Shown here one piece after another: positions 1 to 64,000 of a stretch of 64,000 bases of DNA. Positions within the stretch are counted from its first letter, which is position 1, and every line of letters starts with the position of its first letter. Source of the stretch: Methanomassiliicoccales archaeon (GTDB taxonomy: Archaea > Thermoplasmatota > Thermoplasmata > Methanomassiliicoccales > UBA472); contig JAPKYK010000006.1 in NCBI GenBank assembly GCA_026394395.1, forward strand, positions 62,001 through 126,000, read 5' to 3'. The notes under the pieces are model-generated. The model saw nothing but the letters and a program-made list of their open reading frames with translations. It searched no databases and was not told the DNA's origin. The translations under genes were made by a program, and so were the position numbers.

Positions 1-2958
1 GTAGCCGTTGCCTTCAATGATTATGTTGTGTTGCCAGGTTAAGCTCGCCAGGGACATCTCGTATTCATCGGTGACAACCCAGTCACCGGTCTGGGCCACA
101 AGTATGACCTCCAGTGAGCTGGAGGCGATGTTGTTGGCGTAAGAATATTCCTTGATAGAGTTCCCTTCATTGACCCAGACGAAGATCGAGTAGGTGCCTA
201 TCTGAGTGGGCGTCCATGCGAAGCTGGTAACATTGCTACCACCCGCGGGGGCGTCGATCGAGGCGCTGCCTAGGTATTGCCCTCCGCCCGTGGGGTTGCC
301 GATGAAGAAGCTCACGACCGCCCCTATGGCGGCCTTCTTACCGTCCAAGTTGCTGACGGTCACATTGATGGACATGACCTGGTTGGCGTATCCGGGATTC
401 TGTGAGAATACGATGGACGGTCCGTCCACTGCCAGGTCGGGCAGGAACTCCAGGACCTTGACCGACGGGGACAGGACATTGTTGGTCTCGATAGACTCGA
501 GCACTTGACCGCGCGCGTCCACGGTTATGATTATGGAGTGCGTTCCGGCCGTCGTCAGGCTGCTGCCCCAATCGACCACGATGTTCCTGGACTCGCCCGG
601 CGACAGGTTCGTTACCGTGATGTTGTCCAGGTAGTGGGTCTGGTTGCCTATGGCATCCTTCACGCTGACCACGAACTCGCTCGCGGTTGTCAGTCCATAG
701 TTGATGACCGTGAAGTTTAGCTCGACCGCGTCACCCTGATAGATGGTCGTGGGATCGGTGGCGAAGTTGATAGCTGTCAGATCGGGTAGCCTAAGCACCA
801 GATTATCAATGACGAAGTCGAAGGCCACTGACTGTGTGGTCAGATCTGGGTACGCTTCGAACGATGTGTATTTGGCTGCGGGAGTGTACGCGACCGCGCT
901 CTCGTTCACGTAGGTGACTGCCATCCTGTAGTTCTCTGCCGGATAGGAGTTGGGAGCCCAGTACACATTGATGGTGTCGGTCAGCAGGGGCAGCAATACC
1001 ATTCCAGAATCGTTGGTGGTCTTGTAATCGGTGCTGTTCCGGCCGAGATAGTCGAGTACGCCCTGGGGCGGCACCTGGCTTACTGAATCGTTGAAGTAAT
1101 ACACAGCTGCCTGATTGGTCAGGGATCCAGTAGCGTTGACAACGGCACCTTTTACCGGCAGGTTGTTGGAGTCGCGAACGCTGACGTCGACCCACCTGTA
1201 TACGTTGATGGTTGGATCGGTAACCGCCTTTAGATAGATATTATCGAATGCTACCAATAATGTGTCAAGATTGTCGTATACAATACTAATTGATGCCAAA
1301 TCACTGATGCTGGTTACATTATCTGATTGAATGTTCGCAACCAGTATTTCCTCAGTTTCTGATGTTATCAGGATATTTGCATTTGTTAAGGGTGTGCCGG
1401 TAACATTCCATTGAATGTAATCATCATTCGTATAACCGACATCACAAGCATATTCAACTGTCAATGATAAAGAGGATATGGCTCCAGATAAATCAGCCAC
1501 ATTAAACGGTTGAATATGTAATTTTTTACCACCTGTAACATAATATTGGTGGTTATCGCTAGTTAATAAATCAGCTACATTCGTTTCCGTTGTGTTATCA
1601 TCCGCACCTTGTTCCAGCGGCTTGAACGTCAGGTCCTTCTGGACCGTAACGAACGGTCCGGTCCCGTTGGCGACGAACTCGCCCTCAACGCTCACTCCGT
1701 ACAGGTTCGCCTGGGCCAGATCGGTCACCACAAGCTTTCTGTATTCCGGCAGGGCGTAGTTCAGGTAATTCACACCGAAGGCGGTGTTCACTGCAGTAAG
1801 CTCGCTTGTACCAGCAATGGTCACGTTGTTGTAGGCGTCAATCTCGAGCCCGACCTCGACCCAGATCCTGTCGATGAACACGCTCTGGGCCTTGGTGTTG
1901 GTCAGGGTGACGGAGAGCACGGACAGGTCAAGGGACGACAGGGTTATGCTCGTCAGGTCCTGGGTCAATATGACATCGTGGTTGGTTCCAGGGGGGTCGA
2001 AGTTCTCATAGCTTTGAACAACGGCCATGCTCGTTGCGTTCGGAGTCGGGTCGAGGTATTCGTAGTAGTAGAACGAATTAGGGCTCCCACCGTCCTTAAA
2101 GTCGTCGGCGGTCCGGTATTCGGCCTTTAGGGCCACGCTGATGGCCTGTCCTTTATCGAAGGTCAATCCTCCGATGTCGAATCCGGAAACGGTCAATGAC
2201 TCAGCGTTCGCCAATTCCACGTAACCGGCGTCGTTCATCGTCAGGTCGGTGGCGACCTGACCAGTGGGCACCGTGATCTTCGTATCGTCAGCGTTGCGCT
2301 CAAAGAGGTAGTCCACGGCGACGGTGTGGTTGTAAGAGGTGGCGAACGAGTAGGGGTAGGTCGTATTGACCGTCTCGGGCATTCCGGGTATGTTCGTCAT
2401 GCTGGAATCGTAGAGCTCTACATCACTGGACATGGCAGTGAACAGGGGTCCGTCGATGAGCGTACCATCGGCCTCGAACGTGGCGTCATCGACCAGGATC
2501 TTCCCGTTGAACTGCAGGAATGAGTTTTCAGCCATGAGGGAGCCGCCGTTGCGAACCAACATCCCTAAGGCGTATGAAACGTTGAACAGCTTGTCCTCGG
2601 CCGTTATGGCGGAGTTGATGAGGATTATCTGACCGCCGTCTTCGATGATCAGGGTGTGTATCCGGGGAGATATGGATCCGTAATAGGACAGGAAGTTCAG
2701 TGTCCCGTTATCGATCGTCACCGTCCCTCCGGCCCTAATGGTCAAGTTGCCGTTGAGGTTGACCGTTCCTTGGATCAACCATGTGGCATTGTCAAAATCC
2801 TGTCCGATGAACACGTTCCCGTCAGTATCCACGGAAGGCGATAGCGCCTCCCCGGCCTGGGGAATCGCGAGGATAAGAACTCCTGCGATAGTTGAGAACA
2901 GCATACACCAGACTACCAGTAAACTTAGTAGCTTCGAGGCTCCGAGACTCGGTTTCAT
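1..2958 (-). CDS. large secreted surface protein with CARDB-like domain (partial, C-terminus beyond window)
   Basis: An open frame runs from an ATG at 2958 to the window edge (986 codons, no stop), so the C-terminus is missing. The first ~35 residues form a signal peptide: a short basic start (MKPSLGASK), then a long hydrophobic stretch ending near QAGEA. Next comes a Gly/Asn-rich segment of the parallel beta-helix type (GNLTIRAGGTVTIDNGTLNF). Later segments resemble CARDB/Ig-like adhesion modules (LPDLTAINFATDPTTIYQG and the following ~100 residues). There are many NxT/NxS sequons, as expected of an exported archaeal glycoprotein. An SD-like AGGTGG lies just upstream and a TATA-like TTATAAA near 2970. 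The ligand and exact role are unknown; an S-layer or adhesion function is inferred from domain type only. Confidence 0.8.
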   Translation of the reverse strand, partial: MKPSLGASKLLSLLVVWCMLFSTIAGVLILAIPQAGEALSPSVDTDGNVFIGQDFDNATWLIQGTVNLNGNLTIRAGGTVTIDNGTLNFLSYYGSISPRIHTLIIEDGGQIILINSAITAEDKLFNVSYALGMLVRNGGSLMAENSFLQFNGKILVDDATFEADGTLIDGPLFTAMSSDVELYDSSMTNIPGMPETVNTTYPYSFATSYNHTVAVDYLFERNADDTKITVPTGQVATDLTMNDAGYVELANAESLTVSGFDIGGLTFDKGQAISVALKAEYRTADDFKDGGSPNSFYYYEYLDPTPNATSMAVVQSYENFDPPGTNHDVILTQDLTSITLSSLDLSVLSVTLTNTKAQSVFIDRIWVEVGLEIDAYNNVTIAGTSELTAVNTAFGVNYLNYALPEYRKLVVTDLAQANLYGVSVEGEFVANGTGPFVTVQKDLTFKPLEQGADDNTTETNVADLLTSDNHQYYVTGGKKLHIQPFNVADLSGAISSLSLTVEYACDVGYTNDDYIQWNVTGTPLTNANILITSETEEILVANIQSDNVTSISDLASISIVYDNLDTLLVAFDNIYLKAVTDPTINVYRWVDVSVRDSNNLPVKGAVVNATGSLTNQAAVYYFNDSVSQVPPQGVLDYLGRNSTDYKTTNDSGMVLLPLLTDTINVYWAPNSYPAENYRMAVTYVNESAVAYTPAAKYTSFEAYPDLTTQSVAFDFVIDNLVLRLPDLTAINFATDPTTIYQGDAVELNFTVINYGLTTASEFVVSVKDAIGNQTHYLDNITVTNLSPGESRNIVVDWGSSLTTAGTHSIIITVDARGQVLESIETNNVLSPSVKVLEFLPDLAVDGPSIVFSQNPGYANQVMSINVTVSNLDGKKAAIGAVVSFFIGNPTGGGQYLGSASIDAPAGGSNVTSFAWTPTQIGTYSIFVWVNEGNSIKEYSYANNIASSSLEVILVAQTGDWVVTDEYEMSLASLTWQHNIIIEGNGY
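1201..1615 (-). other. AT-rich internal segment of the surface protein gene
   Basis: About 138 codons inside the surface protein frame use many TTA, ATA, AAT and GTT codons, whereas the sequence on both sides is GC-rich with C/G-ending codons. The frame stays open throughout; I translated these lines individually and found no stop. The encoded segment lies between two extracellular beta-rich regions. The composition break suggests an exchanged or recently acquired module, which is an inference. Confidence 0.6.
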
Positions 2959-3090
2959 ACTTCCACCTTTATAACGACGGCTGGATAAACGCCAGGTAAA
3001 ATAGATTGTTCTGATTATAAATAAATATGTTTACCAGAATGCTAATTCCGATAGCAGACTGGCTGAAAGAAAATAATTGATTGCGGCGGC

Positions 3091-4341
3091 CTACTTCCTT
3101 CTGATTATCTTCCTTATCGAGACGACCTTCTTGGTCTCTTCCGCCGCCGGCTCCGGTTCGGGAGATGGCTCTTCCTTTGGTGGCTTCTCCACCTTGACCT
3201 TGGTCGCCTCCTCCTCTTCCTGCATGGCCTTCTTCATGGCCTCGCGCTCCTTCTCTTTCCGCCCTTCCTCGGCGCGCCTCTCCTCCTTCTTCTTTATTAA
3301 GGCTTCGATGGATGCGGGGTCCAAGGCCTGGCCACAGGCGTAGCACCTGGTGGCCGACCCGTCGTTGATGGTATTACAGTTCGGGCATTTTATGTCCGGC
3401 TTGGGCTCTGCCCTGGGCGGTTCAGGCTCGGCAGCTTTATCCTCTTTCTTAGGTTCGGCTTTAGGAGGCTCCACCTCCTTTGCCTTAGGCACATTCTTCG
3501 GGAGCTCTTCCGGAGTCTTCTCCTCCACGGCCGGGGCTGACGCTTCCCCTTCGACCGGCTTCGGCTCCACGGCTGGAACTATCGGTTCGCTTACGTCCTC
3601 CACCTTGCCTTCCAGGGATTGGGAGACCTTCTCCTCGGCCTCCCCTCCTTTAAAATTCTCGTTCACTGCCGGGACGGGGGTGCCCTCCCGCCTCATCAGC
3701 ACGGCCTCCCTGATGGTCAGGGCGTCCTCCCTCTCAGTTAGCGAGCGCTCCCAGTCGACCAGACGTTTCTGCTCTTCCATGGTGACGCGCTTGCTGGTGG
3801 CCACGGCGTCGGCCTGCTCCTCCATGACCTTGATCTTGGCCAGCATCTCCTCGCGGCGGTCGTTCACCGATTCGAGGGCGGCCTTGACCTGGCCGACCTC
3901 CTCGTGCATCTGCTCTTCCATGGTGGAGATCTTCTTGTTGACCTCGCGGAGGTTGGCCTCGTGCTCGCTAGATTGCTGGAAGAGCGATCTGACCTGTTCC
4001 TCCTGCTGCAGCACTTCCCGGTCCCGGCGCTCCAGTTCCACCCGGTTGCGGTGCATCTCCTCTTCCCGGGTGCGCAGCTCGCCGTTCAGGGCGGTCAAGT
4101 CCTTTTCTAGCTTGGTGGCGGCCTCTTCCCGCGGGACCAGCTTCTCCTCGCGCCCGTTCAGCTCGGCCTCCTTGGCCTCCTGCCCCTGCTGGACCTGGTC
4201 CAGCTGGTTCTCCTTGGCGTGAAGTTCCCCCTCCCACTTTTCCAGGTCCTCCTTGCGGCGCTTGATGTCCGTCTCTTGGACCTTTATCTTCTCCTTGAAC
4301 TCCTCTATGACCTGCCAGATGGGAATTTGCTCGTCGGACAT
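3091..4341 (-). CDS. coiled-coil protein with C-terminal zinc ribbon
   Basis: A 416-residue protein with no family I can name. Residues ~5-215 are a continuous charged coiled coil rich in Glu, Lys, Gln and Leu. Residues ~230-315 are Pro/Glu/Ala/Lys-rich and probably disordered. A four-cysteine zinc ribbon follows (CPNC at 319-322, CYAC at 333-336), then a highly charged helix and a basic tail (VVSIRKIIRRK). No signal peptide or membrane segment is visible, so it is probably cytosolic. The start has a strong SD (AGGAGGTAAGG). It lies 33 bases downstream of the KaiC-like ATPase gene on the same strand, so the two are probably co-transcribed. A scaffold or partner role for that ATPase is inference. 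Confidence 0.75.
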   Translation of the reverse strand: MSDEQIPIWQVIEEFKEKIKVQETDIKRRKEDLEKWEGELHAKENQLDQVQQGQEAKEAELNGREEKLVPREEAATKLEKDLTALNGELRTREEEMHRNRVELERRDREVLQQEEQVRSLFQQSSEHEANLREVNKKISTMEEQMHEEVGQVKAALESVNDRREEMLAKIKVMEEQADAVATSKRVTMEEQKRLVDWERSLTEREDALTIREAVLMRREGTPVPAVNENFKGGEAEEKVSQSLEGKVEDVSEPIVPAVEPKPVEGEASAPAVEEKTPEELPKNVPKAKEVEPPKAEPKKEDKAAEPEPPRAEPKPDIKCPNCNTINDGSATRCYACGQALDPASIEALIKKKEERRAEEGRKEKEREAMKKAMQEEEEATKVKVEKPPKEEPSPEPEPAAEETKKVVSIRKIIRRK

Positions 4342-4374
4342 TTCCTTACCTCCTAAGTGAATCCATGAACCTTA

Positions 4375-5076
4375 TCAGGCCAGCGTTGGCCCCAGGACCG
4401 TCAGTCCCTTCTCGCCTACCTCCAACGTGTGGCGTTCCATGCTGTGCTCGCAAGCCCGCATCTTCTCCACCCTGACGTAACGGACCAGCTTTCCACGGGT
4501 GCGGTCCAGGCCCAGCTCGATTATGCCGTCCACCAGGAAACCCTCGTCGCCCAGCAGCTCGGACGGGGAGTTCGGCCCCCTTTCCATGACTATGAAGCAG
4601 GTGAGGTTGCAGTCCCTTAGGGTCTTGAAGAAGTAGAACATCTTCTTCCGGATCCCCTTGACGTCCTCCATGAGGGAGTACAGTGCCCCCAGGGAGTCCA
4701 GGGTGAAGACGGTGAACTGATCGCCGTACTTCTTTTTGTGATAGTTGATCATCTGGACTATGAACTCCATGTAGTCCGTAGGGGCGTCCACCTCCACGAT
4801 CTCGTCCAGTTCGCGGAGGTCGGTGAAGTCTGATATCTCCAGGTTCTCGGTGATGCTGATGTTCAGACTGCGCATGTTGCGCAGGTGGCTCTCCGCCGTC
4901 TCTTCCAGGGTGACGTACAATCCGAACTCCCCGGACTTCTCCAGGTAAGACGAGAGCACGGAATAGCAGAAGGAGCTCTTCATCGAGCCCGGCGGGCCCG
5001 TGATAAGGATGATCTTGGGGGCCTCGATGTCCGTACGAAACACTTTATCTAGACCGGGTATCGAATCGCGCAACAA
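4375..5076 (-). CDS. KaiC/RadA-like RecA-superfamily ATPase
   Basis: A 233-residue single-domain ATPase of the KaiC-like type that archaea use in signalling. Walker A is GPPGSMKS (27-34). Acidic residues at LEET (57-60) fit the KaiC-type catalytic glutamates, and Walker B is the hydrophobic strand ending at Asp127 (VFTLDSL). Only one ATPase domain is present, unlike double-domain cyanobacterial KaiC. The start must be a TTG (5076, or the next codon), because an in-frame TGA lies three codons upstream; GGTGA sits seven bases before it. The gene follows gyrA by 88 bases and precedes the coiled-coil/zinc-ribbon gene. The target process is unknown. Confidence 0.8.
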   Translation of the reverse strand: MLRDSIPGLDKVFRTDIEAPKIILITGPPGSMKSSFCYSVLSSYLEKSGEFGLYVTLEETAESHLRNMRSLNISITENLEISDFTDLRELDEIVEVDAPTDYMEFIVQMINYHKKKYGDQFTVFTLDSLGALYSLMEDVKGIRKKMFYFFKTLRDCNLTCFIVMERGPNSPSELLGDEGFLVDGIIELGLDRTRGKLVRYVRVEKMRACEHSMERHTLEVGEKGLTVLGPTLA

Positions 5077-5164
5077 ACGACTTCACCGCCGTAATTCCGA
5101 CCGATCAGACAGAATCGTCTGGAGCGTTCGGGTTTCTAAGTGATATTTCGTTGGGAGCATAAAG

Positions 5165-8100
5165 TTATTCGCCCGCATCGTCCTCCTCCCTGGACGGCTC
5201 CTCGGGCTCTTCTCCGGGAGCGCTTAACGAGGAGTCGCCGTGGACCTCGGCCTCCTCCACCGCCTGTTCCTCCTTGCGGCCGGCGAGCCGGGCGACGGCT
5301 ATTACCTTGTCCCCTTCTCGCAGGTTCATGACCGTGACGCCCTGCGTGGCCCGTCCCATGACCCTGATGTCGGCCACCCGGATGCGTTGCACCATGCCGT
5401 TGACCGAGGCTAGTATCAGCTCGTCGTCCTCCTCTACCTCGAGGACGGACACGACGTCGCCGTTGCGCCCCTCGGTGCGGATGGTTATCACGCCTTTGCT
5501 GCCGCGGTGGGTCTTGCGGTAGGTATCGCGCTCGTCGTCCGCGTCCTTCTTGCCGACCACGGATATCTTGCCGTAGCCGTTCTCGGTGACGGTGAGCAGC
5601 CGGGATTCGGAGGTCACGATGGTCATGCTGACCACCTCGTCGTCCGGCTCCGGTCTTATGCCGATGACCCCGTGCGCCGGTCGCCCCATGGGCCTGACCT
5701 GGTCCTGAGCGAAGCGGCAGGCCAGGCCCTTCCTGGTGGCCAGTATGACCTCCTCGTTCTCCTCGACGATCTTCACGTCCACCAGCTGGTCGCCCTCCTC
5801 CAGGCCCACGGCTATTAGTCCCCGCGAGCGGACGTTGGCGTACGCTTCGAGAGCGGTCTTCTTGATGATGCCCAGGCGGGTGGCGAACAGGAGGTACTGC
5901 TCCCCCCGTAGGCCGGTGACGGTGCGGGTGGCCATGACCTTCTCGCCATCCGCCAGCTTGGGAAGTAGGTTGACTATGGGCTTTCCTTTGGACTGGCGGC
6001 TGCCCACGGGCACCTGCCAGGCCTTGAGAGTGTACATCTTCCCCAGGTTGGTGAAGAACAGCACCTGGTCGTGGGTCATGCTGACGAAGAGGTCGGTGAC
6101 GATGTCCTCCTCCTTGGTCTCCATGCCCATGAGCCCGATGCCCCCGCGGTGCTGCTGCTTGTAGGTGTCCAGCGGCATGCGCTTGATGTAGCCGTCCTGG
6201 GTGATCATGAGCACCATCTCCTCGTTGGGTATGAGGTCCTCGATGTCCATGTCCAGGGCATGAGCGACTATTTCCGTGCGCCTTTCGTCGCCGTACTTCT
6301 TCTTCATCTCCAGCGTCTCCGCCTTGATGATTCCGAGTATGCGAGGCTCGTTCGCCAGGATGTCCTCCAGGTCGCGTATGAGCTTCTCTATCTCCAGGAA
6401 CTCGGCCTGTATGGACTCCAGCTCCAGACCGGTCAGCTTCTGCAGCCTCATGTCCAGTATGGCTTTCGCCTGCTCCTCGTCCAGCTCGAACCGGGCTATC
6501 AGCCCGGTGCGGGCCTCCTCGGGAGAGTTGGCGGAGCGGATGATGTGCAGCGTTTCGTCCAGGGCGCTGATGGCCTTGACCAGCCCCTGCAGTATGTGGT
6601 CGCGCTTCTTCGCTTGCGTCAGGTCGAACTGGGTCCGGCGTACGACGACCTCGTGGCGGTGCTGGATGAAGGTCTGCATCTCCTCCTTCAGGGTGAGCAC
6701 CCTGGGCTGGTTGTTCACCAGCGCCAGGTTGATGACGCCGAAGGTGATCTCCATCTGCGTGTGGGAGAACAGTTGGTTGAGTATCACCTCTTCCATCACG
6801 TCCTTGCGCAGGTCGATGACTATGCGCATCCCATCGCGGTCCGACTCATCCCTGAGGTCGGTTATTCCGTCGATCTTCTTGTCCTTGACCAGCTCGGCGA
6901 TGTTCTCGATCAGGGTCGCCTTGTTGACCTGGTAGGGTATCTCGTCCACGATGATGCGCTTGCGGTGCTCCAGGTCCTCGAAGTGCGTCTTTGCCCGCAC
7001 CTTGAGCTTACCTCGTCCCGTCTGGTACGCCTCCAGGATACCGCTGAGACCATAGATGGTGCCGCCCGTCGGGAAGTCCGGGCCCTTGATGAACTGCATG
7101 AGGTCCAAGATTTCGGCCTGAGGGTTGTCCACCAGGTAAACGAGCGCGTCCGCGACCTCGGATAGATTGTGCGGGGGCATGTTGGTGGCCATGCCTACTG
7201 CTATGCCGGAGGAGCCGTTCACGATCAGGTTGGGCAGCTTGGACGGGAGGACCAGCGGTTCCTTCAGCGAGGCATCGAAGTTGTCACCCCATTCCACCGT
7301 CTCCTTGTCCAGGTCGGCCAACATGTCCTCGGCCCTCTCCTCCATGCGGCACTCGGTGTACCTCATGGCCGCGGCCTGGTCGCCGTCCACGGAACCGAAG
7401 TTACCTTGGCCGTCGATCAATGTGTATCGTAAAGAGAAGTCCTGTGCCAGGCGCACCATCGAATCGTAGACGGCCGTGTCGCCGTGCGGATGATATTTAC
7501 CTAGGCAATTGTGCACTATGACCCCGTTCGCCATGAACTCGTGCGCACCGGCGACCTGCAGGTCGTAGGTCTTCTGGGCGGGAGCCTCTGCGACCTTGGT
7601 TACTTGGACGAAGTACAGGTGGTCGTCCACCACATCTTCGATGAAGGGGCAGAGCTTGGATTGTATCCTCACAAGCTTTTCCTGGAGCCCCCAGTCCTTC
7701 AGCTGCGTGCGGCCGAGGGGGCGTTCCTTCAGGTCGGAGGAGTAACGAATCTTCGTCCCGTTCGGATAGCAGATTCCAGACCTGAACTTCCCACCGTTGA
7801 TATCTTCATACCAACCTCCACCCAGATGATGGTCGGACAGCTCCTGGAACACTGCTTGCCCCAGGAACGGTATGCGGTCGTTGGGAGCAGCGTCCACGTT
7901 CGCGTGCAAGATGCGTTCCAACCTGGACCTCTTGGACTCGCTCCCAAGGTCCAGCATGCCTGCGAGGGCCTTGGCGAAACGCCCCCTCGCCTCTATCGCA
8001 TAGAACTGATGACGAGAGATGATTATGCTGTCATTGATCGTGCGATACTCATCGCTCACTTTCTGGATATAGCGACTGGATAGGATGCCGAGATGCTGCA

Positions 8101-9163
8101 GTACCAGCTGCAGGTCGTCGGCCATCTGGGAAGATACGGTCCCGTAATGCACGGAGTTCCGTTCGTTGTGGACGGACCCGTCTCCGTCGACCATGCCGGA
8201 CATCAACGCTGCGATTACTGATTTGGGGGAGCGGAAGAAGGCTTCGGGGATGCGTTTGGTCGGGGCCTTCCAAGACGGATCAATGCCTAAGGCGGAAGCA
8301 AGGTAATTGTTCAGTTCTCGCCTGTTCACACGTACCTGATAGGTTATCTCCACGGTTTGGTTGCCATCCGAGTGGAAGAAGTCCTTACTGTTCATCTCCA
8401 CGTTGGCTTCGTATCCAAAGGCGCGGCTGAGGCATCTACTTACCTTTTGCATGACCTCTTCGCTAGCCGAGAAGAAGCATATGCGGAAGTTGTCCGCCTC
8501 GAACCAACCGTCAGAGAGGAATTGCCCGATGAGATAGGCGATGTCCTCGTCCAAGAACATCTCCTTGCCTTGCCATTCCGGTAGCTTGACCTTGGGAAGC
8601 TCGGGATACTCCAAGCGCATCACGAGATGGTCGCCCTCCATCAGGTCCTTGGCCTCCTTCCATTCGTATCGGAGGTCCTGGGTCAGGACCTTGAACGGCT
8701 GTGATGGGGTGCAGGTGAACCCCAATCCGTTCTCGATGTTCACGCGAAGCAGCTGCCTTTCAGGCATTTCGTACAGTTCGGTCACGTGCGACATGCCGTT
8801 CTGCGTGTAGACCTTCTCTCCGCGCTGCACTTGCTCGATGGGAATGAGCCCTCTTTCCGTTAGCACCCGGGTGCCAGCCACGAAGCATTCACCCACTACC
8901 CTGGCGCTCTTCTTGTGCGCCTTGTTGTGGTTGAGCGATAGGTCGTACATGGAGTAAAGGATGCGACGGTGGACAGGCTTTAGCCCATCCCTGGCGTCCG
9001 GAAGCGCCCTGGATACAATTACGCTCATGGCGTAGTCGATGTAGGACTTCTTCATCTCCCTCTCGAGGGGCTGGAGCACGATCTTGTTCGTACCGGCGTC
9101 TGGGACCTTGACATCCCCCGCGTTCTGTACCGGGGCCTGCTGATTGGTATCTTCGTCGGTCAT
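5165..9163 (-). CDS. gyrA: DNA gyrase subunit A with intein
   Basis: GyrA cuts and rejoins DNA in the A2B2 gyrase that introduces negative supercoils. The precursor has 1332 residues because a 460-residue intein follows residue 92; the mature protein would be ~872 residues, a normal GyrA length. Visible signatures: [19 protein letters not shown], the [12 protein letters not shown] helix (Thr at the E. coli Ser83 position), catalytic Tyr in [10 protein letters not shown], and a C-terminal beta-propeller with a GyrA-box-like QQHRGGIG. The tail is acidic. An ATG at 9163 is chosen over a further upstream extension because GAGGTGAGA precedes it and it sits 10 bases after the gyrB stop. It is the second gene of a gyrB-gyrA operon. 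Bacterial-type gyrase in archaea is generally attributed to an old transfer from bacteria. Confidence 0.97.
7508..8887 (-). mobile_element. GyrA intein with LAGLIDADG homing endonuclease
   Basis: A 460-residue intein begins with Cys1 ([13 protein letters not shown]), ends with His-Asn (ANGVIVHN) and is followed by Cys+1 ([10 protein letters not shown]). It splits the [16 protein letters not shown] stretch upstream of the catalytic tyrosine. Two dodecapeptide motifs, LIGQFLSDG (119-127) and [10 protein letters not shown] (228-237), show an intact-looking DOD endonuclease, so it may still home. Block F ([11 protein letters not shown]) is normal. Block B reads CTPSQPF, with Gln63 where the usual histidine stands. 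The frame is uninterrupted. Confidence 0.95.
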
Positions 9164-9173
9164 TATTCTCACC

Positions 9174-11176
<2,003 letters not shown>

Positions 11177-11197
11177 ACCCTGGCTTTACTATCTGGC

Positions 11198-11256
11198 TAT
11201 ATAAGCTCGAAGGCCATTTTTTCGACCAGTTTTTCTACCCCTCGGAAAGGCCTTTC
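11198..11256 (+). promoter_or_regulatory. candidate thiC promoter and palindrome
   Basis: TATATAAG at 11198-11205 is a good TATA box for thiC and would give a leader of ~100 bases. A second TATA-like site (CATATCTAAC, ~11273) would give a short leader. The palindrome GAAAGGCCTTTC (11245-11256) lies between them. I looked for a TPP riboswitch (CUGAGA and ACCUGA cores) and did not find one. Confidence 0.35.
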
Positions 11257-11332
11257 GGACCAGGGAAACCTTCATATCTAACCATCCGCGAGATGTAAAG
11301 CAATAAATGGGGAAAAAGGGTTGGTGTCGGGG

Positions 11333-12601
11333 ATGAGTATCGTGTTCCGGGCGAGGGCCGGGCCCTCCGAGGAGATCGAAGCGGCGGCCAGGTCCGAAGG
11401 GGCGGACCCTGAATGGATAAGGCGCATGGTGGCCTGCGGCCGGGCGGTCGTTCCCTGCAACCCGGTACATTCGCCTGAGCCCTGCGCCATCGGCGAGGGG
11501 CTGACCGTCAAGGTCAACGCTAACGTCGGCACGTCCCGGGACCAGCCGGACATGGAGCAGGAGCTGGAGAAGGCCCGGGTGGCCGTTAAATACGGTGCTG
11601 ATACGGTCATGGACCTCAGTACCGGTGGGGACATTGACGCGGTCCGTCGGGCCATCCTCAAGGAGATGCGCGTGCCCGTGGGCACCGTTCCGATCTATCA
11701 GGAAGGGCTGCGCGCCGCCCGCCGCAGCGCCGTGGTGGACATGAACGAGGACGATATGTTCAACGGTATTGAAAGGCACGCCAAGGACGGCGTGGACTTC
11801 ATGACCGTGCATTGCGGCATCACCCTGGAGTCGGTGTCCCGCCTACGTGGTTCCGGACGGCTCACGGACGTGGTATCGCGCGGCGGTTCCTTCCTGACCG
11901 CTTGGATACTGCACAACGAACAGGAGAACCCGCTCTATGAGAACTTCGATTACCTTCTGGAGATGGCCATGAAATACGAGTTCACCCTCAGCTTGGGCGA
12001 CGGACTGCGTCCCGGCTGCGTGGCCGACGCCACCGACCGGGCCCAGGTGCAGGAGCTGCTGATATTAGGCGAGCTGGTGCAGCGCTGCCGCGAGGCCAGA
12101 GTGCAGTGCATGGTCGAGGGGCCGGGGCATGTGCCGCTCTCGCAGATCGAGGCCAACATAACGATGGAGAAGAGGTTGTGCGACAATGCCCCGTTCTATG
12201 TGCTCGGGCCACTGGTCACCGATATCGCTCCCGGATACGATCACATCGTCGGGGCCATCGGTGGTGCGCTCGCTGCCTTCCATGGTGCGGACTTCCTGTG
12301 CTATGTGACCCCGGCCGAGCATCTTTCCTTGCCGACCGTCGACGACGTCAAGGAGGGCGTCATCGCCAGCAAGATCGCTGCCCACGCCGCCGACCTGGCC
12401 TTGGGGCGGGGAGCGGAGAGGGACGAGCGCATGGCCATGGCGCGCAAGAAACTGGACTGGGAGGGCATGTACCGCGAGGCCATCGATCCTGAGAAGGCTA
12501 GGCGCTACCGCAAGCGGGGCGCCACCGCCGAGGACGAGGGCTGTTCCATGTGCGGGGACGTATGCGCGATACGGCTGGTCAAGGAATACCTGGAAAAGTG
12601 A
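11333..12601 (+). CDS. thiC: phosphomethylpyrimidine synthase ThiC
   Basis: ThiC is a radical SAM enzyme that turns aminoimidazole ribotide into the hydroxymethylpyrimidine phosphate of thiamine. The 422-residue form lacks the long N-terminal extension of enterobacterial ThiC, as is usual in archaea. Family landmarks: [47 protein letters not shown] and the C-terminal cluster site CSMCGDVC. The cysteines are spaced CX2CX3C, one residue tighter than the CX2CX4C of well-studied bacterial enzymes. The ATG at 11333 matches the family start; TTG 11321 or GTG 11324 would add a few residues. With thi4 at 18.3 kb, both branches of thiamine synthesis are represented. The stop is two bases from the 3' end of a convergent tRNA gene. 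Confidence 0.95.
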
Positions 12602-12602
12602 G

Positions 12603-12699
12603 TGGAGCCACTGGAGGGTATTGAACCCCCGGCCTGCGGTTTACGAAACCGCCGCTCTTTAGTGGCCCCGGGAAGGGGCTACCACTGAGCTACAGTGGC
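12603..12699 (-). tRNA. tRNA-Thr(CGT) with insert in the D-loop
   Basis: Read on the minus strand from 12699: acceptor GCCACTG pairs perfectly with CAGTGGC. It continues TA, D-stem GCTC/GAGC, G26, anticodon stem GCGGT/ACCGC with loop TTCGTAA (anticodon CGT, Thr ACG codons), variable loop AGGCC, T-arm GGGGG-TTCAATA-CCCTC, discriminator T and an encoded CCA. The gene is ~22 bases too long because of an insert after the D-loop AGTGGTA. A TATA-like AATTTTAAATGG lies ~25-30 bases upstream. The gene is convergent with thiC. Confidence 0.93.
12658..12679 (-). other. putative noncanonical intron of tRNA-Thr (BHB motif)
   Basis: The insert folds with the D-arm as a bulge-helix-bulge: exon GTGG pairs with intron CCAC, a 3-base bulge TAG carries the 5' site, CCCC-TTCCC-GGGG is the intron hairpin, and a 3-base bulge (TAA or AAA) carries the 3' site next to D-stem GAGC. 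This is the substrate shape of archaeal tRNA-splicing endonuclease. The exact length is 20-22 bases, depending on which A is the junction. Removal restores a normal D-arm. Confidence 0.85.
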
Positions 12700-12798
12700 C
12701 TTGGGCAGCATCAACCGCTACGCCCATTTAAAATTTGCTGCCTTCGCCCATTCAGACAATTATATTATCTGGCATCGCACTCTGTCATTGGGGATCGA

Positions 12799-13806
12799 TT
12801 GATATCGGAGATGCGCCTCCCGGCGGCGGAGAAGGAAGAGGAGCGGAAGGGCGGGCAGGCCTCGTTGCGCGATCTGCTGGACACCATCAAGAACGAGGGG
12901 TTCACCGGCTACCTGCGCACCACGCTGGCGTTGGAGGGAGATATTTCCAATGGCGTCCTGGCCTTCGACCAGGGCTCGCCCACCATGGCCCTCTACAGCT
13001 TCAAGCCCTCCGGGACCAACAGCGTGGAGATGATGTACCGCGGAGAACGGGCGGCCGAGTTCACTTTGGGCGACTCCATTTTCCCTGACACCGCCATCAG
13101 CCTGATGAAGGTGGGGGACCGCCAGGCGCTCCAGGCCATGGTCGATGACTATCGTCAGGACCGCTCCCCGAACCTGGCCGACTTCATCATGCACTTCTAT
13201 CAGGACAATCTGCGAGCGGAGGCCGTCGGGGAAGGGTTGGGCGAGGGCGCCAGCATCCTCGAGCTGAAGCAGGCCATCATGAAATACCACCGCGAGAAGT
13301 CCCTGGAGCTCTCGGGGAAGCGTGGCCTGAAGGACGTCGAGCTGGAGCTGGACGAGGGGGAGAGCTTCCTGGTAGAGGAACAGAACCGGGACTTCTCCCA
13401 CGGCATATTCGTGGCCTACTTGGCCAAAGGGTACACCGGCCTGGCCATATCCAGGACGAACCCGCGCATGCTGCGCCGCTCCTATAACGAGATAGATGCC
13501 GAGCTCATCTGGCTGACGGACCACGATTCCGAGGCGGAGAGGACCATCGCCCCGTCGCTGGAGAAGATCGTGGTGGTGCTGGAGGAGTTCATGAGCCGCC
13601 AGAAGAAGTGCGTCATATTGATCGACGACCTGCAATACCTCATAAGCAGCAATTCGTTCGAGGGGGCGCTGCGCTTCATCCGGTCGTTGGTGGACCGCAT
13701 CAGCGAGCGCGAGGCCTTGTTCCTGCTATCGATAGACCCGGCCAGCCTGAACCAGCAGGAACGCTCCATTCTCGAGAGGGAGATGCGCCTGGTGCGCGAG
13801 CGCTGA
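12799..13806 (+). CDS. DUF835 domain protein with N-terminal effector-like domain
   Basis: A 335-residue cytosolic protein of unknown function. Residues ~30-110 resemble domains found in archaeal signalling proteins (GYLRTTLALEGDISNGVLAF and following). Residues ~195-335 fit DUF835, a RecA-like fold without a P-loop, with a Walker-B-like strand CVILIDDLQYLI followed by a helix and a second strand (LFLLSIDP). A TATA-like AATTATATTATC near 12757-12768 predicts transcription from ~12790, which fits a TTG start at 12799; ATG 12811 is the alternative. Its stop directly abuts the stop of the convergent zinc-ribbon gene. The DUF835 domain resembles the P-loop-less protein at 37747-38316. Confidence 0.7.
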   Translation: MISEMRLPAAEKEEERKGGQASLRDLLDTIKNEGFTGYLRTTLALEGDISNGVLAFDQGSPTMALYSFKPSGTNSVEMMYRGERAAEFTLGDSIFPDTAISLMKVGDRQALQAMVDDYRQDRSPNLADFIMHFYQDNLRAEAVGEGLGEGASILELKQAIMKYHREKSLELSGKRGLKDVELELDEGESFLVEEQNRDFSHGIFVAYLAKGYTGLAISRTNPRMLRRSYNEIDAELIWLTDHDSEAERTIAPSLEKIVVVLEEFMSRQKKCVILIDDLQYLISSNSFEGALRFIRSLVDRISEREALFLLSIDPASLNQQERSILEREMRLVRER

Positions 13807-14790
13807 TCAGAGGCGCTTTACCTCGTTCTTGAACTCGGACAGCAGGTCCAGAGCCTGGCCGTGCTTCTCCCGGTTCATGGCCACCCCGGCGTCCTTCAGT
13901 ATCTTGACCAGGGTGCGCACGTCCTTGCCCTCCGCTTTGGCGTCGAGCAGCTGGTTCTTGGCCTTGCGCATCTCCGTCTTGGTGACTTCGGGAAGGGACC
14001 TCAGAAGCTGCTCCCGCCCCTTGCGCGCCAATATCCCCATCATGCTCCAGTCGTTGTGCTCGCCGGCGTCGTGCGCCTCCCGGAGCATGCGCTTGGCCTC
14101 CCTGACGTCGATGTAGAAACGGTCGCAGACGTCGATGAGATGGGAGAGGGACTCGGTCATCTCCAGTGCTTCCATGTATTTGCCGCTGAGCCTCTCGGCG
14201 GCCTTGCGTCCTTTCGCCGCCGCCTGCAGGGCGCCCTCCGTGTCCCCCTGGGCCCGCAGCTTCTTCATGCCCTTCATGGCCTCGTTGATCTCCGAGGGGT
14301 CGCTGCCTGATTTCGCCGTCACCTCGGCCAGCCGTTCCAGGCTGCTCAGGTCCCCGTCCATCCTGGCGTCCAGCGCGACCTTAATGGACGTGCGGGCCTC
14401 CTTGACCATCTGGACCGCCGTAGCTAGGTCCCTCTGCTTACCGGCGTGCACCGCCTTGTCGATAAGGCGACGGCCTTCCCCTACCTCGACCTCGTAGTCC
14501 TTGGACAATATGAGAAGGGGCTTGACCTCGGCCACCAACAGCGGGAACTCCTGACGCAACTGCTCTTCGCCCTCTTCGACCAGCGAGCGGCCGCAGGACG
14601 GACAGATGGATGACTCGAGGGGCACGTTCTCGCCGCAGGACGGGCATTCGATCAGGGGTACCTCCTCGATCACGAACTCGGTGCCGCACCCCGGGCACTT
14701 GGCCGCCTCACCCACGATGTGCACGCCGCACTCGGGGCAGTCGAACTCGAAATCCTCTTCCTCCTCAGCCTTCTCCCGTTTGCCTGGCAT
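13807..14790 (-). CDS. double zinc-ribbon helical protein
   Basis: A 327-residue protein. Two zinc ribbons lie at the N-terminus (Cys18/21/32/35 and Cys49/52/63/66), after an acidic leader. The remaining ~255 residues are predominantly charged helix with repeated helical-hairpin character and many Lys, Glu and Ala residues. No membrane segment or signal peptide is visible. AGGAAGG precedes the ATG at 14790. Similar zinc-ribbon/helical proteins are frequent in Thermoplasmata and their roles are not known to me. It converges with the DUF835 gene with no spacer. A regulatory or scaffold role is inferred. Confidence 0.7.
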   Translation of the reverse strand: MPGKREKAEEEEDFEFDCPECGVHIVGEAAKCPGCGTEFVIEEVPLIECPSCGENVPLESSICPSCGRSLVEEGEEQLRQEFPLLVAEVKPLLILSKDYEVEVGEGRRLIDKAVHAGKQRDLATAVQMVKEARTSIKVALDARMDGDLSSLERLAEVTAKSGSDPSEINEAMKGMKKLRAQGDTEGALQAAAKGRKAAERLSGKYMEALEMTESLSHLIDVCDRFYIDVREAKRMLREAHDAGEHNDWSMMGILARKGREQLLRSLPEVTKTEMRKAKNQLLDAKAEGKDVRTLVKILKDAGVAMNREKHGQALDLLSEFKNEVKRL

Positions 14791-14840
14791 GTGACCTTCC
14801 TGGACTGGACGCAGATTGGTTTAAGGTTATTTCAATCTGT

Positions 14841-15641
14841 TCATATGATCTTTCCGTCCAGGAACCCCTGCATCAGCTGGGCGTCCTCCAGCGGCGCGGT
14901 GGACTCACAGATGACCGTGGTCTCCCTTCCGCGCCCTTGCAGGGCTGAAAGAACCATCCGATGGTCCAGGCCCTCCCCCAGCCGCAGATGCTTCCTCTCC
15001 CCCGCTTCAGTGTACTCGATCCCGCTGATATGGCAATGGAGCCGTACCACACCGTTCAGGTCGTCAAGGACCCCCTGGAGCTTCTCCGCGTTCAGCCTGT
15101 CCGGGCCCCGGGCCTGCAGGTGGGCGAAGTCCAGCACCGGAACGACGCTCTCCACCTCGTCCATGACGGACATTATCTCCGGCACGGTGCCCCAGACGGC
15201 CCGCTTTCCCATGGTCTCCAGGCCGATCATCGCGGTCAGTGATTCGTCCTTCGCCCTCTCCCGGACGCGCCGGAGCGAATCGATCACCATGGCCGTGGTC
15301 CTTTCCGCCCCCTTGTCCCCGTACGTCGCCGCGTGCACCACCACGACCCAGGCGCCGAAGGCCTCTGCTCCCCTGAGCGCTTTCAGCACCCACTCCTCGC
15401 TCTTCTCCCTCGTGAGCTCGGAGGGGGAGCTCAGGTTGACATAATAAGGAGCGTGGGCGCTGAGGGCCACGTCCAGTTCCTGAGCTGCCTTCCTGGCCTC
15501 CTCCGCCCGGTCCGGGTTGAACTGCACGTTGCGGACGAACTGCAGCTCCAGGGCCTGGAGGCCGGCCTTCCGGACCAGGCGTACGCCTTCGGCAGGGGTG
15601 CGCGAGCCTTCGGGATAGCCGGCCGGACCGGTGCGGATCAT
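14841..15641 (-). CDS. endonuclease IV-like TIM-barrel protein
   Basis: A 266-residue barrel of the AP endonuclease 2/xylose isomerase-like family. Residues matching the metal site of endonuclease IV appear in order: His in SAHAPYYVNL, His in VVVHAATYG, Glu in IGLETMG, Asp and His in VLDFAHLQARG, His in LHCHISGIEY, a later His in RKHLRLGEG, and Glu in VICESTAP. This pattern favours a zinc-dependent AP endonuclease over a sugar isomerase. A DNA repair role is likely but inferred. The Ogg-type glycosylase nearby (16970-17752) would generate substrates for it. The start is ATG 15641; the upstream region is short and shared with the divergent gene at 15728. Confidence 0.8.
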   Translation of the reverse strand: MIRTGPAGYPEGSRTPAEGVRLVRKAGLQALELQFVRNVQFNPDRAEEARKAAQELDVALSAHAPYYVNLSSPSELTREKSEEWVLKALRGAEAFGAWVVVVHAATYGDKGAERTTAMVIDSLRRVRERAKDESLTAMIGLETMGKRAVWGTVPEIMSVMDEVESVVPVLDFAHLQARGPDRLNAEKLQGVLDDLNGVVRLHCHISGIEYTEAGERKHLRLGEGLDHRMVLSALQGRGRETTVICESTAPLEDAQLMQGFLDGKII

Positions 15642-15727
15642 GAGCTACCATGGGTCCTTCGGCGTAAACAATTTGCTGCGGCGCACAATGTAAATATCCG
15701 CCCGTGGATTGTAAATCCGGGGTAGGA

Positions 15728-16210
15728 ATGAACCAGTACAGCGTGTCAGTAGAGAGGCCGGCGGACTGCAACGTCATCATCGGCCAATCACATTTCATCA
15801 AGACCGCCGAGGACCTGTACGAGGCCATGGTCAACTCCGTGCCGCAGGTCAAGTTCGGGGTGGCCTTCTGCGAGGCCTCCGGCGACCGCCTGGTCCGGGT
15901 GGAGGGGAACGACGACGAGCTGAAGGAGTGCGCCACGCGGAACGCCCTGAAGGTGGGTGCCGGGCACACCTTCTTCATCGTCATGCGCAACGCCTATCCG
16001 GTCAACGTCCTGGGTCGGATCAAGGAGGTCCCAGAGGTCTGCAACATCTTCTGCGCCACGGCCAACGAATTGGAGCTGGTGGTGGCGGAGAGCGCCTCTG
16101 GGCGCGGGATAATCGGGGTCATAGACGGGCAGACGCCCGTGGGGGTGGAGAACGATGAGGACGTCCAGAAGAGGAGAGGTTTTCTCCGGAACATCGGATA
16201 CAAGCTATGA
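15728..16210 (+). CDS. adenosine-specific kinase family protein (PF04008)
   Basis: A 160-residue protein of the small archaeal/bacterial family described as adenosine-specific kinase. Signatures include HFIKTAEDLYEAMVNSVPQ, VKFGVAFCEASGDRL and the C-terminal GIIGVIDGQTPVGVE. ATG 15728 is preceded by GGGGTAGG. A TATA-like TAAATATCC ~35 bases upstream would start transcription just before this ATG, so the longer upstream frame is unlikely. The end overlaps the methyltransferase start by 56 bases, suggesting an operon of three genes through 17752. The physiological substrate in this organism is not evident. Confidence 0.85.
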   Translation: MNQYSVSVERPADCNVIIGQSHFIKTAEDLYEAMVNSVPQVKFGVAFCEASGDRLVRVEGNDDELKECATRNALKVGAGHTFFIVMRNAYPVNVLGRIKEVPEVCNIFCATANELELVVAESASGRGIIGVIDGQTPVGVENDEDVQKRRGFLRNIGYKL

Positions 16211-16973
16211 AGAGCCGGACCTGTACGAGGCGCTCGGCAAGTACTATGACATCTGGTACGAGGACCAGACCGATGAAGTGCAGTTCTACCGGCAGCTGGC
16301 CGAGAAGACCGGCGGGCCGATATTGGAATGCATGTGCGGGACCGGGCGCTCCCTGATACCTTTGGCCGAGGATGGCTACGAGATCTGGGGCTTCGACCGC
16401 AGCCATTCCATGCTGGACCGTCTCACGGCCAAGATGGAGCAGATGGATGAGGAGGTGCAGGAGCGGGTGCAGGTGCACCATGCGGACATGCGCACCTTCC
16501 AATGCCCCCGCCGGTACAACCTGATCATCGTGCCCTTCAACTCCTTCCTGCACCTGCTGGAGAGGGAGGGACAGGAGTCGGCCCTGCGGAACGTGGTCGA
16601 GCACCTGGAGGAGGGCGGGCGTTTCGTCATGAGCGTGTTCAACCCTCGCCTGGACCGGCCGGAGGAGCTGGTGCGCCACCGCGGGACCAGGACGGCGGTG
16701 AACGGCGAGATCATCTCCAAGTTCGAGGCTCAGACGTTCGACCAGCCGCTGCACCGCACCACGGTCCACTATTTCATCGACGTGTCCCGGCAGGACAAGG
16801 AGATGAGACGGGTCACCGCGTGCTTCACCATACGTTACATGTCCTACCAGGAGGTCGTGGAGCTTATGGAGGACTGTGGCCTGGAGGTGACGGAGACCTA
16901 CGGCGATTGGAACTTCGGCCATTTCACCAAGAACAGCGACCTCATGGTCTTCGAGGTCAAGCGGTCCCCATGA
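16155..16973 (+). CDS. class I SAM-dependent methyltransferase
   Basis: A 272-residue protein with a Rossmann-type SAM fold. Motif I is ILECMCGTGRSLIPLA, with the acidic residue of motif II in IWGFDRS, motif III near HHADMRTF and motif IV in YNLIIVPFNSFLHL. It resembles small-molecule methyltransferases of the Methyltransf_25 type, and the substrate is unknown. The ATG at 16155 lies inside the preceding gene (56-base overlap) with GGTGGAG six bases upstream; no better in-frame start is available. It is coupled to the glycosylase gene by an ATGA overlap at 16970-16973. Confidence 0.8.
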   Translation: MRTSRRGEVFSGTSDTSYEEPDLYEALGKYYDIWYEDQTDEVQFYRQLAEKTGGPILECMCGTGRSLIPLAEDGYEIWGFDRSHSMLDRLTAKMEQMDEEVQERVQVHHADMRTFQCPRRYNLIIVPFNSFLHLLEREGQESALRNVVEHLEEGGRFVMSVFNPRLDRPEELVRHRGTRTAVNGEIISKFEAQTFDQPLHRTTVHYFIDVSRQDKEMRRVTACFTIRYMSYQEVVELMEDCGLEVTETYGDWNFGHFTKNSDLMVFEVKRSP

Positions 16974-17752
16974 GGCCGCCGTTCGACCTGGACCACACCT
17001 TGGGGTGCGGGCAGGTGTTCCGCTGGAGGAAGGAGGACCACTTCTGGAAGGGCGTGGTCAACGGGCGGCTGGTCACGCTGAGCCAGGACCGCGACGTTCG
17101 CGCGCTGTCCGGCATGGACCGGGGGTCCTTCGAGCGCTATTTTCGTTTCGATGACGACCTGCAGGCGATCTATCGGGAGCTGGACGACGATCCGACGCTG
17201 TCGCGCTACCTCCGGGAGTACCGGGGGCTGCGGCTGATACGACAGGACCCCTGGGAGTGCACCGCCTCCTATGTGCTGGCGACCAACGCCAACATACCGC
17301 GCATACAGGGAATGATAGAACGGGTCTGCCGGACCTTCGGCACGGAGATGGACGGTAATTTCGCCTTCCCCGAACCGGGCCAGCTGCTGGACCGCTGCGA
17401 GCGGAGCGAGGGCTGTGGCCTGGGCTACCGGGCCAAGAGGTTCATCGAGCTGGCGCGACTGGTGTACCGCGGGGAAGTGGACTTCGATGCTTTACGGAAC
17501 ATGGAGTACGAGGATTGTCGTAAGGAACTGGTAAAGCTGCCGGGCATCGGCCCCAAGGTGGCCGACTGCGTCTCCGTCTTCTCCCTGGACCATCTGGAGG
17601 CTTTCCCGGTGGACGTGCGCATCAAGAAGGCCGTGGCCGAGCTCTATGGGATCGAGGGCAGCTACAAGCAGGTGAGCCAGCTCTCCAGACGGAAGTTCGG
17701 GAGATGGGCGGGCTACGCCCAGGAATACATCTACTACGCCTACGGCCGCTGA
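16970..17752 (+). CDS. 8-oxoguanine DNA glycosylase/AP lyase (OGG1-like)
   Basis: A 260-residue helix-hairpin-helix glycosylase that removes oxidised guanine and nicks the abasic site. The HhH motif is LVKLPGIGPKVADCVSVF with catalytic Lys196; the conserved Asp215 follows in FPVDVRIKK. The N-terminal DLDHTLGCGQVFRW matches the OGG1 family opening. ATG 16970 overlaps the upstream methyltransferase stop as ATGA, which fixes this start against a longer upstream frame. The length suits the archaeal Ogg group. It ends one base before the stop of a convergent regulator gene. Confidence 0.92.
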   Translation: MRPPFDLDHTLGCGQVFRWRKEDHFWKGVVNGRLVTLSQDRDVRALSGMDRGSFERYFRFDDDLQAIYRELDDDPTLSRYLREYRGLRLIRQDPWECTASYVLATNANIPRIQGMIERVCRTFGTEMDGNFAFPEPGQLLDRCERSEGCGLGYRAKRFIELARLVYRGEVDFDALRNMEYEDCRKELVKLPGIGPKVADCVSVFSLDHLEAFPVDVRIKKAVAELYGIEGSYKQVSQLSRRKFGRWAGYAQEYIYYAYGR

Positions 17753-17753
17753 A

Positions 17754-18128
17754 TCATTGGCACTGCGGGCACACGCAGGCCGGCGCCTTCAGCCCGGTCT
17801 GCGTCTCGTATATCCCGACCAGCATGCCGCTCTTTTTGACCATCTCGCATATGCGGCATGTTTCTATCACGATATCAGAGCCGTTGATGATGCGCATGGC
17901 GGAGATCTCCACCTCGCGCTTGAAATCCTCGTACTTCCCGCTGTTTTCCAGTTCCTTGTTGGTGCCTCTCTTGGCCTTCAGGTACTGGGATATGGCGGCG
18001 TCGGTGACGCCGAACTTGCGAGCCACTTCCGCCTGGCTCAGGTGATGCTTTTGCACGAGTTCCCTGGCCAGCTCACGGCGAATAGAAGGTAGCACGTACC
18101 AGACGATCAGCTCGCATGGGATTTTCAT
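17754..18128 (-). CDS. HTH transcriptional regulator with C-terminal cysteine cluster
   Basis: A 124-residue predicted DNA-binding protein. Residues ~15-55 form a helix-turn-helix (LSQAEVARKFGVTDAAISQYL). The C-terminus carries Cys91, Cys94, Cys118, Cys120 and Cys123 (CRIC and CVCPQC), a likely zinc or Fe-S site. It resembles a conserved archaeal regulator family (COG2522 type). ATG 18128 matches the family start (MKIPCE); a TTG at 18140 would add four residues. It is transcribed away from thi4 across a 196-base gap, so thi4 is one possible target, which is inference only. Confidence 0.8.
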   Translation of the reverse strand: MKIPCELIVWYVLPSIRRELARELVQKHHLSQAEVARKFGVTDAAISQYLKAKRGTNKELENSGKYEDFKREVEISAMRIINGSDIVIETCRICEMVKKSGMLVGIYETQTGLKAPACVCPQCQ

Positions 18129-18236
18129 TGCTCCGTTCAATGCCTTAACGATTCTTAAAGATATCGTTCACTGGCCTTCTGGAGGACGGCCGGCACCTTG
18201 TTGGCGATGGGCGGTCCGACCCTCGTCTGGCCTTTT

Positions 18237-18274
18237 ACCGTCCTGAAGGACGGTCTCGGGCATGGTATAAATAA
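18237..18274 (+). promoter_or_regulatory. thi4 promoter with upstream inverted repeat
   Basis: TATAAATA at 18266-18273 is a clear TATA box, giving a predicted start near 18296 and a ~30-base leader. Twelve bases upstream is a perfect 7-bp inverted repeat, ACCGTCC-TGAA-GGACGGT (18237-18254), in operator position. No riboswitch-like sequence was found in the leader. Confidence 0.5.
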
Positions 18275-18324
18275 AAAATGTTCTTTACCTAAAGCATCCG
18301 TTCTGAAACGCCCGAGGAGTTCAC

Positions 18325-19116
18325 ATGGAGATCGATGAGGTTCTGGTCACCCGCAAGATAGTGGAGAGGTATACCGAGGAGTTCTTGGAGAACGTGGACG
18401 TGGACGTTGCCATCGCTGGCGCCGGCCCGTCCTCCCTGACCGCGGCACGCTATCTGGCCCAGGCCGGACTGCGGGTGGTCATCTTCGAACGTAAGCTCAC
18501 TCCCGGCGGAGGCATGTGGGGCGGCGGCATGACCTTCCCCATCATCGTGGTGCAGGAAGGTAGCAAGTTCTTGCTGGAAGAGATCGGCGTGCGCCTGCGG
18601 GACGCCAAGGATGGTTACTATACGGCCGATTCCGTGGAGGCCTCGGCCAAGCTCATCGCCGCCGCGGTGACGGCCGGGGCTAGGCTCTACAACACCGTGA
18701 CGGTGGAGGACGTCATGATCCGCCACGACAGCATCTGCGGCGTGGTCATCAACTCCAGTGCGGTGGAGGTGGCTGGTCTGCACGTCGACCCGCTGGCCAT
18801 TCGCGCCAAGTACGTCATCGACGGCACCGGGCATCCCGCGGAGGTGGCTCATGTGGTGCAGCGCAAGGTCGGCCGGCTGAACACCCCCAGCGGTCAGATC
18901 GAGGGGGAGAAGAGCATGTGGGCCGAGAAGGGGGAGCAGATGACGGTGGAGAACACCGCGGAGATCTACAAGAACTTCTACGTCACCGGTATGGCCTGCA
19001 ACGCGGTCATGGGCTCGCCCAGGATGGGCCCAATCTTCGGCGGGATGCTGCTCTCCGGCAAGAAGGTCGCGGAGATGATCATCGCCCGCGAGAAGAAGGC
19101 CAAGAAGAAAAAGTGA
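18325..19116 (+). CDS. thi4: thiazole synthase Thi4 (ribulose 1,5-bisphosphate/ADP-thiazole type)
   Basis: Thi4 builds the thiazole half of thiamine from NAD and glycine. The 263-residue protein has a Rossmann dinucleotide motif (IAGAGPSSLTAARYLAQAG), FERKLTPGGGMWGGGM, and YVTGMACNAVMGSPRMGPIFGGMLLSG near the C-terminus. The catalytic sulfur-donor cysteine of the yeast enzyme appears absent: the corresponding stretch reads GHPAEVAHVVQRK, with histidine instead. This fits archaeal enzymes that use free sulfide catalytically. The C-terminal tail is lysine-rich. The stop is one base from that of the convergent helicase gene. Confidence 0.93.
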   Translation: MEIDEVLVTRKIVERYTEEFLENVDVDVAIAGAGPSSLTAARYLAQAGLRVVIFERKLTPGGGMWGGGMTFPIIVVQEGSKFLLEEIGVRLRDAKDGYYTADSVEASAKLIAAAVTAGARLYNTVTVEDVMIRHDSICGVVINSSAVEVAGLHVDPLAIRAKYVIDGTGHPAEVAHVVQRKVGRLNTPSGQIEGEKSMWAEKGEQMTVENTAEIYKNFYVTGMACNAVMGSPRMGPIFGGMLLSGKKVAEMIIAREKKAKKKK

Positions 19117-19117
19117 T

Positions 19118-22100
19118 TCAGTCCTCTTCTCCCATGACCTTTTCCAGGAACTCCTGGATCTCCCAGTCCGGGATCTCCTTGGTCCTTTTCTCGCGGACCG
19201 TCCAGCCCATCTCGGACACGAAGTCCTTCAACACCCTCTTGGCCTCCTTGTCCCCCTGCAGGTCCGTGATGGACAGGTCCTTGCCGCTGTGGCGGGAGCG
19301 GAAGCAGCCGATTATCTCGGGGCCGCGCATGATCAGGCTGCCCATGCCCCCGCACTTCTCCCTTATCTCATCGTACAGGTAATGGGCCATGTTGTCGAAC
19401 TGGTATAGCACCAGCTCGCGGTCGGCCACCTTGCGGTCGATGACGTTGAGGTCGTCCTTCAGTACCCAGTGCACCGCGTCCCCGCCCCTTTCGAGGAAGC
19501 CTTTGGCCAGGAAACCCTCCTCTGTGAGCTGGGAGAGCAAGGACCGCAGGTCGCGCATGGGCATCTCGGATCGTATGTAGCGGGTGAGGCCGTCGGCGGT
19601 GAACACCCCGAAGTTGCGGAAAAGGAGCCGGAGGACCTCTAGCCTGGCCTCGCGCACTCCCAGTCCGGACGAGGGCACCAGGGTGATGCGGTTGTTCTTC
19701 CCGTAGGCGATGACCGTGGAGGAGCTCAGTTCCCGCAAGGCGTCCTGGGTGCGCCCGGGGCCTAGGATGGAACGGTCGAAGAAGACCCGCCGGGGCATCG
19801 GCAGATTGGCCTCCATCATCTTCACCAGGGTTAGGGCGTCCTCGCTGAGCGGGCGCCCCTTGGCGTCGCGGTAGAGGGAAGCGAAGCGCATGGTGGTGTA
19901 CATCATGACCTCGGGGAGCCCATTGACCAGATAGAGGAACCCCTGGTCCACCAGGCGCTTGAGCGGTACTTTGACGCGGCAGCGGGCGTAGGCCGCGGGG
20001 TCGCCCCGGAAGCCGCCGCTGCGCTTCACCCCCTCCAAGACGTTGGGATAGGCCTCCTTCGGCAGCAGCCCCTGCTTGCGCATGGAGTACGCCCGCAGTT
20101 CCTCGGCGGAGTACTGGCGGTCGATCCCGCCCTTGACCCACATGCCCTGCAGACGGATGTAGCCGGCCTGGACCATGGCCGCGGCGGCCTCCCCCTGCAC
20201 GTCGTCTGCCGCCGTCCCCAGCACTTCCTTTACCCGGACCATGTCATAGCCTAATTTTGTCTGGAAGTCCAGCAGCGGCTCCGCGGCCTTCAACGCCTGT
20301 GGTAAATACCCTTCCTGGTCCAGGTCGATGGCCCGCAGCTCCACGCACCCGCCCATGTTCCATTTCTCAATGCCGCCGACGACCAGCCCCTGCCGCAACA
20401 CCGGGAACACCCAGGCATCGCCGAAGCGGGCGTTGTTGTCCGCCCAGCGCGGTTGCGCGGAGGGATCGTACAGGCTCACCACCGCCCATTCCTCCGGACC
20501 GGGGACGAAGGAACGCAAGGCGGGCAGCTCGTCGGCCATGATGACCATCTCCGCCGCCATCTCCCCCACGGCGATGGTCTCCACCTCCAGGTGCGAAAGG
20601 GCTTCCTCCACCTCGTAAGGGGAGAGCCCGGTGTACATCCTCACGACCATGGGCGGCACCGGTCCGTAGACCCGCACGAAGCGGCGCACTATCTCTCCAG
20701 CGGGATCGCCGTCGTACTCCGGCGCCTCATACAGCTGGTAGACGTTCTCCCGCGACCAGTCCTCGCCCTCCTCGTAGCGGCGCACGATGTACATGTTGCG
20801 GTCCAGGCGGTCCAGCGAATCTTTCACCGTTTCCTTGCCCTCCTCGAACTCCGCCGCCAGCTGGCGCAGGCTTGCCCCGCCTAGCTCTCCGATGCGGCGC
20901 AGCACCCGAGAGTCGAACTCGCTGGGGGACAGCCCCCGGTACGCTTTCACGTACATGGGGGCGTCCTCCGCCAGGACGTAACGAACCTTGCCGCGCAGGA
21001 AGCGGCCGTTGAGGACCACGTTCTGCTCGCGCAGCTCCTGCCATTCGTCCAGCCGGAAGCCGTCGACCCTCCGGGCGAGGTCATAGAGCAGCCCCATCTC
21101 CCCGAAGTGGCACAGGCATTCCCGGGGGTCGGCGAACCGCCTCTCCAGCTTGGACCTCTGGTACCCGTCGATCGTCAGATGGTCGAAGACCTCCGAACCG
21201 TGCCTCAGGCGCAGGTGGTCCCGCTTGAGCATGTATTGTTCTTGTTCCCCGACGACGAAACGGCCTTCCTCCAGCAGCCCCTCCTCGGTCATCTGCTTCA
21301 GGGCGGTGCGCACCTTCGTCTCCGGCAGGTGCAGGGCGAACGCGGCCTCGTCGGCCGTGGCCGGCGCCCAATACTCCAGATGGCGCAGCAGCGCCTGGTC
21401 CACCGCCCTCTGCCTGGGCATGGCCTCGACCGTTCGGGCGCGGTAGGTGAAGCGACCGTTGGCGTACGACGTCCGGCCGACGAGGTTGCGGGACTCCAGC
21501 GCGCGCAGCCTCCTTCCGCTCTCCTCGCGGTCCGTTCCGGTCAGCGCTTCCAGTTCCGCCGCCGTGCGGTCCTCCTGCAGGTGCTTCAGGACCGCGGCCT
21601 CTTCGTCCGTCACCTCCTTCCCCTCGGTCAGGGAAGCGTAGATAGGCAGGTGCTCCGCCGCTACGAAGTACACGTCGTCCAGGAACACCGAGGCGATGCG
21701 CCCTTCCGCCAGTAGCTCCGCGGCCCAGGCGTCGACCTGCTCCCGGTCCGGCCGGCAATAGACGTAGACGCTGCGGCCCTTCTCCTTGAACACGTGCAAC
21801 GGCCCGACCCGGGAGATCAGCGAAAGCAGTGAGGGCTTGTCCTCGGCGATGCCCCTCTTGGCCCGGTAGTGCGCCGAGACCTTCTCCTCCTCGAATTGGA
21901 ACTTCTGTTCGTCGCCCAGGACCTTGGAAAGCACCTTGCGATGCAGTTCGCGCAGGAGCGACGAGCGGTCCTCCATCATGACGATGTCCGAAATGCCGGC
22001 CAGCACGATGTTGTGCCCGAAGGGCGAGGGGATGGCGCTGTATGGAGCGGTCATGATCATCATGTCCCCGGACTCCATCTGGTGCACCACGGCCTCGGCG

Positions 22101-24475
22101 TTCTGGATGTCCATGGCGTCCTCCAGCACCTCGCGGTACGTTTCTTCGATCACCGGCACCGATTCCAGCCCGGACAGGTAGTCCAACAGGTACGTTGAGC
22201 GCACCTGCTGACGATTTACCGATACCTCCCTCCCTTTGTAGTTCCGCAGGATCATGAAGGCCCTGGCGGCCACGTGCCGGAAGCGCTGCTTGAATATCTC
22301 CGAGTCCTTCACGGCCCGGCGCAGGATGCCGCGCATCTCCCCCGCGCGTATCAGCCCGGGGATGAGGTTCATGTCGATGCGGCGCGGCGCCATTATCAGG
22401 AAGGCGTCGTCGGATATGGAGACGCTGACGTTGCAGCCCATGCGCTGCGTCAGCAGGAAGGCGTACGTACGCGAAAGGGCGTCGTTCACCCGGCGGCCGA
22501 AGGGGAAGTGGAAGATGAGGCCGCTGTTGTTCTGCCGGTCCGTGTAGCCCTCGACCAGCAAGTGACGCTGGTTGGGTATCGAGGCGGCCGCCCTCTGCTC
22601 CTTGAAGTAGTGCAGCAGCGACAGGGCCGAGCCGTGGTCGATGGAGAAGTTGTCCATCAGCCACTGGACGACCTCGTTCTCGTCCTCGTCCAGCTTCCCT
22701 TCCATTTCCCCGCGGAAGCGGGCGATCTCCATGGACAGGTCGAACGAACGGGGGAGCATTTCCCCGGTCCAGGACGGCACCGTGGGCTTGCGTCCCGGGG
22801 CCGAGCGGACGTACACCCGCATACCCTTGGCCCGCACGAACTCGTACGGCCGCCCGCCGAGTATGAACACGTCCCGAACACTCAGGCGCTCCACGAACTT
22901 CTCGGAGAGGTCCCCGACCAGGCCTCCGCGCTCGTTGAAGACCTTGTAAGACGCTTCCTCAGGGATGGTGCCCTGATTGAGGAAATAGATCATGCGCGCG
23001 CCCTTCTTCTTACCGAAAACCCCCTCGTCCGGGTCGTACCAGATCTTGGAGTACACCCCTTCGAAGGCGTCCTTGCTGCCGAGGTACCTCAGCGTCTGCC
23101 GGAAATCCTCCTCGCCCAGGTTCCGGTAGCAGTAGGAGCGGCGGACCATGCGTAGCGCCTCATCCACCGGCCAGCGCTTCTCCAGGGACATGCCGACCAG
23201 GGTCTGCGCCAGCACGTCCAGGGCGTTCTCCGGGATGCTCACGCGATCGATGTTGCGCCGGTGCGCCGCCCGGCACAGCACGGCGCACTCCACCAGGTCG
23301 TCCAGGTCCATGACCATCATCCGCCCCTTGGGCGTCTTGCCCACGGAGTGCCCGGAGCGCCCGATGCGCTGCAGCCCCTTGGCCACGCTCTTCGGTGAGC
23401 CTATCTGGCATACGAGATCGACGGAGCCTATGTCGATGCCCAGCTCCAGGGAGGTCGAGGAAACGACGCAGCGCAGCTCCCCGCGCTTCAGGCGGTCCTC
23501 CACGTCCAGGCGCGTCTCTTTGGACAGGGAGCCGTGGTGGGCCTCGATGCTCTCCACCCCCCGTTCGCGCAGTTTGTAGACCACCTGCTCCGTACCGGAG
23601 CGGGTGTTGGTGAAGATGAGCGTGGTCTGGTGCGCCTCCACCATCTCCTTGAGCACGTCGTACATGCGGGCGTTGACGATCTCGTAGGGCAGCGTGGTCA
23701 TGTCCTCGGTGGGGCAGATCACCTCCAGGTCCAGGTCCCTCTTGGTCTGCACCTCGATGATCCCCACCGGACGGACGGAACCGTTCTCGCACCCTACCAG
23801 ATACGAGGCGATGTCCTCTATCGGCGCCAGCGTGGCCGACAGCCCTATGCGGGTGATGGGCCTCTGGCACAGCTCCTGCAACCTTTCCAGCGTTATCGAC
23901 AGGTGCACGCCGCGCTTGGAGTCACATATCTCATGGATCTCGTCCACGATGACGTACTCCACCTGGGAGAACTTCTCCCGGAACTTCGGCGCTGCCAGCA
24001 CCAGCGCCAGCGATTCCGGGGTGGTGATGAATATGTGCGGCGGCTTGCGCAGCTGCTTCTGCCGCTCCGCCTGGGAGGTATCCCCGGAACGGACGCCCAC
24101 CCGCACCTTGGGATATTCGTACCCCTTGTCCTGGGCCAGCTGGTTCATCTGGGCCAGTGGCTCCTCCAGGTTCTTGTGGATGTCGTTGGCCAAGGCCTTC
24201 AACGGAGAGATATAGACCACGTAGATGCGGTCCTCCAGCTTCCCTTCCTTGGCGTACTTGAAGAGCTCGTTGATGATGGAGGTGAAGGCGGTGAGCGTTT
24301 TCCCTGAACCGGTGGGAGAGGAGACCAGCACGCTCTTTCGCTGATGGATAAGGGGGATGGCATAGGATTGCGGCTCGGTGAGGCTGGCGAACCTGGAGCT
24401 GAACCACTCCGCGATCAGCGGGTCCAACAGCGACAGGACCTCCTCCTTGCTCGCCCTTCGCTTCACCCTCTCCAT
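19118..24475 (-). CDS. lhr: Lhr-type superfamily 2 helicase with very long C-terminal region
   Basis: A 1785-residue ATP-dependent helicase. The N-terminal ~850 residues carry SF2 motifs in order: Q-motif region LTEPQSYAIPLI, Walker A SSPTGSGKT, DEIH box (VIVDEIHEI), SAT (GLSATLAPI), and motif VI (QRIGRSGHSVG). These are followed by the Lhr winged-helix/beta-barrel region (WTGEMLPRSF and following). The remaining ~900 residues contain several predicted winged-helix segments and have no family I can name; Lhr-Core proteins normally end after ~850-950 residues. A TATA-like element (GATATAAAAGC) lies just upstream. It is probably a DNA/RNA repair helicase. Convergent with thi4. Confidence 0.92.
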   Translation of the reverse strand: MERVKRRASKEEVLSLLDPLIAEWFSSRFASLTEPQSYAIPLIHQRKSVLVSSPTGSGKTLTAFTSIINELFKYAKEGKLEDRIYVVYISPLKALANDIHKNLEEPLAQMNQLAQDKGYEYPKVRVGVRSGDTSQAERQKQLRKPPHIFITTPESLALVLAAPKFREKFSQVEYVIVDEIHEICDSKRGVHLSITLERLQELCQRPITRIGLSATLAPIEDIASYLVGCENGSVRPVGIIEVQTKRDLDLEVICPTEDMTTLPYEIVNARMYDVLKEMVEAHQTTLIFTNTRSGTEQVVYKLRERGVESIEAHHGSLSKETRLDVEDRLKRGELRCVVSSTSLELGIDIGSVDLVCQIGSPKSVAKGLQRIGRSGHSVGKTPKGRMMVMDLDDLVECAVLCRAAHRRNIDRVSIPENALDVLAQTLVGMSLEKRWPVDEALRMVRRSYCYRNLGEEDFRQTLRYLGSKDAFEGVYSKIWYDPDEGVFGKKKGARMIYFLNQGTIPEEASYKVFNERGGLVGDLSEKFVERLSVRDVFILGGRPYEFVRAKGMRVYVRSAPGRKPTVPSWTGEMLPRSFDLSMEIARFRGEMEGKLDEDENEVVQWLMDNFSIDHGSALSLLHYFKEQRAAASIPNQRHLLVEGYTDRQNNSGLIFHFPFGRRVNDALSRTYAFLLTQRMGCNVSVSISDDAFLIMAPRRIDMNLIPGLIRAGEMRGILRRAVKDSEIFKQRFRHVAARAFMILRNYKGREVSVNRQQVRSTYLLDYLSGLESVPVIEETYREVLEDAMDIQNAEAVVHQMESGDMMIMTAPYSAIPSPFGHNIVLAGISDIVMMEDRSSLLRELHRKVLSKVLGDEQKFQFEEEKVSAHYRAKRGIAEDKPSLLSLISRVGPLHVFKEKGRSVYVYCRPDREQVDAWAAELLAEGRIASVFLDDVYFVAAEHLPIYASLTEGKEVTDEEAAVLKHLQEDRTAAELEALTGTDREESGRRLRALESRNLVGRTSYANGRFTYRARTVEAMPRQRAVDQALLRHLEYWAPATADEAAFALHLPETKVRTALKQMTEEGLLEEGRFVVGEQEQYMLKRDHLRLRHGSEVFDHLTIDGYQRSKLERRFADPRECLCHFGEMGLLYDLARRVDGFRLDEWQELREQNVVLNGRFLRGKVRYVLAEDAPMYVKAYRGLSPSEFDSRVLRRIGELGGASLRQLAAEFEEGKETVKDSLDRLDRNMYIVRRYEEGEDWSRENVYQLYEAPEYDGDPAGEIVRRFVRVYGPVPPMVVRMYTGLSPYEVEEALSHLEVETIAVGEMAAEMVIMADELPALRSFVPGPEEWAVVSLYDPSAQPRWADNNARFGDAWVFPVLRQGLVVGGIEKWNMGGCVELRAIDLDQEGYLPQALKAAEPLLDFQTKLGYDMVRVKEVLGTAADDVQGEAAAAMVQAGYIRLQGMWVKGGIDRQYSAEELRAYSMRKQGLLPKEAYPNVLEGVKRSGGFRGDPAAYARCRVKVPLKRLVDQGFLYLVNGLPEVMMYTTMRFASLYRDAKGRPLSEDALTLVKMMEANLPMPRRVFFDRSILGPGRTQDALRELSSSTVIAYGKNNRITLVPSSGLGVREARLEVLRLLFRNFGVFTADGLTRYIRSEMPMRDLRSLLSQLTEEGFLAKGFLERGGDAVHWVLKDDLNVIDRKVADRELVLYQFDNMAHYLYDEIREKCGGMGSLIMRGPEIIGCFRSRHSGKDLSITDLQGDKEAKRVLKDFVSEMGWTVREKRTKEIPDWEIQEFLEKVMGEED

Positions 24476-24601
24476 GCTTTAGCTCCTCTGGAACCCAAAT
24501 TAATCGCGCGCATCGCTTTTATATCTTCCTTAGGGCCGGCCGAATATGCGGCCTCGATAGGTTTATGGACGCCGAAATGGAAATGGGGGCGGGGTACGGA
24601 A

Positions 24602-25426
24602 ATGAGGTGGTTCAGGTTCGGGGCGGAAGGCGCGGCGCTTTCCTGGAAGGAGTGGGACAAGCTAGTGGCAGACCCGGAGGACATGATGGCCAGCATCGCC
24701 CTGGGACGGAAAGCCTACGGGGATTGCCTGAGGCTCGCTGGGATCTCCCCGGACCAGGGAGCGGTGGGCACCATCACCGCCTTCGCCCACATCCTCCATC
24801 ACACCTTGGACGAGATGAGCGAGGAGCGCTGGCAGTTGCTGCGCTGGGACCTGCAGGAGGTCTGGAAACAGGAGGAGCTGGGGCTGTGGGACCCGCCGGA
24901 GACCGTCATGCGGAACACCGGCGACGGGATGCTTCTGGACCTGCTGACCGTCCGCAACTGCCTGGACCGGGTGGCACGGCCGGAGATCTACCGACTGGCC
25001 TGGTGCTGTTTCATCTCCTCCGGCAGGGACACTCACCTCCGGCCGGTGGACTCCCGGATGAGCAAGAACGGCCTGTCCGGCCCTCTAATGTTGCTGGAAC
25101 GCCTGCGCCGGGACGGCCTCCCGCCGTTCCTGGACGAGGAAGAGAAGGAGGGCATGGCCTTCCTCCTGTCGTCGCTGCGGCTGAGCGATTGGGCTCCCTC
25201 GGACGAGATTCTGGACGTTCTGGCTGGGCATAGATATGCCTTGCACGCCAACAAGGTCTACCTGGACTACTATGTGAGCGGGGGACGCTGGGAGGACCGG
25301 GCGGAGGTGGCTCGCTGGAAGGAACGATGCCTGAAGGCCTGCGCGATGCTCATGGCCTTCCGGGTCATGTTCCTGGCCTCGGTGACCGGGGAGAGCGGCC
25401 CATTGCGGGTGAGCTTGCCCGATTAA
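24602..25426 (+). CDS. hypothetical protein, 274 residues
   Basis: I do not recognise this family. It is a soluble, largely helical protein rich in Trp, Arg, Leu and Glu, with no signal peptide or metal motif. The start ATG (MRWFRFGAEGAALSW) follows a G-rich stretch. The TATA-like TTTTATATC near 24513-24521 lies 80 bases upstream and may serve both this gene and the divergent helicase. A longer upstream frame exists but overlaps the helicase gene and its promoter, so it is not used. The next gene starts 10 bases downstream and may be co-transcribed. Confidence 0.6.
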   Translation: MRWFRFGAEGAALSWKEWDKLVADPEDMMASIALGRKAYGDCLRLAGISPDQGAVGTITAFAHILHHTLDEMSEERWQLLRWDLQEVWKQEELGLWDPPETVMRNTGDGMLLDLLTVRNCLDRVARPEIYRLAWCCFISSGRDTHLRPVDSRMSKNGLSGPLMLLERLRRDGLPPFLDEEEKEGMAFLLSSLRLSDWAPSDEILDVLAGHRYALHANKVYLDYYVSGGRWEDRAEVARWKERCLKACAMLMAFRVMFLASVTGESGPLRVSLPD

Positions 25427-25436
25427 GGTTAAATCC

Positions 25437-26477
25437 ATGCTTCGACAATGCTCATTGCAGATGCGCAAGTTGTCCGTAATGTTACTGGCCGCGGCTCTGC
25501 TCCTGTGCGCCGTGCCCCTGTGCTCCGATCAGGCCGAGGGAGCCCCCTCGGACACGTCCATAGTAGGCCAGGTCATCGATGTTGAAGCTAGCGGATTTCC
25601 GGGAGTGGTCATCAAAGCGGTCAATGCCACCACCTTCTACGAGTATTCCACGGTCAGCGCGGCGGACGGCAATTACTCCCTCATGCTCAACCCCGGACTT
25701 TACACCGTCTCGGCCAACTTCATCAACTACACGGCCAACGTGACCTATCATAACGTCCAGGTGGGCGTGGGGCAGGTGGTCCGGCTCAACTTCACCATGT
25801 CCGAGCTGCTGGGCACCCTGACGGGTTACGTCAGCAATGGGACCGTCCCGATCTATGGCGCCAAGGTCACCCTGTTGAACGACCAGTACAATTACTCCGG
25901 CGTCTCGGTCAATCCCCTCGGGCAGTATACCATCAGCAATGTCCGGCCAGGGACGTACACCGTGATCACCAGCAAGGTCGGCTATTACGACTCCGCCCCC
26001 CAGGCGCCGGTGACCATGGAGCGCAATGTCACCAAGTTCCTGGACTTCGTGCTGGACGAGCAGCCGGCGGAGCTGAACGGCCGAGTGGTGTATCAGGGCG
26101 ACGGGCTGGCCGGAGTTAAGGTCGTCATCGTCAGCAACCAGTTCACCACCACCGCCTACACCGATGGGAACGGCAACTACTCCTTCCAGCTGATCCCGGC
26201 CGGGACCTACGACGTAACGTTCAGCAAGGACACCTACCTGGACCATACGCAGAACGTCGGTCTGTCCCCATTCGAGGTCGAGACCCTGAACGTGGAGATG
26301 GAGTTCGACAGCGCGAACAACACCCATACCTACCTTCTGGACTTCGATCTAGCCCACTCCCTCATGATAGTCGGACTGACCATAACCCTGACATTGCTGC
26401 TGGTGGCCCTCTTCATCAACCACAAGGCCAAGCGCAAGCCCGAGACGGTGGAGAAGGAAGAGGAATCAGAGAAGTGA
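25437..26477 (+). CDS. membrane-anchored surface protein with carboxypeptidase-regulatory-like repeats
   Basis: A 346-residue exported protein. An N-terminal signal peptide (MRKLSVMLLAAALLLCAVPL) is followed by three consecutive beta-sandwich domains of the CarboxypepD_reg type, each with the G-x-V ... DG-x-Y-x-F/L ... GxYxV pattern (residues ~40-120, 120-205 and 208-285). A C-terminal membrane helix (SLMIVGLTITLTLLLVALFI) and a charged cytoplasmic tail (KAKRKPETVEKEEESEK) follow. Several NxT/S sequons are present. Start at 25437 (AAGG upstream) or 25461, which gives the cleaner signal peptide. The 3' end overlaps the convergent fumarase gene by 12 bases. Surface adhesion or scaffolding is inferred. 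Confidence 0.8.
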   Translation: MLRQCSLQMRKLSVMLLAAALLLCAVPLCSDQAEGAPSDTSIVGQVIDVEASGFPGVVIKAVNATTFYEYSTVSAADGNYSLMLNPGLYTVSANFINYTANVTYHNVQVGVGQVVRLNFTMSELLGTLTGYVSNGTVPIYGAKVTLLNDQYNYSGVSVNPLGQYTISNVRPGTYTVITSKVGYYDSAPQAPVTMERNVTKFLDFVLDEQPAELNGRVVYQGDGLAGVKVVIVSNQFTTTAYTDGNGNYSFQLIPAGTYDVTFSKDTYLDHTQNVGLSPFEVETLNVEMEFDSANNTHTYLLDFDLAHSLMIVGLTITLTLLLVALFINHKAKRKPETVEKEEESEK

Positions 26478-27044
26478 GGCTTTCTTCCTGACGGCGCCCT
26501 CGATCTCTTCGAACAGGCTTCGGCCGTGCGAGTCCATGGCCACTACCATCGGCCCCAGGCCCTCCGCCCGCAGGCGCCAGACCGCCTCGGCCATCCCCAG
26601 GTCCTCCCATTGTACGTCCAGCACTTCCGGAAGGTGCTCCGCGGCCAGCACCGCGGCGCCGCCGGTGAAGCTCAGGTAGGCGCAGCCGACCTCGCCCATG
26701 GTCTGGAGCACCTCGGGGGACATGCCGCCTTTGCCTATTATCAATCGTGGGCGGAACGCTTTCAAAAATTCAGGCTCGAGGGAGTTCATCCGGGCGCTGG
26801 TGGTCGGCCCCGCGGCCAGCACTTGCCATCCGTCCGCGTTCCTCACTATCGGACCGCAATGGTACAACGCTTTGTCCTTAAGATCGAAAGGCATCTTCTT
26901 CCCCTTCCGGTGCATCTCCAAGGCTCGCAGATGGGCCTCGTCCCGGAGCGTCAATACCTCCCCGCTGAGGCCAACCAGTTCCCCGGCCTTCAGGGACCTG
27001 ACCTCCTTTTCGCTGATGGGAGAAACGATGTTCTTGACCTTCAC
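26466..27044 (-). CDS. fumB: class I fumarate hydratase, beta subunit (C-terminal domain)
   Basis: A 192-residue small subunit of the two-part Fe-S fumarase that interconverts fumarate and malate. It begins with a GTG overlapping the alpha stop (GTGA at 27041-27044), so translation is coupled. Family marks: LYHCGPIVR, AAGPTTSARMN, IIGKGGMSPE, YLSFTGGAAVLAAE, and VQWEDLGMAEAVW. The split arrangement is normal for archaea and is not a frameshift. The frame extends further upstream but that part is a shadow of the alpha gene. Could also serve a related dehydratase such as L-tartrate dehydratase; gene order favours fumarase. Confidence 0.9.
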   Translation of the reverse strand: MKVKNIVSPISEKEVRSLKAGELVGLSGEVLTLRDEAHLRALEMHRKGKKMPFDLKDKALYHCGPIVRNADGWQVLAAGPTTSARMNSLEPEFLKAFRPRLIIGKGGMSPEVLQTMGEVGCAYLSFTGGAAVLAAEHLPEVLDVQWEDLGMAEAVWRLRAEGLGPMVVAMDSHGRSLFEEIEGAVRKKASLL

Positions 27045-27910
27045 CAGGACCCCTCCTCGGAGAAGTTCACTCGTCCGTCCCGGTGTATGCGGGCGAAGGC
27101 CTTGCGGGCGGCCCAGCAGTTGAGGCTGACCGCCACCGGCAGGCTGGCGGTGTGGCATTCGGCCTTCTCCATGAGCACCCCCAGGACGGTCGTTTTTCCG
27201 CCCAGGCCCATCGGCCCCAGCCCCAGGGAGTTGAGCTTTTGGTGAAGGTCCTCCTCCATCGAGGCCAGGGTGGCGTCGCGGTTCCGCGACCCCAAGGACC
27301 GCAGCAGGGCCTTCTTGGCCAGGAGGCAGGCGGTGTCCGCCGTTCCGCCTATCCCCACGCCCACCACGGTGGGGGGGCAGGGGCGGGAGCCGGCCTTCAC
27401 CACGCAATCGATGACGAAGCGTTCGATCCCCTCGGTACCCTCGGCGGGGTTCAGCATGCGCAGGGCGCTCCAGTTCTCCGAACCGGCCCCTTTGGGCAGT
27501 ACTGCGATATCCAAAACGTCGGTCTCCGCTGGTTCGAAGTGCACCGGCGGTATCCCCGCTCCGAGGTTGTCCCCGCTGTTGTGCCTGGAGAGGGGGTCCA
27601 CGGCGTTCGGTCTCAACGGTATCTCCACGGTGGCCCGAGCCACCCCGCGGCGGATGGCCTCCTCCACGCGGCGGTCGCACCGTCCGCGCACGAAGAACAC
27701 CGGCACCCCGGTGTCCTGGCATATCGGCACGCCCTTCTCCGCGGCCATCCTCACGTTGGTCAGTATGGTCTGCAGTTGCGAGAGGGCGATCTGCCGATCT
27801 TCGTTAGCTAACGCTCCTTCCAGCGCCCTGATCACGTCGGGTGGCAGCTGGCACTCGGCCTGGCGCAGCAACCTGACCACCGTCTCCTCGATGACCGCCG
27901 ATGAAAGCAT
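27041..27910 (-). CDS. fumA: class I fumarate hydratase, alpha subunit (N-terminal domain)
   Basis: A 289-residue catalytic subunit that holds the [4Fe-4S] cluster. Three cysteines sit where cluster ligands are expected: Cys64 (VPICQDTGVP), Cys178 (SRPCPPTVVG) and Cys252 (KAECHTASLPVAV). The GIGGTADTACLLAKKALLR stretch is typical. It starts at ATG 27910, followed directly by the coupled beta gene. Either direction of the partial citric acid cycle is possible; none of the neighbours decides this. Confidence 0.92.
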   Translation of the reverse strand: MLSSAVIEETVVRLLRQAECQLPPDVIRALEGALANEDRQIALSQLQTILTNVRMAAEKGVPICQDTGVPVFFVRGRCDRRVEEAIRRGVARATVEIPLRPNAVDPLSRHNSGDNLGAGIPPVHFEPAETDVLDIAVLPKGAGSENWSALRMLNPAEGTEGIERFVIDCVVKAGSRPCPPTVVGVGIGGTADTACLLAKKALLRSLGSRNRDATLASMEEDLHQKLNSLGLGPMGLGGKTTVLGVLMEKAECHTASLPVAVSLNCWAARKAFARIHRDGRVNFSEEGSW

Positions 27911-28015
27911 CTGTCATCTGGATGAGCAAACGGGGAGTTAATCCTTGGCCTGCTTTCGAACAGATTAGCGGGGTCGGCATTATATAGCGATGTGCGAATC
28001 ACACGCGGGATCATC

Positions 28016-28954
28016 ATGGACGGACCTATAGAGATCAAAGGTTTGACCAAAGTCTACGCTGGTGGGTTCAAGGCGGTGGACAATCTGGACCTGACCGTCC
28101 CCAAGCGAGCCTTCATGGGCTTCCTGGGGCCTAACGGCGCCGGCAAGACCACCACCATCAAGATCCTCACCAACATGCTCAGCGTGACCTCCGGCGAGGC
28201 CTACATCAACGGGATCAACGTGCTGCAGGACCCCAAGACCGCCCTGGCCGACGTGGGGGCGGTGGTGGAGACCCCTGAGTTCTATCCTTATCTTACGCCG
28301 ATGGAGACGCTGCAGTACCTAGGCTCGCTGCGGGGCATGACCGCCACCGAGATAACCAACCGCGGGCGCGACCTGCTGGACCTGGTGAAGCTGACCGAGT
28401 GGAAGGACCAACGCGTGGGCAAGTTCTCCAAGGGCATGAAGCAGCGCCTGGCCATCGCCCAGGCCTTGCTGCCCGAGCCGTCGGTCGTCATCCTGGACGA
28501 GCCGACCTCCGGTCTGGACCCCCGCGGCATGGTGGAGGTCCGGGACATCCTCAAGCAATTGCACAAGATGGAAGTCACCGTGCTGATGTCGTCGCACCTG
28601 CTGAACGAGGTGCAGGAGGTGTGCACCGACGTCACCCTGATCAACCGGGGCAAGATGCTGCGCTCCGGGAGCGTGGCCTCGCTGATAAACGAGGTAAAGA
28701 CTCGCAAGATCGAGGTGCGGACCCTGCAGCCTCTCGGCCAGGAGATGTTCGAGAAGCTCAGGTCCATCCCCGGGGTGAACAATTTCAACATCACCGGGGA
28801 CCTCTCCTTCGTCATCGACTTCGAGGGGCAGGAGGACGCGCAGGCGGTGCTGCTCGTGGAGCTGCAGAACCTGGGGCTGATGGTCGCCTCCTTCAAGGAG
28901 TCCGGCCTGGCCTTGGAATCGTTGTACATGTCACTTATCATGGATTCGAGGTGA
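28016..28954 (+). CDS. ABC transporter ATP-binding protein
   Basis: A 312-residue ATPase of the CcmA/DrrA (ABC-2) type. Walker A is GPNGAGKTTT, the Q-loop follows, the signature is FSKGMKQRLAIAQALL (SKGMK in place of the usual SGGQ), Walker B is VVILDEPTSGLDP, and the H-loop is SSHLLNE. An ~80-residue C-terminal extension follows. The TATA box TTATATA (27980-27986) predicts transcription from ~28010, so ATG 28016 and a near-leaderless message are preferred over the GTG at 27992. It pairs with the permease gene four bases downstream. The substrate is unknown. Confidence 0.9.
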   Translation: MDGPIEIKGLTKVYAGGFKAVDNLDLTVPKRAFMGFLGPNGAGKTTTIKILTNMLSVTSGEAYINGINVLQDPKTALADVGAVVETPEFYPYLTPMETLQYLGSLRGMTATEITNRGRDLLDLVKLTEWKDQRVGKFSKGMKQRLAIAQALLPEPSVVILDEPTSGLDPRGMVEVRDILKQLHKMEVTVLMSSHLLNEVQEVCTDVTLINRGKMLRSGSVASLINEVKTRKIEVRTLQPLGQEMFEKLRSIPGVNNFNITGDLSFVIDFEGQEDAQAVLLVELQNLGLMVASFKESGLALESLYMSLIMDSR

Positions 28955-28958
28955 GAAG

Positions 28959-29810
28959 ATGGAAAGCGCTAACGTTACCAACAACCGCCAGAGGCTGCCT
29001 TCCGACCTGATGCAGATGTTCACCGTCGCTCGATACGACATACTGAAGCATCTGCGCTCCAAGCGCCTGTTGGGCCTGCTCATACTAGAGGCCGTCCTCA
29101 TAGGCCTTATGTTCGGCCTGCCTATCGCGCTGGGCGAGGACACCTCGGACGACCCTGCCACTTATATTTCTAGCTACATCATGTGGGTAGAGACCCTGGT
29201 GGTCATCGGGGCCACCATGTTCGCCGGGGACGCCATCGTCTCCGAGTTCCAGACCCGCACTGGATACCTGCTGTTCCCCAACCCGGTGAAGCGTTCCACC
29301 ATATTCGTTGGCAAGTACATCTCCACGCTGGGGATCATCTTCCTGATGCTGGTGGTCTACTACGGCATATCCGCTGTGCTGACGTTCGCCATGACCGGCG
29401 GCAGCACGGTCCTGTGGATCTATTCCATGCTGTTCGCCTTCGCCTACGGCGCGGCCGCGGCGGCCCTGGGCTTCCTGATCTCCACGGTGTTCAAGGGGGC
29501 GACCGGTTCGCTGGTCCTGACCTTCTTCACCTTGCTGATGATCATGCCTATGATCGCCGGCATCCTGCCACTGGGCGAAATTAAGCCGTGGTTCTTGGTG
29601 ACCTTCTGCGGAGGCGTGGTAACCGCCATAATGAGCCACGATTACCCCGTGGACAAGCTGAACCACATACCCTTGGGAGGGGGGCAGGAGATGACCTACT
29701 GGTCCTATTATCCTGACATAGGGCTATCCCTGGTGGTCATCGCCGTCTACATGGTGGCGTGCCTTGCGCTGGGGCTATGGCTGTTCAAGAGAAGGGAAAT
29801 GGTCTCGTAA
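28959..29810 (+). CDS. ABC-2 type permease
   Basis: A 283-residue membrane protein with about six hydrophobic helices, including LLGLLILEAVLIGLMFGLPI, IIFLMLVVYYGISAVLTFAM and a final LSLVVIAVYMVACLALGLWL. The FQTRTGYLLFPNPVKRSTIFVGKY segment between the second and third helices is typical of ABC-2 permeases. It lies four bases after the ATPase gene with GAGGTGAGA before its start. An antibiotic, lipid or polymer exporter are all possible. A strong hairpin/T-run terminator follows. Confidence 0.87.
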   Translation: MESANVTNNRQRLPSDLMQMFTVARYDILKHLRSKRLLGLLILEAVLIGLMFGLPIALGEDTSDDPATYISSYIMWVETLVVIGATMFAGDAIVSEFQTRTGYLLFPNPVKRSTIFVGKYISTLGIIFLMLVVYYGISAVLTFAMTGGSTVLWIYSMLFAFAYGAAAAALGFLISTVFKGATGSLVLTFFTLLMIMPMIAGILPLGEIKPWFLVTFCGGVVTAIMSHDYPVDKLNHIPLGGGQEMTYWSYYPDIGLSLVVIAVYMVACLALGLWLFKRREMVS

Positions 29811-29821
29811 AAAAGGACAAC

Positions 29822-29850
29822 GGGGGCTCGCCCCCATATCAATTTTTTAT
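29822..29850. terminator. hairpin and T-run terminator between convergent genes
   Basis: GGGGG-CTCG-CCCCC (29822-29835) is followed by a T-rich stretch (AATTTTTTATTT). It lies 11 bases after the permease stop and just before the nmd3 stop, so it could end transcription from both sides. Confidence 0.65.
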
Positions 29851-29851
29851 T

Positions 29852-30898
29852 TCAACCCTGCAGCGGCAGAAGATAGTATTCTTCCTCGTACTGGAAGACC
29901 TTGACCGTGTCCCCTTTTCGCTCGAACTTCGGCGGCTTCTTCAGGTCGAAGGTCTTGAAATTGGTGGGATGCATGACCTGCACCTCGCGGTCCGTCTCGT
30001 TGACTATGACCGCCTCCAGCAGGTCCTCCTTCCGGCCGACCACTTTGGCCGAGATCATGTCGCTGTTGCTGACCGTCACCGATTGCGCGGTCTTCAGGTT
30101 GGTGAGCTTGGTGGAGCTGGACCTCAGAGCACCGACCAGGAACATCTTGTTCTCGTACTGCACGATGTCCCCGAAGCGGTACGCCGGCAGGCGAACCAGG
30201 AAGGTCACCCGGTACATGTCCTTGCCCTGCTTCTGGGTGACCAGCTTGGCCGTCTCCTTGACCTCGGCCGCGTACTGGTCGGCGAGCTCGCGGGCTATGT
30301 GGCGGCCGACCACGGATGAGGATAGGATGACGTCTATCCCGCCCTCCTTGGTGGTGAGCCTGTTCACCTTAGAGATGAAGAGCTCGCGGTTGTCCTTGGT
30401 GTGCTCCTCCATCATCTTGTATATGCGCTCCAGTATCTCCTCGCGGAGGTCCTCGGGCATCTTGCGGTCGCGGGTGCGCACCTGTAGCGTCCCCTCGTAG
30501 TAATTGCCCATCATCTTGTTGCATCTTGGGCAGGAGGTGTTCTTGAAGCGGACGATGGTGCTGCGAGCCTCGTTGACCTCCAGTCCTTCCACGGTCAGCC
30601 CGAAGGTCATCCCCACGTCGTAGTTGGCCTCGTCGATCTTCTCGGCGTGCACGCTGACGTTCTGCACCTTCGTTTCCTTGTTCACCTGGGCGGCGACCTC
30701 GGTTGCTTTTTCGGCAGCCTCCTCCCGCCTCTCGATGTCGAGCCATTTGCCGTTGATTAGGTAGTCGTCGCAGTGGCCGCACTGGAAAAGATCCACGTGG
30801 TCCGGCAGGGCGGTGTAGACCTTGCCCTCCAAGAAGCATTTCTCGCACAGAGATTTGTAGGTCGGGCCATCGGCCCCGCATTTGACGCAGAAGGACAT
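29852..30898 (-). CDS. nmd3: NMD3-family 60S/50S ribosome biogenesis protein
   Basis: A 348-residue archaeal homologue of the eukaryotic ribosome export adaptor NMD3. Four zinc-binding CxxC pairs are visible: CVKCG (4-8), CEKC, CGHC and CPRC. The central FISKVNRLTTKEGGIDVILSS and VGRHIARELADQY stretches are characteristic. The C-terminal half resembles OB/SH3-like barrels. It follows the DUF424 gene by one base on the same strand, a grouping with MCM often seen in euryarchaea. A large-subunit assembly or quality-control role is inferred from the family. Confidence 0.92.
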   Translation of the reverse strand: MSFCVKCGADGPTYKSLCEKCFLEGKVYTALPDHVDLFQCGHCDDYLINGKWLDIERREEAAEKATEVAAQVNKETKVQNVSVHAEKIDEANYDVGMTFGLTVEGLEVNEARSTIVRFKNTSCPRCNKMMGNYYEGTLQVRTRDRKMPEDLREEILERIYKMMEEHTKDNRELFISKVNRLTTKEGGIDVILSSSVVGRHIARELADQYAAEVKETAKLVTQKQGKDMYRVTFLVRLPAYRFGDIVQYENKMFLVGALRSSSTKLTNLKTAQSVTVSNSDMISAKVVGRKEDLLEAVIVNETDREVQVMHPTNFKTFDLKKPPKFERKGDTVKVFQYEEEYYLLPLQG

Positions 30899-30899
30899 G

Positions 30900-31223
30900 T
30901 CAGTACCTTACCATCTGGGCGTGGGGCACGCCCTCAATCGATATTACGCAATCCATATCAATAAACCCATGCTCGGCGGCGATGCGGCAGACCTCCTGGC
31001 CCACCAAGTTGGCCATGGTGGCGGCCGAGAGCCGGTTCAGGAGCATAGCCTCGTCGCCCCCGTCCCCGCCGTAGAACTCCTCGCTGACCTCCAGGCGCAG
31101 CTGGCCTTCCTTGAGCTTCTTGCCTAGGAGGACCTCGTCGCAGGCGGCGATGAGTATGTCGCTGCCGCGCCTGTGCACCTTCACCCGGATCTTGGTCATC
31201 GCAGGGGAGTCATGGGCCGGCAT
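30900..31223 (-). CDS. DUF424 family protein
   Basis: A ~107-residue archaeal protein of unknown function. The conserved core is IRVKVHRRGSDILIAACDEVLLGKKLKEG, and the C-terminal half includes ANLVGQEVCRIAAEHGFID. The start is uncertain: ATG 31223 has AAAGG at a good distance, and ATG 31199 fits the usual family N-terminus. It sits between mcm and nmd3 on the same strand and is probably translated with them. The persistent link with translation and replication genes suggests a housekeeping role. Confidence 0.85.
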   Translation of the reverse strand: MPAHDSPAMTKIRVKVHRRGSDILIAACDEVLLGKKLKEGQLRLEVSEEFYGGDGGDEAMLLNRLSAATMANLVGQEVCRIAAEHGFIDMDCVISIEGVPHAQMVRY

Positions 31224-31236
31224 GATAAACCTTTGC

Positions 31237-34200
31237 TCAGTCGCTGGTGATGAGCTTGTAGTGTCCGGCCTGCACCTCAAAGATGTCCCCGGCCTGCTTC
31301 AGCTTCCGCAGCACTTCCTTGAGCTCCACCTCGGACAGGTTGCGCTCGCTCGCCTTCTGTATCAGGGTCAGCTCGGATATGCCGGAGCGGGGGTCGGAGT
31401 TGTCGTGTATGAGCTGCCGCACCAGGGCGATGCGGTTCCTCTCGTTGCGCGTGGTCCCGGTCATCAGCTTGTCCACATCGATGGTGCCCTCGTCCGAGGC
31501 CATCTTCTTCAGGTAGTGCTCCACGATCTTTATGGCGCGGTCCGCGTCCTCTTTGGCGACGATCTGAGAGAGGCGTATGCGCGCGGACGCCTCGGACAAA
31601 CGGATGAAGGCCTCCAGTTGCCTGGCGGTGATGGGGACCGACGACCCCTGCTTCTCCCCCAGCTTGCGTATGGAGAGGTATTTGTCGATTATCAGCTGCC
31701 TGGCTTCGTCGCTCAGCACCGGGGTGTACCGTTTGGCGTGCGCCACGTACTTGCGCATGAACTCCCGGTCGAAAATGGGCTTGAGGACGTCGGTCTCCTC
31801 CATGATGCGATTGTAATCGATGCCTTTGATCGTTTCCGGGTTCGGTACGTTGCGCAGCTCGCCGCGCACGTGCCCTTTCAGGATATGCTCGGCGATCTTC
31901 TGGTCCCGGGCGGCGTTGGGCTTGTCCGTCAGAGCGAATATCAGGTCGAAACGGGAGAGCAGCGCGGGGGGCATGTTGATCTGCGACGCTAACGGCTCCG
32001 TGTCGTCGAAGCGCCCGAACTTGGGGTTGGCCGCGCCCAGCATGGAACAGCGGCACTGTAGGGAGGCGGTGATGCCGGCCTTGGCCACGCTGACCCGCTG
32101 GGACTCCATGGCCTCGTGCATGGAGGAGCGGTCCTGCTCGGTCATCTTATCTAGCTCGTCGATGGCCGCTAGCCCTTTGTCGGCAAGCACCAGCGCCCCG
32201 GCCTCGAGGGTCCAGCGCCCGTCGCCGAACTCGTCCTTCACCGCGGCGGCGGTGTTGTGCACCAGAAATCCGTTGCCGATGAAGCTGTGAGCCCCTTCGA
32301 CCGTAAGATCGTACACGTGCGGCGGCAGGTCCTCGTGCAGTTCCTTGACCCCTTTCACCTTGCTCGCGCGAACGTCCCCGGAACCAGAGCCAGATGGGGC
32401 CATGAGCAGCTTGTCGTCCGCTCTAATGTCGGACGCCCGCACCCACTTCGATTCCGCCTCGGACATGCCTCTTAGCATGGTCTCAGGGGTGACGACGATG
32501 CGCTCACCAGACGCCACTTCGAGTTCCACAAGAAATGAAGGGGTTCGCAATCGGAACAGCGCCGAGACCGGTCGGACGTCTGTATGACGGTCGTCCTTGA
32601 CCGACAGCGCTCCGTTGATCCTCGCCTCCTGCCTCCATACCCCGGGCTCGATCTCCCGGGGCGCCTTCATGCGGGACTCCACGAACTCGCCTATAGGCTG
32701 CTTCTTCCCGTTCACCTCGATGAGGGTGTCCGGGGCGACGCACAGACCGGCCGCGGAGGAGCTCTTGCCGGAGGCGTAGATGCCGCGGGGAGCCATCTCC
32801 GACATGTAGCGCAGGATCTGGCTGTTGTGGGAGATGATCCCGTTGGCCACGAAGATGTGGGTCGTATCGACCTCGATGTCGTAGACGAAGCGCTCCTCGG
32901 CCTTGACCTCCTCCTTCTTGACCACCTGGTCCCAGCCGATGCCCCGGTTGTAGCCGCAATGGTTGCCTTCCGGCACCTCATCGATGGCCACGGCAATGCA
33001 GTTGCCCTCGATTATCTTGCTGGCCGCGCGCTGCGCCAGGAAATAGGCGTTCTGCACGAACAGCGGGTGCGTCGACGTCATCGTCAGCGTGCGCCCGGAC
33101 TCGGTGGTGAACTTGAGAAGACGGCGCGGCGAGTCGCGCCTCCAGACGCGCATCGCCCTTCCTTTTTCCAGGTAGCCCCGGTGGGTGAAGGTCATGACCT
33201 CGAAGTCGGCGTCGGCGTACTCGCCGTCGTCCACCTCCTTGACCTCGCCCTTGGACATCCAGCCGTCCACCAGCTCTTTTATGTTGGCCTCGGAGCTGTC
33301 GCCCATGAGCACCCGGGCATCGCCGGTCACGCACTTGGCCACCCCGGGATCGCCGACCAGCAGGATGTGTATGTCCCCCCTGATCTTGGTGCCGTCCTCC
33401 AGGTGCTTGGCCGTGCCGCCGAACAGCTGCAGGGCGATGGCCTCCTTGACCTCGTCGTAACCATGGATGGCTGGGGCGATGGAGCCGACGATCTTGCGGA
33501 AGACCTCCGGGTCGCTGGCCTCCTTCTTTATCCGCTCCTCGTCCTCCTCGGAGATCTGCACCTCCTCGTACTCGTGCTGCTCGAACTCCATGGAGAGCAC
33601 GTCCAGGTCGATGTCGAAGAGCGTGGACTTGATCTGCTTGTCCTTTTGACGGCTGCGCAGGACGCCGTTGAGCACCACCCGGTCGCCCGGCGCGATTATC
33701 CCTGCCAGGTCGTCCTCGAGGTAGGCCGTCAGCCGTTCAGGCTGGGCCCCGCCGCGCAGCCCTTCCGGGGACTCCTGCATCTCCACCTTCTGCGTGTCGA
33801 CGTAGATGGATTCCTCGGCCTGCAGCACGAACTTGGTGCTTCCGGCGGTCCGCCCGCAGCCCTCCTGTTCCTTGTAGCATTCCATGGGCTCACGGAAGAA
33901 CAGGCCGTCCTGCGGTTCCACGATCCGGGCGGGGCAGCGCATGCACTTGAAGACGCCCAATATCAGGCGCGGTCGCACCTCCGTGGCCTTGCGCACCAGT
34001 CCCTCCACGGACAGTAATTTGCCGAGATGCTCGCTGCGCAGATGGCGGATCTCGATGCGGCTGTCGCGCGGCAGGTCCTTGATGCGCAGGTGGATGTCTA
34101 TACTGGCCTTGCTGGGGCTCATCAGGCGCTTGACCACCCCCTCCCCTTTCTCGAGGGAGCGGTCTGGGTGGAGCAGGATGAAGGAGGCGAAGTCCGGGTC

Positions 34201-34356
34201 GAAGCGGTCGATGTCCGAATAAGTGACGGTCAAGCTCCTCAGCCCAGGATACCTGTCGGTGAGCTCGAGCAGCTTGAGGCGGTTCTCCTCTGCCTCTAGG
34301 AACTCTTCCCAACGCGCGACCAGGTCCTCATCAGTGTAGTCGATAGGCAAAACCAT
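31237..34356 (-). CDS. mcm: replicative DNA helicase MCM with two mini-inteins
   Basis: MCM is the hexameric 3'-5' helicase at archaeal forks. The precursor has 1039 residues; removal of inteins of 170 and 163 residues leaves 706, a usual archaeal size. The N-terminal domain has a zinc site (CMRC with later cysteines in MECYKEQEGCGR). Walker A is GDPGVAK/SQ, interrupted by the first intein. The second intein splits SSSAAGL/TAAAV 27 residues later. Walker B is GLAAIDELDKM, the arginine finger region is LLSRFDLIFAL, and a winged helix ends the protein. ATG 34356 (after a GTG one codon earlier) is preceded by GGAG. The helicase cannot be active without splicing, because the P-loop is split. Confidence 0.96.
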   Translation of the reverse strand: MVLPIDYTDEDLVARWEEFLEAEENRLKLLELTDRYPGLRSLTVTYSDIDRFDPDFASFILLHPDRSLEKGEGVVKRLMSPSKASIDIHLRIKDLPRDSRIEIRHLRSEHLGKLLSVEGLVRKATEVRPRLILGVFKCMRCPARIVEPQDGLFFREPMECYKEQEGCGRTAGSTKFVLQAEESIYVDTQKVEMQESPEGLRGGAQPERLTAYLEDDLAGIIAPGDRVVLNGVLRSRQKDKQIKSTLFDIDLDVLSMEFEQHEYEEVQISEEDEERIKKEASDPEVFRKIVGSIAPAIHGYDEVKEAIALQLFGGTAKHLEDGTKIRGDIHILLVGDPGVAKCVTGDARVLMGDSSEANIKELVDGWMSKGEVKEVDDGEYADADFEVMTFTHRGYLEKGRAMRVWRRDSPRRLLKFTTESGRTLTMTSTHPLFVQNAYFLAQRAASKIIEGNCIAVAIDEVPEGNHCGYNRGIGWDQVVKKEEVKAEERFVYDIEVDTTHIFVANGIISHNSQILRYMSEMAPRGIYASGKSSSAAGLCVAPDTLIEVNGKKQPIGEFVESRMKAPREIEPGVWRQEARINGALSVKDDRHTDVRPVSALFRLRTPSFLVELEVASGERIVVTPETMLRGMSEAESKWVRASDIRADDKLLMAPSGSGSGDVRASKVKGVKELHEDLPPHVYDLTVEGAHSFIGNGFLVHNTAAAVKDEFGDGRWTLEAGALVLADKGLAAIDELDKMTEQDRSSMHEAMESQRVSVAKAGITASLQCRCSMLGAANPKFGRFDDTEPLASQINMPPALLSRFDLIFALTDKPNAARDQKIAEHILKGHVRGELRNVPNPETIKGIDYNRIMEETDVLKPIFDREFMRKYVAHAKRYTPVLSDEARQLIIDKYLSIRKLGEKQGSSVPITARQLEAFIRLSEASARIRLSQIVAKEDADRAIKIVEHYLKKMASDEGTIDVDKLMTGTTRNERNRIALVRQLIHDNSDPRSGISELTLIQKASERNLSEVELKEVLRKLKQAGDIFEVQAGHYKLITSD
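32254..32742 (-). mobile_element. MCM mini-intein 2
   Basis: 163 residues from Cys1 (CVAPDTLIEVNGKK) to His-Asn (GNGFLVHN), then Thr+1. It sits in the GKSSSAAGL/TAAAV segment. Block F is normal (VYDLTVEGAHSF). Block B reads VTPETML, with Thr where histidine is expected. No endonuclease motif is present. Confidence 0.93.
32824..33333 (-). mobile_element. MCM mini-intein 1 (Walker A site)
   Basis: 170 residues from Cys1 (CVTGDARVLMGDSS) to His-Asn (ANGIISHN), then Ser+1. It is inserted inside the P-loop between GDPGVAK and S, a well-known MCM intein site. Block B has the expected Thr-x-x-His (TSTHP). There is no LAGLIDADG motif and the length is that of a splicing domain alone, so it cannot home by itself. 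Confidence 0.95.
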
Positions 34357-34437
34357 CACTCCGTGGTTCGAAGGCGTTTCGTTCGTTAGCGTAACGCTAG
34401 GGAACTAAGGGTATCCCGTACAGGGAGATTTATCTTT

Positions 34438-34983
34438 TTACCCTTTGGGGCCTTCCTCGACGTCCTCCGGCTCCGGCCTTTCGCAATAGTCCCATTGGAT
34501 GTCCACGACCTCCTGGCTGGTCTCGACCGACGAGTAGCGCTCCAACGGCTCGTGGTTCAGCACGAAGAACTGCTCCCCCCAGTTGAACTTGGACATGACG
34601 GAACGGGCCTGCTCCTTCTCCCCCAGGATGTAGAGGGTGGCGGCCACGGCCTCGGCGCTGGTGAGGCGCATGGGCTTCCCCCAGTTGACCGGATTCGCCG
34701 CTAACAGGTACGGCAGCGCCCGGTGCGCGGCGTCCTTTCGTACCTTCGGGAAGCCGTCGATGTTCTCCCAGGAGAGGTCCATGACCAGGATGCCGTGCGC
34801 CTTGGCGCTTTCCAGGTCCTCGCGGGAGACCGCCTTGGGGGCGAAGGGGTCCAGGACGATCACGCCGTACGGTACCGAACGGAGATTGGGGAGATCTTCC
34901 ACCAAATGGAACTTGACCATCTTCCGCGAGGTGCACTTTTTGGGGTCGCAGTCCCGCTCGTCGTAGACGTAGAGATTGATCAT
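34438..34983 (-). CDS. tsr3: Tsr3-type rRNA aminocarboxypropyltransferase
   Basis: A 181-residue enzyme of the Tsr3 family (formerly DUF367), which adds the acp group to a small-subunit rRNA nucleotide using SAM. Signatures: DPKKCTSRKM near the N-terminus, GVIVLDPFAPKAVSREDLE, ILVMDLSWENID, LPYLLAANPVNWGKPMRLTSAEAVAATLYILG, and FNWGEQFFVLNHEPLE. ATG 34983 forms an ATGA overlap with the upstream arsC-like stop, which decides the start against a longer frame. The C-terminal tail is acidic and Pro-rich. Confidence 0.9.
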   Translation of the reverse strand: MINLYVYDERDCDPKKCTSRKMVKFHLVEDLPNLRSVPYGVIVLDPFAPKAVSREDLESAKAHGILVMDLSWENIDGFPKVRKDAAHRALPYLLAANPVNWGKPMRLTSAEAVAATLYILGEKEQARSVMSKFNWGEQFFVLNHEPLERYSSVETSQEVVDIQWDYCERPEPEDVEEGPKG

Positions 34984-35426
34984 GCCCCGGGTCCGAAATT
35001 GTTGTCGATCCACTTGAACAGGTCGTCCCTGGTCTGCCGGTAGACGGCCATCAGCTCTTCATCAGTACCCTTAGCTTTGCATGGGTCCTTGAAGCCCTTG
35101 TGGATGTAGTCCTTTCCCTTCAGGAAGTGCGGGCACTCGTCCTCGGCCTCGTCGCACAGGGTGACGATGCAATCGAACTCCTTGCCGTAGAACTCCTCCA
35201 CGCTCTTGGAGCGGTGCTCGGAGATGTCGATGCCCACATCCTTCATGACCGCGATGGCCTTGCGGCTGACCCGTTCCGGATACAGACCGGCGCTGCTGGC
35301 CTGGTACATGTCGCCCATGCGCGCGTTGACGTACCCCTCGGCCATCTGCGAGCGCGAGGCGTTCCCGATGCAGATGAACAATATGGTGCGCTTGACCGCC
35401 GCGTCCCTAAACCTTCTCCTGCCCAT
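34980..35426 (-). CDS. arsC: thioredoxin-coupled type arsenate reductase/LMW phosphatase family
   Basis: A 148-residue protein with the low-molecular-weight phosphatase P-loop CIGNASRSQMAEG (Cys19). Cys91 and Cys98 follow in VTLCDEAEDECPHF. The spacing of 72 and 7 residues is the same as that of Cys10, Cys82 and Cys89 in the thioredoxin-coupled arsenate reductase family, so a disulfide relay is likely. A protein tyrosine phosphatase role is the alternative. No ars regulator or efflux pump is adjacent. It overlaps tsr3 by four bases and the upstream membrane protein gene by 20 bases. Confidence 0.85.
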   Translation of the reverse strand: MGRRRFRDAAVKRTILFICIGNASRSQMAEGYVNARMGDMYQASSAGLYPERVSRKAIAVMKDVGIDISEHRSKSVEEFYGKEFDCIVTLCDEAEDECPHFLKGKDYIHKGFKDPCKAKGTDEELMAVYRQTRDDLFKWIDNNFGPGA

Positions 35427-35730
35427 GTGATCGTGACTCCTTGGCCTTGGTAATGGCCCCGCAGTGGGGGCAGCGGGAGATGGCCCAGCTCCCGGTGTGG
35501 TCCCACCCGTGCTTGGACGCCAGGACGCCGGCTACGCCCATCTTGTAAACGCCGTGGCATTTCTGGCACTGATATTCGTATCCGCTCATCATCGACGATG
35601 TCAGCAATATCATGCCCACGGCCAACAGCAGCAGCCAGAGCGGCCACAGGTCGTTGACGAAGAGACCGATTATCGCTACCACTGCCAACAGCCCTCCGGC
35701 AATCGCACGGGGATCGACCTTCTTCAGCAT
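35407..35730 (-). CDS. small membrane protein with zinc-ribbon-like tail
   Basis: A 107-residue protein. Two closely spaced membrane helices (AIAGGLLAVVAIIGLFV and LWPLWLLLLAVGMILL) are followed by a soluble domain with CQKC and CPHC pairs that could bind one zinc ion. The family is not recognised. It overlaps the arsC-like gene by 20 bases and is probably the first gene of the arsC-tsr3 operon. Function unknown. Confidence 0.65.
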   Translation of the reverse strand: MLKKVDPRAIAGGLLAVVAIIGLFVNDLWPLWLLLLAVGMILLTSSMMSGYEYQCQKCHGVYKMGVAGVLASKHGWDHTGSWAISRCPHCGAITKAKESRSHGQEKV

Positions 35731-36003
35731 GAGGTGACACCTGGTATCGGTGTCGGTGATGGCCCGTTTCCGGGCTTTGACGGGACACCTGTTAACTCTC
35801 TCTGCCCCGGATATCTCCTTCCGTAATATAAGACAGGGCGCAAGTTCTTTGCACCGTTGATAACGGCATAGTTTTATGTCCGGGAGGCGTGATGCGTTCT
35901 CGCCACGATGATGATAAACCCAGCTCTGACCAGTGATGAGAGACGGGCGAGCTGAGTGGCTAAATTATATTTTTCGGCGCAAGAATAAAATATCCAGTTC
36001 CGA

Positions 36004-36456
36004 ATGTTGATTACGGGATGGGAGATGCCGACCGGATACGACCTGATAGAGCACAATCATGATTTCCGGATACACCTGCTGAAGAGGCTGGCCGCTGCGC
36101 TCATCGATGCGGCGGTGGTGTTCCTTCCGGTCACCTTGATCATATATGTGGCCGGGCTGGAACCGAAGGAGCTTTTGGCCGGGGTGTTCTCGGGGTTCGG
36201 CTGGTTCATCTACGCGGCGATATCGGAGTCCCTGACCGGGACCTCCCTGGGGAAGAAGGTGCTTGGTTTCGTCGTGGTCTCCAAGGACGGGCCGATGACC
36301 TTCTCCAAGGGGATAGTCCGGAGCGTCCCGAAGATGTTCTGGTTCATCTTTCTGCCCGTGGACGTCCTGGTCGGCCTGAGTCGGGATGACGACCCTAGGC
36401 AGAGATGGGTGGACGGCGTTTCCGCCACGGCCGTGATAAAAATAGAAGGGAAGTAA
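36004..36456 (+). CDS. RDD family membrane protein
   Basis: A 150-residue membrane protein of the RDD family, named for its Arg and Asp residues. Here the first helix carries LLKRLAAALIDAAVVFLPVTL, and the C-terminal part has SLGKKVLGFVVVSKDG and DDDPRQRWVDGVSATAV. Three membrane segments are predicted. The start is ATG 36004 or ATG 36025; a TATA-like TTATATTT near 35963-35970 favours a start in this range. Family members are linked to transport or are uncharacterised. It converges with the first pilin gene. Confidence 0.8.
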   Translation: MLITGWEMPTGYDLIEHNHDFRIHLLKRLAAALIDAAVVFLPVTLIIYVAGLEPKELLAGVFSGFGWFIYAAISESLTGTSLGKKVLGFVVVSKDGPMTFSKGIVRSVPKMFWFIFLPVDVLVGLSRDDDPRQRWVDGVSATAVIKIEGK

Positions 36457-36477
36457 GTTTCAGAGGACGCGAATTGT

Positions 36478-36903
36478 TCAGATCTCACCCTCGGCTATAA
36501 CCTGGCTGGTGTCGCCGGAGGTCCATATTATCTTGATTGTCGAGGTGGTTAAGGCGCTGTTCTCGAAGTAGTCCCCAGGCCCGATCTTGCCGTCTCCACC
36601 GTTATCGACAAATGTGATCGTGCCTGCGATGGTGCCGTTAACGAGATCCATCTTAGTGCCATCGTCAATCGTGACCTGCAGGATGCCGTCATCAATGTCA
36701 TAAGATTTACTTATGCTAAGAATCAGTCTGTTTTCGTCGGCATTAAGACTAGCCTGAGGCGGATTTTGGTCTTGGTCCGGTCCTATTATTCCCATGACCA
36801 ATACGTACAACACAGCGGCCAGGACCACGGTGATAGCGACCATCAGGATGGTGGCGATGACCGGGGAAACTGCGTTGTTGTTCTTTCTCCAAACTGCTTT
36901 CAT
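36478..36903 (-). CDS. archaeal type IV pilin-like protein (copy 1)
   Basis: A 141-residue class III signal-peptide protein. A short basic leader (MKAVWRKNNN) precedes AVSPVIATILMVAITVVLAA, the archaeal pilin N-terminal (DUF1628-type) helix cut by a prepilin peptidase. The rest is a small beta-rich head ending KIIWTSGDTSQVIAEGEI. It is a paralogue of the protein at 37127-37570; the first ~60 bases of the helix are nearly identical in DNA while the middle has diverged, suggesting duplication with purifying selection or conversion. A conserved hairpin lies just before the start codon. Confidence 0.88.
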   Translation of the reverse strand: MKAVWRKNNNAVSPVIATILMVAITVVLAAVLYVLVMGIIGPDQDQNPPQASLNADENRLILSISKSYDIDDGILQVTIDDGTKMDLVNGTIAGTITFVDNGGDGKIGPGDYFENSALTTSTIKIIWTSGDTSQVIAEGEI

Positions 36904-36914
36904 GGTTAAGTCAC

Positions 36915-36934
36915 CTAGTAGGTTGCCCCACCAG
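36915..36934 (-). promoter_or_regulatory. GNRA-capped hairpin in pilin copy 1 leader
   Basis: On the transcript, CTGGTGGG-GCAA-CCTACTAG forms an 8-bp stem with two G-U pairs and a GNRA loop. It is followed directly by the SD (GGTGA) and the ATG at 36903. A TATA-like TATTTTATAG about 25 bases upstream places the hairpin at or near the mRNA 5' end. Confidence 0.65.
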
Positions 36935-37085
36935 ACTATAATTATGCTCTATAAAATAAATATTTACGCTTTCAATAATCAAGAAAACACTGTTAAGATT
37001 TATTGATTAATAGCCAATCATTCGCCATTACAAACTGAGTACAATGTGGTGTAATCATGAAATGCAGGACGATGCTATCGTAATA

Positions 37086-37101
37086 TTAAATAAAAAAAAT
37101 G
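37086..37101 (-). terminator. T-run terminator after pilin copy 2
   Basis: About 30 bases after the pilin stop the minus strand reads CCATTTTTTTTATTTAAT. Such T-runs end transcription in archaea. No strong stem precedes it. Confidence 0.5.
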
Positions 37102-37126
37102 GAAAGAGGTTTGCTGGAATAATTGT

Positions 37127-37570
37127 TTAGATTGATCCAGTGGCAATTACCTGGCTAGTGTCACCGGAGGTCCAGACCAGCTGTATTTGCATGGCTGTCG
37201 AGGCGGTGTTTGTGAAATAATCACCGGTGTCAATCTTTTCGTCAAGGCCTGCATCAACTAAAGATACCAAACTACCTGCTGGGGTGAAGCTTCCGGACGC
37301 GAGAGAGCCTATTGTAACTTTAGTCGTGTTGGTGCCCAATATTACGGCCAATACACCCTCAGACGGAGCATAAGCCTTGCTTAAGCTAATCACCAGTTTG
37401 TCTCCGCTGACGGTTAGGCTAGCAGAGGGAGCGCTAGAAGATCCACTGCCTCCAAAGCCCATGACCATTACATATAGCACAGCAGCCAGAACCACGGTAA
37501 TAGCGACCATCAGGATGGTGGCGATGACCGGGGAAACGGCCTTGTTGTTCTTTTTCCACATTTTCTTCAT
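37127..37570 (-). CDS. archaeal type IV pilin-like protein (copy 2)
   Basis: A 147-residue paralogue of the neighbouring pilin. The leader is MKKMWKKNNK, then the same AVSPVIATILMVAITVVLAA helix, a Gly/Ser linker (GFGGSGSSSAPSAS) and a Ser/Thr-rich head ending QLVWTSGDTSQVIATGSI. The identical WTSGDTSQVIA motif at both C-termini suggests a shared assembly or packing contact. It has its own TATA region and hairpin leader and a T-run terminator, so the two pilins are separate transcripts. It may be a pilus, adhesin or cell-surface thread subunit; no assembly ATPase or prepilin peptidase gene is in the window. Confidence 0.88.
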   Translation of the reverse strand: MKKMWKKNNKAVSPVIATILMVAITVVLAAVLYVMVMGFGGSGSSSAPSASLTVSGDKLVISLSKAYAPSEGVLAVILGTNTTKVTIGSLASGSFTPAGSLVSLVDAGLDEKIDTGDYFTNTASTAMQIQLVWTSGDTSQVIATGSI

Positions 37571-37582
37571 TTGTTCTGTCTC

Positions 37583-37602
37583 CTGGTAGGTCGCCCTACC
37601 AG
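37583..37602 (-). promoter_or_regulatory. GNRA-capped hairpin in pilin copy 2 leader
   Basis: CTGGTAGG-GCGA-CCTACCAG is a perfect 8-bp stem with a GNRA loop. It runs straight into the SD (CCAG|GAGA) before the ATG at 37570. The sequence just upstream (ATATAGTTCTGG) matches copy 1 (TTATAGTCTGG), and an AT-rich TATA region lies ~25 bases before it. Confidence 0.7.
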
Positions 37603-37746
37603 AACTATATCTGTATTAATGAAAATAAATAACTATCTATTCGAAATCAGAAAAAAACTGAAAATAACCGCCTTTTTTCATAATATATCCTATAATAAAG
37701 ACGATGCTTCGTTTTCTTGAACTGTACCTTGCTTTTTAGCTTCGGC

Positions 37747-38316
37747 TCACTTCAAGGTCACGATCTGATCGCACACTAACTGCAGCATCTCGAGCACCTC
37801 CGGCTTCATCTGCTCCTCCATGCTGAGCAGCACCGGATACGCTCCCCGCGACTTGATGCTGGCCGTCAGCACTTGCATGAACTCATAGAGCATGCGCACG
37901 TCGTTGTGCGCCGCCAACGAGCTGATGGAGTCTAGTATCACCACGAACTCCTTTCCCTTCCCCTTGCGGAACAGGTACTCCATCTTGAGCACGATGTATT
38001 CCAGCATGGTCGGGCTCTCCACGAAGACGGTGTTGGCAGACTCTCCGCTGCCGCATTCCATGGTGGCAAAGGAGATGCAGTCCACGAACCGCAGCTTGGA
38101 GGTGTCTATCTCCAACGATTCGAGCGCGGAACGTATCGTTGACGAGGGGACGGTCACGGAGATGAAGATCACCGACAGTCCTTTCTTATTACTGAAGCGG
38201 TCGATCAGGGCGGTCAGCGCGTCGAAGTACGCCTCCACGCTGATGTTGAAGTCGATGGACAAGGCCGGGCCGAGCTCCTCCAACCGGCTCAATATCTGCG
38301 GCGAGACCTCCTCCAT
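37747..38316 (-). CDS. P-loop-less KaiC-like pseudo-ATPase
   Basis: A 189-residue RecA-fold-like protein. It has the Walker-B-like strand and following helix of KaiC relatives (FVVILDSISSLAAHN, then YEFMQVLTASIKSRGAYPVLLSMEE), but no GxxxxGK[ST] motif anywhere. The region ~85-105 (ATMECGSGESANTVFVES) is unusual. It resembles the C-terminal domain of the DUF835 protein at 12799-13806. Its ATG lies one base after the stop of the intact ATPase gene, so the two are co-transcribed and probably form a complex. Function unknown. Confidence 0.7.
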   Translation of the reverse strand: MEEVSPQILSRLEELGPALSIDFNISVEAYFDALTALIDRFSNKKGLSVIFISVTVPSSTIRSALESLEIDTSKLRFVDCISFATMECGSGESANTVFVESPTMLEYIVLKMEYLFRKGKGKEFVVILDSISSLAAHNDVRMLYEFMQVLTASIKSRGAYPVLLSMEEQMKPEVLEMLQLVCDQIVTLK

Positions 38317-38317
38317 C

Positions 38318-39028
38318 TCAAACCCCCCTGAGCATGGGCGTGACGAACAAGCCCTCGGACGTCATATCCATTACGTACTTGGCCCGAGAGTGCGCCACCC
38401 CGGCCATCTTGACCACTTCGATAATTCGGTAGTTGTCGCCGCGGCGCACCGCGGTGCCCAGTTTGATGATCCCGTCGCACATCATCTGCTCCGCGCGGTT
38501 GGTCTCATCACCCTCCGTGACCAGCAGGGCGGTGCACTTGGCCTCGAAGAGCGCTTTGGAAAGGGACAGCAGGAAGGCGCGCCCCACCCACTCCTCCATC
38601 TCCATCATCAGCGGGTTCGTGGCGTCCAGCACCAGTCGGGTGGCGCCCACGCTCTTGATGGCGTTGACTATGTCGGCGACGATGGCTCCAGCCTCCGTCT
38701 TGGTGATCCGTCCGTCGTCCCTCTCCCCGGAGCCCATCTCGTTGATGTGCTTCAGGACCACCTGCCCCTTGTCGAATATCTTGGGATCGGCGTAGTCCAG
38801 GTCGGGAACGTAGGTCAGTAGCTTGCTGGGGGCGTGGACCGTAGAAACGTAAAGGCCTTTCTGACCGGCCATGGCTCCCCGGATAAGGAACTCAATGGCG
38901 AAGAGCGTCTTGCCGGCCCCGCAGGGACCGGACACCGATACCATCCCCCCGGTGGGGAAGCCTCCGCCGACGATGCGGTCGATGCATTCCATTCCGGTGT
39001 TGCACTTCGGTCCAGGGGAGACGGCCAT
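38318..39028 (-). CDS. KaiC-like ATPase
   Basis: A 236-residue single-domain KaiC/FlaH-type ATPase. It begins with TGMECIDRIVGGGFPTGGMV, has Walker A GPCGAGKT, and a Walker-B strand TRLVLDATNPLMMEME. It is followed by the P-loop-less partner gene (one-base gap) and then by the pilin genes on the same strand. FlaH in archaella is a KaiC-like ATPase, so a link to surface filaments is conceivable, but no FlaI/FlaJ homologue is in the window. A TATA-like AAAAAATAATATATCC lies upstream in the gap shared with the divergent hps gene. Confidence 0.8.
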   Translation of the reverse strand: MAVSPGPKCNTGMECIDRIVGGGFPTGGMVSVSGPCGAGKTLFAIEFLIRGAMAGQKGLYVSTVHAPSKLLTYVPDLDYADPKIFDKGQVVLKHINEMGSGERDDGRITKTEAGAIVADIVNAIKSVGATRLVLDATNPLMMEMEEWVGRAFLLSLSKALFEAKCTALLVTEGDETNRAEQMMCDGIIKLGTAVRRGDNYRIIEVVKMAGVAHSRAKYVMDMTSEGLFVTPMLRGV

Positions 39029-39104
39029 GCCTTGATGATGATTATCTGGGGATATATTATTTTTTGAACGAAAAGATTAGTATCCTGGGGGAGATAGCAG
39101 GGGC

Positions 39105-40403
39105 ATGCAGCCGGTTTTACAGGTCGCTCTGGACCTCATGCACCTTAAGCGCGCCTTGGAGATCGCCCACGAGGCGGTGGACGGCGGGGCGGACTGGATA
39201 GAGGCGGGGACGCCGCTCATCAAGAGCGAGGGGGCGGAGTGCCTGCGTGCGCTGAAGAGAGAGTTCCCGGACCGGATTCTGGTGGCCGACATGAAGACCA
39301 TGGACGTCGGCGCTTTTGAAGTGGAAATAGCGGTCAAGGCCGGGGCCAATGTGGTGACCGTGCTGGGCCTTTCGGACGATGGCACCATCTCCGAGTCGGT
39401 GCTCGCGGCGCGCAAGTACGGCGCCGCCATCATGCTGGACCTCATCAACGTGCCGGACAAGGTCTCCCGGGCGAAGAAGGCCGAGGAGCTGGGCGTTTCC
39501 TACGTCTGCCTGCACGTGGGCATAGACGAGCAGATGAAGGGCGAGGGCTCGCCTCTGGACATCGTGTCCCAGGTGTCCTCGGCCGTCAGCATCCCGGTGG
39601 CCGTGGCCGGAGGAATCACCTCTGAGACCGCGCCGAAGATGATCGAGCACGGCGCGTCCATAATCATCGTCGGCGGCGGTATAATCAAGACCGGGAACGT
39701 AGGCAGCGCGGCCAAGGCCGTCAAGTATTCCATGAACAACGGCAAGGGATTGCCTGGCGCCCTGGTGCGCAAGTACGGCCAGGACGAGCTGTTCCAGGCC
39801 TTCGGCCGGGTCTCGACGTGCAACATCGCCGACGCGGCGCACAAGCGCGGGGTGATGGACAATGGCATCGTGCTGCGCAACGGGCATGGCGTGAAGGTCG
39901 TCGGCCGTGCGCTGACTGTACAGACGGCCAAGGGCGACTGGGCCAAGCCGGTGGAGGCCATCGACCGGGCCAAGAAGGGCGACGTCATCGTGATAGACGC
40001 CGGAGGCAGCGAGATCGCCGTGTGGGGCGAGCTGGCCGCCAACAGCGCCTTGATCAAGGGCGTGGCCGGCGTTATCATTGACGGGGCTGCGCGCGACATC
40101 GACGGGATATTAGATCTCAAATTCCCGTGCTTTAGCCGGCACGTATCGCCTCACGCCGGGGAGCCGAAAGGCTTCGGCGGTATCGGGCTGGAGATCGTGT
40201 GCGGCGGGCAGATGGTGCGCACCGGCGACTGGATCGTGGGGGACGAGAGCGGCGTTGTCGTCATCTCGCAGGAGCATGCCGTGGAGCTGGCCAACCGTTC
40301 CGTGGACGTTTTTGAGAGGGAGGAGCGCGTCAGGGAAGAGATCAAGCGCGGAGGCACCCTGTCCAGCGTCCAGGAGCTGGAGAAGTGGGAACAGGTCAAG
40401 TGA
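39105..40403 (+). CDS. hps: 3-hexulose-6-phosphate synthase fused to RraA-like domain
   Basis: A 432-residue two-domain protein. Residues 1-~215 are an orotidine-decarboxylase-fold hexulose-6-phosphate synthase, with the DxKxxD motif at Asp62/Lys64/Asp67 (VADMKTMD) and GGITSETAPKMIEHGASIIIVGG at the phosphate site. Residues ~225-432 are an RraA/dimethylmenaquinone-methyltransferase-like domain (STCNIADAAHKRGVMDNGIV, VIIDGAARDIDGI). In archaea this enzyme makes or consumes hexulose phosphate to supply ribulose 5-phosphate and to handle formaldehyde. The same fusion is annotated in other euryarchaea. Start ATG 39105; divergent from the KaiC-like operon. A T-rich stretch follows the stop. Confidence 0.93.
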   Translation: MQPVLQVALDLMHLKRALEIAHEAVDGGADWIEAGTPLIKSEGAECLRALKREFPDRILVADMKTMDVGAFEVEIAVKAGANVVTVLGLSDDGTISESVLAARKYGAAIMLDLINVPDKVSRAKKAEELGVSYVCLHVGIDEQMKGEGSPLDIVSQVSSAVSIPVAVAGGITSETAPKMIEHGASIIIVGGGIIKTGNVGSAAKAVKYSMNNGKGLPGALVRKYGQDELFQAFGRVSTCNIADAAHKRGVMDNGIVLRNGHGVKVVGRALTVQTAKGDWAKPVEAIDRAKKGDVIVIDAGGSEIAVWGELAANSALIKGVAGVIIDGAARDIDGILDLKFPCFSRHVSPHAGEPKGFGGIGLEIVCGGQMVRTGDWIVGDESGVVVISQEHAVELANRSVDVFEREERVREEIKRGGTLSSVQELEKWEQVK

Positions 40404-40763
40404 CCTTTTCTTTATTCTTAATTTCGTGACCGCTCGATCGTCAAATGGCCATGCTTTAGCTTGTTCCATTCAGTTGTAATTCTACTTTTTTATTAATTAT
40501 ATCAATTGTATTGTTGTTTTTGTTTGCTTCATAAACTATTTATTATACAATTATCTATACGAATACAATTATGCTCGATATACATCTAATAAAATACTCA
40601 TTAAGTATCAAAATTTAAAGCTAAATCCGTAGCGGCAACGAACCGAGAAGATACCGATGAATGGTGATCTCACATCCGGAGGGAGGGGAGTGCCCTTCCT
40701 CCCAAACCCCTTCGGCCTTTCGCGCAAGCGTTTATATCTTAGTGGATAGGAATAGGACGACCG
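40404..40763. other. 360-base intergenic region, AT-rich core
   Basis: No gene is supported here. 40404-40425 is T-rich and may end hps transcription. 40475-40620 is strongly AT-rich, unlike the surrounding GC-rich DNA, with several TATA-like strings. GGGAGG...CCTCCC (40681-40703) can form a stable hairpin. TTTATATCTT (40731-40740) is a likely TATA box for the PHP gene, making it near-leaderless. A small RNA cannot be excluded; no tRNA fold was found. Confidence 0.5.
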
Positions 40764-41471
40764 ATGCCCATCCCTCGCATCAACCTGCACACCCACACCC
40801 TCTATTCGGACGGCGACTTCACCGTGGAAGAGGTCGTGCGATCCGCGGTCCAGCAGGGCCTTACGCACGTGGCCATCACCGATCATTTCGAGACCTGCAA
40901 GGTCATCAACCCGCTGCGGCGCATGGATTTCGAGAAGTACCTACGCAACATCGAGCAGGTCAGGGAGGCGTTCAAAGGTCGGATCGAGGTCCTGATCGGA
41001 GTGGAGATAGATACCAACCCCGAACGTTGCCATCTTTACGAGCTGCCGTTCGACATGCTGAACCGTCTGGACCTGGTGCTTTTCGAGTTCGTCGAGGACC
41101 CCGCCCAGGGCGGCATCCCCCTCACCGAGCTGCGCTCGCTGGTGCGTGAGCTGCGCATCCCCTTCGGCTTCTGCCATTGGGACATGGACCGCATATATCC
41201 GAAGAGGGAGCCGGAGTGGCTCGCTGGCAAGCTCCAGGAGATGGACGCCTTCGTGGAGGTGCCCACGTCCCATCACTACGTCCGCGACGGCCGCTTCCTG
41301 TACGAGCACGGCGAACGGTTCTACCGGGCGTTCGACGGCAAGGTCAATGTCTCCATCGGCACCGACATGCACCACTCGCTCAGCGAGGTCGGCAACATCG
41401 GGCGGGGCATGAGCTTCCTGAAGAGCATCGGCCTATGCCGCCAGCTGCTTTTCAACGGAAGCGAGGGATAA
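40764..41471 (+). CDS. PHP-domain metal-dependent phosphoesterase
   Basis: A 235-residue PHP protein. Metal-ligand motifs are LHTHTLYSDGD (His9, His11, Asp16), AITDHFE, GVEIDTN, FCHWDMDR, and SIGTDMHH near the C-terminus. These are the usual signatures of PHP hydrolases such as histidinol phosphatase. No histidine biosynthesis gene lies nearby, so the substrate is open; it may be a nucleotide or sugar phosphate. It is a single-gene unit between the AT-rich intergenic region and convergent htpX. Confidence 0.85.
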   Translation: MPIPRINLHTHTLYSDGDFTVEEVVRSAVQQGLTHVAITDHFETCKVINPLRRMDFEKYLRNIEQVREAFKGRIEVLIGVEIDTNPERCHLYELPFDMLNRLDLVLFEFVEDPAQGGIPLTELRSLVRELRIPFGFCHWDMDRIYPKREPEWLAGKLQEMDAFVEVPTSHHYVRDGRFLYEHGERFYRAFDGKVNVSIGTDMHHSLSEVGNIGRGMSFLKSIGLCRQLLFNGSEG

Positions 41472-41496
41472 AAAATTGGGATGGGTTAAGGGGTTT

Positions 41497-42366
41497 TCAG
41501 TACTGGCCCATCTTGTTGGCCATCTGGCGCAGCCGCTTTATCCTCTCGGCCATGGGCGGGTGGGTCTGAAATATGGTCACCAGACTGCCTCCGCTGAAGG
41601 GGTTGACGATAAACATGTTGGAGGAGGCGGGGCTGCCGAAGCGGATAGGGTCGCGCTTGTTGGCCGATTCCAGCTTTTCCAGCGCCCGGGCCAGGTACAA
41701 AGGACGACCGATGAGCTTCGCCCCCTCGTAATCGGCCTTGTACTCGCGGTTGCGGGATATGGCCAGCTGGACGATCATGGCGGCGATGGGGGCGGTGATC
41801 GCTACCACAATGGCGATTATCATGCCCCCCTCGTTGCGACGGTTGTTGAACAGCGCCCCGTAGAAGGCGAAGCGCGCGGCGAAAGATATGGCTCCAGCGA
41901 TGGTGCTGGCCACGCTCATGATCAGGATGTCCCTGTTCCGTACGTGGGCCATCTCGTGGGCCATGACGCCGGACAGCTCTTCGTCGTCCAGCATGCGCAT
42001 CAGGCCCTCGGTGGCGCACACCACGGCGTTCTTGGGGTTGCGTCCGGTGGCAAAGGCGTTGGGCGTGTTGGTGGGTATGATCCCCACTTTGGGCATGGGC
42101 AGACCGTTCATGGCCGAAATGTTGCGGACCACCCGGAACAGCCTGGGCGCTTCCGCTTCGCTGACGATCTTCACCCGGTAGGACCACAGCACGATCTTGC
42201 TGGAGAAGAAGTACGAGACCAGGTTGATCAGCCCGGCGAGCACCAGGAACATCATGGCGCCTAGCACCCAGTTGCCGAGGAAAAAGGAACCGACTAACCA
42301 GCCGATGGCCACGAACAGGCCGAACATGAAGACGAAGAGCCCCAACGTTCTGATGGTAGCGCCCAT
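41497..42366 (-). CDS. htpX: HtpX-like membrane metalloprotease (M48)
   Basis: A 289-residue zinc protease of the membrane quality-control type. Two N-terminal membrane helices are followed by the zinc motif GVMAHEMAHVRNRD, two more helices (ASTIAGAISFAARFAFYGALF and IIAIVVAITAPIAAMIVQLA), then SRNREYKADYEGAKL, which supplies the third zinc ligand, and FQTHPPMAERIKRL at the end. ATG 42366 is preceded by AGGTGA at eight bases; a GTG four codons earlier overlaps that SD and is less likely. Confidence 0.93.
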   Translation of the reverse strand: MGATIRTLGLFVFMFGLFVAIGWLVGSFFLGNWVLGAMMFLVLAGLINLVSYFFSSKIVLWSYRVKIVSEAEAPRLFRVVRNISAMNGLPMPKVGIIPTNTPNAFATGRNPKNAVVCATEGLMRMLDDEELSGVMAHEMAHVRNRDILIMSVASTIAGAISFAARFAFYGALFNNRRNEGGMIIAIVVAITAPIAAMIVQLAISRNREYKADYEGAKLIGRPLYLARALEKLESANKRDPIRFGSPASSNMFIVNPFSGGSLVTIFQTHPPMAERIKRLRQMANKMGQY

Positions 42367-42519
42367 GTCACTTTTCACCTGGCAACGTTGATGATGGCCG
42401 CCGTATTTAAGATTTGTTAAAGCTTCTATAAAAACGTATCTTAATTAAACTGACGCCAGCGTTGTTTCACCGCCCTCGCAACCCTTATTATCGCACAGGC
42501 TTTCGGAGGACCGATAGCA

Positions 42520-43464
42520 ATGAGAGCTGTTGTAACAGGTGCGGCGGGGTTCATCGGCAGCACCCTCACCGACCGCCTGCTGGCGGAAGGGCATGAGGTA
42601 GTGGCGGTCGACAATTTTGACGATTATTATTCGGGCAAGATGCGCTTCCTGAGCAAGCATCTGGAGGACCCCAAGTTCCGCCTAGAGGAGATCGACATCC
42701 TGGACCTGGGCGCCCTGCGCCAGAGCTTCGAGGACGCCGACGTAGTGTTCCATCTGGCGGCCCAGGCCGGGGTACGCATTTCCGTGAAAGACCCCATGAA
42801 ATCGCACCATGCCAACACCACCGGCACGCTGAACGTGCTACTGGCCGCCCGCGACGAGGGTGTTAAGCGCGTCGTCAGCTCATCGTCCTCTTCGGTCTAC
42901 GGCAACGCCGTGCGCCTCCCGGCCCGGGAGGAGGATCCCACCGTGCCCATATCCCCCTACGCGGCCAGCAAGCTCGCCGCGGAATATTACTGCTCGCTGT
43001 TCTACAAGCTGTACGGGCTAGAGAGCATCTCCCTGCGCTACTTCACCGTATACGGACCAAGGCAGCGTCCGGACATGGCCATACGCATCTTCACCGACAG
43101 GGCGTTGGACGGCAAGCGCCCCAAGATCTTCGGCGACGGGGAACAGACCCGAGACTTCACTTTCGTAACCGACGTGGTCGATGCCATCCGCCGCTGCGCC
43201 GACTGCCCTGACCCCAAGGGCGAGCCGCTCAACGTCTGCAGCGGCTCCACCGTCACCGTCAATCATGTGGTGAAATTCATTCTGAAGGCTACAGGGCGCG
43301 AGGACCTGAAGCCGGAGTATCTGTCCCCGCAGCCGGGGGACGTGGACGCTACTTGGGGCGACAACACCAAGGCAAGAAATCTACTGAGCTGGGAACCGCA
43401 GGTGAAGATAGACGAAGGGTTGCGCCTCTTCGTCGACTGGTATAAAAAGGAAGGAAGGGTTTAG
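42520..43464 (+). CDS. NAD-dependent sugar epimerase/dehydratase (GalE-like)
   Basis: A 314-residue extended short-chain dehydrogenase. The NAD motif is TGAAGFIGS (6-14), the catalytic pair is Tyr147/Lys151 (YAASK), with serines at SSSSSVYG, and substrate motifs RYFTVYGPRQRPDMAI and GDGEQTRDFTFVTDVVDAI. These match nucleoside-diphosphate-sugar 4-epimerases, of the UDP-glucose, UDP-GlcNAc or UDP-glucuronate type. The exact sugar cannot be read from the sequence. It could supply sugars for N-glycosylation of the many surface proteins here. Its stop overlaps that of the convergent gene. Confidence 0.88.
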   Translation: MRAVVTGAAGFIGSTLTDRLLAEGHEVVAVDNFDDYYSGKMRFLSKHLEDPKFRLEEIDILDLGALRQSFEDADVVFHLAAQAGVRISVKDPMKSHHANTTGTLNVLLAARDEGVKRVVSSSSSSVYGNAVRLPAREEDPTVPISPYAASKLAAEYYCSLFYKLYGLESISLRYFTVYGPRQRPDMAIRIFTDRALDGKRPKIFGDGEQTRDFTFVTDVVDAIRRCADCPDPKGEPLNVCSGSTVTVNHVVKFILKATGREDLKPEYLSPQPGDVDATWGDNTKARNLLSWEPQVKIDEGLRLFVDWYKKEGRV

Positions 43465-44057
43465 AGCGCGACGTACACCACGTTGCGGCCCTTCTGTACG
43501 GCGCGGATGACGCCCTTCTCCACTAGTTCCAACAACCTCTGGGAGAGCTCTTCCTCCTCCATGGGCACGGCCTTGGAGAGCTCGTGGAAGGTGCGCCCTT
43601 CCCTTAGCTGGTCCATCAGCTGCTGGCGGGCGCGCTCGGCCATGATCTTGGCCTCGGCCACGGCGATCTCTTCCTTCCGTTCGGCTATGATGGAATCGGC
43701 GTAGGCGCCGACCTTCTCCTGGACCGCGGCCTTGAACTTGGCGGGGTCCTCGTCCAGCAGGCCCTTCATCTCCATGGGCTCCAGGTCGAACTCGCGCAGG
43801 CGGAGCAGGTGCTCCCGGTAACCGACGTTGGGCTGCCCATCCATCGCGCCCAAGGTGGGTATGTACCGCACCTCTTGCCCTTTGAGGGCGGAGTGCAGCT
43901 CTTCCACCAGGGCGTCCAATTCGCCCTCGTTCAGCACGTCGATCTCGTAACCGGGGGTGCCGGGGACCTTCTTGAAGCCCTTGTTGACGAAGACCTTGTC
44001 CACCAGACCGGGGGAGCTGCCGTCGCTGGAGTAGATGACCCTGATGTACGCCTTCAT
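43461..44057 (-). CDS. hypothetical protein with C-terminal winged-helix-like region
   Basis: A 198-residue protein that I cannot assign. The N-terminal ~100 residues are mixed alpha/beta (MKAYIRVIYSSDGSSPGLVD). A charged helix follows (residues ~105-145, ERKEEIAVAEAKIMAERARQ), then a segment consistent with a winged helix (FHELSKAVPMEEEELSQRLL and a beta-wing RAVQKGRNVVYVAL). It is divergent from the primase small subunit gene with a 95-base gap. A DNA- or RNA-binding role is inferred. Confidence 0.6.
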   Translation of the reverse strand: MKAYIRVIYSSDGSSPGLVDKVFVNKGFKKVPGTPGYEIDVLNEGELDALVEELHSALKGQEVRYIPTLGAMDGQPNVGYREHLLRLREFDLEPMEMKGLLDEDPAKFKAAVQEKVGAYADSIIAERKEEIAVAEAKIMAERARQQLMDQLREGRTFHELSKAVPMEEEELSQRLLELVEKGVIRAVQKGRNVVYVAL

Positions 44058-44152
44058 TCGAATCGGGGCAAAATATCCGCGGCCTGTAATATAGTTTGGT
44101 ATGCTAGATCCGTCGTATCACACCATTACAACCTTTTTATTCGGCCTAGGTC

Positions 44153-45367
44153 ATGGGGAAGGTCGTGAACAGGGAGGTCGAGTTCGCCATGAACCTCTTC
44201 CGGGAATACTACCAGAGGTCCCCGCCGCCTGCACCGGCGGACCTGCGGGACCGGGAGTTCGGCTTCATGTTCTTCGACCGGGACTTCGTCCGCAGGCACA
44301 TGGGCTTTCTGGAGGAGAACGATTTCCGACGCTTCCTGCTCAACCAGGTGCCATCGCATGTCTACTACTCTTCAGCTCTTTACGAACGGCCGTCGGCGCC
44401 GACCATGGACCTCAAAGGGTGGAAAGGGGCGGACCTAATATTCGACCTGGACGCCGACCATATAAGGGGGGCGGAGGGGCTTTCCTATGAGGATATGCTC
44501 AAGCTGGTCAAGAAGGAGGCGGCGGCGCTGCTGGACCGCTACATCTTTGGCGAGCTTGGTTTCGAGGAGCGCTACGTGCGCATCGCCTTCTCCGGTGGAC
44601 GTGGTTACCACGTGCACGTGCACCATCCCAAGCTGCTCCGCCTGGGCTCGCACGAGCGCGGGGAGATCATCGACTTCGTCACCGGCACCGACCTGGACCT
44701 GGACACGGTGTTCCCCTCGGCCGCCAGCATGAAGAAGGACTTCAAGGACAAGGTGAAGGTGGAGCGGGCCTTCCGCGTCCCGGGGAAGGACGAGGGGGGC
44801 TGGAAGCGTTTGGGCCGCCTGTCCCTGGAGAAGGTGGCCGGGGACGTCAAGGTCATGAGCAACCAGGGGCTGCGGGAGAGGTACCCCGTTCTGCTCAAGG
44901 CCAAGGAAGCCACCCTGGACGAGATGAGGCGGTCGCTGCACGAGCGCCGGGGGGACTCCACCGGGCTGGAGCTTATCCTGCGCGACGACAGCTTGGAATA
45001 CCTACCCTCCGACCGGGCCAAGGAGCTGTTCATGCAGATGGTGCTCGGTTCGCTCAAGGAGCGGATGGCCGGGCAGATAGACGAACCGGTCACGCGGGAC
45101 GTGAAGCGCCTCATCCGGCTTCCGGGGTCGCTGCACGGCAAGACCGGGCTCCGGGTGGTCACGCTGACCAGGGACCAATTGGACGGCTTCGACCCACTGC
45201 GGGACGCGGTGCCGGAGGCCTTCCCGGAAACGCCGGTGAAGGTGCGGCTCAAAGAGAAGCTGGACATACACGTGAAGGACTTCCAGGTGCAGGGGGCGGA
45301 TGATATGGACGTGCCGACCTATGCCGCCCTGTTCCTCGTCCTGCGCCGATGGGCTATCCTTGCGTGA
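44153..45367 (+). CDS. priS: DNA primase small (catalytic) subunit PriS
   Basis: A 404-residue archaeo-eukaryotic primase that makes RNA primers with PriL. Catalytic aspartates are Asp98 and Asp100 in LIFDLDADH. SGGRGYHVHVH (147-157) is the nucleotide-binding histidine motif, and RLIRLPGSLHGKTGLRV is the conserved C-terminal motif. The length is in the normal range. A TATA-like CTTTTTATTC lies 20-30 bases upstream, so the message is nearly leaderless. The large subunit gene is not in this window. Confidence 0.95.
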   Translation: MGKVVNREVEFAMNLFREYYQRSPPPAPADLRDREFGFMFFDRDFVRRHMGFLEENDFRRFLLNQVPSHVYYSSALYERPSAPTMDLKGWKGADLIFDLDADHIRGAEGLSYEDMLKLVKKEAAALLDRYIFGELGFEERYVRIAFSGGRGYHVHVHHPKLLRLGSHERGEIIDFVTGTDLDLDTVFPSAASMKKDFKDKVKVERAFRVPGKDEGGWKRLGRLSLEKVAGDVKVMSNQGLRERYPVLLKAKEATLDEMRRSLHERRGDSTGLELILRDDSLEYLPSDRAKELFMQMVLGSLKERMAGQIDEPVTRDVKRLIRLPGSLHGKTGLRVVTLTRDQLDGFDPLRDAVPEAFPETPVKVRLKEKLDIHVKDFQVQGADDMDVPTYAALFLVLRRWAILA

Positions 45368-45417
45368 CTCGAGTGGGAACCTTTATTAAGTGTCCAGGGA
45401 ATTATTCGCGCGACCCC

Positions 45418-46257
45418 ATGAAATATGACAGCGGGAAGTTCGAAGGAGGATATCGCCTCGAGCACATCCATAAGACGAAGAGATTGCTGTTCCTGGCTCA
45501 GGCGGCCATAACCATCGTGTTCGCCATCTACCTCCTGCTGGTCGCGAGCGGCTTCACCATACTGCCCTTCTTCCTCAGCATCAACGCCTTCCTTTACTTC
45601 GTGCTCATCATGCTGCTGCTGATCAACATCGAAGGCTTCTTCTTCATCATCCTAGAGATGCGCTTCGTCAAGAGCATCAGCACCAAGTTCATCATAACCC
45701 AGAGGGGCTTCCGCTCCTCGGTGGTGTGGGCCATCGTGGCCCTCTTGGTCGTTCTGGTCTTCTGGACCTCCGCCGTCCCGGCGATGGCCGCGGACGCCAT
45801 GCAGGAGTCAGGGACCGTGGTGGCCGGGGAAGGCGTACCGGCCATCCTGACCACCGCCAACTCCGACATATTTGGAGTGATGGAACTGAATACGCTGGAT
45901 TTCGTGGCCCACGGCGAGGCCCAGGTCTTCATCCTGTCGGAGCATAATTACGATATGTTCAAGAACAGCGGGGAGGACGTCCTGGGCAGCTACCGCATCA
46001 ACACGGACAACTATTACGCCGACCCGGAACTGACCGTCGACTTCCCCGATTACGCCCACGGTGAGTTCTACATCCTGATATACAGCGAGAGCGGCCACCA
46101 GATCGATGTGGACTATACCTACACCAAGAACGTGTCCGAGAGCATGATGACCTATCTGCCGCTAATGTCCATGCTGTTCCTGATAGCGCACTCGGCCTGG
46201 GCCATATACATGCTGGCCATCAACAAGCGCTACGTCACCGGCGGCATCTACCGGTGA
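45418..46257 (+). CDS. membrane protein of unknown function
   Basis: A 279-residue protein. Two hydrophobic helices near the N-terminus (LLFLAQAAITIVFAIYLLLV and FFLSINAFLYFVLIMLLLIN), a third (WAIVALLVVLVFWTSAVPAM), an extracytoplasmic beta-rich domain of ~100 residues, and a C-terminal helix (YLPLMSMLFLIAHSAWAIYM). ATG 45418 is preferred over the frame start at 45349 because the TATA-like TTTATTAAG near 45381 predicts transcription from ~45407. No family is recognised. It overlaps the convergent radical SAM gene by 10 bases. Confidence 0.65.
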   Translation: MKYDSGKFEGGYRLEHIHKTKRLLFLAQAAITIVFAIYLLLVASGFTILPFFLSINAFLYFVLIMLLLINIEGFFFIILEMRFVKSISTKFIITQRGFRSSVVWAIVALLVVLVFWTSAVPAMAADAMQESGTVVAGEGVPAILTTANSDIFGVMELNTLDFVAHGEAQVFILSEHNYDMFKNSGEDVLGSYRINTDNYYADPELTVDFPDYAHGEFYILIYSESGHQIDVDYTYTKNVSESMMTYLPLMSMLFLIAHSAWAIYMLAINKRYVTGGIYR

Positions 46258-47054
46258 AGGGCGCAGCAGCTCCGGTGCCAGGCGCCCCCGTTCTTGAGCG
46301 CCCATTCCGCCGTTGCTTTGGCCGGGCAGGCGAGGCCTGCGGCGCCGGCCCTGAGCGCTTCGATCTCCACGTCCGGGCGTCCGCGGGGCCGCAGGCAGCC
46401 GAGCAGGACCGGCCTTCCGGTCCCGACGCCCGCCGCCACCGCTCGCAGCAACCGCCCCTCCCAATCGTCGACCTTCTGGCCCAGCAACGACAGCAGGATG
46501 ATGCACGGCACTTCCTCTTTTCCGGCCAGCCGCACGGCCTCCAGCTCCCTCTCTTCCTTTCCCGCCCCCAGCAGCACGTGCGGCGCCACCCGGCCGGGGG
46601 CGGCGCGGCAGAGGTTCTTGAACGAATCGATGATGTCCTGCGGGGAGCGGTCCAGATGCATACGATGATTTAATGTGTCCGGGTCCAGGGTCAGGTCGAA
46701 GGAGAGGCGGTCGGCACCCGACGAGGCCAGCTCCTCCGCTTCCGTCCCGGACACCAGGCCGGGGTGCAGGTTGACCTGCAGGGACGTGCTACGTTTGATC
46801 TCCCGCACCGTCGGAACGAAGGGCGCCAACGGTACCTTTCCCCGGCGGTCGCAGCCCCCGCTGAGCAGGAACCCTGGCGCCCCCTTCGCCTCCAGTTCTT
46901 TGGCGAAGGCCATCAGCTCTTCCGGCGTAGCTACCGGTTCCATGCCTTCCAAGTAACGCCCCCGGCAGTGCTGGCACATCAGCTCGCAGCGGGTGCCAGT
47001 TACGGACACGGAGGGGAAATCGCTGCCGGGTCGGTAGAGATCGATGCTCCGCAT
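46248..47054 (-). CDS. radical SAM protein
   Basis: A 268-residue protein with the CX3CX2C cluster motif CELMCQHC (Cys23, Cys27, Cys30), followed by GFLLSGGCDRRGKVPL, the expected SAM-contact loop. A TIM-barrel-like pattern continues (LQVNLHPGLVSG, RLSFDLTLDP, VAPHVLLGAG, CIILLSLLGQ). It resembles the biotin synthase-related archaeal radical SAM group (COG2516 type). The C-terminus is Cys-rich (RSCCALHR) and could bind an extra cluster. The substrate is unknown. It is divergent from the rpl18a operon. Confidence 0.8.
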   Translation of the reverse strand: MRSIDLYRPGSDFPSVSVTGTRCELMCQHCRGRYLEGMEPVATPEELMAFAKELEAKGAPGFLLSGGCDRRGKVPLAPFVPTVREIKRSTSLQVNLHPGLVSGTEAEELASSGADRLSFDLTLDPDTLNHRMHLDRSPQDIIDSFKNLCRAAPGRVAPHVLLGAGKEERELEAVRLAGKEEVPCIILLSLLGQKVDDWEGRLLRAVAAGVGTGRPVLLGCLRPRGRPDVEIEALRAGAAGLACPAKATAEWALKNGGAWHRSCCALHR

Positions 47055-47124
47055 GTATGGGGGAACGTAGAACCACCAAAAGCTTTATTGCATAAATCCC
47101 GTTCCTCGCCCCGAAGGAATTCCT

Positions 47125-47367
47125 ATGAAGGCTTTTCAGGCAACCGGTTCCTACAACGCGTGCAGAGGAAGCTACCGCAAGATCACCCAGACCTTTAGTG
47201 TTGAAGTGGCCGCGGCCGACGAGAAGGAGGCCATAGAGAAGGTTCTGTCCGACCTGGGCAGCAAGCACCGCGTGAAGCGGACCAACATTACGTTCACTGG
47301 GATAAAACCGATGGCCGCCGCCGACGTCACTAACCCGGTGGTAAAGTACCAGATCGGTGAGAAGTGA
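47125..47367 (+). CDS. rpl18a: 50S ribosomal protein L18a (LX)
   Basis: An 80-residue archaeal large-subunit protein. The sequence MKAFQATGSY ... KITQTFSVEVAAADEKEAIEKVLSDLGSKHRVKR is typical of L18Ae/LX. It opens a three-gene operon with prefoldin alpha and ftsY, a common archaeal gene order. The stop overlaps the prefoldin start as ATGA. GAAGGAATTCCT upstream contains a weak SD. Confidence 0.93.
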   Translation: MKAFQATGSYNACRGSYRKITQTFSVEVAAADEKEAIEKVLSDLGSKHRVKRTNITFTGIKPMAAADVTNPVVKYQIGEK

Positions 47368-47798
47368 TGAACGAGCAGGAGATGAGCCAGGCCATGGCCA
47401 CCATGGACACCTACAAGGCCCAGATGGAGGCCATGAACGAGCAGGGTCAGCTGTTGCAGATGTCTTTGGAGGACGCTTCCCGGGCCCATGACACCCTGGA
47501 GGCGTTGGCCAAGGGCAAGCCCGGCGACGAGCTGCTCATGCCCGTTGGCGGCAGCTCCTACGTCTACGCTATCATCGCCCGCAGCGACCGCGTGCTGGTC
47601 GGGGTGGGCACCGGGGTGACGGTGGAAAAGCCGGTCGAGGAGGCCGTGACCATCATCAAAGCCCGCATCGATGAGATCATGGACGCCATGAAGAAGGTGA
47701 GCGAGAGCCGCACGATCATAGACTCCAAGATGCAGCAGCTCACCCAGATCCTGCAGCAGGAATACGCCAAGATGCAGCAGAAGGGCCTGAAAGGGTAA
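47364..47798 (+). CDS. pfdA: prefoldin subunit alpha
   Basis: A 144-residue subunit of the hexameric prefoldin chaperone. The N- and C-terminal helices form the coiled-coil arms (EEMSQAMATMDTYKAQMEAM; SRTIIDSKMQQLTQILQQEY), joined by a beta-hairpin core with LLMPVGGSSYVYAIIARSDRVLVGVGTGVTVEK. ATG 47364 overlaps the rpl18a stop. The ftsY gene begins three bases after its stop, so translation is tightly coupled along the operon. Confidence 0.94.
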   Translation: MMNEQEMSQAMATMDTYKAQMEAMNEQGQLLQMSLEDASRAHDTLEALAKGKPGDELLMPVGGSSYVYAIIARSDRVLVGVGTGVTVEKPVEEAVTIIKARIDEIMDAMKKVSESRTIIDSKMQQLTQILQQEYAKMQQKGLKG

Positions 47799-47801
47799 GG
47801 T

Positions 47802-48743
47802 ATGTTCGATTCCCTCAAGAAGATCCTGGGCCTGAAGAAGAAGGACATCGAGGACACCGCCAAGGTGGAGGACGTCGTCGGTGACTCCGGCAAGAAGATC
47901 TCGGAGAAGGATCTGGATGACCTTCTGTGGGAATTGGAACTGGTTCTATTGGAAGCGGACGTCGCCCTTCCTATTGTTGAGGAGATAAAGACGTCCGTAC
48001 GCGCGGACCTTTTGGGGAAGCGGGTGGACCGCTCCTACCGGGTGGAGGACGCCATCGAGATGGCCCTCAAGAACGCCGTCCTCAACGTCCTGAAGGGCAG
48101 CGAGTTCGACTTTGATTCGTTCGTCGCCGCGCACGAGAAACCGGTCATCATCATGTTCCTGGGCATAAACGGCACCGGGAAGACCACGGCCATCGCCAAG
48201 ATAGCCAACCGCCTGCAGAAGCAGGGGCTGACCGTGGTCCTCTCGGCCTCGGATACCTTCCGCGCCGGGGCCATCGAGCAGATAACCATACACGGCGACA
48301 ACCTGGGCAGCAAGGTCATAAAGCACCAGGCCGGGGGCGACCCGGCCGCCGTAGCCTACGACGCCCTGGAGCATGCCAAGGCCCGCAAGCGCGACGTGGT
48401 GCTGGTCGATACCGCGGGACGAATGCAGACCAACGCCAACCTCATGGACGAGATGAAGAAGATCAAGCGCGTGGTGAAGCCTCATCTCACCGTCTTCGTC
48501 GGCGATTCGCTCGCTGGTAACGACGCCATCGAGCAGGCCCGCACGTTCGAGAAGGAGATCGGCATCGATGTGGTCATCCTCACCAAGATAGACGCGGACG
48601 CCAAGGGCGGAGCGGCCCTGTCCATCGCCCACTCCATAAAGAAGCCCATCGCCTTTCTGTCCAATGGCCAGGGCTACGAGGACCTTATAAAGTTCGACAG
48701 CCAGTGGATGGTTGACCGGCTGTTCAACGAGAAGAAGGATTGA
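47802..48743 (+). CDS. ftsY: signal recognition particle receptor FtsY
   Basis: A 313-residue SRP receptor GTPase that docks ribosome-nascent chain complexes at the membrane. The N-terminal helical bundle is followed by the G domain: GINGTGKTTAIAKIA (G1), DTFRAGAIEQ (insertion box), DTAGRMQTNANLMDE (G3), TKIDADAKGGAALS (G4) and GQGYEDLIKFD. It lacks a long acidic N-terminal extension, as is usual in archaea. Last gene of the rpl18a-pfdA-ftsY operon. It converges with the M20 hydrolase gene. Confidence 0.95.
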   Translation: MFDSLKKILGLKKKDIEDTAKVEDVVGDSGKKISEKDLDDLLWELELVLLEADVALPIVEEIKTSVRADLLGKRVDRSYRVEDAIEMALKNAVLNVLKGSEFDFDSFVAAHEKPVIIMFLGINGTGKTTAIAKIANRLQKQGLTVVLSASDTFRAGAIEQITIHGDNLGSKVIKHQAGGDPAAVAYDALEHAKARKRDVVLVDTAGRMQTNANLMDEMKKIKRVVKPHLTVFVGDSLAGNDAIEQARTFEKEIGIDVVILTKIDADAKGGAALSIAHSIKKPIAFLSNGQGYEDLIKFDSQWMVDRLFNEKKD

Positions 48744-48751
48744 AAGGGTTT

Positions 48752-50014
48752 TTAGGCCTGGAACTGGTTGCCGCAGCACAGCGCCGCCAGCACCGTGGCG
48801 AACACTTTGGCGTCGCTCACCATGTTGTCGATGACGCAGTACTCGTTGGGCTGGTGCGCCAATTCCTCAATGGTCTGCCAGACGTAGGCGTCCATGCCGG
48901 CCAGGCGGAAGAAGTTGGCGCAGGTGCCGCCGCCGATGCCCACCGGCTTCGGTTCCACGCCCCTGACCTTCTGCACCGCCCACTTCAGGGCCTTCATGCC
49001 CTCGCCCTCTATGTCGGAGGGAGGCCCGCTGCGGGTCAGCTGAACTGGTTCGACCTTGATCTGGGTGCCGGTCTTCTGCTCGAATATGCCTATCACCGCG
49101 GTGATGTCGCTGATCACGGTGTCCACGTCGTAGCGGGGCAGTATGCGGCAATCGAAGTAGAACACGTCCTCCCCGGGAATGGTGTTCACGTTGCCCACGG
49201 TCTGCAACCGCTTCGTAGGCTCGAAGGTGCAGCGGTCCGGGGTGAACAGCGCGTCCCGCTCGCTGTACTTCCTCTGCAGGAAGTCCTGCAGGAACACGAT
49301 GAGCTCGGAGCCCATGCGCATGGCGTTGATGCCCAGGTCGGGCCGTGAGGCGTGCACCTGCTTGCCGGTCACGGTGAACTTCAGCCAGAGTATGTGCTTC
49401 TCGGCGATCTCGACCTCGTCCCCTCTGGGGGTCCCGTGGTCCGGGACGAACATGATGTCGCCCTTCTTGAAGACACCTTCCTGGAGCAGGAACTTTATGC
49501 CCTTCTCGTTCCCCGCCTCCTCGTCGGCCACCAGCACCATGCCGATGCCTCTCTCCAGCTCTACGTCCATGTTCATGAGGGCCTCGGCGGCGAACAGCCC
49601 GGCGATGAGCGCCTGGCCGTTGTCCTCGGTCCCCAGCCCGTAGAGCTTGCCGTCCACCAGGCGCGGGGAGAACGGGGGGGTGTTCCAGACGTTGAGGTCC
49701 CCCGGCGGCACGGTGTCCATGTGCGCCACGATCCAGATGGTCTGGTCCGTCTTTCCGCGGCGGCGGGCCACGATGTTCGGTCTGAGCCTGAGCCGGACCC
49801 TCTCGTCCAGGGCGTCGTACATCTCCACGTCGTCGAACTTGGAGTGCTCCAGGATGTCGCGCAGGAAGCGGGCCCTTTCCAGTTCCCCGCTGCCTCCGTT
49901 CTCCGGCCCTATGGCCGGTATCCTGATCATATCGCTGAGTGCGCCCACCATCTCCTCGCGGTGGGACCCCACGTTAGACAAGAGCTGTTCCAGACTAGGC
50001 ATTGGAATCGGCAT
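48752..50014 (-). CDS. M20 family metallopeptidase/deacylase
   Basis: A ~420-residue zinc hydrolase. Metal-binding landmarks are IWIVAHMDTVPPGD (His, Asp), GLGTEDNGQALIAG (Asp), VLVADEEAGNEKG (catalytic Glu pair), FVPDHGTPRGD and the C-terminal GIGGGTCANFFR...ELAHQPNEY (His). Dipeptidases, succinyl-diaminopimelate desuccinylase and ArgE belong to this group; the sequence does not settle which. A TATA-like TTTTATA at 50032-50038 predicts a start near 50010, so ATG 50014 or 50002 is used and a longer frame rejected. Confidence 0.85.
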   Translation of the reverse strand: MPIPMPSLEQLLSNVGSHREEMVGALSDMIRIPAIGPENGGSGELERARFLRDILEHSKFDDVEMYDALDERVRLRLRPNIVARRRGKTDQTIWIVAHMDTVPPGDLNVWNTPPFSPRLVDGKLYGLGTEDNGQALIAGLFAAEALMNMDVELERGIGMVLVADEEAGNEKGIKFLLQEGVFKKGDIMFVPDHGTPRGDEVEIAEKHILWLKFTVTGKQVHASRPDLGINAMRMGSELIVFLQDFLQRKYSERDALFTPDRCTFEPTKRLQTVGNVNTIPGEDVFYFDCRILPRYDVDTVISDITAVIGIFEQKTGTQIKVEPVQLTRSGPPSDIEGEGMKALKWAVQKVRGVEPKPVGIGGGTCANFFRLAGMDAYVWQTIEELAHQPNEYCVIDNMVSDAKVFATVLAALCCGNQFQA

Positions 50015-50060
50015 TAATTGAGATTGCCCGTATAAAACCATATGGGGATTAATCGTTCTT

Positions 50061-51236
50061 TTAGACGCGCACCACCATGGACACGGCGTTCCCTCCCCCC
50101 AGGCACAGCGTGGCCAGCCCGGTCCGCTTGCCCTGGTCCTTGAGGGCGTAGATCAACGACGTCAGCACGCGGGCCCCGGAGCAGCCGATGGGGTGCCCTA
50201 GGGCGATGGCCCCGCCGTGCACGTTGAAGCGGTCCTCTGGCACTTTCAGTTCGGCGCGCACCGCCACCGAGGCGGTGGCGAAGGCCTCGTTGTGCTCGAA
50301 CAGGTCGACGTCCTGGATGTCCATGCTCAGCTTGCCCAGCAGCTTGCGGGTGGCGGGGATGGGCGCCTCCATTATCCATTCCGGTTTCGTGCCCCCGGTG
50401 GCATAGCCCACGACCTCGGCCAGGGGCCTGATGCCCTTTTCCTCCGCGTATCGTCTGGAGCAGACGACCAACGCCGCCGCCCCGTCGCTCAGCTGCGAGG
50501 AGTTGCCGGCGGTGACCATCCCGTCCTTGCGGAAGGCCGGCTGGAGCTTGGACAGAGCCTCGACGGTCGTATCGGGTCGTATCCCCTCGTCCTTGTCGAA
50601 CACGGTGTCGCCCTTCTTGCCCGTCAGGACCACGGGCACGATCTCCTTCTGGAACTTGCCTTCCGTCTGGGCCTTCAGGGCCTTGACGTGGCTCTGGTAG
50701 GACAGCAGGTCGGCCTGCTCCCGGGTGACGTGGAACCGCTCGGCCACGATCTCAGCGGTGTGGCCCATGTGCATGTCGTTGAATATGTCCCACAGCCCGT
50801 CGTGCACCATGTGGTCCACGATCTTGTTGTCGTTGAGCCGGTAACCGAAACGGGCCTGTTTCAGCAGGTAGGGGGCGGCGTTCATGTTCTCCATGCCCCC
50901 GGCCACAATGACCTCGTACTCCTCGGCCTTGATGGCGTTGGCGGCGAACATCACTGATTTCATTCCAGAGCCGCAGACCTTGTTTATGGTGGTCGAGCCG
51001 ATCTCCACCGGCAGCCCGGCGCTAACCGCCGCCTGCCGGGCGGGGTTCTGGCCTAGCGATGCGGAGAGCACGTTGCCCATGATACATTCCTGGATATCGG
51101 AGCCTTGCAGGCCGGAGCGGCGCACCGCCTCCGCGATGGCCACGGAGCCGAGCTGCGTGGCCGGGACGTCCTTCAGCGATCCACCGAACTTGCCTATGGC
51201 GGTCCTTGCCGCACCGATTATGACCACGTCTTGCAT
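50061..51236 (-). CDS. acetyl-CoA C-acetyltransferase (thiolase)
   Basis: A 391-residue thiolase. Catalytic Cys88 is in INKVCGSGMKSVM, the substrate-activating histidine in NVHGGAIALGHPIGCSGAR, and the second cysteine in LCLGGGNAVSM. Overall it looks like the bacterial AtoB type, not the archaeal thiolase that is co-operonic with HMG-CoA synthase. No HMG-CoA synthase gene is adjacent. Roles in mevalonate entry or acetoacetyl-CoA metabolism are possible. Bacterial-like character suggests transfer, an inference that needs a tree. Confidence 0.9.
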   Translation of the reverse strand: MQDVVIIGAARTAIGKFGGSLKDVPATQLGSVAIAEAVRRSGLQGSDIQECIMGNVLSASLGQNPARQAAVSAGLPVEIGSTTINKVCGSGMKSVMFAANAIKAEEYEVIVAGGMENMNAAPYLLKQARFGYRLNDNKIVDHMVHDGLWDIFNDMHMGHTAEIVAERFHVTREQADLLSYQSHVKALKAQTEGKFQKEIVPVVLTGKKGDTVFDKDEGIRPDTTVEALSKLQPAFRKDGMVTAGNSSQLSDGAAALVVCSRRYAEEKGIRPLAEVVGYATGGTKPEWIMEAPIPATRKLLGKLSMDIQDVDLFEHNEAFATASVAVRAELKVPEDRFNVHGGAIALGHPIGCSGARVLTSLIYALKDQGKRTGLATLCLGGGNAVSMVVRV

Positions 51237-51329
51237 ATGGAATACCTCGCCAGCTATCTGGTAGGGTTTTCGTTCTCATAGACCGAAGGCCTATAAATGC
51301 GTGTCGATGGAGAGTAACGACTAGTGTCG

Positions 51330-52622
51330 TTATAGTCCCATTCTTTTCAGCGGTTTGCCCAGGTGGCGCCGGGCGCAGACCGGAGGTTCGTACCAGCCCG
51401 GTGAGATGCTCCTGGGCACCTCGGCCGTCGCCGGCGGAAGGTCGTTCTTGGCCCCGCACTTCTTGCAGCGGTAACCTCCGGAGGAACCTATGGACTTGGT
51501 GGGGCCGCCGCAGGCGGGGCACCGGGGGTTGGAGACCTTGCGCAGCTCCGGCGCCGTGGATACCACCTGCAATTTCTCAATGTTGAGGGTGCGGGGCTCG
51601 GCGCGCAGCTCCCCGAACAGCCGCAGGCGGTCGCCTAGCCGCAGAGCCCGGACGACGTCTCGGAACTCCTTGGTCGGCTCGTAGGCCGCGCACTCCAGTT
51701 GCCCTTTCTTCGTGCTTACGGGGACGATGACGTGCCCGCCTTGGACGGTCGTCGGCGTGCCGGCGACGGTGGCGAAGAAGTCGTAGGAGCGATCGGGGAG
51801 CTCTGGCTCGGCGCGGATGAGATGGTCGTCGGTCCCCTGGTTGGTCAGGAACATCATCCAGCGGGAGGGCGGCTCCGAGCGCAGGCTGAACACCGCGGAC
51901 ATTAGCTCCTGGGGGTCGTCCCCGCGCACGCCGAAGAGCACCGGGCAGGGGGTGTGCGGGGATATGGCCCGGCGGCCGGTCCGGTGATCGAAGTTGTTGA
52001 AGGTGCTGGGGAACCGCAGGTCCATGTCCCGGACCGACCCGTCGTCCAGATAGCGGGGCGTCCCCCACCTCTCTGGTTGGCGGTAAGTGATGATCTCGTA
52101 AGTGCTGTCGTGAGGGCGCCAGGCCATGGCCGCCGAGGCCCCGATTATTCCGCGTCCTCCCTCCCAGCCGACCAGGTCTGCACCGATCCTCTGCAGCTCG
52201 CGCAGAGTGCCCTCCTTCTCCACTATTCCGCGCACCGCTTCCCAATACAGGCGCTGGGCCGGTTTCTGCAGGGAGACCACCAGTCCGGGGCTGGCCCCTT
52301 CCCTGGTCCGGGACCACTTGCCCACGATGGCCTGGGCGGTGCGCAGCACCATTTGACGGTCCGCTTCCTCATACATGCGGTTGTAGCTGTATATGGGGGC
52401 GCCGTCGATCTCGCCGACCATGTTGCATTTCCCCCTGCCCACGCCGAAGCGGACGCACAGCGCCCCGTTGCCCCTTGTCTTCCAGGGCACGGCCGGGTTC
52501 AGTCGAACTAACCGGGGCAGGCCGATGAGGTCGTATCCTCTCAGGGCCTTGATGACCTCGGTGGCGAGGAAGGTGGTGCACATCGATTCGAGGGAGTCGG
52601 TATCGTCGAAGGCGACGAACAT
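51330..52622 (-). CDS. tiaS: tRNA(Ile2) 2-agmatinylcytidine synthetase TiaS
   Basis: A 430-residue enzyme that attaches agmatine to C34 of tRNA-Ile(CAU) so that it reads AUA. The N-terminal motif FVAFDDTDSLESMCTTFLA, FNNFDHRTGRR, and the OB-fold segment near 290-350 match TiaS. A C-terminal zinc ribbon is present (CPACGG and CKKCG). The length is normal. It is transcribed away from the small membrane protein gene at 52709. The tRNA-Ile substrate is not in the window. Confidence 0.93.
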   Translation of the reverse strand: MFVAFDDTDSLESMCTTFLATEVIKALRGYDLIGLPRLVRLNPAVPWKTRGNGALCVRFGVGRGKCNMVGEIDGAPIYSYNRMYEEADRQMVLRTAQAIVGKWSRTREGASPGLVVSLQKPAQRLYWEAVRGIVEKEGTLRELQRIGADLVGWEGGRGIIGASAAMAWRPHDSTYEIITYRQPERWGTPRYLDDGSVRDMDLRFPSTFNNFDHRTGRRAISPHTPCPVLFGVRGDDPQELMSAVFSLRSEPPSRWMMFLTNQGTDDHLIRAEPELPDRSYDFFATVAGTPTTVQGGHVIVPVSTKKGQLECAAYEPTKEFRDVVRALRLGDRLRLFGELRAEPRTLNIEKLQVVSTAPELRKVSNPRCPACGGPTKSIGSSGGYRCKKCGAKNDLPPATAEVPRSISPGWYEPPVCARRHLGKPLKRMGL

Positions 52623-52708
52623 GATAGTTCCGCGAGAGGAGAGGGGCTAAAAGTATTTTTCATAGATAGGTGAAATCTTGAATACTCCTTCTTTCAATTC
52701 CCCACCCT

Positions 52709-53056
52709 ATGTCCAAGCCGATTACTGTGGAGTGGGGGCTGGAGATATCGATCATACTGACGGCCTTTGGGGCGGTGCTCTTGCTGGGGGGGCTGTCCGA
52801 TGCGCTCGACTGGTGGCTGGACCTGGGTGGCTGGGGCTTTTGGGTCGGCGGTACTGGGATAGTTCTTCTGTTGGTCGGACTGATATGGTTGATCGGCCTT
52901 ATTCTGCGCAGACAGCAGTTCAACGAGTTGATCGTCGAGAGCAGTAGGGCTGCTTTCGTGAAGAGCCTTGATGAGCTGGAGTACACCGCTTGGCGTCTTC
53001 CTTCGAAATATGATGTGAAGGTTATAGAGAAGAAGAAGGATATGGGTGTTAAGTGA
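52709..53056 (+). CDS. small two-helix membrane protein
   Basis: A 115-residue protein. Two adjacent membrane helices (ISIILTAFGAVLLLGGLSDAL and WGFWVGGTGIVLLLVGLIWLIGLIL) precede a ~45-residue cytoplasmic tail rich in Glu, Lys and Ser. The family is not recognised. Its stop is just six bases before ORB-like element 2, so it borders the candidate origin. Confidence 0.55.
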   Translation: MSKPITVEWGLEISIILTAFGAVLLLGGLSDALDWWLDLGGWGFWVGGTGIVLLLVGLIWLIGLILRRQQFNELIVESSRAAFVKSLDELEYTAWRLPSKYDVKVIEKKKDMGVK

Positions 53057-53061
53057 GGGGG

Positions 53062-53084
53062 ACCCCATCATTTCCATTGGAAGC
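53062..53084 (-). other. ORB-like element 2 (Orc1/Cdc6 binding box)
   Basis: On the minus strand from 53082: TTCCAATGGAAATGATGGGGT, then a C-run. It has the dyad TTCCAnnGGAA plus adjacent G-string of archaeal origin recognition boxes. It matches element 1 at 54523 in 19 of 21 positions in the opposite orientation. Confidence 0.7.
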
Positions 53085-53089
53085 TTTTT

Positions 53090-53184
53090 TAGTGACCGTT
53101 AATCTGGACAGGTTCGTTTTTAAGTGGTGTTAAAAGTTTTATAGTAATTCTTATAATATAATTAATTCAATAAAAATCGATTAT
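53090..53184. other. AT-rich stretch beside the ORB element (candidate unwinding region)
   Basis: From ~53085 to 53184 the DNA is strongly AT-rich (TTATAATATAATTAATTCAATAAAAATC), and the hflX 3' end continues AT-rich. No gene is present. Position next to an ORB-like element suggests a duplex unwinding region, by inference. It could also act as a T-run terminator. Confidence 0.45.
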
Positions 53185-54459
53185 CTATCTATCATACTTA
53201 TTATCACTTTCACTTATAACATTAGAAATTCCTGGAAGGTCGTAGATAACGTCCATGATCGAATCCACATCATCGACCGTACACCGGAACACCACCTTGA
53301 CCACATCCGAATATTCTATAGATTCAACATAATAATCCTCATAGATCCTTGAAATAACGGTAGAAGCTGCAGAGGTATTGTTGGCGGAAAAACGGACCAG
53401 CACCGGTGGTCGCAAATAGGTGCTCACCACGTCCATCAACGAATCGACACCCTCCCCAGTCATCGCCGAAATAGGGACCACGGCCAGTGGATCCAACAGA
53501 TCATTGACGATCGTCATCATGTCCGTCATGCGGTCCGGATCGACGTCGCACTTGTTTAATGCCACCAGGATACGGCCCCCCGGGACCCCGCTTCCCAATA
53601 TGTCCTGCACCGCCCCCACCTTCACATTCACATCATAGAGCGGCTCGGACGAATCGACCACCAATATCACCAGGTCTGCGGTGTAGATGTCCCGCAAGGT
53701 GTTCCGGAACGATTCTATCATATAGTGAGGCAGGTCCCTAAGGAAACCGACCGTGTCAGTGAGCAGGACCTTGGTGGACCCCACCCGTCTGGTGGTCGTC
53801 CCCAGCGTGGAGAACATGCGATCGGCCACCAGGACCTCTTCCCCGGTCAGCCTTCGCATCAGGGACGACTTTCCGGCGTTCGTATAACCGGCCAGGCAGA
53901 CCGCCCTAAACCCCTTGTACTGCCGAACGCCCCTGCGGAGGTCCCCGTCCCGGGCCAGCCCCCGCAGCTCCTCCTCGATCTGGGCTATCCTTCTCCGGAT
54001 GACGTTGTAATACACATCCACCGTATACTCACCAGCACCAAGGAATCCCGGGTGCTCCCCAGCCTTCGCGCTGTGCACCCACTCCCTCATCAACGGAACC
54101 TGGTAGTGCAATCTGGCCAGCTCTACCTGCAGCTTGGACTCTCGGCTCTCCGCCCTGGACGTGAAAATGTCCAGCACCACGCCGATGCGGTCCAGGCACT
54201 CCTTCTTCAAGCCGTTCTCCAGGTTGAAGTGCTGCGACGGCTTCAGGTCGCCGTTGATCACCAGCACCTCCACGTCCCTCTCCTTCAGCAGCTCTTGGAG
54301 CGCCCGGAACCTTCCCTTTCCAAGAAAATAGGACCGGTCTGGTCTGGTCCGCTGCTGCACAATCTCGAAGACGAGGTCTATATCAGCAGAGCGACACAGC
54401 TCCTCTATCTCAGCAACATCCTGATGCAAACTTATCAAAGCGCCCTTTCTTACGGTCAC
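53185..54459 (-). CDS. hflX: HflX family GTPase
   Basis: A 424-residue ribosome-associated GTPase. The N-terminal HflX domain includes RTRPDRSYFLGKGRF and DIFTSRAESRESKLQVELARLHYQVP; the G domain has GYTNAGKSSLM (G1), DTVGFLRDLPH (G3), NKCD (G4) and ISAMTGEG (G5). It splits stalled or inactive ribosomes in characterised relatives. The start is GTG 54459, with GGGGAGA upstream inside a small hairpin. The 3' ~200 bases are AT-rich. It lies between the two ORB-like elements, so its promoter region is also the origin candidate. Confidence 0.95.
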   Translation of the reverse strand: MTVRKGALISLHQDVAEIEELCRSADIDLVFEIVQQRTRPDRSYFLGKGRFRALQELLKERDVEVLVINGDLKPSQHFNLENGLKKECLDRIGVVLDIFTSRAESRESKLQVELARLHYQVPLMREWVHSAKAGEHPGFLGAGEYTVDVYYNVIRRRIAQIEEELRGLARDGDLRRGVRQYKGFRAVCLAGYTNAGKSSLMRRLTGEEVLVADRMFSTLGTTTRRVGSTKVLLTDTVGFLRDLPHYMIESFRNTLRDIYTADLVILVVDSSEPLYDVNVKVGAVQDILGSGVPGGRILVALNKCDVDPDRMTDMMTIVNDLLDPLAVVPISAMTGEGVDSLMDVVSTYLRPPVLVRFSANNTSAASTVISRIYEDYYVESIEYSDVVKVVFRCTVDDVDSIMDVIYDLPGISNVISESDNKYDR

Positions 54460-54522
54460 GGGGTATCTCCCCCCAATCCCCTCCGCATGCTTTACCTTAT
54501 TTGGTAACAGAGGCTATCTCCG

Positions 54523-54550
54523 TTCCATCGGAAATGATGGGGTGGGGGTC
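54523..54550 (+). other. ORB-like element 1 (Orc1/Cdc6 binding box)
   Basis: TTCCATCGGAAATGATGGGGT followed by a further G-run (GGGGG). It lies 133 bases upstream of orc1/cdc6 in the gap to hflX. The dyad and G-string match the archaeal ORB pattern, and element 2 repeats it in inverted orientation. Confidence 0.75.
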
Positions 54551-54682
54551 GTTTCTATGGGCAAGGGAGGCGGGCGACATACTTACACCGCCAAACGATA
54601 AAAATAGGGTTTTAGTAAGTGATAGCGCAATCTACTTGTCCCTGACCGCGTCGGGGTCTGTTGTTATCGGCAGAGGGGCATC

Positions 54683-55921
54683 ATGGAATCCAACGTATTC
54701 ACGCAGCACATGGACCGCAAGCAGATATTCAAGAAGAACAACCGTGAGATCCTGCGGCCATCTTACATCCCGGACATGCTGCCTCACCGCCAGGAAGAGA
54801 TCAATTCCCTGGCTTCCGTTCTGGTCACCGCCCTGAAGGGGGAGAGGCCCAGCAACATACTCATATTCGGCAAGACCGGGACGGGGAAGACGGCCTGCGT
54901 AAAGTTCATCGGCAACGAGATCAAGAAAGCGAGCGGCGAAGAGAGCAAGGCCATCTTCATCTACATGAACTGCGAGGTGGTGGACACTTCGTACGGTGTG
55001 CTGCAGAACATCGGCAACCAGTTCGTCAAGGACTTCGACCAACGCATACCCTTCACCGGCCTGAGCATCATGCAGGTCTACAACATGCTGCGGGACAAGC
55101 TCGACGAGCAGAACCAGGTCATCATCATCGCCCTGGACGAGATAGACAAGCTGGTCTATAAGAGCGGGGACGATGTCCTTTACCTATTGTCCAAAATAAA
55201 CGACGACCTGAAGAAAGCTCGCGTATCGATCATAGGCATTTCCAACGACCTGCTGTTCACCGAGATGCTCGACACCCGTGTGCGCAGCCGCATGGAAGGT
55301 GAGCGGATGGTCTTCCCGCCCTACAACGCCGACCAGCTCAAGGACATCCTGCGGCAGAGGTCCTCCCTGGCCTTCGACGACGGGGCGCTGGAAGAAGCGG
55401 TCATACCGTTATGCGCTGCCCTGGCCGCCCAGGAGCACGGGGACGCCCGCCGGGCCCTCGACCTTCTGCGCATCTCCGCGGAGATCGCCGAGCGGGACAA
55501 CGCGGACAGGGTCGCGGAGCTGCACGTCCTGAAGGCCAAGAACAAGATGGAGCTGGACTGCGTGAGCGAGGCCATCCGCACGCTGCCCACGCAATCCAAG
55601 CTGGTGCTCATGTGCATCGTGACCAACGTGGAACGGGGGGTGGAGAAGCTGACCACCGGCGACGTCTATGAGACGTACAAGGAGACGTCCCGCATCCTCG
55701 GTATGGGCCCGTTGACGCAGCGCAGGATTACCGACCTCATATCCGAACTGGACATGCTGGGTATCATCCACGCCCGGGTGCGCTCCTTCGGGCGCGGAGG
55801 GCGGACCAAGGAGATAGATATGGGCGTGCCATTGGCCGAGACCAAGAAGGTGCTAGAAGAGGACGAAATCTTTATCGGCCTGAAGCACTACAAGCAGAAG
55901 AACCAGACCACGCTCATGTGA
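54683..55921 (+). CDS. cdc6: Orc1/Cdc6 replication initiator
   Basis: A 412-residue AAA+ initiator that binds ORB sites and loads MCM. Walker A is GKTGTGKT (63-70), Walker B VIIIALDEIDKL, sensor 1 ISNDLLF, and the Orc1-specific helix precedes a C-terminal winged helix (LTTGDVYETYKETSRILGMG, LTQRRITDLISELDMLGII). The gene directly follows ORB-like element 1, the usual origin-proximal position. Its stop abuts the stop of the convergent signal peptidase gene. Confidence 0.96.
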   Translation: MESNVFTQHMDRKQIFKKNNREILRPSYIPDMLPHRQEEINSLASVLVTALKGERPSNILIFGKTGTGKTACVKFIGNEIKKASGEESKAIFIYMNCEVVDTSYGVLQNIGNQFVKDFDQRIPFTGLSIMQVYNMLRDKLDEQNQVIIIALDEIDKLVYKSGDDVLYLLSKINDDLKKARVSIIGISNDLLFTEMLDTRVRSRMEGERMVFPPYNADQLKDILRQRSSLAFDDGALEEAVIPLCAALAAQEHGDARRALDLLRISAEIAERDNADRVAELHVLKAKNKMELDCVSEAIRTLPTQSKLVLMCIVTNVERGVEKLTTGDVYETYKETSRILGMGPLTQRRITDLISELDMLGIIHARVRSFGRGGRTKEIDMGVPLAETKKVLEEDEIFIGLKHYKQKNQTTLM

Positions 55922-56836
55922 TCAGCCCTTCCCGCGCTTTCGCCTCTCTCTTATCCTATTCCCAGGGCGCTTCCCCCCTTCCCTCCATACCATCCGGGCA
56001 AGCTCGATCGACAGGGGCACCAGGACGAACAATGACAGCACCAATATCAGACCGCCCTTGCTGTTCTCCGGGGTGTATACATTCTTGCCACCGTTCACAT
56101 AGAGCCGGATCAGCCCCAGCCAGGGGATCTCCACCCCCGCCTTCCCCTTGATCCAATCGTCAGGAATAGGTTCCCGGCACATATCGGTGACCGAGGACTG
56201 ATCGCAGAGCCCCAACCACTCGCCGTCGACCAGTTCAAGGTTGTGGTCGCCCATGGTAATGAGGCCGCCATGGCAAGGCCCGAACACCGTGAAATATTCT
56301 AGCAGCTCGGTCAGGTTTACCCGGAGGGTGGCCGAACGGTAACCGACGTCGTAGATCTCCACGCGCTCGGACAGGTTCCACCAACGCCCGTCCTCACATT
56401 CCCCGTTCCCCCACTTATCTGCTGGCAGGTCGGCCAAAGAGGGGGCGTCGAACCCGCCGCCCGATTCGTTGTACTCCAGGCGCAACATGGCCCGATGACA
56501 TATCCAGGTGAGATGATAGAACCCATAGCGCTCATAGACGATGACGTCCCCGTAATCTCCGAAGCTCTTATCCCCGAGGGGATAGCACTCCACGTACGTA
56601 CGGACATCATCGCCATCTGAAGATTTGACTATGATCAGATCCCCGGTGTCGATGACCCCCAGAGCGCTTTCCCTGTCGCTATGTTGCATGCTGTTCGATT
56701 TCACTGCGTACAGCGGAGGCCACACACCGCTGTAGGCCAACAGCGCGCCCTCCAACAGCGCCACGACCAATAATATGGCGATCAAGACCCGGAAGCGCCG
56801 GACCGCGGCCCAGAACTCGCTCTCCTCATCGAACAA
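55922..56836 (-). CDS. signal peptidase I family protein (S26B-like, with inserted cap), copy 1
   Basis: A 304-residue membrane protease. An N-terminal membrane helix precedes catalytic Ser49 (KSNSMQHSD). His114 (WICHRAML) replaces the bacterial lysine, as in archaeal and ER signal peptidases, and Asp197 (TMGDHNLE) completes the set. Between His114 and Asp197 is an insert of ~80 residues, PADKWGNGECEDGRWW..., and a C-terminal membrane helix (LILVLSLFVLVPLSIELARM) follows. The usual archaeal enzyme is ~170-200 residues, so this one is large. A tandem paralogue follows. Confidence 0.85.
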   Translation of the reverse strand: MFDEESEFWAAVRRFRVLIAILLVVALLEGALLAYSGVWPPLYAVKSNSMQHSDRESALGVIDTGDLIIVKSSDGDDVRTYVECYPLGDKSFGDYGDVIVYERYGFYHLTWICHRAMLRLEYNESGGGFDAPSLADLPADKWGNGECEDGRWWNLSERVEIYDVGYRSATLRVNLTELLEYFTVFGPCHGGLITMGDHNLELVDGEWLGLCDQSSVTDMCREPIPDDWIKGKAGVEIPWLGLIRLYVNGGKNVYTPENSKGGLILVLSLFVLVPLSIELARMVWREGGKRPGNRIRERRKRGKG

Positions 56837-56891
56837 CAGTACTGCTTACACCATGCCGCTAAATATATTTGAGGAACGAAAGTCCACAACC

Positions 56892-57800
56892 TCACTTCTT
56901 CCTTTTTATGCCGTTCCTCAGTTTGGCCCAGGGGTCGATGCCCTTCTTCCTCAGGACGCTGATGGTGATGTCAAAGGCCAGCGGCACGGTGATGAGCAGC
57001 GCAACCAGGACCATGAGGTCGGTCTTGCTGTTGTCCGGGGTGTCCGCGGGCATGTTCCCGTTAACCCAGAGCTTGATCAGACCCAGCCAGGGCAGTTCGA
57101 GCTTGGCCTCTCCCACGATCCATTCCTCCTCGACCGGCGAGCGACATATGGCGGAGGAGGTCTGGTCGTAAACGCCTACCCACTCGTTCCCGGAAAGTCT
57201 GACGTTGTGGTCGCCCATGGTTATGATGCCGTCGTGGCTAAGCCCAGCCGTGTTGTAATAGGAGAGCAGGTCGGCCAGGTCCACCCGGAGCGTGGCCAAC
57301 CGGTATCCAACGTCGTATATCTCCACTATGCCGGACAGGTCCCACCATCTACCGTCCTCGTAGACCCCGTTCCCCCACTTATCCGCCGGAAGGCCGGCCA
57401 GTGAAGGGGCGTCAAAGCTTTTCGAGGTCTCGTTGTACTCCAAGCGCAACATGGCCCTATGGATGATTGGGGTGAGGTCAGAACGACCGTACGGTTCATA
57501 AACGATCACATCTCCATAGTCCCCGAAGCTCTTGTCCCCGTCTGGGAAGCACTCGACGTAGGTTCGCACGCCCCCGCCGTCAGTTCCTTTGACCACGACC
57601 AGGTCCCCGGTGTCCAAAAGACCGATGGCGCTCTTCTCGTCGCTGTGCTGCATGCTCGCCGATTCGACGACGTAGACAGGCGGCCAGAGCCCGCTGTAAG
57701 CCACCATCCCCCCGAACAGTAATGCCACGATCAATACGGCTGCGATGGGCCAACGGTTGCGCTTGATCGTTCCTATTATCTTACCAGAGAGCTCAGACAA
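56892..57800 (-). CDS. signal peptidase I family protein (S26B-like, with inserted cap), copy 2
   Basis: A 302-residue paralogue of the neighbouring gene. Ser49 (ESASMQHSD), His114 (PIIHRAML) and Asp197 (TMGDHNV) have the same numbers as in copy 1 when translation begins at TTG 57800. This, with GGAGG at four bases, decides for TTG; ATG 57869 would add ~23 residues. The same inserted segment (LPADKWGNGVYEDGRWW) is conserved. Both may process exported proteins such as the surface proteins in this window, or one may be specialised. Divergent from the dCMP deaminase gene. Confidence 0.83.
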   Translation of the reverse strand: MSELSGKIIGTIKRNRWPIAAVLIVALLFGGMVAYSGLWPPVYVVESASMQHSDEKSAIGLLDTGDLVVVKGTDGGGVRTYVECFPDGDKSFGDYGDVIVYEPYGRSDLTPIIHRAMLRLEYNETSKSFDAPSLAGLPADKWGNGVYEDGRWWDLSGIVEIYDVGYRLATLRVDLADLLSYYNTAGLSHDGIITMGDHNVRLSGNEWVGVYDQTSSAICRSPVEEEWIVGEAKLELPWLGLIKLWVNGNMPADTPDNSKTDLMVLVALLITVPLAFDITISVLRKKGIDPWAKLRNGIKRKK

Positions 57801-57878
57801 CGGGCCTCCATTACGTTCTTCTTTGTAATTAATGGTGATGAACGAGGGATTAATATCATGTGGTTGCATGCGTGAGCG

Positions 57879-58340
57879 ATGAGCGACCGGCCGGACAACG
57901 ACACCTACTTCATGCGCATGGCCGAGCTGGCGGCCACCCGTTCCACCTGCCTGCGCCGCCAGGTGGGGGCGGTCATCGTGAAGGAGAAGAGGGTGCTCAC
58001 CACCGGATATAACGGTGCGCCCCGCGGCCTTCGCCACTGCGAGGAAGTTGGCTGCGTCCGTAAGCAGAACAACATAGAGTCCGGAACGCGCCACGAACTT
58101 TGCCGGGGTGTGCACGCCGAACAGAACGCGGTGATCCAAGGGGCCTATTTCGGGATTAGCATCAAGGGCGCGACCATCTACACTACCAACTTCCCCTGCG
58201 TGCTCTGCGCCAAGATCCTGCTGAACGCAGGTATAGAGGAGATAGTTTACCTCGACACCTACATCGACGAGCTATCGAAGAGCATCTTAAACGAGGCCGG
58301 GATCAAGGTTAGACAATACGTTAAACCTGTATTAAAATAG
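57879..58340 (+). CDS. deoxycytidylate deaminase family protein
   Basis: A 153-residue zinc enzyme that converts dCMP to dUMP for dTTP synthesis. The zinc site is HAE (79-81) and PCVLC (Cys107, Cys110). TGYNGAPRGLRHC is the substrate loop; extra cysteines at Cys54, Cys59 and Cys75 are typical of the family. A TATA-like TTAATATC at 57849-57857 predicts transcription starting at about the ATG, so it is probably leaderless. A ComE-like annotation is also used for this family. Confidence 0.9.
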   Translation: MSDRPDNDTYFMRMAELAATRSTCLRRQVGAVIVKEKRVLTTGYNGAPRGLRHCEEVGCVRKQNNIESGTRHELCRGVHAEQNAVIQGAYFGISIKGATIYTTNFPCVLCAKILLNAGIEEIVYLDTYIDELSKSILNEAGIKVRQYVKPVLK

Positions 58341-58506
58341 TCATATTTAATATAATATTTTATAAATGATATTTCCCCTCAGCGATTCCTATGTTAATTT
58401 CTATCATCTAAAATCTGGCTTTTAGAAAAATATTCCCAAAAGTAATCAAAATTTTTTATTTGAGGTCGAGATTTTGTCATCTTAACATGCTCATTTTAAC
58501 AAATTG

Positions 58507-58548
58507 TTTATATACTTTAATTAAATTTCCAGACTATCTTCCGGGGAG
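58507..58548 (+). promoter_or_regulatory. ATP synthase operon promoter and SD
   Basis: TTTATATAC (58507-58515) is a clear TATA box in an AT-rich gap. The predicted start is near 58540. GGGGAG (58543-58548) precedes the GTG of ahaH by six bases. No terminator or attenuator was seen. Confidence 0.6.
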
Positions 58549-58554
58549 ACACCT

Positions 58555-58899
58555 GTGAACAGATCTGACATTCTTCTTCAAGTAAAGGACGCCGAGACCA
58601 AGGCGCAGCAGATCGTCAAGGAGGCGGAGGAGAAGCAAAGGGTCACCATATCCGCTGCTCGAAAGGATGCCGCCACCCGCGTGAACGAAGCCGACGAGAA
58701 GCTTAGGACGGAGCACGATGCCAAGTTCGCCCAGGAGCGCGAGAGCATCGCCGCCGAGAAGCAAACCTACCTGAACAAGGGAAAGGAGGAGGCCGCCAAG
58801 GTCAAGGCCAGCGCCGAGACCAAGGTGCCGAACGTCATAACCCACCTGATGCAGAGCTTCGAGAGGACTTTAGATGTTGCTGCCAAAACAAATGACTAG
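58555..58899 (+). CDS. ahaH: A-type ATP synthase subunit H
   Basis: A 114-residue coiled-coil peripheral stalk subunit. The sequence is almost entirely charged helix (DAETKAQQIVKEAEEKQRVT). It opens the operon with a GTG start and pairs with subunit E to make the stalk. The gene end overlaps subunit I by 26 bases, so translation is coupled. Confidence 0.9.
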   Translation: MNRSDILLQVKDAETKAQQIVKEAEEKQRVTISAARKDAATRVNEADEKLRTEHDAKFAQERESIAAEKQTYLNKGKEEAAKVKASAETKVPNVITHLMQSFERTLDVAAKTND

Positions 58900-60946
58900 A
58901 GTCCTCATTGTGGGGTCCAGAGGGGCATTGAAGGACACCATTGAGGTGTTGTACCAGCTGGAATCCGTCCACCTTATCGACTTCAGCGCAGAGGACGCAG
59001 AGGAGGAAGGGTTCTCTCTTGGCAAACCGTTGCCCGAATCCTCCGAGGCCTCTCAGAAACTTCTGAAGCTCAGGTCGTTTGAGAAGGACCTGGACCTCGA
59101 GTCCATGGACATCAATGACACCATGGACATAGCCAAGATCGACGAGGACATCTCCAACACCATCATCGGCCTAGAGGCCGAGATCACCGGAGCCCTGGAG
59201 TCCAAGAACAGCATCCAGGGACGCATAAACGAGCTGGAGGCCGAGAAGGCCGTCCTGCAGAACTTCCAGAGCATCCCGCTTAACCTGGAACTTTACCGAG
59301 ATTACGATTCTTTGAAGGTCTTCACCGGCAAGATACGCGGGGACGCCTCCGCGGCCCTGAAGGCCACCGTACCTCAGCACGAACTTTTCACCTCGACCGA
59401 CGGCGGCTTCGTGGCCGCCTTCGTCCCCAAGGCCCAGGCCGACGAGGCCCAGAAGGTCTTGGTCCAGTTCGGTTTCACTGAAGTGGCACCTCCCACCGGG
59501 AGCGGCTCACCCCAGGAACGCCTAGGCAAGATCGAGGAAGAGCTCGTCGCCCTGAACGGAGGGATGGACGACGCTACCAACAAGCTGCAGGAGCTCAGGG
59601 AGAAGCACGCCCTATTCGTGAAGGCTGCCGACGAGCACCTTAGCATCATTGTGGAAAAGGCCGAGACGCCCCTGCGCGTCGGCACCACCGATTACACCTT
59701 TGCATTGGACGCCTGGATTCCCACCGCGAAGATGCCCAGGGTGGAGAAGGCCATCGCCGACAAGCTGGCCGGCAGGGTGCACATAGAAGCTCTGGAGGTA
59801 ATGTCCCGCAAGGAGCCCCACGAGCACGAGGAAGCGGTCGAAGAAGGGCACAAAGCGACGCACGTGGAAGAGATCCCTTCCAAAATAGAAAACGGCAAGA
59901 CCGCTAGAAAGTTCGAGTTCATGGCCCGGATGCTATCTACTCCCAAGTATCGGGAGATCGACCCCACCGTGACCATGATGATCACCATCCCCATATTCTT
60001 CGGGCTGATGGTCGGGGACATAGGCTACGGAATACCGTTCATGATCCTTGGCGCGCTGGGACTAAGGAAATGCACTTCTAACGAATGGAGAACAATATCC
60101 ACACTTCTGTTCTTTGGTGGTATCTGGGCCACCATTTTCGGCATATTCATGTTCGGCGAAGCCTATGGGCTTCACTTCGCAGAACAGGCCCACGAGATGA
60201 GCTGGTCCTCGTTGCTTGGTATCCAATTACCGCATGAGATAGCCATCGGAGGGTTCGAGATACCCCTCGGCATCTACAGTAAGCTGCACAATGTCAAAGA
60301 GATACTGTACATGACCTTGTGGATCGGCATTGCCCACCTGTTCATAGGGTTCTGCATCGGATTCTACAACAAGGCCATCAGGTACGGTCTGAAGCACGCC
60401 ATCATCGAGAAGGTAAGCTGGCTGATGATCCTGGTGGGCGGCGCCGTCCTGCTGCTCTTCCTGGTCGACGCTATGATCCGCGGGGTCGCCGTGGAGATGA
60501 CCGACATACGCCTTCTCATCGCCGTGCCGTTAATGGTCGTCGGTATAATAGTGGCCTACAAGGGTGAGGGTTCCGGGGCCATCCTGGAGCTGCCCGGTCT
60601 CATGGGCAACATCATTTCCTACACTCGTTTGGCCGCCATAGGCATGTCCAAGGCCGGTCTGGCCTTGGCCTTCAACACCATAGCGTTCGAGGTAATATTC
60701 GGGCACGACTACCTCATACCCGGGTCGAACAATGGTGACATCGTGATGCTCATCGCCGCATTGGCAATATTCCTGATCGGCCACCTGACCATATTCATAC
60801 TGGCCATCATATCGGCTGGATTGCACAGCCTCAGGTTGCACTACGTGGAGTTCTTCATGAAGTTCTACGAGGGCGGCGGTGTTGACTTCAATCCCTTAAA
60901 GGTGATCCGTAAGTATACGATAGAGAAAAAAGGAGTGAGTGAGTAA
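58874..60946 (+). CDS. atpI: A-type ATP synthase subunit I (a-subunit)
   Basis: A 690-residue membrane subunit that forms the ion half-channels. The N-terminal ~350 residues are a cytoplasmic coiled-coil domain bound to the stalks. From ~350 there are about seven to eight membrane segments, with the conserved arginine region near SYTRLAAIGMSKAGLALAFN, and the C-terminal HSLRLHYVEFFMKFYEGGG motif. The start is ATG 58874 or the second ATG at 58892. Confidence 0.95.
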   Translation: MLLPKQMTRVLIVGSRGALKDTIEVLYQLESVHLIDFSAEDAEEEGFSLGKPLPESSEASQKLLKLRSFEKDLDLESMDINDTMDIAKIDEDISNTIIGLEAEITGALESKNSIQGRINELEAEKAVLQNFQSIPLNLELYRDYDSLKVFTGKIRGDASAALKATVPQHELFTSTDGGFVAAFVPKAQADEAQKVLVQFGFTEVAPPTGSGSPQERLGKIEEELVALNGGMDDATNKLQELREKHALFVKAADEHLSIIVEKAETPLRVGTTDYTFALDAWIPTAKMPRVEKAIADKLAGRVHIEALEVMSRKEPHEHEEAVEEGHKATHVEEIPSKIENGKTARKFEFMARMLSTPKYREIDPTVTMMITIPIFFGLMVGDIGYGIPFMILGALGLRKCTSNEWRTISTLLFFGGIWATIFGIFMFGEAYGLHFAEQAHEMSWSSLLGIQLPHEIAIGGFEIPLGIYSKLHNVKEILYMTLWIGIAHLFIGFCIGFYNKAIRYGLKHAIIEKVSWLMILVGGAVLLLFLVDAMIRGVAVEMTDIRLLIAVPLMVVGIIVAYKGEGSGAILELPGLMGNIISYTRLAAIGMSKAGLALAFNTIAFEVIFGHDYLIPGSNNGDIVMLIAALAIFLIGHLTIFILAIISAGLHSLRLHYVEFFMKFYEGGGVDFNPLKVIRKYTIEKKGVSE

Positions 60947-60947
60947 A

Positions 60948-61166
60948 ATGGCAGACGCAGGTTTGATAGCAATAGGTGCTGGAATCGCAGTCGGACTAAC
61001 TGGGTTGGCCTCCGCATGGGCGGAGAAAGACATCGGTTCGGCCGCCATCGGCGCCATGGCCGAGAACGAGAAGCTCTTCGGTAAGGGTCTCATCCTGACC
61101 GTTATCCCGGAAACCATCGTCATCTTCGGTATGGTCGTCGCGATTCTGCTCTGGCTCAACATGTGA
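60948..61166 (+). CDS. atpK: A-type ATP synthase subunit K (c-ring proteolipid)
   Basis: A 72-residue single-hairpin c subunit. Two membrane helices are joined by a polar loop (AMAENEKLFGK), and the ion-binding Glu55 lies in VIPETIVIFG. It is the 8-kDa form, not a duplicated one. ATG 60948 follows a GGAGTGAGTGAG stretch one base after the atpI stop; a GTG three codons earlier is less likely. Whether the ion is Na+ or H+ cannot be decided here. Confidence 0.94.
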   Translation: MADAGLIAIGAGIAVGLTGLASAWAEKDIGSAAIGAMAENEKLFGKGLILTVIPETIVIFGMVVAILLWLNM

Positions 61167-61212
61167 ACAGTGCGGAACGCACGGGAACGTAAAAAGGACA
61201 AGAGGCCGACGC

Positions 61213-61770
61213 ATGGCATTGGATGAAGTGATAGGTAACATAACGGAGAGCGCCCAGGCCAAGGCCCGGGAGCTTGACGCTGAGACGGAGAAGGAGCGGA
61301 CCGCCATCCTCAAGCAAGCCGACGAGAAGGTCGCCGCCAAGAGGCTGGCCCAGCAGAAGGAGCTGGAGGTCGCCCTGAAGCGCCTGAAACAACAGGAGAT
61401 ATCCAGTGCCGAGCTTGAAGCGAAGAGGATCGTCCTGAACGCCAAGAAGGACGTCATGGACAGATCGTTCCAGGTGGCTCTAAGCTCACTGCTCAACATG
61501 GACGAAGGGAACCGGAGGCGCATGTACCATAAGATACTTGACGGCGGCAAGGCCGTCATCAAATCTCCCAAGGTATACTGCCCCCGTGGCGAGTCCAAGT
61601 TGATCAGTGGAGTGACGGGTCTGGGAAAGGTAGAGGAAACCGACATGGAAACCGGGCTCATACTAGAGGATGCCTCGGGCACAGTTCGGCTAGACTACCG
61701 TTTCCGGGTCCTCCTGGAGAGTGTTTGGGACAAGGAACTGAAGAACGTCTCAAACATATTGTTCGGGTGA
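61213..61770 (+). CDS. atpE: A-type ATP synthase subunit E
   Basis: A 185-residue peripheral stalk subunit. The N-terminal half is a long coiled coil (TESAQAKARELDAETEKERT) that pairs with H. The C-terminal globular domain ends with DYRFRVLLESVWDKELKNVSNILFG, which contacts the catalytic head. Four bases separate it from atpC. Confidence 0.92.
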   Translation: MALDEVIGNITESAQAKARELDAETEKERTAILKQADEKVAAKRLAQQKELEVALKRLKQQEISSAELEAKRIVLNAKKDVMDRSFQVALSSLLNMDEGNRRRMYHKILDGGKAVIKSPKVYCPRGESKLISGVTGLGKVEETDMETGLILEDASGTVRLDYRFRVLLESVWDKELKNVSNILFG

Positions 61771-61774
61771 AAGG

Positions 61775-62836
61775 ATGTTGTCTGTTTGGGGTAGCAAGGG
61801 TAATTACGCCTACGTGACCGCCAGGGTCAAAGCCAAGAAGAGCCTGCTAATCTCCAAGGACAACTACCCCAAGCTTATGCTGATGGACCTGAACGAGATA
61901 GGCCGCTTCCTTGGTGAAACCCAGTACCAGGTCGAGATGACCGAGCTGGCCACCAAGTATGACGGCGTAAATCTCATCGAGCTCGGCACCAGCAGGAATT
62001 TAGCCAGAGTGTTCACGGACATACTGGATTACAGCAAAGGGGACCTCCGGGAGATGCTGGAGCGTTACCTGATGCGCTGGGACATTTGGAACATCAAGAC
62101 GGTGCTCCGCGGCAAGTACTACGGTGCGTCAACGGAGGAGATTCAGGAGGACATAGTCGCCGCCGGGAGGTTCAACGAGGAGTACATCAACGTACTCATA
62201 TCGCTGGAGACCGTCGAGGACGTCCTGAAGGAGCTCAAGAGCAAGAAGGGGTTGGCCATACCCGACGATATAGTCGCCGAGTACAACGAATCAAAGACGC
62301 TAGCTCCCATCGAGGACTACCTGGACAAGCTCTATTACCAGGATGTCCTGGCCTGTGTGAAGTGCCGGGACAAGGCCGAGCGCCTGTTCAAAGAGTTCCT
62401 GCGCAAGGAAGTAGACGTCACCAACCTGATGACGCTCATGAAGCTCAAGAAAGAAGGGCTCACCCTGGAAAGGCCGGAAAAGTACTTCATCGAGGGCGGC
62501 GAGGAACTGGAGGTAAAGGCGCTGGTCGGGCTCAGCAAGGCGGAGTCCATGGACCAACTGGTCAGCGAATTGACCAAGTATTCATTTTACGTAGATATCA
62601 AGGACGCGCTGGAGGAGTTCAAACAGACCGGCTCCCTGAGCCCGGTCAGCCTGGCGATGCAGAGGCGCCTCCTCAAGCAGTCACAAAAGTTCTCGCACAT
62701 CTATCCGTTGTCCGTCCTGCCCATCATGGACTTCATGCTGAGGAAGAAACAGGAAGTGGATAACATAAGGATAATCGCGAGATGCAAGGAGAGCGATCTG
62801 GAACCGGACCAGATAAAAAAGCTGTTGGTGATATGA
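61775..62836 (+). CDS. atpC: A-type ATP synthase subunit C
   Basis: A 353-residue all-helical subunit that connects the rotor to the proteolipid ring. The YAYVTARVKAKKSLLISKDNYPKLM start, MRWDIWNIKTVLRGKYYGAS and PEKYFIEGGEELE are typical V/A-type C/d sequences. ATG 61775 follows AAGG. The stop overlaps atpF as ATGA. Confidence 0.94.
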   Translation: MLSVWGSKGNYAYVTARVKAKKSLLISKDNYPKLMLMDLNEIGRFLGETQYQVEMTELATKYDGVNLIELGTSRNLARVFTDILDYSKGDLREMLERYLMRWDIWNIKTVLRGKYYGASTEEIQEDIVAAGRFNEEYINVLISLETVEDVLKELKSKKGLAIPDDIVAEYNESKTLAPIEDYLDKLYYQDVLACVKCRDKAERLFKEFLRKEVDVTNLMTLMKLKKEGLTLERPEKYFIEGGEELEVKALVGLSKAESMDQLVSELTKYSFYVDIKDALEEFKQTGSLSPVSLAMQRRLLKQSQKFSHIYPLSVLPIMDFMLRKKQEVDNIRIIARCKESDLEPDQIKKLLVI

Positions 62837-63135
62837 TGGACATTGCGGTATTAGGTAGCGACGAGTTCGTATTAGGGTTCCGGCTGGGCGGAGTGAAGCG
62901 CATCTACACCGCCAAATCCAAGGATTACGAGACCAAGGCGCTGGAGCTCATAGGCGACAGCACCATTGGCGTGCTAGCAATCGATTCCTCCGACCTGGAG
63001 CTCTTGAGCCCCAACGCCCGGAAGAAAATCATGGAGAGCATCGCCCCCGTCGTGGTGATGGTGGGCAAGGCCGAGAGCGACCTCAGGGAGAAGGTCAAGC
63101 GGGCCATCGGTGTTGATCTGTACAAAACTAATTGA
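62833..63135 (+). CDS. atpF: A-type ATP synthase subunit F
   Basis: A 100-residue rotor subunit ([21 protein letters not shown]), with the Rossmann-like fold and C-terminal helix typical of subunit F. The start is the ATG overlapping the atpC stop (62833) or the next ATG. The longer frame upstream lies inside atpC and is not used. Confidence 0.93.
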
Positions 63136-63145
63136 GGGGTTAGAA

Positions 63146-64000
63146 ATGGGAAAAGAAGGCGTGATCTATAGAGTCGCAGGCCCTGTGGTAACGGCGGTCG
63201 GCATTTCGCCTAGGATGTACGATGTTATCCTGGTGGGCAAGGAAAAGCTCATGGGAGAGGTCATCAAGATCGTGGGCGACAAGACCGTCATCCAGGTGTA
63301 CGAAGATACCTCGGGCGTTCGACCAGGTGAGAAGGTCGTCGATACCGAACAGCCCCTCGTGGCCGAGCTGGGACCCGGGCTGCTGGGCTCCGTCTATGAC
63401 GGTATCCAGAGGCCATTGCCGGTCCTGATGGCCAAGATGGGCAATTTCATTGAGAGAGGAGTTACCGCTCCCGGTCTGGACCACGGCGTCAAGTGGCCCT
63501 TCACCCCCACGGTGAAGCAGGGCGACAAGGTGACCGCGGGCCATATAATCGGTACTGTTCCGGAAAGGGCCATCACCCACAAGGTCATGGTGCCCCCTGG
63601 AATCAACGGCACCGTGGACATGATCAAGTCCGGTGATTTCACGGTGGACGACATCGTGGCCGTGATCGATGGAAAAGAGGTCCGCATGATGCAGAAGTGG
63701 CCCGTTAGGCGTGGCCGGCCGTTCCAAAAGAAGATGGCCCCCGAGGAGCCGCTCATCACCGGGCAGCGCGTGCTCGACACCCTATTCCCGTTGACCAAGG
63801 GAGGCACTGGTGCCATCCCCGGCGGTTTCGGTACCGGAAAGACGGTCACGCAGCAGCAGCTAGCCAAATGGTCCGATGCGGAAATCGTCGTATACATCGG
63901 TTGCGGCGAGCGCGGCAACGAGATGACCGAGGTTCTTACCTCCTTCCCGAAGCTGACCGACCCCAAGACCGGCAAGCCCCTGATGAACAGGACCGTGCTC
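63146..64000 (+). CDS. atpA: A-type ATP synthase catalytic subunit A (partial, C-terminus beyond window)
   Basis: The first 285 codons are in the window. The N-terminal beta-barrel ([23 protein letters not shown]), the archaeal non-homologous region ([15 protein letters not shown]), and the catalytic P-loop GGFGTGKT near residues 226-233 are clear. The P-loop differs from the GPFGSGKT seen in Pyrococcus. This motif is a known intein site in archaeal and yeast homologues, but it is uninterrupted here. AGGGG precedes the ATG. Confidence 0.97.

Follow-up and report, generated by a model that had tools for sequence, protein, structure and literature searches.

A predicted bulge-helix-bulge intron in the D-loop of tRNA-Thr(CGU) in Methanomassiliicoccales and other Thermoplasmata

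Results

The tRNA-Thr(CGU) gene and its insert

The window (the whole 64,000-nt stretch of DNA that was analyzed) belongs to a Methanomassiliicoccales genome of 1.64 Mb (6 contigs, 99.85% complete) and carries a tRNA-Thr(CGU) gene for a 94-nt pre-tRNA at 12606-12699. The Rfam tRNA model (RF00005) matched the minus strand from 12699 to 12606 with 58.5 bits (E 4.6e-10), setting aside 23 bases of the D-loop, and the Rfam search of the window returned no further hit. The preliminary description of this DNA had thus rightly recognized a tRNA-Thr(CGT) gene; we add the correction that it lies on the minus strand, where it reads GCCACTG TA GCTC AGTG GT|A GCCCC TTCCC GGGGC CACT AA|A GAGC G GCGGT TTCGTAA ACCGC AGGCC GGGGG TTCAATA CCCTC CAGTGGC T, then CCA (bars mark the predicted splice sites). 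Compared with intronless orthologues (e.g., L052), the 5' exon (nt 1-19; 12681-12699) runs from the 5' strand of the acceptor stem to U20 of the D-loop, and the 3' exon (12606-12658) from A21 to the discriminator U73. Between them lies a 22-nt insert, AGCCCCTTCCCGGGGCCACTAA (12659-12680), at U20/A21, away from 37/38 and hence at a noncanonical position. The anticodon CGU occupies 12643-12645, and the encoded CCA end (12603-12605) is kept in the orthologue alignment. A TATA-box-like element, AAATTTTAAATG (12726-12737, minus strand), precedes the tRNA by about 35 nt, and the congeners listed show this motif at an equal distance.

Plain ARAGORN called no tRNA anywhere in the window. Given the predicted spliced 72-mer, however, it returned tRNA-Thr(cgt), while the unspliced form was miscalled as tRNA-Pro; removal of the 22 nt leaves a 7-nt D-loop (AGUGGUA), as in the intronless orthologues, and restores G18 G19. 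The genome also contains Thr(UGU) and Thr(GGU) genes, both without an insert. The preliminary description had named an intact second Thr(CGT) gene as a possible argument against an intron, and a search of the genome's tRNAs turned up no further Thr(CGU) gene. Elsewhere in the window, gyrA (5165-9268, minus strand) carries an intein at approximately 7508-8887 that includes a LAGLIDADG domain (Pfam Intein_splicing, LAGLIDADG_3).

Bulge-helix-bulge structure and covariation

The borders between exons and insert form a bulge-helix-bulge (BHB): a 4-bp central helix, in which the exon strand AGUG (12683-12686) pairs with the intron strand CACU (12661-12664), is flanked by two 3-nt bulges, GU|A (12680-12682) with the predicted 5' splice site and AA|A (12658-12660) with the predicted 3' splice site, and the insert itself folds into the hairpin GCCCC-UUCCC-GGGGC (12665-12679; all on the minus strand). 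The two 3-base bulges of the preliminary description were thus present; its insert, given as about 21 and as 22 bases, has 22 nt, and its hairpin CCCC-TTCCC-GGGG is real and has 5 bp (GCCCC/GGGGC).

Among 50 distinct orthologous D-arms this layout was constant, with an intron of 16-31 nt and three bases in each bulge in 50/50. Pairs 2-4 of the central helix were standard in every sequence, pair 1 being A-U in 41 and A-G in 9, and both-side change from C-G to U-A occurred in this helix among the orthologues. The first three hairpin pairs were likewise standard in 50/50 despite changes of identity: G-C in 34 and A-U in 16; C-G in 28, U-A in 20 and two wobble pairs; C-G in 27, G-C in 13 and others. 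When 15 Thr and 7 Ala sequences (the latter described below) were aligned, both-side changes occurred at all 5 hairpin pairs; standard pairs filled 99.5% of pair cells compared with 79.4% in shuffles, and both-side changes numbered 115 compared with 30.5 (outside the intron hairpin, much of this is difference between Thr and Ala). None of the slid controls rose above 55%. From the same alignment RNAalifold, unaided, recovered the hBHBh' shape. As a measure of chance, 108 of 500,000 random 22-mers combined a central helix of 4 bp with a hairpin of 5 bp in the exact register. The minimum-energy fold of the Thr D-arm taken singly adopts a different register, one that is not conserved; folding of one sequence cannot decide between registers, and our case therefore rests on comparison between sequences.

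These comparisons also bear on whether the insert might simply be an expanded D-loop retained in the mature tRNA. A retained loop has no need of conserved bulge sizes or of a conserved helix between exon and intron, nor would one expect it to range so widely in length or to be absent from relatives without any other change; further, the spliced product regains a 7-nt D-loop with G18 G19. We consider retention highly improbable. No features of self-splicing or of a C/D guide were seen in the 22 nt, and a C/D guide RNA was rejected since the hairpin lacks C/D boxes.

Register of the splice sites

The preliminary description had drawn the central helix as GTGG/CCAC, one base off from the helix given here (12686-12683 with 12664-12661). 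In that register the intron would still be of BHB type, with cuts at UA|G and UA|A, and would leave a 9-nt D-loop, AGUGGUAAA. GUGG/CCAC pairs well in Thr(CGU), is a better fit for those orthologues (9 of 50) whose first pair is A-G, and reaches pair counts similar to those of AGUG/CACU on the 22 sequences. The base 5' of CACU, however, changes in concert with intron nt 2 (G-C in 34, A-U in 16), while opposite G19, its partner in the alternative, it could form only G-C or G-U; the products of GUGG/CCAC would exceed the intronless Thr and Ala orthologues by two bases; and RNAalifold picks AGUG/CACU. We therefore regard the GUGG/CCAC register as very unlikely. The covariation with intron nt 2, the 7-nt product loop, and the Ala and Leu products that match intronless relatives favor AGUG/CACU, with predicted splice sites at GU|A and AA|A.

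Conservation and distribution

The gene with its insert was present in 10/10 genomes of the genus and in further families of the order (DNA search of 40 relatives), the orthologous insert occurring in families f1 and f3-f6 of Methanomassiliicoccales. Across the class, 49 of 400 genomes carry it: 28 in f1 and f3-f6 of the host's order, 18 in f8, two in f24 and one in f32. A pattern scan with one genome per species found 47 contigs with the intron-bearing gene, all Methanomassiliicoccales, Methanomassiliicoccus, Thermoplasmata or Euryarchaeota by name, and one further contig labelled Methanomicrobia archaeon DTU008. The remaining family of the order, f2 (which we take to be the Methanomethylophilaceae), has only the intronless form GCTCAGCGGTAGAGC, in 45 genomes by our count; because the order's other five families and other Thermoplasmata families have the insert, intron loss in f2 is the simplest reading. 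The comparison of orthologous tRNAs thus shows an insert shared by dozens of relatives and cleanly absent from others, and the intron is conserved and probably old.

That the gene is dead, or the insert an error of assembly, might be suggested by its invisibility to standard ARAGORN. The exons, however, are intact and near-identical between species, the insert recurs in dozens of independent assemblies, the TATA-like element is conserved upstream, and no other Thr(CGU) gene turned up in the genome; given this conservation both readings were rejected, and we assign them negligible probability. Separately, the Thr(CGU) gene of a distant Thermoplasmata family (L152, G169:C34:13324-13364, minus strand) has a 13-nt insert at the unchanged site with hardly any hairpin, perhaps a minimal or decaying intron.

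Other tRNA introns in the genome

The intron is not the singular oddity that the preliminary description suggested, since the genome holds at least three more in D-loops. tRNA-Ala(CGC) (L067/L070; G000:C3:10840-10933, plus strand) has a strict D-loop BHB intron, with the D-arm GATC AGCG GA|T GCGTC AATAC GACGT CGCT AA|A GATC. This intron is patchy even inside one genus: congeners G002 and G008 have an intronless gene, GATCAGCGGAAGATC, which is exactly the predicted spliced product. tRNA-Leu(CAA) (L147/L231; G000:C3, minus strand, approximately 321208-321314) has a 22-nt D-loop intron (D-arm GGTC AA|T GGCGC CAGAA GCGCC GACC AA|A GGC); intronless relatives read GGTCAAAGGCGACAGA, the predicted product across the junction, and the intron occurs in the host genus and in families f3, f5 and f6 but is missing from other f1 genera. 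tRNA-Lys(UUU) (L229; G000:C1:41772-41905, plus strand) contains a 30-nt insert in the D-loop and another of 30 nt in the T-loop (~59/60), with none at 37/38; without both inserts ARAGORN calls it Lys(ttt), and its D-arm becomes that of Lys(CUU). It thus seems to carry two introns, as judged from a single genome. The outer helix is relaxed in both Leu and Lys by additional unpaired bases on the 5' side of the central helix.

Nine more tRNAs (eMet, Val GAC, Phe, Arg UCU, Ser CGA, Ser GGA, Glu UUC, Trp and Tyr) have introns at 37/38. The one in tRNA-Trp(CCA) (L148, G000:C1:347850-348150) is long and bears C- and D-box-like motifs; a Trp intron with such motifs is also found in other Euryarchaeota. 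ARAGORN missed or miscalled the genes with D-loop introns, and the Rfam tRNA model was weak or blind on Leu and Lys. The Cys, Pro(UGG), Pro(GGG), Leu(UAG) and Arg(GCG) tRNAs were not located in the genome with the Rfam model, the T-loop pattern or model R1; our guess is that these five may carry T-loop introns, to which the T-loop pattern is blind, or lie in gaps. One candidate, L230, was rejected as a tRNA. Loci L149, L150, L187 and L188 consist of 3' tRNA ends alone (tRNA-Leu, tRNA-Met/Ile-like and others), which look like attachment-site remnants of integrated elements.

The splicing endonuclease

The genome encodes a single tRNA-splicing endonuclease (EndA) ORF, with two PF01974 domains (TIGR00324, 165.7 bits; cut-off 59.6), whose closest solved relatives include the alpha'2 enzyme of A. 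fulgidus and the EndA of M. kandleri. Relatives with a match likewise have one two-domain ORF per genome, the intronless f2 included (the fragmented genome G040 gave one hit only). An alignment of 26 EndAs showed conservation of the catalytic Tyr, His and Lys and no insertion after the FYG motif (0/26). Among the PDB matches, the A. fulgidus chain of 3p1y has extra residues at this point, which we take to be the engineered CSL insertion that has been described (PMC6379350). We looked for the arrangements associated with broad specificity, i.e., (alpha beta)2, epsilon2 or a CSL/ASL loop, and found neither a separate beta subunit nor a loop. As judged from its sequence, the host EndA is a fused alpha'2 enzyme that lacks the loops associated with broad specificity; with one two-domain ORF and no FYG insertion, it thus belongs to a class that has been described as strict in its demand for a BHB.

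Discussion

We consider it very probable that the insert is a BHB tRNA intron of the splicing-endonuclease type at 20/21, to be excised by the alpha'2 EndA and ligated to give a 72-nt tRNA-Thr(CGU), because the hairpin shows compensatory changes, exact intronless counterparts exist, and the arrangement is conserved in dozens of genomes. In the proposed pathway the gene would be transcribed with the intron. A strict bulge-helix-bulge would then form from the D-stem, the intron and A14, G15, U16 and G18, four bases of the D-loop. The one EndA of the genome, a fused dimer, would cut within both bulges (GU|A and AA|A), after which a ligase would link U20 to A21, the expected product being a normal 72-nt tRNA-Thr(CGU) with the D-loop AGUGGUA.

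Position 20/21 is a listed noncanonical site of archaeal tRNA introns (PMC4090602), and the kind of intron is therefore known; what is unexpected is its setting, i.e., the clade and the enzyme. Reviews allow Euryarchaeota whose enzyme is alpha4 or alpha2 a single BHB intron, in the canonical place only (PMC4090602), a rule that is broken by a conserved D-loop intron in Methanomassiliicoccales and their relatives, much as the preliminary description had sensed in calling such an intron unexpected in a Thermoplasmata-like euryarchaeon. We found no paper on tRNA introns in Methanomassiliicoccales in the literature searched; the introns may already be listed in a resource such as GtRNAdb.

On balance, we lean toward the broader view that Thermoplasmata possess a stable set of D-loop introns (plus at least one in a T-loop) that predates several family splits and is processed by an alpha'2 EndA without a broad-specificity loop. 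If so, the ability to form a BHB, rather than the class of enzyme, would set where an intron can lie, the association between enzyme type and noncanonical introns would need revision, and a nominally strict enzyme would be cutting the Leu and Lys introns despite their relaxed outer helix. These tRNAs offer a clean system in which to test what the alpha'2 enzyme needs in position and motif, and, as the Ala(CGC) intron is patchy inside one genus, intron gain and loss can be studied as well.

Several known systems offer points of comparison. The canonical 37/38 introns of archaea have in common with the Thr(CGU) intron the strict hBHBh' motif and presumably the one enzyme; the latter, however, lies in the D-loop and not beside the anticodon. 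Korarchaeum (alpha2), Methanopyrus and Methanothermobacter have noncanonical introns that are likewise exceptions outside Crenarchaeota. Korarchaeum has been called the sole alpha2 archaeon with noncanonical introns, and its EndA is reported to have a specific loop (PMC4033280), while the M. kandleri enzyme is an (alpha beta)2 (PMC6379350); the host enzyme differs from both in these features. The tRNA introns of red algae and nucleomorphs also lie in the D-arm or D-loop (PMC4090602, PMC3978253), but they belong to an unrelated lineage with a eukaryotic enzyme. The introns described here resemble the noncanonical BHB introns at 20/21 that are best known from Crenarchaeota, Nanoarchaeota and Thaumarchaeota in position class, BHB motif and shortness. 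They differ from these in their Thermoplasmatota host, in the alpha'2 EndA, in the strict 3-4-3 motif (Thr, Ala) and in the retention of the Thr intron across families.

Follow-up and report, generated by a model that had tools for sequence, protein, structure and literature searches.

A gene-length pair of inverted origin recognition boxes at a probable oriC1 of a Methanomassiliicoccaceae archaeon

The locus was analysed within a window of 64,000 nucleotides (the whole stretch of DNA under study) from a Methanomassiliicoccales archaeon, whose named relatives were metagenome genomes assigned to Methanomassiliicoccales or Methanomassiliicoccaceae. It contains the GTPase gene hflX, bracketed by two origin recognition boxes (ORBs), and the divergent initiator gene orc1/cdc6.1, together with the following elements and neighbours.

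51330 to 52622, reverse strand: tiaS, conserved left neighbour
52709 to 53056, forward strand: small membrane protein with a weak match to DUF3198, conserved left neighbour
53062 to 53082, reverse strand: left ORB, TTCCAATGGAAATGATGGGGT, intergenic, G-string outward, conserved across the genus and the order
53131 to 53210: AT-rich core, 85% AT, probable duplex unwinding element (DUE), overlapping the 3' end of hflX
53185 to 54459, reverse strand: hflX GTPase gene (TIGR03156, E 3e-84)
54491 to 54508: dyad TTTACCTTATTTGGTAAC, immediately inward of the right ORB and conserved in each of the nine loci aligned for the genus
54523 to 54543, forward strand: right ORB, TTCCATCGGAAATGATGGGGT, between hflX and orc1, G-string outward, conserved across the genus and the order
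54683 to 55921, forward strand: orc1/cdc6.1 initiator gene (NF001625, above cut-off)
55922 to 56836, reverse strand: signal-peptidase-I-like gene (weak TIGR02228, below cut-off; synteny), conserved right neighbour

The two ORBs were identical at 19 of 21 positions, inverted and 1440 bp apart, which confirmed the coordinates and the inversion given in the original prediction. Its placement of the orc1 start 140 bases from one copy agreed with the 139 bases measured from the end of the right ORB, and the AT-rich stretch that it had noted beside the other copy was found at 53131-53210, next to the left ORB, as the most AT-rich 80-mer of the window. AT-rich DNA is therefore present between the ORBs, but hflX also sits between them. 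Among solved structures, the Orc1 protein was closest to 2qby_A and 2v1u_A (Sulfolobus Cdc6-1 and Aeropyrum Cdc6), and the gene adjoining the ORBs is of the Orc1-1 type that characterizes an Orc1-1/oriC1-type origin. The conserved dyad TTTACCTTATTTGGTAAC could belong to a promoter, serve as an operator or be an accessory site of the origin. Beside orc1, the reverse strand carried a diverged tandem pair of signal-peptidase-I-like genes (55922-58139), neither of which reached the NCBIfam cut-off or had a Pfam match.

Both ORBs contained the TCCA-N-GAAA core and the GGGGT G-string of the ORB consensus (PMC4164010). Together with the adjoining Orc1-1-type gene, the AT-rich core and the order-wide conservation described below, this supported the earlier reading of the dyad plus G-string as an archaeal ORB. 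With up to three mismatches allowed, the motif matched three times in the window, against a mean of 0.01 in shuffled windows. The genome-wide search proposed with the original prediction returned only the same three matches in the genome (1.64 Mb in 6 contigs, 99.85% complete), all on contig C6, which carries the window; a reversed control pattern gave no match in the whole genome at the same threshold. A 21-column weight matrix trained on 81 ORBs from the order was scanned over the 156 kb of contig C6, where the main ORBs scored 33.0 and 32.7, the third site 28.3 and the rest of the contig at most 13.1, and six shuffles reached top scores of 4.1-13.8. Chance matching as the source of the ORB pair was rejected by this rarity in the window, the genome and the matrix scan. 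On their own contig, the matrix found no close inverted partner above noise for either ORB, and the possibility of two compact origins, one per ORB, was rejected on this ground.

The layout was conserved among 38 loci in which both ORB sites were visible, oriented by orc1 and drawn from six families of the order (f1 to f6, numbered by our genome search). The (-) ORB preceded the (+) ORB with the G-strings outward in 38 of 38, although these are not 38 independent events because the loci are related, and the spacing was 1.3-2.4 kb in 37. In f1 to f5 and in the only f6 genus seen to retain hflX (g24), the ORBs bracketed hflX at a distance of 1.29-2.37 kb, and the right ORB of these relatives was often doubled, at about -200 and -60 from orc1. 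An origin spanning hflX, which the original prediction regarded as unusual, is indeed uncommon among the origins described so far, but within this order it is the norm, with inverted pairs throughout and hflX bracketed in most loci. In the genome G027, hflX was inverted yet still bracketed, and a second left ORB allows the distance between the ORBs to be taken as either 1.3 or 2.4 kb. At that locus (L148), the identical left ORB occurred twice, 1.1 kb apart, at -2516 and -1421 from orc1, and the left side was perhaps duplicated.

At the other f6 loci, the ORBs bracketed orc1 itself, 1.5-1.8 kb apart, with the (+) ORB between the convergent orc1 and signal-peptidase-like genes; hflX gave no match above the cut-off in the genomes searched. 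Since the ORB bracket was retained while its content switched, it is the bracket that was kept and not the gene inside. The genome G034, also without hflX, had a compact ORB pair of 252 bp. From the matching ORB layout, we infer that f6 corresponds to Methanomethylophilaceae (M. alvus). The outgroup loci in Thermoplasmata mostly had only the (+) ORB before orc1, with a confident partner in one (L011). There, the inverted ORBs at -2240 (-) and -52 (+) from orc1, 2.2 kb apart, bracketed a GcvT-like gene (named by eye) and a small membrane protein, with the left ORB inside coding sequence. Gene-spanning ORB pairs may extend beyond the order.

The base composition followed the bracket. All 38 loci had a higher AT content inside it than in the 1.5 kb flanks, by 7.5 points on average; A/T-ending codons were more frequent in hflX than in orc1 and tiaS at all 26 loci with hflX bracketed, and at the orc1-bracketing loci they were more frequent in orc1 than in tiaS in 9 of 11 (one tie) and than in the signal-peptidase gene in 10 of 11, counts which come from loci of shared ancestry and from an orc1 that evolves faster in f6. 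Local runs of synonymous A/T excess were present in the hflX of nearly all genomes. A genome-wide AT3 outlier status of hflX was rejected, and because its rank (20 of 110 and 20 of 582) was not extreme, its AT3 was kept only as a within-locus comparison. A relocated hflX was sought as an AT3 control in the family lacking it, and no hflX above the cut-off was found there. The composition of the bracket is consistent with selection that favours ready melting, or with a mutational signature left where single strands are exposed. The AT core of two genera fell on NKID codons of hflX, at about 80-84% AT. The words AAAAATC and TTATCTAT occurred at 53165-53193 here and about -1.2 kb from orc1 in the loci L009, L010 and L109, and were found with the AT core both downstream of hflX (this genus) and inside hflX (g4, g7); they may represent a DUE element in common, comparable to the Sulfolobus ucm.

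Disparity curves located the same place. On contig C6, the cumulative keto-minus-amino count was maximal at 53152, inside the AT-rich core, and the cumulative A-minus-T count was minimal at 53215, at its edge. Because hflX and orc1 point away from each other, a signal produced by transcription alone would be expected to switch between the two genes (54459-54683) and not at the far end of hflX. The complete single-contig genome G011 of a sister genus, sampled at 45% (824 kb), gave a clean triangle of keto disparity with its maximum at about 1055 kb, where the ORB pair lies at 1048.8-1050.2 kb, and its minimum on the opposite side of the chromosome, at about 149 kb; the maximum shifted to 1070 kb with coarser blocks, which sets the resolution at 5-20 kb. 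None of 2000 block permutations reached the observed amplitude. Within a contiguous stretch of 16 kb, the local keto maximum fell at 1049775, where the AT-rich tract has its edge; in that genus the tract lies inside hflX. Thus, the skew check that accompanied the original prediction was borne out by the keto/amino and A/T extrema on contig C6 and by the keto extremum in G011, but GC skew itself was uninformative as an origin locator on both. In G049, a member of the f6 loci with orc1 bracketed, disparity sampled in 20 stretches gave an ambiguous curve without a peak at the bracket.

The origin itself is not new, because Borrel et al. 2014 (PMC4153887) predicted oriC beside orc1/cdc6.1 in this order and gave ORB positions for three genomes. 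That prediction agrees with the present locus in order, gene and a near-identical ORB consensus, and Table 2 of the paper places the ORB pairs of M. alvus about 1.8 kb apart and lists a compact pair in M. intestinalis, like that of G034. In the sections consulted, it does not describe hflX as bracketed, a layout shared by several families, the compositional pattern or the site in the mcm intein (below). The new elements are the conserved gene-length bracket and its change of content from hflX to orc1, the compositional pattern, and the ORB-like word in the mcm intein; none of these was found in the literature searched.

Among characterized origins, Sulfolobus oriC1 (ORB3-DUE-ORB2) shares the inverted ORBs, Orc1-1 and the AT-rich DUE between them; each ORB binds one Orc1-1 with fixed polarity, neither of the inverted ORBs is dispensable, and together they guide MCM onto the intervening DUE with the N-tiers facing (PMC12141716). 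It differs in measuring 130 bp overall, versus 1.44 kb with a gene between here (PMC12141716). Haloarchaeal oriC1 likewise has inverted ORBs with outward G-strings and the order GTP-binding protein, cdc6, signal peptidase, but its two ORBs directly flank the AT-rich region and the GTP-binding-protein gene is a neighbour (PMC3936714, PMC4010727). In Haloarcula oriC1, deletion of either ORB impairs function, and the left ORB carries C-runs and the right one G-runs (PMC3936714). The outward direction of the G-strings was therefore correctly described in the original prediction, but the oddity that it implied was not, since outward is the usual polarity. Both dyads face inward here, as the geometry is the same as in Sulfolobus and Haloarcula oriC1; it is the distance and the intervening gene that are unusual. 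In the active origins described so far, no more than a few hundred bases separate the ORBs, and the present pair, 1440 bp apart across hflX, departs from this compact intergenic layout, which is typical of described origins and not strictly defining; the locus is thus a variant. Double hexamers still form in yeast when 300 bp separate the opposed initiator sites, from rings moving together (PMC12440816).

The third match, overlooked when two copies were originally reported (both real), lay about 20 kb from the ORB pair in the helicase gene.

31237 to 34359, reverse strand: mcm helicase gene with two mini-inteins (PF00493; PF14890 twice)
32524 to 32544, forward strand: third ORB-like site, antisense within the second mini-intein of mcm

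It was a weaker match, scoring 28.3 versus 13.1 for the next site. Exact copies of the word were present in genomes from further genera and families (G001, G006, G029-G033, G035 and G038 among them), and close variants in f2, f3, f4 and f6; wherever the locus was read, the site fell in this same intein. The distance to the origin was about 18-45 kb where one contig reached both. The flanking intein DNA was about half identical, and recent transfer of one intein was rejected on that account. Among 30 aligned inteins, chosen for containing the motif, the codons ACC CCT TCA TTT CTT GTG GAA, for the peptide TPSFLVE, were 77-100% fixed, while most other invariant residues in the same inteins used several codons. 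Of five inteins found without motif selection, none kept the peptide with other codons and all had changed residues. Protein constraint alone is therefore unlikely, given the near-fixed synonymous positions and the other residues of the inteins lacking the word. The word looks to be under constraint at the DNA level and would most simply be an Orc1 site, for which titration, regulation of mcm or a vestigial origin element are candidate roles. ORB and mini-ORB repeats in the DP1 gene of Thermococcales provide a precedent for ORBs in the coding sequence of a replication gene near oriC (PMC2643942); the gene differs, and here the word is in an intein and conserved at synonymous sites across the order. 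Ori-Finder 2, a standard prediction tool, scans intergenic sequence, and the mcm site suggests that predictors limited to intergenic DNA may miss initiator sites. The window also contained a DNA gyrase subunit A gene (5165-9268, reverse strand) with an intein carrying LAGLIDADG domains, so that two intein-bearing DNA-handling genes, gyrase subunit A and mcm, lie within 64 kb.

Other explanations of the ORB pair were weighed. The origin might consist of the left ORB and the AT core only, with the right ORB as an Orc1 operator through which orc1, and perhaps hflX, is autoregulated from the shared promoter region. The right ORB does lie in the divergent hflX/orc1 promoter region, many relatives have a second copy near -60 of orc1, and the disparity extrema are on the left side. 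This operator role is weakened because in the orc1-bracketing f6 loci the (+) ORB is downstream of orc1, between convergent genes, where it could not be an orc1 operator; moreover, the inverted orientation and the AT enrichment of the whole bracket are retained, and Sulfolobus oriC1 needs both ORBs (PMC12141716). We regard such an origin as unlikely, though not far-fetched. It is quite improbable that each ORB loads and fires alone, with initiation at both ends of hflX: the large distance and the doubled right ORB (about -200 and -60) of many relatives would suit two half-origins, but this genus has a single strong AT core, beside the left ORB, and neither side has a close inverted partner ORB above noise on its own contig.

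That the ORBs serve only as Orc1-dependent transcriptional or titration sites, with the origin of the chromosome elsewhere, seems hardly credible. Orc1 paralogues can act as transcription factors (PMC9738581), ORB clusters have been proposed to titrate Cdc6 in Haloarcula (PMC3936714), and G049 gave no clear disparity peak at its bracket in the 20 stretches sampled; against this stand the extrema at the locus in its own contig and in the complete G011, and no other comparable ORB pair was found in the genome.

The locus is, with good confidence, the Orc1-1-type chromosomal origin (oriC1) of this Methanomassiliicoccaceae archaeon, built as a gene-length bracket. A chromosomal origin here is very likely, a strong inference from sequence data, because the identity and observed polarity of the ORBs, the Orc1-1-type neighbour, the AT core, the disparity extrema on contig C6 and in G011 and the conservation in six families support it. 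By analogy with the work on Sulfolobus and Haloarcula, each ORB would be occupied by Orc1, the dyad side facing the interior of the bracket and the G-string pointing away from it, and each bound Orc1 would recruit MCM to its inner side, giving two helicases that face each other across the bracket. Melting would most likely begin in the AT-rich core beside the left ORB, from which forks would depart both ways, and the right ORB would contribute the second helicase, either by looping of the DNA or by a loaded ring that slides through hflX. The idea that the two ORBs cooperate over a distance of 1.44 kb is speculative. As a tentative but serious possibility, we propose that the origin in this order is split: two helicase-loading sites, both facing inward, would work together across a whole transcribed gene; the conserved unit would be the bracket, with hflX or orc1 inside; and the Orc1 site in the mcm intein would couple the abundance of the initiator to the helicase gene, which lies about 20 kb off.

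The order provides a natural spacing series of the same inverted ORB pair, from about 250 bp to 2.4 kb, with a transcribed gene between. Models of looping, sliding and independent loading make differing predictions across this series, which addresses whether, and over what distance, two Orc1 sites load two MCM rings at archaeal origins. The base composition that follows the bracket serves as a sequence mark of where the DNA is melted or exposed.
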